A stretch of 20,172 bases of DNA, from the IMG/VR virus record IMGVR_UViG_3300017527_000452, positions 1-20,172 of that record. One strand, given 5' to 3'. Origin of the DNA: a virus. Position 1 is the stretch's first letter, and each line of letters opens with the position of its first letter. Below, one piece after another: positions 1 to 20,172 of this stretch. The translations under genes were made by a program, and so were the position numbers. The notes beneath the pieces are model-generated. The model ran no database searches. It saw nothing but the letters and a program-made list of their open reading frames with translations, and was not told the origin of the DNA.

Positions 1-672
1 GTTGAGATTGCAGAGAACCGCAACGAGTGTATAGCCTGGGCGAAAAAGTGGGATTGTGATATAACAGTATGGTTTGACGCAGACCAGGATTTGATGAATT
101 GCGCAACCGACAAACGAACACCAGATGTATTATTTAATTTACTTGCTGACGGTTATGAGCATCCAATATACGCAGGTATTTATTACTTAAAAAAACCGCC
201 CTTTCACCCTGTTGTTTTTAAGTCACTCGATAATGTGTTTGAGCAATTCAGTTCGACGGTTATATATCCGAGAGAAGATTTGTTTTATGCGGATATGATC
301 GGCATGGGATGTTGTAAAATAGATATGGAAGTTATCAGAAAGCTTGATATGCCATATTTTAAATACAAGAAAATTCCCAAGTCTTTAGCCGGAATGGGAC
401 CGCTAACGAACTTCAAATATGAAAATGGAATTGCTGATATTTCGGAGGATGTTTATTTTTGGGAGCAGGTGAAGAATAAAACTGATTATCGAATAGTAGT
501 TGATCCCAATATCCAAGTCGGGCATATTACAAAGGCAATTATTAACCGGGATGTGTTCGATAGCCATTTTCAGGGAAATATGGAATTGGCAAAGCAAGAA
601 CTTGGGGAAGTAAAGTTTAAAGAGTATTGGGGAAATATATGCCAAGCAGAAGTCGTAAACAAGAAAAGCTAA
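1..672 (+). CDS. Glycosyltransferase-like protein (5' end outside window)
   Basis: The reading frame is open from the first base, so the N terminus is missing; 223 residues are visible. Near residue 25 there is FDADQD, resembling the DxD metal/nucleotide-sugar site of GT-A fold glycosyltransferases. The C-terminal half has the order SEDVYFWEQV then VDPNIQVGHI, which is common in phage-borne family-2-like glycosyltransferases, where an acidic ED/SED is followed by a conserved G-H. A cytoplasmic sugar-transfer role, on virion protein or host surface glycan, is inferred from family resemblance only. It is the first gene seen of the + strand structural operon, and the next gene starts inside its 3' end. 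An ATG at 91 is internal and unlikely to be the start because coding continues upstream of it. Confidence 0.65.
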   Translation, partial: VEIAENRNECIAWAKKWDCDITVWFDADQDLMNCATDKRTPDVLFNLLADGYEHPIYAGIYYLKKPPFHPVVFKSLDNVFEQFSSTVIYPREDLFYADMIGMGCCKIDMEVIRKLDMPYFKYKKIPKSLAGMGPLTNFKYENGIADISEDVYFWEQVKNKTDYRIVVDPNIQVGHITKAIINRDVFDSHFQGNMELAKQELGEVKFKEYWGNICQAEVVNKKS

Positions 673-845
673 AGCACAATATTGTGACGAGTGCTGAAAG
701 GGCCACACGGATGGAATGCCAACGATTAAAAATCGGTCGGCAAAATCCAGAAGCTAAAAAGATTTATGAGTTTCATGTAAAAGAATTTCGCGAATCTGCA
801 AGGCGTATTGATAAAACAAAATTACATGAGGTATGGAATGGTTAA
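639..845 (+). CDS. Small basic hypothetical protein (68 aa)
   Basis: A short Lys/Arg-rich protein starting MPSRSRKQEK with no hydrophobic segment; it looks helical throughout. The ATG at 639 follows a GGGGAAA sequence and is preferred over an in-frame TTG twelve bases upstream. It overlaps the end of the glycosyltransferase-like gene by 34 bases, and its stop overlaps the start of the next gene in an ATGGTTAA junction, so it appears translationally coupled on both sides. I do not recognise the family. Position and charge would fit a small nucleic-acid-binding or scaffold-type protein, but nothing in the sequence proves this. Confidence 0.55.
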   Translation: MPSRSRKQEKLKHNIVTSAERATRMECQRLKIGRQNPEAKKIYEFHVKEFRESARRIDKTKLHEVWNG

Positions 846-1428
846 GAAATTATTGTTGTTTATGATTCTGCCAATGTTGTTATTTTCACAGCAAATGAAC
901 CATAGCTGGGGAACTAATTTGGCAGGTGAAACACTAAGCGGTTTGAATTATATCACTGTGACAGATGGCGGGACAAATGCTATTTATGTAGATTTAAATG
1001 ATTGGTATCCCATAGATATTAGTCCATTATTCAGTGATGATTCGGTGGTTAATATTAGTTCAGATAGAATGTATTTAGGTACATTTTACACGAATTTTGA
1101 CACGAAAGGAGCGGCCCCGACTGCTGATTCTGTTTATTTTTATATTAAAGTTTATCCGGGGATATACACAACTACCAGTAAGTCGTTGGCATCTGCTGTA
1201 TGGGGATCGGCTATTACACTTGAGACGGTTGCTGAAACAGGTGATTATTTTGCTATAAATAATGTTTATTTACATGCATCAAAATATAAACATTTCCCGC
1301 CTGAGGTTATTAAACTTAGTATAGACAATCATGCTGATATTTCTGCGGTTGGATCAGATGATAGTATCAAGGTAGATTGGAATTTTACGTATCCTGCTAT
1401 TTACCATGAACACGAAGTACAAAAATAG
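838..1428 (+). CDS. Secreted beta-rich hypothetical protein with signal peptide (196 aa)
   Basis: The protein opens with a Sec-type signal peptide (positive MVKK, a hydrophobic stretch to about residue 17, then FSQQ). The rest is rich in T, S, D, Y and alternating hydrophobics, as in beta-sandwich virion or surface proteins. The start at 838 is chosen because GAGG lies six bases upstream and because it places the charged residues directly at the N terminus. The longer reading from a TTG at 808 would bury the signal. It sits between the glycosyltransferase-like gene and the head-tail adaptor, where a decoration or head-fibre protein could be encoded, yet an export signal is odd for a virion protein assembled in the cytoplasm. 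The family is not recognised. Confidence 0.75.
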   Translation: MVKKLLLFMILPMLLFSQQMNHSWGTNLAGETLSGLNYITVTDGGTNAIYVDLNDWYPIDISPLFSDDSVVNISSDRMYLGTFYTNFDTKGAAPTADSVYFYIKVYPGIYTTTSKSLASAVWGSAITLETVAETGDYFAINNVYLHASKYKHFPPEVIKLSIDNHADISAVGSDDSIKVDWNFTYPAIYHEHEVQK

Positions 1429-1436
1429 GGGGTACC

Positions 1437-1862
1437 ATGAAGAAATTAATATTTATTATTCTTTTACCGATTCTTATTTTTGCTCAATCCAGAACGCTTG
1501 AAATATCGTTATGGGGAACTGCAGCCGATACTATTGGAAATATTACCGTTCAAGATACTTTGCAATATAGGAAGTATATAGGCGGTTCGGTTGGCCCGTG
1601 GAATAGTATAAGCACCGGAAGCGGATATATTTCAGCAGCAGAAAAAACAGCAGAAACCACACAAGAATATGACATGACAGATGATACAAATTGGGGCTGG
1701 ATGAATGCTATTGAATTCAGGGTAAAGGGCGGGGCTACTGCAATATCAACCCTTGTCAAGGCTTATGGAATGGGCAAATATTATGGAGCTTTCACAGTAT
1801 TGCTCGAACCAGATACGACCGGAACTGTAACAATATATACACTAAAACTCGGTGGTAATTGA
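1437..1862 (+). CDS. Secreted beta-rich hypothetical protein with signal peptide (141 aa)
   Basis: It begins with a textbook signal peptide, MKKLIFIILLPILIFAQ, with likely cleavage before the Gln. The mature part (about 124 residues) is beta-rich and ends in a regular TGTVTIYTLKLGGN strand pattern. A GGGGG run lies just upstream of the ATG. The signal peptide is very similar to those at 838 and 12031 although the mature parts differ, so the leader behaves like a reused module. The stop overlaps the next start (TGATG), placing it in the same operon as the adaptor. The family is unknown; a surface, decoration or fibre-associated role is only a guess from position. Confidence 0.75.
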   Translation: MKKLIFIILLPILIFAQSRTLEISLWGTAADTIGNITVQDTLQYRKYIGGSVGPWNSISTGSGYISAAEKTAETTQEYDMTDDTNWGWMNAIEFRVKGGATAISTLVKAYGMGKYYGAFTVLLEPDTTGTVTIYTLKLGGN

Positions 1863-2833
1863 TGCCAGATTATTGTAATATCACAACCGATCTCGAGAGA
1901 GTGTTCCCGAGGCTTGAGCACTATGCTCTAAAAGAAATCGTAGAAGACTGGACAAGTGTAGGTTCTAACCTTTATTCTAAGGGCGGTACGGGTTTTGTGA
2001 GCACTGTATTTTGGAATGATACTATGTTAGACGTAGATGCCACATATCCACCAGCCGAAGGAACTTTCACTTATGTTGCCGACGATGATATTCTTTATAT
2101 CGATAATGGTGCAAACCCTTCAACGGTAACGGTAGAAATAGGTGAAGATTGGGATGCTTTTTTAACTGTGTGCCGAGACAAGGCTCAACAGATGGTCGAC
2201 GCTCGTTTAAACAATAAATATATCACTCCGCTTGTGCCGAGGTCTGTACAGACCCACGATACTTCAGACTACGAATATGACGTTGTCCGGGCCACTGCGT
2301 TAATTACTTGCTGGTTAGTGGTGTCTCGTAAGGACGCAGACTGTAAAGACGCTAAGACGTTGTACAAGCAGTTTTGGAACACCGAACCTGATATAGGAGA
2401 AAGTAAAGGAATACTCAATCTGTTGATGGATGGTGATATTGTTTTACAGGATCAGATTTCAGTCCGTGAAGTCGGTGAACAGAATTTTAATGTTTACCCG
2501 AATTCGTCAAATACTGTTGATTTCCAACCTATATTTTTCGGGCCGTATTCAGGCAATAAACCGATGACCTGGAGAATACAAATTGATACCGGCGGAACAT
2601 TGGGAACGGCTACCTATAAAGTCTCTTATGATCAGGGTTCTAATTGGGATTTGACTTTGCAGAAAACTAAAGACGATGACAACAATCAGATCCGGTTTTC
2701 AATAGCTTCAGGCATCCAAATCAGGTGGCCGGCCACAACATGGGTGGACGGTGAATGGTGGGATTTAGAATTGATCCCACAAAGCGACACGGCAACAAAT
2801 AGACAAGTATCATCTTTTTCAATGAGGCGGTAA
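1862..2833 (+). CDS. Head-tail adaptor (connector) protein with C-terminal beta domain (323 aa)
   Basis: The N-terminal part (about 1-190) resembles the gp36/DUF1320-type head-tail adaptors that sit under the portal. It has an early DLERVFPRL segment, then a helix with DKAQQMVDARLNNKYITPL (the usual 'ID..L..RY..Pl' element), then a helical bundle with LVVSRKDADCKDAKTLYKQFW. The family is normally about 130-200 residues, so the C-terminal 120 residues are extra. They read as a beta-sandwich with DTGGTLGTATYKVSYDQG followed by WVDGEWWDLELI. The ATG at 1862 overlaps the previous stop; a TTG immediately before it is a less likely start. Neighbours (tail completion, tail tube) support the neck assignment. 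Confidence 0.65.
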   Translation: MPDYCNITTDLERVFPRLEHYALKEIVEDWTSVGSNLYSKGGTGFVSTVFWNDTMLDVDATYPPAEGTFTYVADDDILYIDNGANPSTVTVEIGEDWDAFLTVCRDKAQQMVDARLNNKYITPLVPRSVQTHDTSDYEYDVVRATALITCWLVVSRKDADCKDAKTLYKQFWNTEPDIGESKGILNLLMDGDIVLQDQISVREVGEQNFNVYPNSSNTVDFQPIFFGPYSGNKPMTWRIQIDTGGTLGTATYKVSYDQGSNWDLTLQKTKDDDNNQIRFSIASGIQIRWPATTWVDGEWWDLELIPQSDTATNRQVSSFSMRR

Positions 2834-3289
2834 ATGGCTTATACAGATCATACTCAGGTTGTAAATGATGCGCTTCACGCCCTGTTGATAGGTGAGCATA
2901 AAATACCTGTAGATTATGAAAGCTCGGAAGATTACGAGCCAGATTTAAGGCGTGGTGAATGTATTAGGTATTACAATGTTGATCAAGTAAACGTTGGAAA
3001 TGGTTCTGGTGGTGAACATAGGCAGTTTAACTATGAGTTAGACCATTTCTTCAATAGAGGGAATTATACTAAGAAACAATTTGAAAAATTAATATGGGAA
3101 CGCTACGAACGTACACGGCAATTGTTAAAAGAAAACAGAACATATCAACCATCTAACGTTTACAAATGGAATAATTTGGAGATTGAAGAAATGGCTGTTG
3201 TTGATATTGTCGACGAAAATGACGAGTTAACGGGAGAGAAAGCGATTCATATTGTATTTAACTTTAAGAGGTTTTGCGAATGGACATAA
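2834..3289 (+). CDS. Tail completion / tail terminator-like protein (151 aa)
   Basis: A soluble protein of the right size (151 aa) and place, directly between the adaptor and the tail tube gene, for a tail terminator or head-tail joining protein that caps the tail tube. It begins MAYTDHTQVVNDALHALL, a helix, and ends in a strand with AIHIVFNFKRF, which is the usual layout of this class (N-terminal helices, C-terminal sheet). No catalytic motif is visible. The ATG follows the preceding stop directly. The call rests mainly on synteny and length; the sequence alone would not identify it. Confidence 0.5.
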   Translation: MAYTDHTQVVNDALHALLIGEHKIPVDYESSEDYEPDLRRGECIRYYNVDQVNVGNGSGGEHRQFNYELDHFFNRGNYTKKQFEKLIWERYERTRQLLKENRTYQPSNVYKWNNLEIEEMAVVDIVDENDELTGEKAIHIVFNFKRFCEWT

Positions 3290-3489
3290 AAAATATAAAA
3301 GTGGTTGCTGTTGAGGGTTTTGTACAGTATCGCAATCAAGTATTGGGATTGGCTAAAAAGGATTTCCGGGCCTTACAGGCTGGCAAGGAAGCCACCATTC
3401 CCCTTTCTACTTATGAAGAATATTCAAAGATATTTAAAAAAGTAGAAGTAAAGAAAAAGGAAATACAGGGAGAGTATAATGGCAATTGA
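3280..3489 (+). CDS. Small hypothetical structural-operon protein (69 aa)
   Basis: A 69-residue basic protein with a short beta-hairpin-like start (MDIKNIKVVAVEGFVQYR) and a Lys-rich tail. The ATG at 3280 has AAGAGG eight bases upstream and overlaps the end of the tail completion gene; an in-frame TTG at 3274 is too close to that ribosome site. The stop overlaps the start of the tail tube gene by eleven bases. Small proteins at this place in siphovirus tail operons are common but mostly unassigned. I do not recognise the family. Confidence 0.6.
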   Translation: MDIKNIKVVAVEGFVQYRNQVLGLAKKDFRALQAGKEATIPLSTYEEYSKIFKKVEVKKKEIQGEYNGN

Positions 3490-4483
3490 TGTAACAACAT
3501 GGTCAAGTAATGATGCACGTGTTTCTATTGCTCAAGAAGCTGCTTTTGGGACCGCTATAACAAACGCAGGGTTTCATTTGGCTGAGTTTGATGAGGTTTC
3601 GGTAGATTGGGGATTAACTCAGTCTATACCTTCTCTAAGAGCTGCGAGAATGGCGAGTGATTCTGATGTGTATGTTTCGCAAACCGGCGGGACAAGAACA
3701 ATAACTATTTCTAATATTACATTTAGAAGGCAGGATCTACCGGAATTCTTATATGCTGTTCTTCAAAATGTAACAGAAGGCGCAACAACACCATTTCAAA
3801 AAACTTTTGAGCAATGGAGCTCTGCACCTGATTTTGGTAGTGATGCGGGTTATTTTTGTACAGTTGGTATTTATATGCCAGAAGGAGCCGGGAAAGGGTT
3901 TACTTTTAAATCGTGTGTTTGTACCCAATTAGACCTAAAGGCAGACTTAATTGGTGGTGATGGCCGATTAACTGGCACGGCTACATTTATTAGTGGTTTT
4001 GCTGCTGATCCGTCGGCGACAATAGCAGGAACATCGATTAGCTCACAGGCTTATTTCGATTTTAATGCAATGTCAACTAAAACACTTGGCGGCAATGATA
4101 TAGTCGTTTATGGATTTGATATTTCGATTAAAAACAATGCAGTGAGAGTTGGGAACGATTCTTCGGGTGATGCCGAAAATTATTCTTTTGGAATACCTGA
4201 GGTTGAGATAACCGGCACCCTAAAGACCAAACACGATGCTAACACGGGAGATATTGCAGACGATCTTGTGGCCGGAACTCCGCGGGAAATTATACTTTCC
4301 GTTGGTACTGATGATACCACAGGACATTGTCAAATTGATCTCGATAACGTTGTTTTTACGGATCATGGAATGGATGCGAAACAGCAACAGGGTTTTGCCG
4401 TGGAACTGCCTTTTAAGACTGTTCTTGTAAGTACAGATTACCCGACTATAACAGTAGCCGACGCATATGACCAATCATGGTAG
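3479..4483 (+). CDS. Major tail tube protein (334 aa)
   Basis: It is predicted to polymerise into the tail tube. The sequence is beta-rich with repeated GT and TGT elements (QTGGTRTITISNITF, RLTGTATFISGF, VEITGTLKTK) and contains ARVSIAQEAAFGTAI near the N terminus. That AQE..FGT motif is typical of siphovirus tail tube proteins, where the N-terminal region starts with a 'quasi-plug' strand. The length is at the upper end for the family and suggests two tube-fold repeats. It has AGGGAG as ribosome site. The next genes are the chaperone pair and the tape measure, which is the canonical order. No C-terminal Ig-like decoration domain is obvious. Confidence 0.75.
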   Translation: MAIDVTTWSSNDARVSIAQEAAFGTAITNAGFHLAEFDEVSVDWGLTQSIPSLRAARMASDSDVYVSQTGGTRTITISNITFRRQDLPEFLYAVLQNVTEGATTPFQKTFEQWSSAPDFGSDAGYFCTVGIYMPEGAGKGFTFKSCVCTQLDLKADLIGGDGRLTGTATFISGFAADPSATIAGTSISSQAYFDFNAMSTKTLGGNDIVVYGFDISIKNNAVRVGNDSSGDAENYSFGIPEVEITGTLKTKHDANTGDIADDLVAGTPREIILSVGTDDTTGHCQIDLDNVVFTDHGMDAKQQQGFAVELPFKTVLVSTDYPTITVADAYDQSW

Positions 4484-4489
4484 GAGTTT

Positions 4490-4756
4490 ATGAAATTATC
4501 GACAAAGCGTGAGATAGAAATTAAACCATTAACAATGGATCAGCGGTTAGAGATAGATGAGGCCGTTCAGTTGTTTTTTTATCAGGCTGGAAAGTCTGAC
4601 TCTGAGGTTAAACCGTTTCCATATCGTACGGCGATGAAAGCTATTAGATATTCTGCTGAAGAAGTACCTGAAGATTTGAGTAACCAGGAAATTGCAGAAT
4701 TGTATAATGCTATTTTTGATATAAGTCACAAGTCGGAAATAGAAAAAAAAAGCTAA
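4490..4756 (+). CDS. Tail assembly chaperone, short form (G-like, 88 aa)
   Basis: A small acidic/helical protein between tail tube and tape measure, the standard place for the G-type chaperone that coats the tape measure during tail assembly. It begins with KREIEIKPLTMDQRLEID, a pattern common in this class ('i.v.pLt..e...l'). It ends in EIEKKS on a run of nine A residues followed by a stop. The following reading frame lacks a good start and continues from this A-run in the -1 frame, so this protein is best read as the unshifted product of a frameshift pair. Confidence 0.75.
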   Translation: MKLSTKREIEIKPLTMDQRLEIDEAVQLFFYQAGKSDSEVKPFPYRTAMKAIRYSAEEVPEDLSNQEIAELYNAIFDISHKSEIEKKS

Positions 4757-5076
4757 TCCTTGCTGTATGGGCGACGGTGTACGGTAAGAAAATTGAACTG
4801 GGGAATGGTAATGCTGAAGAATTTCTAAAAAAGGATTTTGTCTGTGAACAAGAAATGTTTTTCGATTACTGTTTGGAAGTTAAAGATTTCGAGTTTGTAT
4901 TTACGTCTGAAATACTGGAATTGCTCAGGCGTTACAAGTTTTTCAAAGAATATAAAATCACTTCTTATTCGACTCATTACGATGACTTGCCAGCGGTTTG
5001 GTTGGATGCATTACAGATAATGGATTATAATTATGATTTAGCCACAAGGTGCAAGGATGGCAAAGAAAAGACTTAG
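4490..5076 (+). CDS. Tail assembly chaperone G-T fusion via programmed -1 frameshift
   Basis: Reading G to the AAA codon at 4748-4750 and slipping back one base gives K-L-I-L-A-V-W and then a continuous second domain to the stop at 5076, for a fusion of about 195 residues. The second domain alone would have to start at an internal GTG (4777) with no convincing ribosome site. The slip site is A AAA AAA followed by AGC, in the zero frame of G. This matches the conserved -1 frameshift between tail chaperones G and T known from lambda and many siphoviruses. I see no strong downstream pseudoknot, so the A-run may suffice. The fusion C terminus overlaps the start of the tape measure gene. Confidence 0.75.
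4743..4751 (+). promoter_or_regulatory. Slippery A-run for -1 ribosomal frameshift
   Basis: Nine consecutive A bases, read GAA AAA AAA AGC in the upstream frame, placed six bases before the zero-frame stop. The downstream frame is open across the site in the -1 phase only. Its position at the junction of the two tail chaperone frames is what marks it as a programmed slip site. Confidence 0.75.
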
Positions 5077-6925
5077 TATAGTTGTTGATCAAAAAGGCGC
5101 AAAACGGGCCGAACAAGAGCAGAAAAAGCTCGGCTCAACAATAAGCGGCACAATAGCTAAATATTCTGCGATGAGTGTTGCCGTAACCGCTGCCGCAGTT
5201 ACGCTAAAAAATATTGTTTCCCATACTCTTGAAACTGCTTCAGTATTCGAAGATTTGAGAACCCGCCTTGATAATATGTATAATTCTGTTTTAAGAGGCG
5301 GACAGGCTTTTGATACATTTAACGAAAAAGCAGCCAAAACACCCTTTGAATTAAAAGAAGTTGTCGAGGCTGGTGCATCTTTGAAAGCCTTTGGTTTAGA
5401 TGCTGAAAAAACTCTTGATATGGCCACAGACTTAGCCGCTTTTATGAATACATCTCTTGTGGATGCTGCGAGTGCATTCGGCAGGGCGTTTGCGGGTGGT
5501 GCCGGTGCAGCGGATATATTCAGAGAGCGTGGTATTCTTAATCTTATAAAGATGAAAACCGGGATTAATGATTTTAAAAACGTGACGCTCGAAGAATTCC
5601 GGCAGGCGATGTTTAAGACATTCACCGATCCGTCGGCAGGTGTTGCAGGTGCTACTGAAAAATTAGCCAAAAATATCAGCGGGCTAGAGTCGAATTTAGG
5701 TGATGCGTTTTCCAGGCTATCGAATGAAGTGGGTAAAAAGTTTGCACCTACTTATAAAAAAGCCCTTCAATCTGCAATTGACATGACTAATAGTTTTACA
5801 CTTCTATTTAAAGACTTTGAAAAAGATACTATCACCGCACTTGCTAATGTAGTTCAGGCTGCAAAGCAAATGGAAAATATTGGTGAGTTAGATGTTTTCA
5901 TTAAATCCTTGAGAACGCTATCAAAAGAAGTTATGCAGTCCGGCATGACCGAAAACGTCAAAAGAATGGTCGACCAGTTTTCTTTATTAACAAAAGAAGA
6001 AAAGGAGAATATTAAAGCCACTGAGAGCGCAAGAGATATGTTTTGGGCCATCACTGATGTTATTTACCGCCTGGAAGATGCAATGGCCGATATTGTAGAA
6101 TTGCCGGACTACTCTAATATTGATTGGGATACACAAACAATAGACATTTTTTCTGGCAAAATAATAGACTTAAAAACAGAGATTGATAAAACTTATGATA
6201 GCTGGCTTATTAAGCGAAACGTAAATATGGCAGCGGCAAAACAAGAAGCTGATTTCATAAGTCGCTATTATGAAGACCAAATAAAAGCAATGGACATTGA
6301 TCCAACGATAGCGATCAAACCAGAGCTTGATATGATAGGTTCGATTTTGCCTAAGATAGTTTTTGAACAAGAAGAAATACCAGAAATAAAAATAACCGCA
6401 GATACTTCTCAGGCCGATGCGCAAATAGATAATACGGTTAGTTCTATAGAAGCTAAATATCGTAACCTTGCTGGTATGGTTAGCGGTTTAATAGGTAATT
6501 CGATGGTGGCGGCATTTACACGTGGGGAGAGTGCTGCGCGGGCTTTTACAGATGCATTTAAAAGGATGTTGTTAAGTCTGGCTACTCAATCAGCCATTTT
6601 CGGTGTAATTAATTTATTTACCGGCGGCTTGTTTAGTAAGATTACGGGTGGCTTAACCGGGTTTATGGGATTTGGTGGTGCAAGGGCTGAGGGTGGTCCC
6701 GTACAGGCGAACGTTCCCTATCTGGTGGGTGAGAAAGGGCCAGAGATGTTTATTCCTAAAATGGCCGGTGACATCTTACCTAAAGCACCTGGTGAAATTA
6801 TTAATAACGAAAACATCGGCGGTAATACTTACAATATAACCTTTACCGGAAATGTTACAGATAAAAGATATGTAGAAGATTTTATCATACCGCAAATTAA
6901 AAAAGTGGTGGAGCTTGGTAGATGA
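5057..6925 (+). CDS. Tape measure protein (622 aa)
   Basis: This protein fills the tail tube and sets tail length. The N-terminal 250 residues match the tape-measure domain: a helical start, then SVFEDLRTRLDNMY, TPFELKEVVEAGASLKAFGL and the DAASAFGRAFAGG stretch. The middle is helical. The C-terminal part (about 472-540) is Gly/Ala-rich and hydrophobic (LATQSAIFGVINLFTGGLF), as in the membrane-active end of lambda H-like proteins, followed by YLVGEKGPEMFIPK, a signature of this family. At roughly 1.5 angstrom per residue it would give a short tail near 90 nm (a rule-of-thumb estimate). Its stop overlaps the next start (ATGA). Confidence 0.9.
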   Translation: MAKKRLSIVVDQKGAKRAEQEQKKLGSTISGTIAKYSAMSVAVTAAAVTLKNIVSHTLETASVFEDLRTRLDNMYNSVLRGGQAFDTFNEKAAKTPFELKEVVEAGASLKAFGLDAEKTLDMATDLAAFMNTSLVDAASAFGRAFAGGAGAADIFRERGILNLIKMKTGINDFKNVTLEEFRQAMFKTFTDPSAGVAGATEKLAKNISGLESNLGDAFSRLSNEVGKKFAPTYKKALQSAIDMTNSFTLLFKDFEKDTITALANVVQAAKQMENIGELDVFIKSLRTLSKEVMQSGMTENVKRMVDQFSLLTKEEKENIKATESARDMFWAITDVIYRLEDAMADIVELPDYSNIDWDTQTIDIFSGKIIDLKTEIDKTYDSWLIKRNVNMAAAKQEADFISRYYEDQIKAMDIDPTIAIKPELDMIGSILPKIVFEQEEIPEIKITADTSQADAQIDNTVSSIEAKYRNLAGMVSGLIGNSMVAAFTRGESAARAFTDAFKRMLLSLATQSAIFGVINLFTGGLFSKITGGLTGFMGFGGARAEGGPVQANVPYLVGEKGPEMFIPKMAGDILPKAPGEIINNENIGGNTYNITFTGNVTDKRYVEDFIIPQIKKVVELGR

Positions 6926-9219
6926 GTTTAACCGTAGTAGATGCAATTGCCAAAGCTGTTAAATCGAGCGCACTGGAAGAAACTTGGTACGCTAAATTGT
7001 ACTATGGCGATGAATCAAGTTTTACTGGTATTTGCGAAAGAGATTTAAGAATATCAACTCAGCAATATTACGGGATTGTTCAGGAGTGGGGCGACATTGT
7101 ACAGCAAATAGATATTGTTAATTCCAATTCATCTATTTCAGATACAACTATTATTTGTTCGAATACATTTAAAACCGGCTTATTATCAGATGTAATTTAT
7201 GGTGATACAAATAAATATATTAATCGTAAGGTTGAAATATTTACCTATATCAATGGAACAAGTTTGCAATTATATACAGGACGATTAGTTAAGGCTCCGT
7301 CGACATTGGATACAATTACACTTCATATAGAAGGTTATGTTCCATGGAAAAATATTACAATACCACAAACGAAAACCACTACCGACCATATACTTGAGCC
7401 TGTTGCATATGGTGATTTTGAGACAGATACAATTGCTAATCATTATTCCGGGAAAGCTTATTATCCTATGCCATATTTAAAGCGTAGAAATAATGTATTG
7501 CATTTTATGGCATGTAAAAATACGGCTAGTGATGCTGATCCACATTTTTATGATTCAAATATAGATAAATTTATTCCCATATCAAGTGCAAGCACTGCCA
7601 CAGCATCAAATGATGGCGTGAATACGAGTACAGTACCAATAGATTTTGAGCGAATACTTAGACTAAGGCCGACTGCTGATAATTCAGATGATTTTACAAA
7701 TTCAGATAGAGCTTATGATGAAACAAGCACCGGGGCCGGAGACACAACAACTCTTGCCGAAGAAACAGATACGGCCCAGGTTGGTGAACAGAGTATAACT
7801 AAAAATCTAAAACTGGATGAGATAGAAGAGCCGATTGGGAAGATTAATACACTTACTACTTATGTAGATTATAAAATAGTGGTTACATCTGTAACAGAGA
7901 CTGGGGCAACTTACGTTGCGCTAACAAATGATATATACAGTACAGACACTGAAATAGATTCAAGTAATAGCGTGGGTACAATAGATAGTACGGATAGTTA
8001 TTCTATTATTACATTCTATGAAACGAATAATTACAAATTACCTACAGAATGGCAAATAGTAGCCAATTGGGAAGCTGACGCAGGTGACCATATAGCAGCC
8101 ACACTAAGCATTAAAGATTGTTACCTTACCGCCACGATTGATCTTGATTGGGAAAATGAGCCGGACAATTCAGAGACTTTTATAAAAGACTTAAAGCTAA
8201 TGTATTGTGGTGGTGATGGGTTAGCTCAAAGCTATACTGGGGGATCTGGTACGGCAAAATTGCCACATGAAATTTTAAGGGATTTATTGGCAAGATTTAC
8301 AGACTTTGACTTTGCAGATGTCAATTGGTCAAACTGGACCGGCATGGATGAAATTCGCAGTGGATGGGGTTGTCGGTGGTGGTCATTAAAACCTGTTGAT
8401 TTAGGAAAAATATTAAAACAAATTCAATATGAAGGATGTTTTATACTTAAGATTAAGCATGATAATTCAGGAGCTAATTTAATATGGGTTAGAAATAGTT
8501 ATTCAACTTCAGCAGCCACAAGTTTAACAAATGAAGTTTTGGATGATTCAGAAGTTGAGGTAACTGTCGACGATGCTTCCGAGTTTGAAATTGGTGGTGT
8601 TATTAAAATAGATAACGAAAGTATGAAGATAGAAGACTTAGACACTGATATTGATGCTTTGTTAGTTATTAGAGGATGGCGAAACACAACAGCAACAACA
8701 CACACAGATAATACACAAGTTTATTTTGATGATGCTGATTTTAATTTTGATAAAAATGATTATGAAGACTTAGAGATTGATATAACAGATGTTAACCAAT
8801 TAGTTACCAAAACAGAATACAATTATGAAAAACACCCGGCAAAAAATACTTATATTCAAAACACCACTTACACAAATTCAACAGCCAGGACAGATTGGCT
8901 TGTAGGAACTAATGAGAATTTTCTTGAAAAAAATCTTGATTTCATTGCAGCTGATAAGGTAAACACCGGTTCAGGCCCTAATGATTGTGTGGCTTTGTAT
9001 TATGATAATATCGTAGCAAACCCAAAGATATTGGTCAAGTTTAAATTAAAAAATATGAAACATATCGCTATTGAAGAAGGCGATATATTTAAAATAAATG
9101 ATACGGATGTCGATCCTTATGGAAAAACATGGAGCGATTTATATTTTATAACAGAAAAAATTAACAGATTGCCCGGCGACATAAGGGTTCATGGTAGATT
9201 AGTATATGAGGCACCATAA
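6922..9219 (+). CDS. Large tail-tip / hub-like minor tail protein (765 aa)
   Basis: It lies directly after the tape measure, where distal tail and hub proteins are encoded. The N-terminal half is beta-rich and includes YAKLYYGDESSFTGI and VDIVNSNSSISDTTIICS-like strands. Around residues 540-595 there is a small module with VTVDDASEFEIGGVIKID and then VIRGWRNTTATTHTD. That module is frequent in phage tail proteins, where '..VGDxIxI..E.M.V' is followed by 'RG..GT.A..H..G..V'. No enzyme motif was seen. The start overlaps the tape measure stop, and its own stop overlaps the next ATG. The exact structural role (Dit, hub or central fibre) cannot be fixed from sequence alone. Confidence 0.6.
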   Translation: MSLTVVDAIAKAVKSSALEETWYAKLYYGDESSFTGICERDLRISTQQYYGIVQEWGDIVQQIDIVNSNSSISDTTIICSNTFKTGLLSDVIYGDTNKYINRKVEIFTYINGTSLQLYTGRLVKAPSTLDTITLHIEGYVPWKNITIPQTKTTTDHILEPVAYGDFETDTIANHYSGKAYYPMPYLKRRNNVLHFMACKNTASDADPHFYDSNIDKFIPISSASTATASNDGVNTSTVPIDFERILRLRPTADNSDDFTNSDRAYDETSTGAGDTTTLAEETDTAQVGEQSITKNLKLDEIEEPIGKINTLTTYVDYKIVVTSVTETGATYVALTNDIYSTDTEIDSSNSVGTIDSTDSYSIITFYETNNYKLPTEWQIVANWEADAGDHIAATLSIKDCYLTATIDLDWENEPDNSETFIKDLKLMYCGGDGLAQSYTGGSGTAKLPHEILRDLLARFTDFDFADVNWSNWTGMDEIRSGWGCRWWSLKPVDLGKILKQIQYEGCFILKIKHDNSGANLIWVRNSYSTSAATSLTNEVLDDSEVEVTVDDASEFEIGGVIKIDNESMKIEDLDTDIDALLVIRGWRNTTATTHTDNTQVYFDDADFNFDKNDYEDLEIDITDVNQLVTKTEYNYEKHPAKNTYIQNTTYTNSTARTDWLVGTNENFLEKNLDFIAADKVNTGSGPNDCVALYYDNIVANPKILVKFKLKNMKHIAIEEGDIFKINDTDVDPYGKTWSDLYFITEKINRLPGDIRVHGRLVYEAP

Positions 9220-10085
9220 TGGCAATAGGAACAGTAGTATTTTATCCTAGTGGTTTGTGGGGAGCTGGTTACGATGTAACAGCAGAACCTTCAATAGTAA
9301 CCCAAAACTATGCAAGCTCAGACGGAGAAACAACCGGAGCGGCCTATGACTTAGTTGATGCAAAAAGAACATCACAAATAACTATAGATACAAACGGAGA
9401 GAGTCAGGATTTTCAAATTGATTTTGATTTAACAACAAGTATAACAGACTGTAATTTTTGTATTATAGATAATCATAATTTGGGAGATACCAATGGTGGC
9501 TCGTCTTTTCAATATGGGAGTGGCCCGTCTACGGTGTCATATTCAGCTCATTACGGTGGTGAACTTGGAAGTGCCCTGGCTGCTGAAAGTAGTAGTGTCA
9601 GGGGTGATTATCAAAATAGTAATGATATGAGTTTAACGCTTTTTACCGCTGTCACTGATGATGAGTTTAATATAGTTTTATACTATCCCGATGGTGACAC
9701 CTGGCAGGTTGATGTGGTTTTGGGTGAAATATTTTGGGGAAAGTCATTTGCTCCATCCACTGCCCCGGAACAACCAAAATTTATTCCGGGATGGTCTGGT
9801 GTAAAAAGTAAAAGAACTGCCGGCGGACAAAATAATACACACAAAAGATACGGTAAACGTATGGCATGGCAATTAGAGTGGTCATATGTATCTGAAAGTG
9901 ATATAGATGAATTTATAAGGGTTTTTAATGATACTGAGGGGCACAGATACCCGTTTTATATTGATTTGGGAGAAGCTGCAACTCCACAACTATATTTTGT
10001 TCGTTTAAAAGAAGGTTCGTTTAAATATAATAAATTAGCGGCAAGTGCGTATAAAGTATCTTTGACAGTCGAGAGTGAGGTTTAA
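9219..10085 (+). CDS. Minor tail protein (288 aa)
   Basis: A beta-rich protein with two recognisable parts. The N-terminal region has NCNFCIIDNHNLGD-like strands (an ID.HNL element seen in several tail proteins). The C-terminal part has WQLEWSYVSESDIDEF, then HRYPFYIDLGE and FVRLKEGSFKYNKLAASAYKVSLTVE. The last segment has the '.f.v.l...f.......y.v.l.ve' form found in DUF2460-like and distal tail proteins. The ATG shares a base with the previous stop (TAATG). It is expected to be a structural component of the tail tip. Confidence 0.55.
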   Translation: MAIGTVVFYPSGLWGAGYDVTAEPSIVTQNYASSDGETTGAAYDLVDAKRTSQITIDTNGESQDFQIDFDLTTSITDCNFCIIDNHNLGDTNGGSSFQYGSGPSTVSYSAHYGGELGSALAAESSSVRGDYQNSNDMSLTLFTAVTDDEFNIVLYYPDGDTWQVDVVLGEIFWGKSFAPSTAPEQPKFIPGWSGVKSKRTAGGQNNTHKRYGKRMAWQLEWSYVSESDIDEFIRVFNDTEGHRYPFYIDLGEAATPQLYFVRLKEGSFKYNKLAASAYKVSLTVESEV

Positions 10086-10466
10086 ATGGACGAAACGAAT
10101 AGGGGAATATTTTTTACAAATGAGACTTCAGGATCAATAACAAATACGCTTGTACAGGCTACGGGTGATGCTGTTATTTATTCCCGGCAAATAATAGAAG
10201 ATTCTGATAGTACAACCGAAAGAACTCTTTTATTGAATTGCCCGGACGATGATACAAGCACACCGACGATTTTAATTAAAATCCGTCTAAAAATTGGCAC
10301 AAGCTGGACTGCTTATACAACAATTCAAACGGCAACAGCAGTACCGACCGAGTTTAAAATTAGTTCATATAATCAAAGTTGGTGGGTAAAAAACAACGGT
10401 GTTCAGTTTGAGATTACAAAGGCCGGGGCCGGGGCCGTAACGCATGCAAAGGGCCAGTGGATATGA
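10086..10466 (+). CDS. Hypothetical tail-tip protein (126 aa)
   Basis: A small protein without signal peptide or membrane segment, rich in T, S and I, with a beta pattern (TERTLLLNCPDDD, ILIKIRLKIGTSWTAYTTIQ). Its ATG follows the previous stop directly, and its TGA overlaps the tail spike start in an ATGA junction. The place between minor tail protein and spike suggests a small tail-tip or spike-anchoring component; the family is not recognised. Confidence 0.55.
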   Translation: MDETNRGIFFTNETSGSITNTLVQATGDAVIYSRQIIEDSDSTTERTLLLNCPDDDTSTPTILIKIRLKIGTSWTAYTTIQTATAVPTEFKISSYNQSWWVKNNGVQFEITKAGAGAVTHAKGQWI

Positions 10467-12022
10467 GAATATTACTATTATTATTAATTCCCTATATTCT
10501 TCTCGGCCAACGTGTCAGGGGAATCGACCTTACAGACTCGGCTAAAGATACGGTTGACGTAAGGGCTAAATCTGTTGTAAGTGATTCCCTAAATGTATCT
10601 ACTGCTGATGATACCATAGCTTTGAAATTAAAATCATTATCAGAAGGCCGTATATGTTATTTAAAACAACTCTCATCTGCCAATAGTAATGGCGGTGGTT
10701 ATTTTGTAACTCGTTCTGCTTCTTTTTGTGAAACGGTATTGGGCGATTCTACTGTTGATGGGAAAATAATTGTATCTCATCCAACCGCAGGTAAAAGGTG
10801 GGTTAGAGAAAGTGTCATAAGGCAAAGAACAATATCGTTTCTTGATATGGGGGCAATTAGAGATAGTAGTGCAAGCGCATCTACCGAGATACAGGCCGCT
10901 TTAGACTTGGCATCTACATTAAATTGTGAAGTTTATGGAGATGAAGGATATTATCTATTAACAGATTCATTGCATTTCCCGCCAGATGTAAAAATGAGTA
11001 ATCATAGGGGATGTTGGTTTATAGTTAAATCTAATATAAGAGGGATAGTGGTAGATGACAGGAATACTATATCTACATATGCTTTTAATGTTATAACTGA
11101 TGATTATACGAAACCATTGATCTCGTTTGAACAGACTACCGGTAGACATAATGATTGTATTATAGAGAATGGTATTATATGGGGGCCTTATTATACTCCA
11201 GGTTTTACACCTACACAAATATCTTTTGACGGTAATGGAGGAAGAGGAATTGAAATTGAGATGACTGTAGCTGGTGGGTATGCTTTTTATAATAAATTCT
11301 TAAAAAATGCTATATTTGGTTTTGACTATCCTATTTATATGGGAGAAAACACTACTGGGGCAGGGGCCAATGCAAATATATTTTCTGATAATAGTATGAA
11401 AGTATATGAAAAATGGATTTACTTAGGTGATGATGCTGACTATAACCATCTTGATAATTGTAGTATGCAGCCGACTGTACTTGATGGAGATTCTTGTTTA
11501 GGGGCGTATAGAATTTTTGGAGATAACAACAATCTTGACATATCAGTTGCCGATGTAGGTAATATAAAATCAACCACCGTGGATAGTGCTTTTTATTTTG
11601 CTAACTCAGCTTCGGCCAATAAAACAGCGAACAACTGGCAATTATATGAAAACTATTATTTAGACGATGGTCAAAACACTGATATTTCCGGCAGGTTTTA
11701 CTATGCCGATCTTGAGATTAATGACGCTTCTCATTATAAAGGAAAACACTCATTGGATTCTGCTGGCGTTGTTCAACTACCGGCAGGCAGTTGGGGTGAT
11801 GGCGTAGTAATTATATATCCAGACTATATAAGAGCAACCTTTACATACAAGGTTGATGGTTCTACTTTTCTTGTTGATACAACTAATTCGGGCGATCTTT
11901 TTTCCACATCAAGCACGGGTGGTAAGTTCGCAATTTATGATCAGGGTGTGAACACAGCACTTAAAAACAACTTGGGTGATGGAAGGGTGATCTTGCTTCG
12001 ATATGATTACAATACACCATAG
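10463..12022 (+). CDS. Tail spike with pectate-lyase-like beta-helix and N-terminal signal peptide (519 aa)
   Basis: It begins with a signal-peptide-like MRILLLLLIPYILLGQ. Residues 60-115 match the common tail-spike head region (a GGGYFV element and then SHPTAGKRWVRE). Around 123-190 the start of a pectate-lyase-3 type right-handed beta-helix is visible: FLDMGAIRDSS, TEIQAALDLAS, then GYYLLTDSLHFPPDVKM. The remainder is long, repetitive and beta-rich with many N, G and D turns, as in polysaccharide-binding or depolymerising spikes. The ATG at 10463 overlaps the previous stop; a GTG two codons upstream is possible but would only add two residues. The export signal is unexpected in a tail protein. 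Confidence 0.7.
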   Translation: MRILLLLLIPYILLGQRVRGIDLTDSAKDTVDVRAKSVVSDSLNVSTADDTIALKLKSLSEGRICYLKQLSSANSNGGGYFVTRSASFCETVLGDSTVDGKIIVSHPTAGKRWVRESVIRQRTISFLDMGAIRDSSASASTEIQAALDLASTLNCEVYGDEGYYLLTDSLHFPPDVKMSNHRGCWFIVKSNIRGIVVDDRNTISTYAFNVITDDYTKPLISFEQTTGRHNDCIIENGIIWGPYYTPGFTPTQISFDGNGGRGIEIEMTVAGGYAFYNKFLKNAIFGFDYPIYMGENTTGAGANANIFSDNSMKVYEKWIYLGDDADYNHLDNCSMQPTVLDGDSCLGAYRIFGDNNNLDISVADVGNIKSTTVDSAFYFANSASANKTANNWQLYENYYLDDGQNTDISGRFYYADLEINDASHYKGKHSLDSAGVVQLPAGSWGDGVVIIYPDYIRATFTYKVDGSTFLVDTTNSGDLFSTSSTGGKFAIYDQGVNTALKNNLGDGRVILLRYDYNTP

Positions 12023-12030
12023 GGGAAAAT

Positions 12031-12858
12031 ATGGAAAAAATATTATTGCTTTTGGTTTTACCGTTTTTTGTATTTGCTCAGTATAGCAATCAAATGGTGC
12101 CGAATGGTGATTGTGAGTTAGATGCAAATTGGTCTAATGATGGATTCGAAGGTGGTGAGACTAACGAGAGAAACGCAGAACCGCCGGGGAAAGTCTATGA
12201 AGGAACATATTCAAGACATATACTTGTCGATGGTGCCATGGAAGGTGCTATCTCTGACAATATAATTGGCGGAGTTACATCCGGTGTTTTCTATAGATAT
12301 ACTGGTAATGTTTATATTGTCTCTGGACAATGTTATATTTCTGTATCAGGGTCTTCTAATTGGAACTATACTAATACAATTTCAACTACAGGCTCTTGGC
12401 AATTCTTTACAACTACCGTTGCAGCTTCGGGAACAGGTAATATCAGGCAAAGGTTTAGATCATCTGGAACCGGAGCAGCTCAATTCTATTTTGACGATAT
12501 TAGATTTAGGCGACAATTAGGAACTATATATATATCATCTGCTGGAAATGATGCTGCCGCTGGAGAAATTGCAACACCAATTCAAACTTGTGATGAATGC
12601 GATACGAGAGGGTATTATTCCGGTGGAGCTATTACTTTCGTGACAGACAATACTGGTACGCTCGATGTGACAGACGATGTAACTATAAATGGAACAGACT
12701 TAACAGTAGCGGCAATTAATTGTGGTGCTAATGCAGTTACATTAGAAGGAAATAATTTTACAATTACTACTTTAACAGGTACAAATATAACTGATAACCG
12801 GACAGTTACATCGGCAGATAAAGATTACGGTGGCTACGGTGGATATAAAGGTTATTAA
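12031..12858 (+). CDS. Secreted fibre-like protein with carbohydrate-binding-like domain (275 aa)
   Basis: The signal peptide MEKILLLLVLPFFVFAQ is followed by a domain (about 20-165) with the layout of a CBM4/9-type jelly roll: MVPNGDCELDANWSNDGF at the start and FYFDDIRFRR at the end. After it comes IYISSAGNDAAAGEIATPIQT, which looks like the first turn of a DUF1565/beta-helix protein. A short beta-helix-like region follows (VTINGTDLTVAAINC), then a Gly/Tyr-rich tail. A GGGG ribosome site precedes the ATG. Glycan binding at the cell or virion surface is inferred. Together with the preceding spike it forms a receptor-recognition pair. Confidence 0.6.
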   Translation: MEKILLLLVLPFFVFAQYSNQMVPNGDCELDANWSNDGFEGGETNERNAEPPGKVYEGTYSRHILVDGAMEGAISDNIIGGVTSGVFYRYTGNVYIVSGQCYISVSGSSNWNYTNTISTTGSWQFFTTTVAASGTGNIRQRFRSSGTGAAQFYFDDIRFRRQLGTIYISSAGNDAAAGEIATPIQTCDECDTRGYYSGGAITFVTDNTGTLDVTDDVTINGTDLTVAAINCGANAVTLEGNNFTITTLTGTNITDNRTVTSADKDYGGYGGYKGY

Positions 12859-13227
12859 ATGATACATCCTTATTTTTTATATTTCTGGCCTTTGTTTGTT
12901 TGGGCTTATTTTTCGTTTGATTATATCAAATTTCACTACGATGGATCAATTTATGAATGGCTGGATAGTAAGTTAGACCGTCCATGGTGGAAATTAAACT
13001 CACGACCTGAGTATAAAAATAAATATCCTTATTTTAGTATGCTTTGGTGCGGCTATCATTTATATCGGTGGCTTGCAAGTGTGTTTGCATGGTGTGGATT
13101 TGCCGCTGCATTGTACCCATATTTAGCAAGTTATTGGGCAATTGCATATTTAAGCTTGATTGTTGGCGTGTTAACCCTTACGTTACACACGTTATTATTT
13201 TTAATAATGGATTGGGTAAAGAAATGA
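12859..13227 (+). CDS. Multi-pass membrane protein, unknown (122 aa)
   Basis: A very aromatic membrane protein. A hydrophobic segment at about 4-20 (PYFLYFWPLFVWAYFSF) is followed by a charged loop with WLDSKLDRPWWK, then two long hydrophobic segments at about 68-88 and 92-118. It ends MDWVKK, which overlaps the next gene in an ATGA junction. It begins directly after the stop of the fibre gene. Small membrane proteins downstream of the spikes would fit a lysis or envelope-modification function such as a holin, but no family is recognised. Confidence 0.6.
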   Translation: MIHPYFLYFWPLFVWAYFSFDYIKFHYDGSIYEWLDSKLDRPWWKLNSRPEYKNKYPYFSMLWCGYHLYRWLASVFAWCGFAAALYPYLASYWAIAYLSLIVGVLTLTLHTLLFLIMDWVKK

Positions 13228-13595
13228 AAACATTAGTTGTATTGACATTAGCACTACTTTTTGCGTGTTCAAGCAGTCCTATTCCAGCCTATTTAAAATT
13301 TTCTCATTCTTATAAAAATGTAGTTGGCGCAGATATTGATTCTTCGGATTTGGAATTCGATATATTTATCGGTGACAGTTTAGAATTCAGAGAATATGCA
13401 GTAATTTCAGACACTTCACTTTATTTAATAGATGATCAAAGTTTATATACAGATTCAACACATTATTTCTACGTGAGAGCGTGGCAAATATCAACGGCAA
13501 GAGCGAGTGAACCGAGTGATACAACATCTGATTTTTTTCAGATCATACCACCGGATAAACCGTTCGAAGTCAAAACAATTAATTTAGGAGATTGA
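13224..13595 (+). CDS. Phage-encoded lipoprotein, FN3-like (123 aa)
   Basis: MKTLVVLTLALLFAC forms a type II signal peptide with lipobox LFAC; Cys15 would be lipidated. The mature part (about 108 residues) has spaced hydrophobic strands and a YFYVRAWQIS element like fibronectin type III or Ig domains. The chosen start removes a long hydrophobic extension in the same frame that is only antisense-like noise over the preceding gene. Position among small membrane genes could suggest an outer-membrane spanin or a superinfection-exclusion lipoprotein. It is longer than a usual o-spanin, so this stays open. Confidence 0.7.
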   Translation: MKTLVVLTLALLFACSSSPIPAYLKFSHSYKNVVGADIDSSDLEFDIFIGDSLEFREYAVISDTSLYLIDDQSLYTDSTHYFYVRAWQISTARASEPSDTTSDFFQIIPPDKPFEVKTINLGD

Positions 13596-13596
13596 T

Positions 13597-13845
13597 ATGG
13601 ATTTTTTATTTGAAAACTGGCCGGTAATTTTTTCCGGTCTTATCGCTATTTTAACAGCATTCAAATTGGTTAAAGTTCTTCCGTATGTTAACTTTGCAAA
13701 AGAAGTTGGCGATGTCTACATTAAATACCAGGAAATTGAGAAAGATGGTAAGCGTACGGACGACGAAAAGATTTCTTTTGCTGATGAGATCTTTGAGGCC
13801 ATTGATGGCGGTAAAGAAGCGTTTAAGGGACAACCAAAGAAATGA
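13597..13845 (+). CDS. Single-pass membrane protein, holin-like (82 aa)
   Basis: One hydrophobic segment at about residues 8-28 (WPVIFSGLIAILTAFKLVKVL) follows a very short N terminus, with a charged, helical cytoplasmic tail. AGGAG lies upstream. Size and layout fit small one-segment holins or pinholin regulators, and it neighbours two further small membrane proteins. No family-specific motif is visible, so holin is a position-based guess. Confidence 0.6.
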   Translation: MDFLFENWPVIFSGLIAILTAFKLVKVLPYVNFAKEVGDVYIKYQEIEKDGKRTDDEKISFADEIFEAIDGGKEAFKGQPKK

Positions 13846-14339
13846 AAAAGGACTTAATGATCTGGTCGTTTCTTTTAATTGTCGGAGTATTAATAGGCGG
13901 GCTTATTGGACGTTATGCCTTTAGGCCCGACCCTATTACTGTCACAGAGAAAGAAATAGTCTGGAAAGAAAAAGTAGTCGAATATCCAGCCAAAATAGAC
14001 ACGGTTTATAAAACGATCGAAAAAATAAAAATGGGCTGGAAGATTCGAGACATTTACGATACTGTCAAAGTAGTTATACGTGATACCGTCTATCTTAAGG
14101 AACCAAAAACTTTAATATCTACTTTCCATTATAACCCTGAAGAATTTAACTTGCTATTAGAAGGCTTCTCTCGCGCTCCTATAGATAGTGCAATATTTGT
14201 ACACAGAATGAATGAAGCATACATAAACCGAATAATTAATCAAAATCAAATACCGTATCCGACTTACATGAAATGCTTTTTAATTGGAACCGGGTTGGCG
14301 TTGGCAACTATATTTTATGTTGGTGCGGGAGGGTTGTAA
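13842..14339 (+). CDS. Two-segment membrane protein with periplasmic-type loop, spanin-like (165 aa)
   Basis: A hydrophobic anchor at about 7-24 (IWSFLLIVGVLIGGLIG), then about 110 polar residues with repeated DTV elements (KIDTVYKTI, DIYDTVKVVIRDTVY), then a second hydrophobic segment near the C terminus (about 142-163, FLIGTGLALATIFYVGAG). The start overlaps the previous stop (ATGA). A tethered domain between membrane anchors in a lysis-like cassette is compatible with a spanin-type protein, but no coiled coil is strong enough to assert this. Confidence 0.6.
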   Translation: MKKDLMIWSFLLIVGVLIGGLIGRYAFRPDPITVTEKEIVWKEKVVEYPAKIDTVYKTIEKIKMGWKIRDIYDTVKVVIRDTVYLKEPKTLISTFHYNPEEFNLLLEGFSRAPIDSAIFVHRMNEAYINRIINQNQIPYPTYMKCFLIGTGLALATIFYVGAGGL

Positions 14340-14365
14340 TGTCTGACGAATTATAAGGAATTGTA

Positions 14366-14629
14366 ATGGAACTTGATATGCAATGGGTAAAAGATGGGGT
14401 TTGGTTTATAATGCTAATAGGTTCGGTTGTCGGCCTATATTGGAAACTTAGGACCACGAGACCTACATATGAAAAAGTTGAAAAAATGATTTCAGATAAA
14501 TCATATAGCAAAGAAGCTGGTATCAGATTAGAAGAAAGACATACAGCAGCTTTGAACAATATGAAAATTTTAAAAGATAAATTAAATGAAATTGCAGACG
14601 ATGTTAAAACATTGTTGCAAAAAAAATGA
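14366..14629 (+). CDS. Membrane-anchored coiled-coil protein, XhlA/holin-accessory-like (87 aa)
   Basis: One transmembrane segment at about 10-27 (DGVWFIMLIGSVVGLYW) with a basic RTTRP after it, then a long charged helix with heptad-like spacing ending NEIADDVKTLLQKK. The layout (short N terminus, one segment, amphipathic helix) resembles hemolysin XhlA-like holin partners, except that in XhlA the segment is usually C-terminal. AAGGA lies upstream. A five-codon frame ending in TAA lies immediately upstream in the same phase, with the stronger ribosome site; see the finding on it. Confidence 0.6.
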   Translation: MELDMQWVKDGVWFIMLIGSVVGLYWKLRTTRPTYEKVEKMISDKSYSKEAGIRLEERHTAALNNMKILKDKLNEIADDVKTLLQKK

Positions 14630-14802
14630 AGACAAAATATGTTCGTGTTTTGTCAAGCAAACCGAGTGATATCTTTGAATTCCGAATGATGGACAAAGAA
14701 AAGGCCGACGAATTGAACAATATATTTAGAGAATGGGTAATTGATTATCGTTGGATTACTGAAGATAGATTCGAAGAAATACAAAAGAAATTGAAAACGT
14801 AG
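14626..14802 (+). CDS. Small hypothetical protein (58 aa)
   Basis: An ATG overlapping the previous stop (ATGA) opens a 58-residue charged, helical frame with FEFRMMDKEKADELNNIF and ending IQKKLKT. Composition is protein-like and the coupling junction matches the rest of the operon, but there is no separate ribosome site. The 3' two thirds lie antisense to the end of the - strand lipoprotein frame; of the two readings here, this one looks more like real protein. It would be the last gene of the + strand operon. Confidence 0.5.
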   Translation: MKTKYVRVLSSKPSDIFEFRMMDKEKADELNNIFREWVIDYRWITEDRFEEIQKKLKT

Positions 14803-15066
14803 AATTATTTTATTATATTGATCCATGGTTTCAACACGATGCACCTTCTCCACTAAGATAAGCCCGGCGATTAAACCGGGCTTTCTGAATCTCCTTTTGT
14901 TGGTTAATTTTTTCAATGAATCAGGATGAACCCAGCGGCCCTTGAGAGAATCGGGCCTTTCTTCTTTCTCGATTACTTCCCAAAACGGATATGGATCGTA
15001 GTATACTTTCTCCTGAGAAGTGCAAGCGGTTAATAGTAGAACTATTAGGTATTTAATTGTTTTCAA
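14653..15066 (-). CDS. Lipoprotein, unknown (up to 137 aa; C-terminal end doubtful)
   Basis: MKTIKYLIVLLLTAC is a clear type II signal peptide with lipobox LTAC. The mature start has YYDPYPFWEVIEKEERPDSLKGRW and further Lys/Arg-rich sequence to about residue 85. The last fifty residues are unlike the rest (hydrophobic, FFVHHSEFKD) and lie antisense to a + strand gene, so the natural end may be lost or the frame may simply run on. The start is a TTG with AAAGG about nine bases upstream, overlapping the end of the NinG-like gene. A strong hairpin lies inside the coding frame. Function unknown; an o-spanin-like or membrane exclusion role is possible. Confidence 0.55.
   Translation of the reverse strand: MKTIKYLIVLLLTACTSQEKVYYDPYPFWEVIEKEERPDSLKGRWVHPDSLKKLTNKRRFRKPGLIAGLILVEKVHRVETMDQYNKIILRFQFLLYFFESIFSNPTIINYPFSKYIVQFVGLFFVHHSEFKDITRFA
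14860..14883. terminator. Candidate bidirectional terminator hairpin between convergent operons
   Basis: An AAGCCCGG / CCGGGCTT 8-bp stem with an eight-base A/T-rich loop, about 58 bases past the last + strand stop. On the + strand it is followed by TTCTG, a weak T-tract; on the - strand by ATCTTAG. Placement between converging gene sets supports a terminator role. It lies within the - strand lipoprotein frame. Confidence 0.5.
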
Positions 15067-15487
15067 ATTGTTTGACCTTTTGCCTATAATGTTTAATCAA
15101 AACAATATACTCAAATTTATCGAGCTTGCTTTTGTTATGCTTTTTAATTTCTAACATCTCAGCGGTACCAGGACCCCACTTTTTATCTATTGCAACTTTG
15201 TATTTTTCGTTAGCGCCTTGCTCGAATGCATTGCAATGTTTGCATTGTAAGTTACAGTTCTTTTCGTCGAATCTGGTTGGTAAATACTGACGCTTGATAT
15301 AGTGACCGTTATCCATTTGTTGCCACGGCTTACGACGACCACAAGTAATGCAAACTCCTATTCTATACTCACCATTAATAGTTAGTCCTGAATCCCTTAA
15401 ACGGATAAATTTAGAGAACACTGTATCCGCTTCTTTTTTAAGTCTCTTGAGAGACATTTCTTCGAGTTTTAATTTTGGTCTACCCAT
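15053..15487 (-). CDS. ninG: NinG/Rap-like recombination protein (HNH-type, 144 aa)
   Basis: It has the ordered zinc and HNH-like residues of the lambda NinG (Rap) family: C46-x2-C49, then N60-G-H-Y, R72-F, N77, and C82-x2-C85-N, followed by EKYKVAIDKKWGPGTAEML. In lambda this protein stimulates Red-type recombination and is a structure-specific endonuclease. The length is slightly under the lambda protein. The start MGRPKLK is preferred because GGGG lies just upstream; it overlaps the stop of the zinc-ribbon gene (ATGGGTAG). An upstream in-frame ATG at 15502 lacks a ribosome site. The replication/recombination neighbourhood (ssDNA-binding-like gene) agrees. Confidence 0.75.
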   Translation of the reverse strand: MGRPKLKLEEMSLKRLKKEADTVFSKFIRLRDSGLTINGEYRIGVCITCGRRKPWQQMDNGHYIKRQYLPTRFDEKNCNLQCKHCNAFEQGANEKYKVAIDKKWGPGTAEMLEIKKHNKSKLDKFEYIVLIKHYRQKVKQFENN

Positions 15488-15704
15488 GTATCCCCATTTC
15501 ATTGCAAATATGTTCAGCCAAATTATCTACCGGTTCCGCTTCGCAAACGAAACAAGTCTTTCTTGTCGATGTACCAGGACTTGCGAAAGTTCCCATAAAT
15601 ACATATCGTTCCTGCTTTCCGGCTGTTGACTTGTTTGCATATTGCCATTTCATAAAACATTTAGGACACCAATACATTTTATCGCCACGGTCGTCATTTG
15701 CCAT
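15480..15704 (-). CDS. Zinc-ribbon protein, unknown (74 aa)
   Basis: Two CxxC pairs (C13-P-K-C16 and C51-F-V-C54) separated by 34 residues form a probable zinc ribbon; one more Cys lies near the end. GGAG precedes the ATG. It is coupled to the NinG-like gene by an eight-base overlap. Upstream lies the long-range stem ending in a T-run that closes shortly before its ribosome site, so its expression may be attenuated. It may assist the NinG-like protein or act in transcription; unknown. Confidence 0.65.
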   Translation of the reverse strand: MANDDRGDKMYWCPKCFMKWQYANKSTAGKQERYVFMGTFASPGTSTRKTCFVCEAEPVDNLAEHICNEMGIHG

Positions 15705-15725
15705 TATTACTCCAATTTAATTTAA

Positions 15726-15832
15726 AAATCCCCGGCCTTTATAGAATAATTCCACTGTGTTTTTCAATCCGGAATTTATTGTATGTTTAATTAATTATAA
15801 CCGGGGATTGACTTCACGTATAAGGTCCTCCT
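15726..15832 (-). promoter_or_regulatory. Putative attenuator: 8-aa leader frame overlapping a long-range stem
   Basis: On the - strand a perfect AGGAGG (15832-15827) is followed after nine bases by GTG (15817) and an eight-codon frame MKSIPGYN ending in TAA (15791). Its codons 3-6 contain AATCCCCGG (15811-15803 by antisense), which pairs with CCGGGGATT (15734-15726), followed by three more T bases. Inner segments also pair (TTATA/TATAA and AATTCC/GGAATT). The 3' arm ends about 22 bases before the zinc-ribbon start. A ribosome on the leader would cover the 5' arm. Function is inferred. Confidence 0.45.
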
Positions 15833-15937
15833 ATTTTAGTGATAGTTATTACATATATCTTTACAGCTAAGATATAAATGTTTTTCCGTAGTCTTTTATG
15901 GTTAAACATTATCGTTGCTTAGAACGGCTCTCAGGGC
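15833..15937. other. Short gap with no confident gene
   Basis: A/T-rich stretch between the leader element and the 119-aa gene. A 31-codon - strand frame (starting MFNHKRLRKN) runs through it and ends at the leader GTG, but it has no ribosome site, so I do not call it a gene. Confidence 0.3.
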
Positions 15938-16297
15938 TTAGCTTTCATCTGCATATCTAAGCATACTTTGCAACGCATTTATGATTGCCTGAATACCATT
16001 AAGCGCTGACACTGCATTTTTATAATTTGATTCTGCAAGATCACGAGCAATACTTTCTTTGTAGCAAACACCTTTAGCTATTTTTTCAAGTCCGGTAGCA
16101 GAAGAATAAGCGACCTCTTTACCATCTAACATAACCACCTTACCATTACGTAATTCAAGCATAGTTATAGCTATTTTTTTTTCGTATTCTCCGATGGCCT
16201 TAGCTTTATCTTCTGCTCTCAATTTAAGGCTGTCTCTGGTCTTTCTGAGTAGAATTATATTATCCGTTATCTGTTTGTTTATTGATATAATATCCAT
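15938..16297 (-). CDS. Conserved-looking phage hypothetical protein (119 aa)
   Basis: A soluble, mostly helical protein. The C-terminal half has the sequence GVCYKESIARDLAESNYKNAVSALNGIQAIINALQSMLRY, a pattern I have seen in proteins near phage ssDNA-binding or recombinase genes. The start overlaps the preceding stop by one base (TAATG). No catalytic motif is seen. A coiled or helical-hairpin adaptor in the replication module is the most one can say. Confidence 0.6.
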   Translation of the reverse strand: MDIISINKQITDNIILLRKTRDSLKLRAEDKAKAIGEYEKKIAITMLELRNGKVVMLDGKEVAYSSATGLEKIAKGVCYKESIARDLAESNYKNAVSALNGIQAIINALQSMLRYADES

Positions 16298-16470
16298 TAA
16301 AATAATTCTCCCTGTTCGCTGTCATCTGGTTTGTGCAAATCAGGCTTAGGTTGATAATCACAATTTTCATCTTTGTAATTGCAAATTTGTCCAGTTTCTT
16401 TGCAATTGAATCCGTCTCTGTAATGACAATTCAGACAATATTTTTCGTAGTTTTCCTGATCGAATTCCAT
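16297..16470 (-). CDS. Cys-rich small protein with C-terminal beta-clamp-like motif (57 aa)
   Basis: Five Cys (12, 15, 23, 30, 37), the first as CxxC, suggest a small zinc- or iron-sulphur-binding fold. After a proline/Asp-rich linker the protein ends EQGELF; QxxLF is the core of the sliding-clamp binding peptide of bacterial polymerase partners. The start at 16470 has AGGAGC five bases upstream; a longer in-frame reading starts upstream with no ribosome site. It is coupled to the 119-aa gene. An accessory role at the replication fork is inferred from the tail only. Confidence 0.6.
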   Translation of the reverse strand: MEFDQENYEKYCLNCHYRDGFNCKETGQICNYKDENCDYQPKPDLHKPDDSEQGELF

Positions 16471-16484
16471 GTTGCTCCTAAAAA

Positions 16485-16584
16485 GGCGGGACAATGTTGT
16501 TTTCTGTATTTATAAGGCTCATTTCAGAGCTGTGGATTCTCAGGCTCAACAACTAACCACTTCAATGCCTTCTTCAATCCCGCC
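16485..16584 (-). promoter_or_regulatory. Putative attenuator-like long-range stem upstream of the Cys-rich gene
   Basis: On the - strand GGCGGGA (16584-16578) pairs with TCCCGCC (16491-16485), followed by TTTTT and then AGGAGC of the Cys-rich gene. Nested GTTGTT/AACAAC and GAGC/GCTC pairings lie inside. The loop is too long for a classical terminator, but the layout repeats that of the element at 15726-15832. Confidence 0.4.
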
Positions 16585-16586
16585 AT
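16524..16586 (-). CDS. Possible 20-residue peptide / leader frame
   Basis: ATG with CGGAGTG eight bases upstream opens MAGLKKALKWLVVEPENPQL and stops at TGA. The first half could form a cationic amphipathic helix. Its first codons (ATGGCGGGATTG) contain GGCGGGA, the 5' arm of a stem closed by TCCCGCC and a T5 run directly before the next ribosome site. It may be a leader peptide rather than a functional product. Confidence 0.4.
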   Translation of the reverse strand: MAGLKKALKWLVVEPENPQL

Positions 16587-16630
16587 ATTAATTCACTCCG
16601 TTAATAAATATTTACGGTAGTCATGATTTA

Positions 16631-17395
16631 TTAAAACGGTAATTCGCTATCTTCCTCTTGTGGCACATTCGGTTGATCATTCCTTTGTGCTGCCGGTGGA
16701 TAGTTTTCCGGATTATCAATCATTTCAGCTTCAGCTTCAGCATTATAAACATCAAGTGGCGGTTCATCCTGGGTTTCTGTTTTATCAACTGTAATTATTT
16801 CTTTTTCGGCCTTGTATACTTTGAAATATTTTTGTAATTCAATATCCATTTGAATAGCTTCCTGCTTTAACTCTTCATTAATTTTGTATACTTTTAAGGT
16901 AGGGATAAAATAATCTACCTTTCCTTTTTTAGCCGGGATCATCTCAGACATAAGAGCAAATGATTGATTGTCAATTTTAATATTTGCTTCAATGAATGGG
17001 CCTAATGACGAACCAGTGAATTTAATATTTACCATTTCGGTATTCATGTCTTTGTCAAACATCATAGCATAAACACTTTTGCAATATTGTCCACCAGCAT
17101 CTTTCAAGGCAGGTTTTATATCTTGGTAAATACCAACAATGCTTAATCCACCCTTAAATGATTTAACTGTAAGTTGTTCTTTAAAGTTGTGTATTTCATT
17201 TGAGTAAAGATAACTTTGCAAACTATCAGACCAACCCGTAATTGTAGTAAGTTCGTCCAGTATTATAAAATAAGCTGGTAATTTTAATTCAATGTTTTTT
17301 TCTTCTTGCTTATCATAATAAATCCATTTGCCATCATTAAATTTAATAAATTTTTGCGCTGGATTATTAGATTTTGTTGGGTTGCTTAAACTCAT
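16631..17395 (-). CDS. Single-stranded-DNA-binding-like protein (254 aa)
   Basis: The C terminus is long, acidic and disordered (EPPLDVYNAEAEAEMIDN...) and ends EEDSELPF, closely resembling the SSB tail (DDDIPF) that docks replication proteins. The body (about 1-180) is beta-rich, with KFIKFNDGKWIYY, LPAYFIILDELTTITGW and SKFTGSSLGPFIEA-like strands. The layout is that of phage ssDNA-binding proteins with an OB-type core, although I cannot confirm the fold. The start MSLSNPTK has AAGGAGAG upstream; an in-frame GTG at 17458, touching the previous stop, would add 21 residues and is the alternative. Replication/recombination genes follow downstream. Confidence 0.6.
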   Translation of the reverse strand: MSLSNPTKSNNPAQKFIKFNDGKWIYYDKQEEKNIELKLPAYFIILDELTTITGWSDSLQSYLYSNEIHNFKEQLTVKSFKGGLSIVGIYQDIKPALKDAGGQYCKSVYAMMFDKDMNTEMVNIKFTGSSLGPFIEANIKIDNQSFALMSEMIPAKKGKVDYFIPTLKVYKINEELKQEAIQMDIELQKYFKVYKAEKEIITVDKTETQDEPPLDVYNAEAEAEMIDNPENYPPAAQRNDQPNVPQEEDSELPF

Positions 17396-17457
17396 ATCTC
17401 TCTCCTTAAAATATTCTTTGTCATCCATACTTACATAATCTGGTTCGTAAGGATACA

Positions 17458-17616
17458 CTATTTATTATCCTTTAGCAATTTAACTTGCTTTAATTGCGCA
17501 AGGTGATTTTTCATATCCTTAATACTATGTTCTATTTTTTTAATCATAGATTCATAGTCTCTGATTTGTTGATCGTACCATGCTTCTCTTGCATTTTTTT
17601 CTATGTCTTCCGGCAT
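17458..17616 (-). CDS. Small coiled-coil hypothetical protein (52 aa)
   Basis: ATG with AGGAG five bases upstream. The sequence is helical with heptad-like spacing (YESMIKKIEHSIKDMKNHLAQLKQVKLL) and a strongly charged ending. Its stop touches a GTG in frame with the ssDNA-binding-like gene (TAGTG), so the two may be translationally coupled. Family unknown. Confidence 0.6.
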   Translation of the reverse strand: MPEDIEKNAREAWYDQQIRDYESMIKKIEHSIKDMKNHLAQLKQVKLLKDNK

Positions 17617-17682
17617 ACTTACTCCTGTATATTATAATTAACTAAAAATACGCAATTGTAAATCTACAAGCTTTGATTTGTA

Positions 17683-17823
17683 TCACAGATTAAATAAACG
17701 ATAACTCGGCACCGCAATAAAAAATGCGCCGGCAATTAAAAATATAAACGATCCATACATCTTCAGCAGAGTAAAGCAGATAAATGCAAGTATAAGCTGC
17801 AATGTTATTTTTAGTAGTATCAT
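17683..17823 (-). CDS. Small membrane protein (46 aa)
   Basis: ATG preceded by AGGTG opens a 46-residue, almost wholly hydrophobic protein with two likely membrane segments (ITLQLILAFICFTLL and SFIFLIAGAFFIAV) joined by KMYG. It lies between the 52-aa and 85-aa genes of the - strand operon. Function unknown; tiny early membrane proteins of phages often alter host envelope or exclusion, but nothing here shows that. Confidence 0.55.
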   Translation of the reverse strand: MILLKITLQLILAFICFTLLKMYGSFIFLIAGAFFIAVPSYRLFNL

Positions 17824-17850
17824 ATCAATCACCTATTGATTAGGTTAGTC

Positions 17851-18108
17851 TCAACAATTTTCGAGCTGTTTAGCTACGTGTGCATCATAATCCCGGTCAT
17901 GGTCATACGGTATCTGATAATTATCTGAGATATAATCATCACCGTACTGAGACAATTGCTCGAAATAATCTTCTGGAGTTTCATTTACAATGCTCGACCT
18001 GGATTCGATTACAACTTCACAAAATTTAACAGGACCAACCCATTCAAGCCAATAGGCTAATTGCTCGTCTGCGTCAAGCTCGTTCTTGAAATGTTCGACT
18101 GGTGTCAT
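17851..18108 (-). CDS. Acidic hypothetical protein (85 aa)
   Basis: A strongly acidic protein rich in D, E and Y (PEDYFEQLSQYGDDYISDNY) with no membrane segment or signal. AAGGAT precedes the ATG, and the next gene upstream ends two bases before. Acidic small phage early proteins sometimes act as DNA mimics or inhibitors; composition alone suggests this possibility and nothing more. Confidence 0.6.
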   Translation of the reverse strand: MTPVEHFKNELDADEQLAYWLEWVGPVKFCEVVIESRSSIVNETPEDYFEQLSQYGDDYISDNYQIPYDHDRDYDAHVAKQLENC

Positions 18109-18110
18109 GG

Positions 18111-18308
18111 TTAATCCTTTTCGTAGGTTTGCTGAACGGTTTCTATATCACGATGATATTTTTCAAGATTGTCGACTTGTTTCGTAAATACAGTTTTAAG
18201 CACGGCAACTTCGCCAGCATTATCAAGAGATGCGACACATTGATCAGTTCCATTGATAATCAAATAAACTTGTTTGCCATCTGTTTCTAAAGATGCTATT
18301 GTGTACAT
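18111..18308 (-). CDS. Hypothetical protein (65 aa)
   Basis: A small protein with an N-terminal beta meander (MYTIASLETDGKQVYLIINGT) and a C-terminal helix (NLEKYHRDIETVQQTYEKD). AAGGAG lies seven bases before the ATG. It is part of the - strand early operon. Family not recognised. Confidence 0.65.
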   Translation of the reverse strand: MYTIASLETDGKQVYLIINGTDQCVASLDNAGEVAVLKTVFTKQVDNLEKYHRDIETVQQTYEKD

Positions 18309-18336
18309 TATATTCTCCTTTATAAACTGATGTTCA

Positions 18337-18495
18337 CTAACTATTCCGGCCTCGGGTTTGTTTTTCTATTATTCTTTCTAAATTGGTTATTTCTTCCATA
18401 AGGCTAAAAATCAATTCTTTCTGTTTTGGAAATTTATCTTTTACATATTCTAATGCAAGTTTTGATTTTTGTAGTTTCAATTCTTCGAATGTCAT
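18337..18495 (-). CDS. Small helical hypothetical protein (52 aa)
   Basis: An ATG with a weak AAAGAG upstream opens a charged helical protein (TFEELKLQKSKLALEYVKDKF, then MEEITNLERIIEKQ) ending RGRNS. It would be the first gene of the - strand operon, next to the divergent non-coding region. Family unknown. Confidence 0.55.
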   Translation of the reverse strand: MTFEELKLQKSKLALEYVKDKFPKQKELIFSLMEEITNLERIIEKQTRGRNS

Positions 18496-18641
18496 TTTAC
18501 ACTCTTTTTATAATTAAAGTTGATCAAATATATCAGGTCCTCGACCAACTAGCTGTGACCGTCCTCACTAATTCGTAAAAATAAAATGCGAATAAAAATA
18601 TATTTGCATTATGGAAAATAATTGTTTATGCTTTTATCAGC
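18496..18641. promoter_or_regulatory. Divergent intergenic region with candidate promoter and operator
   Basis: No gene is visible. It separates the - strand operon from the + strand RNA/tRNA region, so it should hold promoters for both. On the - strand TATATTTG (18532-18525) fits the Bacteroidota-type -7 element (TAnnTTTG), but I see no matching -33 box at the usual distance. An imperfect inverted repeat, ATTCGTA / TGCGAAT with 9-base spacing (18571-18593), is a candidate repressor site. Confidence 0.3.
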
Positions 18642-18761
18642 ACGTCGTGAGACGTTTGACATAACAGGCCCGTCAAAGCCTATTGCATAACAGAGACCGT
18701 TTATTGAAATGGTCGTCCTTCCCTTTACTGTTGTGGGGGAATTTGACGAGGACGACTTTTT
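18642..18761 (+). ncRNA. Candidate structured RNA ending in stem plus T5
   Basis: Several perfect pairings occur in 120 bases: ACGTC/GACGT (18642-18655), TTTGAC/GTCAAA (18655-18677), GACCGTTT/AAATGGTC with a 4-base loop (18695-18714), and GTCGTCCT/AGGACGAC (18712-18719 with 18749-18756) followed by TTTTT. CGTCAAA (18671-18677) can instead pair with TTTGACG (18742-18748), giving a pseudoknot with coaxial stems. It lies 21 bases upstream of the tRNA pair and has no reading frame. It could be an independent small RNA or a leader controlling the tRNAs. No known family recognised. Confidence 0.4.
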
Positions 18762-18782
18762 GAGTAAGCGGTTTTTTATTTT

Positions 18783-18864
18783 GGTACGGTTGAGCAGTTG
18801 GTGGCTCGCCTGGTTGTAGCCCAGGTTCTTAATCGACTTGTAGGTTCGAATCCTACCCGTACCA
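18783..18864 (+). tRNA. tRNA-Tyr(GTA)
   Basis: A complete class II cloverleaf. The acceptor stem is GGTACGG/CCGTACC (7 perfect pairs), the D stem GAGC/GCTC, and the anticodon stem CCTGG/CCAGG with loop TTGTAGC (anticodon GTA at 18816-18818). A long variable arm of 14 bases is present as expected for bacterial tRNA-Tyr, and the T arm is GTAGG-TTCGAAT-CCTAC. The discriminator is A; CCA is not encoded. Confidence 0.9.
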
Positions 18865-18866
18865 CT

Positions 18867-18939
18867 GCGTCCTTATGTTTCAAGGTGACGAGTGAGGCTC
18901 CAAACCTTACTGTGCAGGGTTCGATTCCCTGAGGGCGTG
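18867..18939 (+). tRNA. tRNA-Trp(CCA)-like, somewhat degenerate
   Basis: Starts two bases after tRNA-Tyr. The acceptor stem GCGTCCT/AGGGCGT has two G-U pairs and discriminator G. The anticodon stem TGAGG/CCTTA has loop CTCCAAA (anticodon CCA at 18900-18902), and the T arm CAGGG-TTCGATT-CCCTG is perfect. The D arm is weak (TGTT/GACG with G-U pairs), the usual A14 is not evident, and two bases rather than one separate it from the anticodon stem. Likely functional but divergent; a decaying copy is possible. Confidence 0.7.
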
Positions 18940-18990
18940 CATAAAGCAGGGGAGCCAAACGGAGTTTGGATTCCGTTGCAGTGTTATGTT
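18934..18990. repeat. Degenerate attC-like or hairpin element after the tRNA pair
   Basis: CATAA (18941) and TTATG (18985) flank a stem AACGGA/TCCGTT. An alternative stem CCAAAC/GTTTGG overlaps it. The outer boxes resemble those of the two clear attC-like sites to the right, but the spacers are unequal and one outer box has A in place of C. It may be a decayed third site or the terminator of the tRNA transcript (no T-run is visible). Confidence 0.25.
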
Positions 18991-19010
18991 AGCAATTTTT
19001 GGAGGATAAT

Positions 19011-19217
19011 ATGTACATAGTGGGATATTTTAACAGAAATTATTGGAATCTTTCAAGCAACGACAAGCCGATGGAATTAACCTGGATAAAAGAAACAATT
19101 ACAAAAGATGATCTGGTTAAGACTCAAAAAGAAGATGAATACCAGGTTATAGATTTAGACAGACTGATGTATTATGATCCAAAACAAAATAAATGGTTAG
19201 AACTGGAAAAAATATAA
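19011..19217 (+). CDS. Cassette-borne hypothetical protein (68 aa)
   Basis: MYIVGYFNRNYWNLSSND... is a small protein with mixed strand/helix character and a C-terminal YYDPKQNKWLELEKI. GGAGG precedes the ATG by five bases; a TTG at 18999 overlaps that site and is rejected. The stop TAA lies inside the left outer box (ATATAAC) of the first attC-like site, exactly as for integron cassette genes. Family unknown, as is usual for cassette proteins. Confidence 0.65.
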   Translation: MYIVGYFNRNYWNLSSNDKPMELTWIKETITKDDLVKTQKEDEYQVIDLDRLMYYDPKQNKWLELEKI

Positions 19218-19270
19218 CGCTTGGCATAAATTGCCAGGCTTTTAGGTCAATTTTAATGCCGTTGTTATAC
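19212..19270 (-). repeat. attC: attC-like recombination site, 59 bp
   Basis: Read on the - strand it has the attC order: R'' GTATAAC, spacer AAC, L'' starting GGCA then an unpaired T, then the loop region, L' ending TGCC, spacer AAGC, R' GTTATAT. Outer boxes pair over six bases plus one mismatch. Inner boxes pair as GGCA/TGCC, then TAAA/TTTA, then TTG/CAA. The arm at 19244-19270 carries two unpaired bases (A19256 and one T in 19251-19254); the other arm has none. That asymmetry is diagnostic of attC. It lies between the stop of one small gene and the start of the next. Confidence 0.75.
19219..19243 (+). terminator. Possible terminator formed by left half of the 59-bp site
   Basis: GCTTGGCA / TGCCAGGC with a five-base loop (one G-U pair) is followed by TTTT. 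As RNA it could terminate transcripts of the 68-aa gene. It competes with the attC fold, so both roles are possible. Confidence 0.4.
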
Positions 19271-19285
19271 GGCGAAAGGAGAATT

Positions 19286-19489
19286 ATGCAACCAATTAAC
19301 ACATTTGATATACAGCAAGAATTAGAACAAAAAGTTGAAGGACATGACGACTTGGCAATCTTTGCAAGTAAATACCCAACAAGGGTGTTAATTACATTGA
19401 ACTTCCAAATTGACGGAAAAGAATACAAACCATCGGGAAGTTATTTCATAAATCAAAATGGTGATATTGAAATTGAAAAAGCCGTATAA
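19286..19489 (+). CDS. Cassette-borne hypothetical protein (67 aa)
   Basis: AAAGGAG lies five bases before the ATG, which itself follows the GTTATAC box of the 59-bp site by 15 bases. The protein is small and soluble, with an N-terminal helix (FDIQQELEQKVEGHDDLAIF) and a C-terminal beta meander (RVLITLNFQIDGKEYKPSGSYF). Its TAA lies within the GTATAAC box of the next site, so the frame exactly fills the space between two attC-like sites. I do not recognise the family. Confidence 0.7.
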   Translation: MQPINTFDIQQELEQKVEGHDDLAIFASKYPTRVLITLNFQIDGKEYKPSGSYFINQNGDIEIEKAV

Positions 19490-19609
19490 CGCTGGCGTAA
19501 CCTGCGTTGGAAGGAATACAAATGGATGAATTTGAAGAACTAAATCAAGAAATGTGGCAAGAAATGGAAGAAGATGAAGCACGGCGTCAGGTTGACGCGA
19601 TTGTTATAC
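19484..19609 (-). repeat. attC: attC-like recombination site, 126 bp
   Basis: Outer boxes GTATAAC (19484-19490) and GTTATAC (19603-19609) are perfect 7-base inverses. Four-base unpaired spacers follow (GCTG left, GATT right). The inner boxes pair GCGT/ACGC, then AACCTG/CAGGTT, then CG/CG. Two extra bases occur only in the right arm, G19594 and T19587, matching in identity and order the extrahelical G and T known from attC bottom strands. On the - strand it reads AAC-AATC-GCGT-C-AACC, very like the left arm of classical aadA attC sites. The long loop (about 78 bases) contains the start of the methyltransferase frame. Confidence 0.8.
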
Positions 19610-20172
19610 CGCCGCCCTTCTACCAGGACGATTATGTGACTATTTATAATGCTGATTGTATGGATATAGTTGGAAGCCTTGCGCCCGATGTGATTATTAC
19701 AGACCCGCCATATCCAGATTATTATGTTGATGAATATAAATACTTCGATGGAATACTAAATTTTTTAACGGATTTTCGCTGCAAACAGTTGATTTTTTGG
19801 AGTGCAAGAAATGATTTTCCGTTGAATTATACAGCGATACATATTTGGGACAAAAGAACTGGGAACAACACAACGCAATATGAGCGAATATTTGAACGTA
19901 ATGGACAAAAGAATTATCAAATTTATCATCACTATTTTATTAATTCAACTGTTGCAGCGAATTATGCCAATGATGTTTACACAGGACACAAGAGCCAAAA
20001 GCCACAAAAATTAATGAAGGAATTAGTTAAAAAATTTAGTGAGCCAGGTGATACGATACTTGACCCATTTATGGGAAGTGGAAGCACATTATTTGCCGCA
20101 AAAGAGATGGGTCGCAAGGCGATTGGAATTGAACTAAATAAAAAGTGGTGCAAAGTTGCCGCCGATAGATTA
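19522..20172 (+). CDS. DNA methyltransferase, beta-class N6-adenine/N4-cytosine type (3' end outside window)
   Basis: The frame is open to the window end (217 residues). Motif order is catalytic DPPY first (TDPPYPDYY, residues 60-68) and then the AdoMet-binding DPFMGSGSTLFAAKEMGRKAIGIE (from 181), which defines beta-class enzymes. DPPY favours N6-adenine methylation, though N4-cytosine is not excluded. The ATG at 19522 has AAGGA upstream and adds an acidic helix (DEFEELNQEMWQEMEEDEAR) encoded inside the attC-like site. A GTG at 19636 with AGGA upstream would start just before the usual VTIYNADC opening of these enzymes and is a strong alternative. No restriction enzyme is seen. It may protect phage DNA or modify host DNA. 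Confidence 0.85.
   Translation, partial: MDEFEELNQEMWQEMEEDEARRQVDAIVIPPPFYQDDYVTIYNADCMDIVGSLAPDVIITDPPYPDYYVDEYKYFDGILNFLTDFRCKQLIFWSARNDFPLNYTAIHIWDKRTGNNTTQYERIFERNGQKNYQIYHHYFINSTVAANYANDVYTGHKSQKPQKLMKELVKKFSEPGDTILDPFMGSGSTLFAAKEMGRKAIGIELNKKWCKVAADRL

Follow-up and report, generated by a model that had tools for sequence, protein, structure and literature searches.

Introduction

Integrons are bacterial gene-capture platforms. Canonical bacterial attC sites carry their unpaired bases on the R'-L' arm; these are usually a C following the outer L' part and the A of GAC. A gene oriented with its attC is usual in bacteria, and it is not a strict requirement.

The closest described systems are attC sites in virulent phages, which were reported for a small number of genomes by Qi et al. 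2023 (PMC9892861). There, TJE1_attC1 and TJE1_attC2 recombined with IntI1, the attC directions of P12002L were given as divergent, with no general reversal stated in the parts consulted, and prophages that had captured pieces of host integrons were documented. In the reverse integrons of Treponema, intI is turned and is read toward attI in the cassette-gene direction (PMC3607928). No earlier account of a general reversal of cassette genes was found in the open-access literature searched, including the parts of Qi et al. consulted. Thus, the presence of attC in phages is already known, and the reversal of the genes relative to attC is the new element.

An earlier note on the DNA analyzed here proposed an array of integron gene cassettes in a phage genome and called it highly unusual. 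Because of the precedent of Qi et al. (PMC9892861) and the dozens of IMG/VR contigs that carry attC sites, their presence alone does not deserve that description. The interpretation given in the earlier note is partly supported, as shown below.

Results

Gene Content of the Window

The window, that is, the whole stretch of DNA analyzed, is the complete IMG/VR record of 20,172 bp. It carries the tail genes for a minor tail protein (3479) and a tape measure protein (5057), and it encodes a NinG-like nuclease. The phage had been described as of virulent type, a lifestyle that is not judgeable from a 20-kb fragment. Directly upstream of the array, a tRNA pair (18783..18940) is encoded on the plus strand, consisting of tRNA-Tyr (18783-18865) and tRNA-Trp (18867-18940). 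A palindrome between tRNA-Trp and the next gene (18939-18989) ends in GTTATGT; at about 4 bits it is not significant as attC, and it is perhaps a decayed site.

Three plus-strand genes follow. Gene 1 (19011-19217) encodes 68 aa. Gene 2 (19286-19489) encodes 67 aa, is preceded by AAAGGAG, and gave no family match in the Pfam and PHROG searches. The third gene (19522-20172) is open at the window end and encodes an N6/N4 DNA methyltransferase (PF01555, E 2.1e-24; phrog_67, E 2.6e-37), with GGAAGGA upstream of its ATG at 19522. Searches of IMG/VR found no relatives of gene 2 or of the protein encoded at 16631-17458, and an empty site corresponding to the array was found in no contig.

Structure and Strand of the Two attC Sites

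The two elements pointed out in the earlier note, of 59 bp (19212-19270, site 1) and 126 bp (19484-19609, site 2), were confirmed in coordinates and lengths. As described there, both possess TATAAC/GTTATA outer boxes, spacers of 3-4 nt, and inner boxes, and in each of them only one arm contains unpaired bases. In a structure-only scan, which does not fix the strand, they were the two best structures of this architecture in the window.

On the minus strand, site 1 reads GTATAAC AAC GGCAT ta AAATTG a CC ... GG CAATTT ATGCC AAGC GTTATAT. Its boxes are R' (19264-19270), L' (19256-19260 and 19248-19253), L'' (19223-19233), and R'' (19212-19218), with extrahelical bases at 19254-19255 and 19247 and a predicted crossover between 19217 and 19218. 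Site 2, which has a 72-nt loop, reads GTATAAC AATC GCGT c AACCTG a CG ... CG CAGGTT ACGC CAGC GTTATAC on the same strand. Here R' is at 19603-19609, L' at 19595-19598 and 19588-19593, L'' at 19495-19504, and R'' at 19484-19490; the extrahelical bases are 19594 and 19587, and the predicted crossover lies between 19489 and 19490. The predicted cut is G|TT in R'' at both sites. R' and R'' (AAC/GTT cores) form 7/7 pairs in site 2 and 6/7 strict Watson-Crick pairs in site 1. The inner L'/L'' arms are present in both, and the spacers are within the 3-5 nt range of attC sites.

In site 2, polarity is given by the C that follows the inner box and by the A of GAC; in site 1, it is given by TA and A. 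Since this minus-strand order matches that of canonical bacterial sites, the attC strand is the minus strand. The genes are on the plus strand, and therefore each cassette consists of attC followed by a reversed gene. The gene-then-attC order assumed in the earlier note thus does not hold. From the predicted crossovers, cassette A (19218-19489, 272 bp, complete) contains site 1 and gene 2, and its last three bases are the TAA stop of gene 2. Cassette B (19490-20172), which is cut by the window end, contains site 2 and the methyltransferase gene, whose start sits in the site 2 loop. The outer boxes do contain the stops of two genes, as had been noticed: that of gene 1 (19215-19217) lies inside R'' of site 1, and that of gene 2 (19487-19489) inside R'' of site 2. 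Site 2, however, does not simply separate two genes, as it overlaps the methyltransferase start and is thus not purely intergenic.

A folding check, as suggested in the earlier note, did not show the attC fold. In the unconstrained minimum-energy DNA fold of both sites, local hairpins were favored and the attC hairpin was absent; in site 1, the favored structure is a strong local hairpin with TTTT after it (GCTTGGCATAAATTGCCAGGCTTTT). The evidence for attC is therefore comparative, not energetic.

Covariance Models and Profile

Gammaproteobacterial genomes with an IntI family match were used as the source of training sites; the flanking arrays were fetched, and attC sequences were extracted. 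Covariance model R1 was built from a gap-free alignment of 45 bacterial attC sites, and R2, built to test site 2, from 20 long bacterial attC sites with a longer loop. R1 recovered about 100 attC sites in its source loci. In the window, R1 matched site 1 on the minus strand (28.1 bits, E 4.4e-5); when the filters were switched off, no other match exceeded 8.1 bits. R1 missed site 2, which at 126 bp presumably exceeds the hit length that the model allows; it also truncated a bacterial site of 129 bp. R2 matched both sites on the minus strand: site 2 with 44.1 bits (E 1e-8) and, when run with filters off over 17000-20172, site 1 with 34.3 bits (E 3.2e-7). As R2 found no attC on the far side of gene 1 in this range, gene 1 may be resident phage DNA. 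Significant matches of both models were on the minus strand only. Thus, models built from bacterial sites alone bear out the integron-type identity proposed for both elements, and the covariance test named in the earlier note was passed with the models built here.

A profile trained only on bacterial attC scored 35.7 for site 1 and 51.9 for site 2, the latter falling to 18.2 on the plus strand. Among 400 dinucleotide shuffles of the window, the largest score was 28.8 and none reached 30, and 330 kb of other DNA, from phages and bacteria, gave 21.4 at best. With R1, TJE1_attC1 and TJE1_attC2, recognized here by their position in the TJE1 genome, scored 28.1 and 23.9 bits. Because site 1 scores the same as TJE1_attC1, it is on par with a phage attC that works according to Qi et al.

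R1 also confirmed more than 100 sites in viral array loci. Across 54 phage attC sites, compensatory changes accompany the conservation of the paired arms and of the extrahelical C and A. The covariation was 0.408, compared with 0.141 for shuffled sites and 0.06-0.11 for versions slid by one column.

Integrase

No match to TIGR02249 or PF00589 was detected in the 20,172-bp record, which therefore holds no complete integron; the earlier note had seen no integrase, and the search of the rest of the record was likewise without a match. With two sites 213 bp apart and no intI, the locus is a cluster of attC sites lacking an integrase (CALIN; at least two close attC sites without intI) in phage DNA, as had been considered. 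Neither an integron integrase nor another tyrosine integrase was present in the three array-bearing or methyltransferase-bearing relatives of the window.

Among 32 other array-bearing contigs scanned, IntI was absent from 31 and present on one, L166 (3300032255_000005). This contig is a temperate phage region; besides a replicative helicase and a CII-like regulator, it encodes the small subunit of a terminase and a second integrase. At 10370-13361 it has an IntI of its own, closely preceded by a possible attI, and five attC sites. The intI start faces the array, and the attC sites are read away from intI as usual, with the cassette genes directed toward intI. L166 may represent a complete phage integron whose genes are reversed.

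Gene Orientation in Viral and Bacterial Arrays

Scanning IMG/VR with a pattern for TATAAC-type attC returned 57 stretches, and in 35 of them at least two sites were confirmed by the profile. These contigs, to which L045, L046, and the window were added, formed the first viral sample. Since a longest-ORF count was noisy, the gene between neighboring sites was assessed from its length, start codon, and ribosome site, and a bacterial control was counted alongside. In this TATAAC-type sample (37 contigs), 108 cassette genes were opposite to attC, 4 were in the same direction, and 18 were unclear. In the control of 16 gammaproteobacterial integron loci, mostly of GCCTAAC type, 5 were opposite, 69 the same, and 9 unclear. 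Fisher's test gave p 1e-39 with cassettes as the unit, and cassettes of the same array are not independent; for this reason the count by contig majority is fairer (36 opposite and 1 same in viruses, 1 opposite and 12 same in bacteria). A matched bacterial control of TATAAC type yielded one array, which was forward; this control was too small for statistics. In about 70 of the 108 opposed viral cassettes the stop codon is at the same position of the R'' box as in cassette A.

In a second viral sample, obtained by a CTAAC-type pattern scan, 64 genes were opposite, 30 the same (11 of them from one locus), and 15 unclear. Thus, the reversal is predominant, not universal, and the forward cassettes of TJE1 are an exception to it. 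IMG/VR contigs may include host DNA; a terminase on 17 of the 36 array-bearing viral contigs speaks for phage origin.

Two loci, L168 (441-12955) and L213, have attC clusters on both strands, and the genes oppose attC in both clusters with one exception in L168. A mostly forward array of at least 14 sites was observed in a viral record (L219 and L227, 2834908352_000001); it is possibly a prophage beside a host integron.

Related Phage Contigs

Blastn searches of 50,697 phage genomes with the array region and with site 1 itself yielded no useful match. In an exact pattern search, the right half of site 1 recurred in other phage contigs; four of the eight matches in viral contigs looked like chance matches in coding sequence. 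In genome contigs, the same pattern gave nine chance matches, none of them in an array.

L046 (3300025122_000063, 37 kb, with a terminase) possesses 11 attC sites, all on one strand, and the intervening genes are on the other. A 99-aa gene is present twice in this contig (88-434 and 5215-5561; 347 bp, 87% identical). The homology of the two copies starts and stops at R'' boxes and includes attC; therefore, attC and the reversed gene behave as one module. Such a duplicated block with edges at R'' boxes was seen in L046, not in the window itself. No relatives of the repeated gene were found in other viral contigs. Gene starts and signal peptides of L046 extend into attC, and at 2173-2299 and 927-1043 the attC arms also code for apparent lipoprotein signal peptides. 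In those arms, recombination-site and coding constraints look as if they overlap.

L001 encodes a methyltransferase 70% identical to that of the window, adjoining an attC with one arm only. This half site (2418-2463, covariance-model score 15.3 bits) is of the site 1 type and lacks the other inner arm. The homology between L001 and the window begins at the R' box (plus-strand GTTATAC), not at the predicted R'' crossover, which counts against the reading as mobile cassettes with reversed genes. In L104 (Polaribacter phage P12002L), a cultured phage, an attC on the plus strand (30005-30059) adjoins methyltransferase genes on the minus strand, the reversed layout.

Cargo

Among 75 proteins, almost all of them encoded in phage cassettes, we found six N6_N4 methylases, two MT-A70 proteins, one C5 methylase, and one member of the Lar restriction-alleviation family. 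Most of the remaining proteins gave no match. The cassettes were spaced at a median of 330 bp. The cargo of the window, a 67-aa protein without a family and a methyltransferase, fits this pattern.

Discussion

Our results make it very probable that genuine attC sites delimit mobile cassettes with reversed genes in this phage genome, which IntI acting in trans would move; in the window, the support comes from two sites at the edge of the fragment. Each cassette would be composed of attC and a gene opposite to it, with the stop codon forming the cassette edge, and the genes would therefore be read as part of a phage operon. The integron integrase may be supplied by the host, by another element, or by an unsequenced part of the same phage. 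Its substrate would be the folded attC strand, here the sense strand of the genes, with cleavage at G|TTATAC or G|TTATAT, so that cassettes could be inserted, excised, or duplicated. As for the window, its sites probably recombine, and the methyltransferase may protect phage DNA from host restriction.

The main competing explanation is that the sites are relics, a host integron segment that was captured by illegitimate recombination and no longer recombines. The lack of an integrase on the record and on 31 of the 32 other array-bearing viral contigs, together with the broken site of L001, would agree with this, and such capture by prophages is on record in Qi et al. (PMC9892861). However, both sites of the window retain R boxes, inner arms, and extrahelical bases, and the 54 phage sites covary. 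Captured host arrays would also be expected to be forward as in bacteria (69:5), whereas the genes of the window are reversed. We therefore regard relics as unlikely. Far less likely still is the arrangement proposed in the earlier note, in which standard cassettes lie forward on the plus strand, each gene being followed by its attC. Plus-strand stop codons do lie in the left boxes, and the point where the L001 homology begins would suit that arrangement; against it are the profile scores of the two strands, the restriction of significant covariance matches to the minus strand, and the edges of the L046 duplicate, which fall where the reversed reading predicts.

The elements might also be intergenic hairpins unrelated to attC, such as terminators, translation-control elements, or RNA-processing elements. 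The hairpin and TTTT of site 1 preferred by the unconstrained fold are the point in their favor. Yet in their boxes, long-range arms, and extrahelical bases the elements match attC sites of bacteria with E values of 1e-8 and 3e-7, and terminators predict neither a duplication at cassette edges nor attC covariation. Given the R2 matches and this covariation, the hairpin explanation is largely refuted, and we consider it the least probable of all.

Under the preferred reading of mobile cassettes with reversed genes, the reversal found in dozens of phage contigs suggests that phages maintain their own library of exchangeable cassettes. Whether many phages possess a gene-inverted cassette system of this kind, with IntI of host or phage origin moving cassettes from phage to phage and with a pool separate from the bacterial one, appears to us evenly balanced. 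Such a pool would comprise methyltransferases and small proteins, possibly anti-defense genes, in arrays read as phage operons toward attI/intI. If phage arrays are reversed as a class, they would represent a recombination system fitted to phage operons, not mere pieces of host integrons, and anti-restriction cargo would be carried in phage-adapted integron cassettes. The phage arrays bear on the open question of cassette origin, and a large set of loci is now at hand for testing.

Among known systems, the phage CALINs described by Qi et al. 2023 (Tetrasphaera phage TJE1, Polaribacter phage P12002L, and Pseudoalteromonas phage PH101) resemble the window in having attC clusters without an integrase and N6_N4 methyltransferase cargo. 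The model scores of the TJE1 sites resemble those of the window, but TJE1 has attC and genes on one strand, whereas the window is reversed. P12002L is like the window, with the detected site and the methyltransferase genes on opposite strands. The chromosomal integrons of Gammaproteobacteria (16 loci) share the attC boxes, spacers, extrahelical bases, and cassette-style spacing; they differ in that IntI is nearby and the genes run along attC, whereas phage genes are mostly opposed. Treponema reverse integrons and phage arrays have in common an unusual gene orientation inside an integron. In L166, however, the geometry of intI and attC is the usual one, and it is the cassette genes that are turned.
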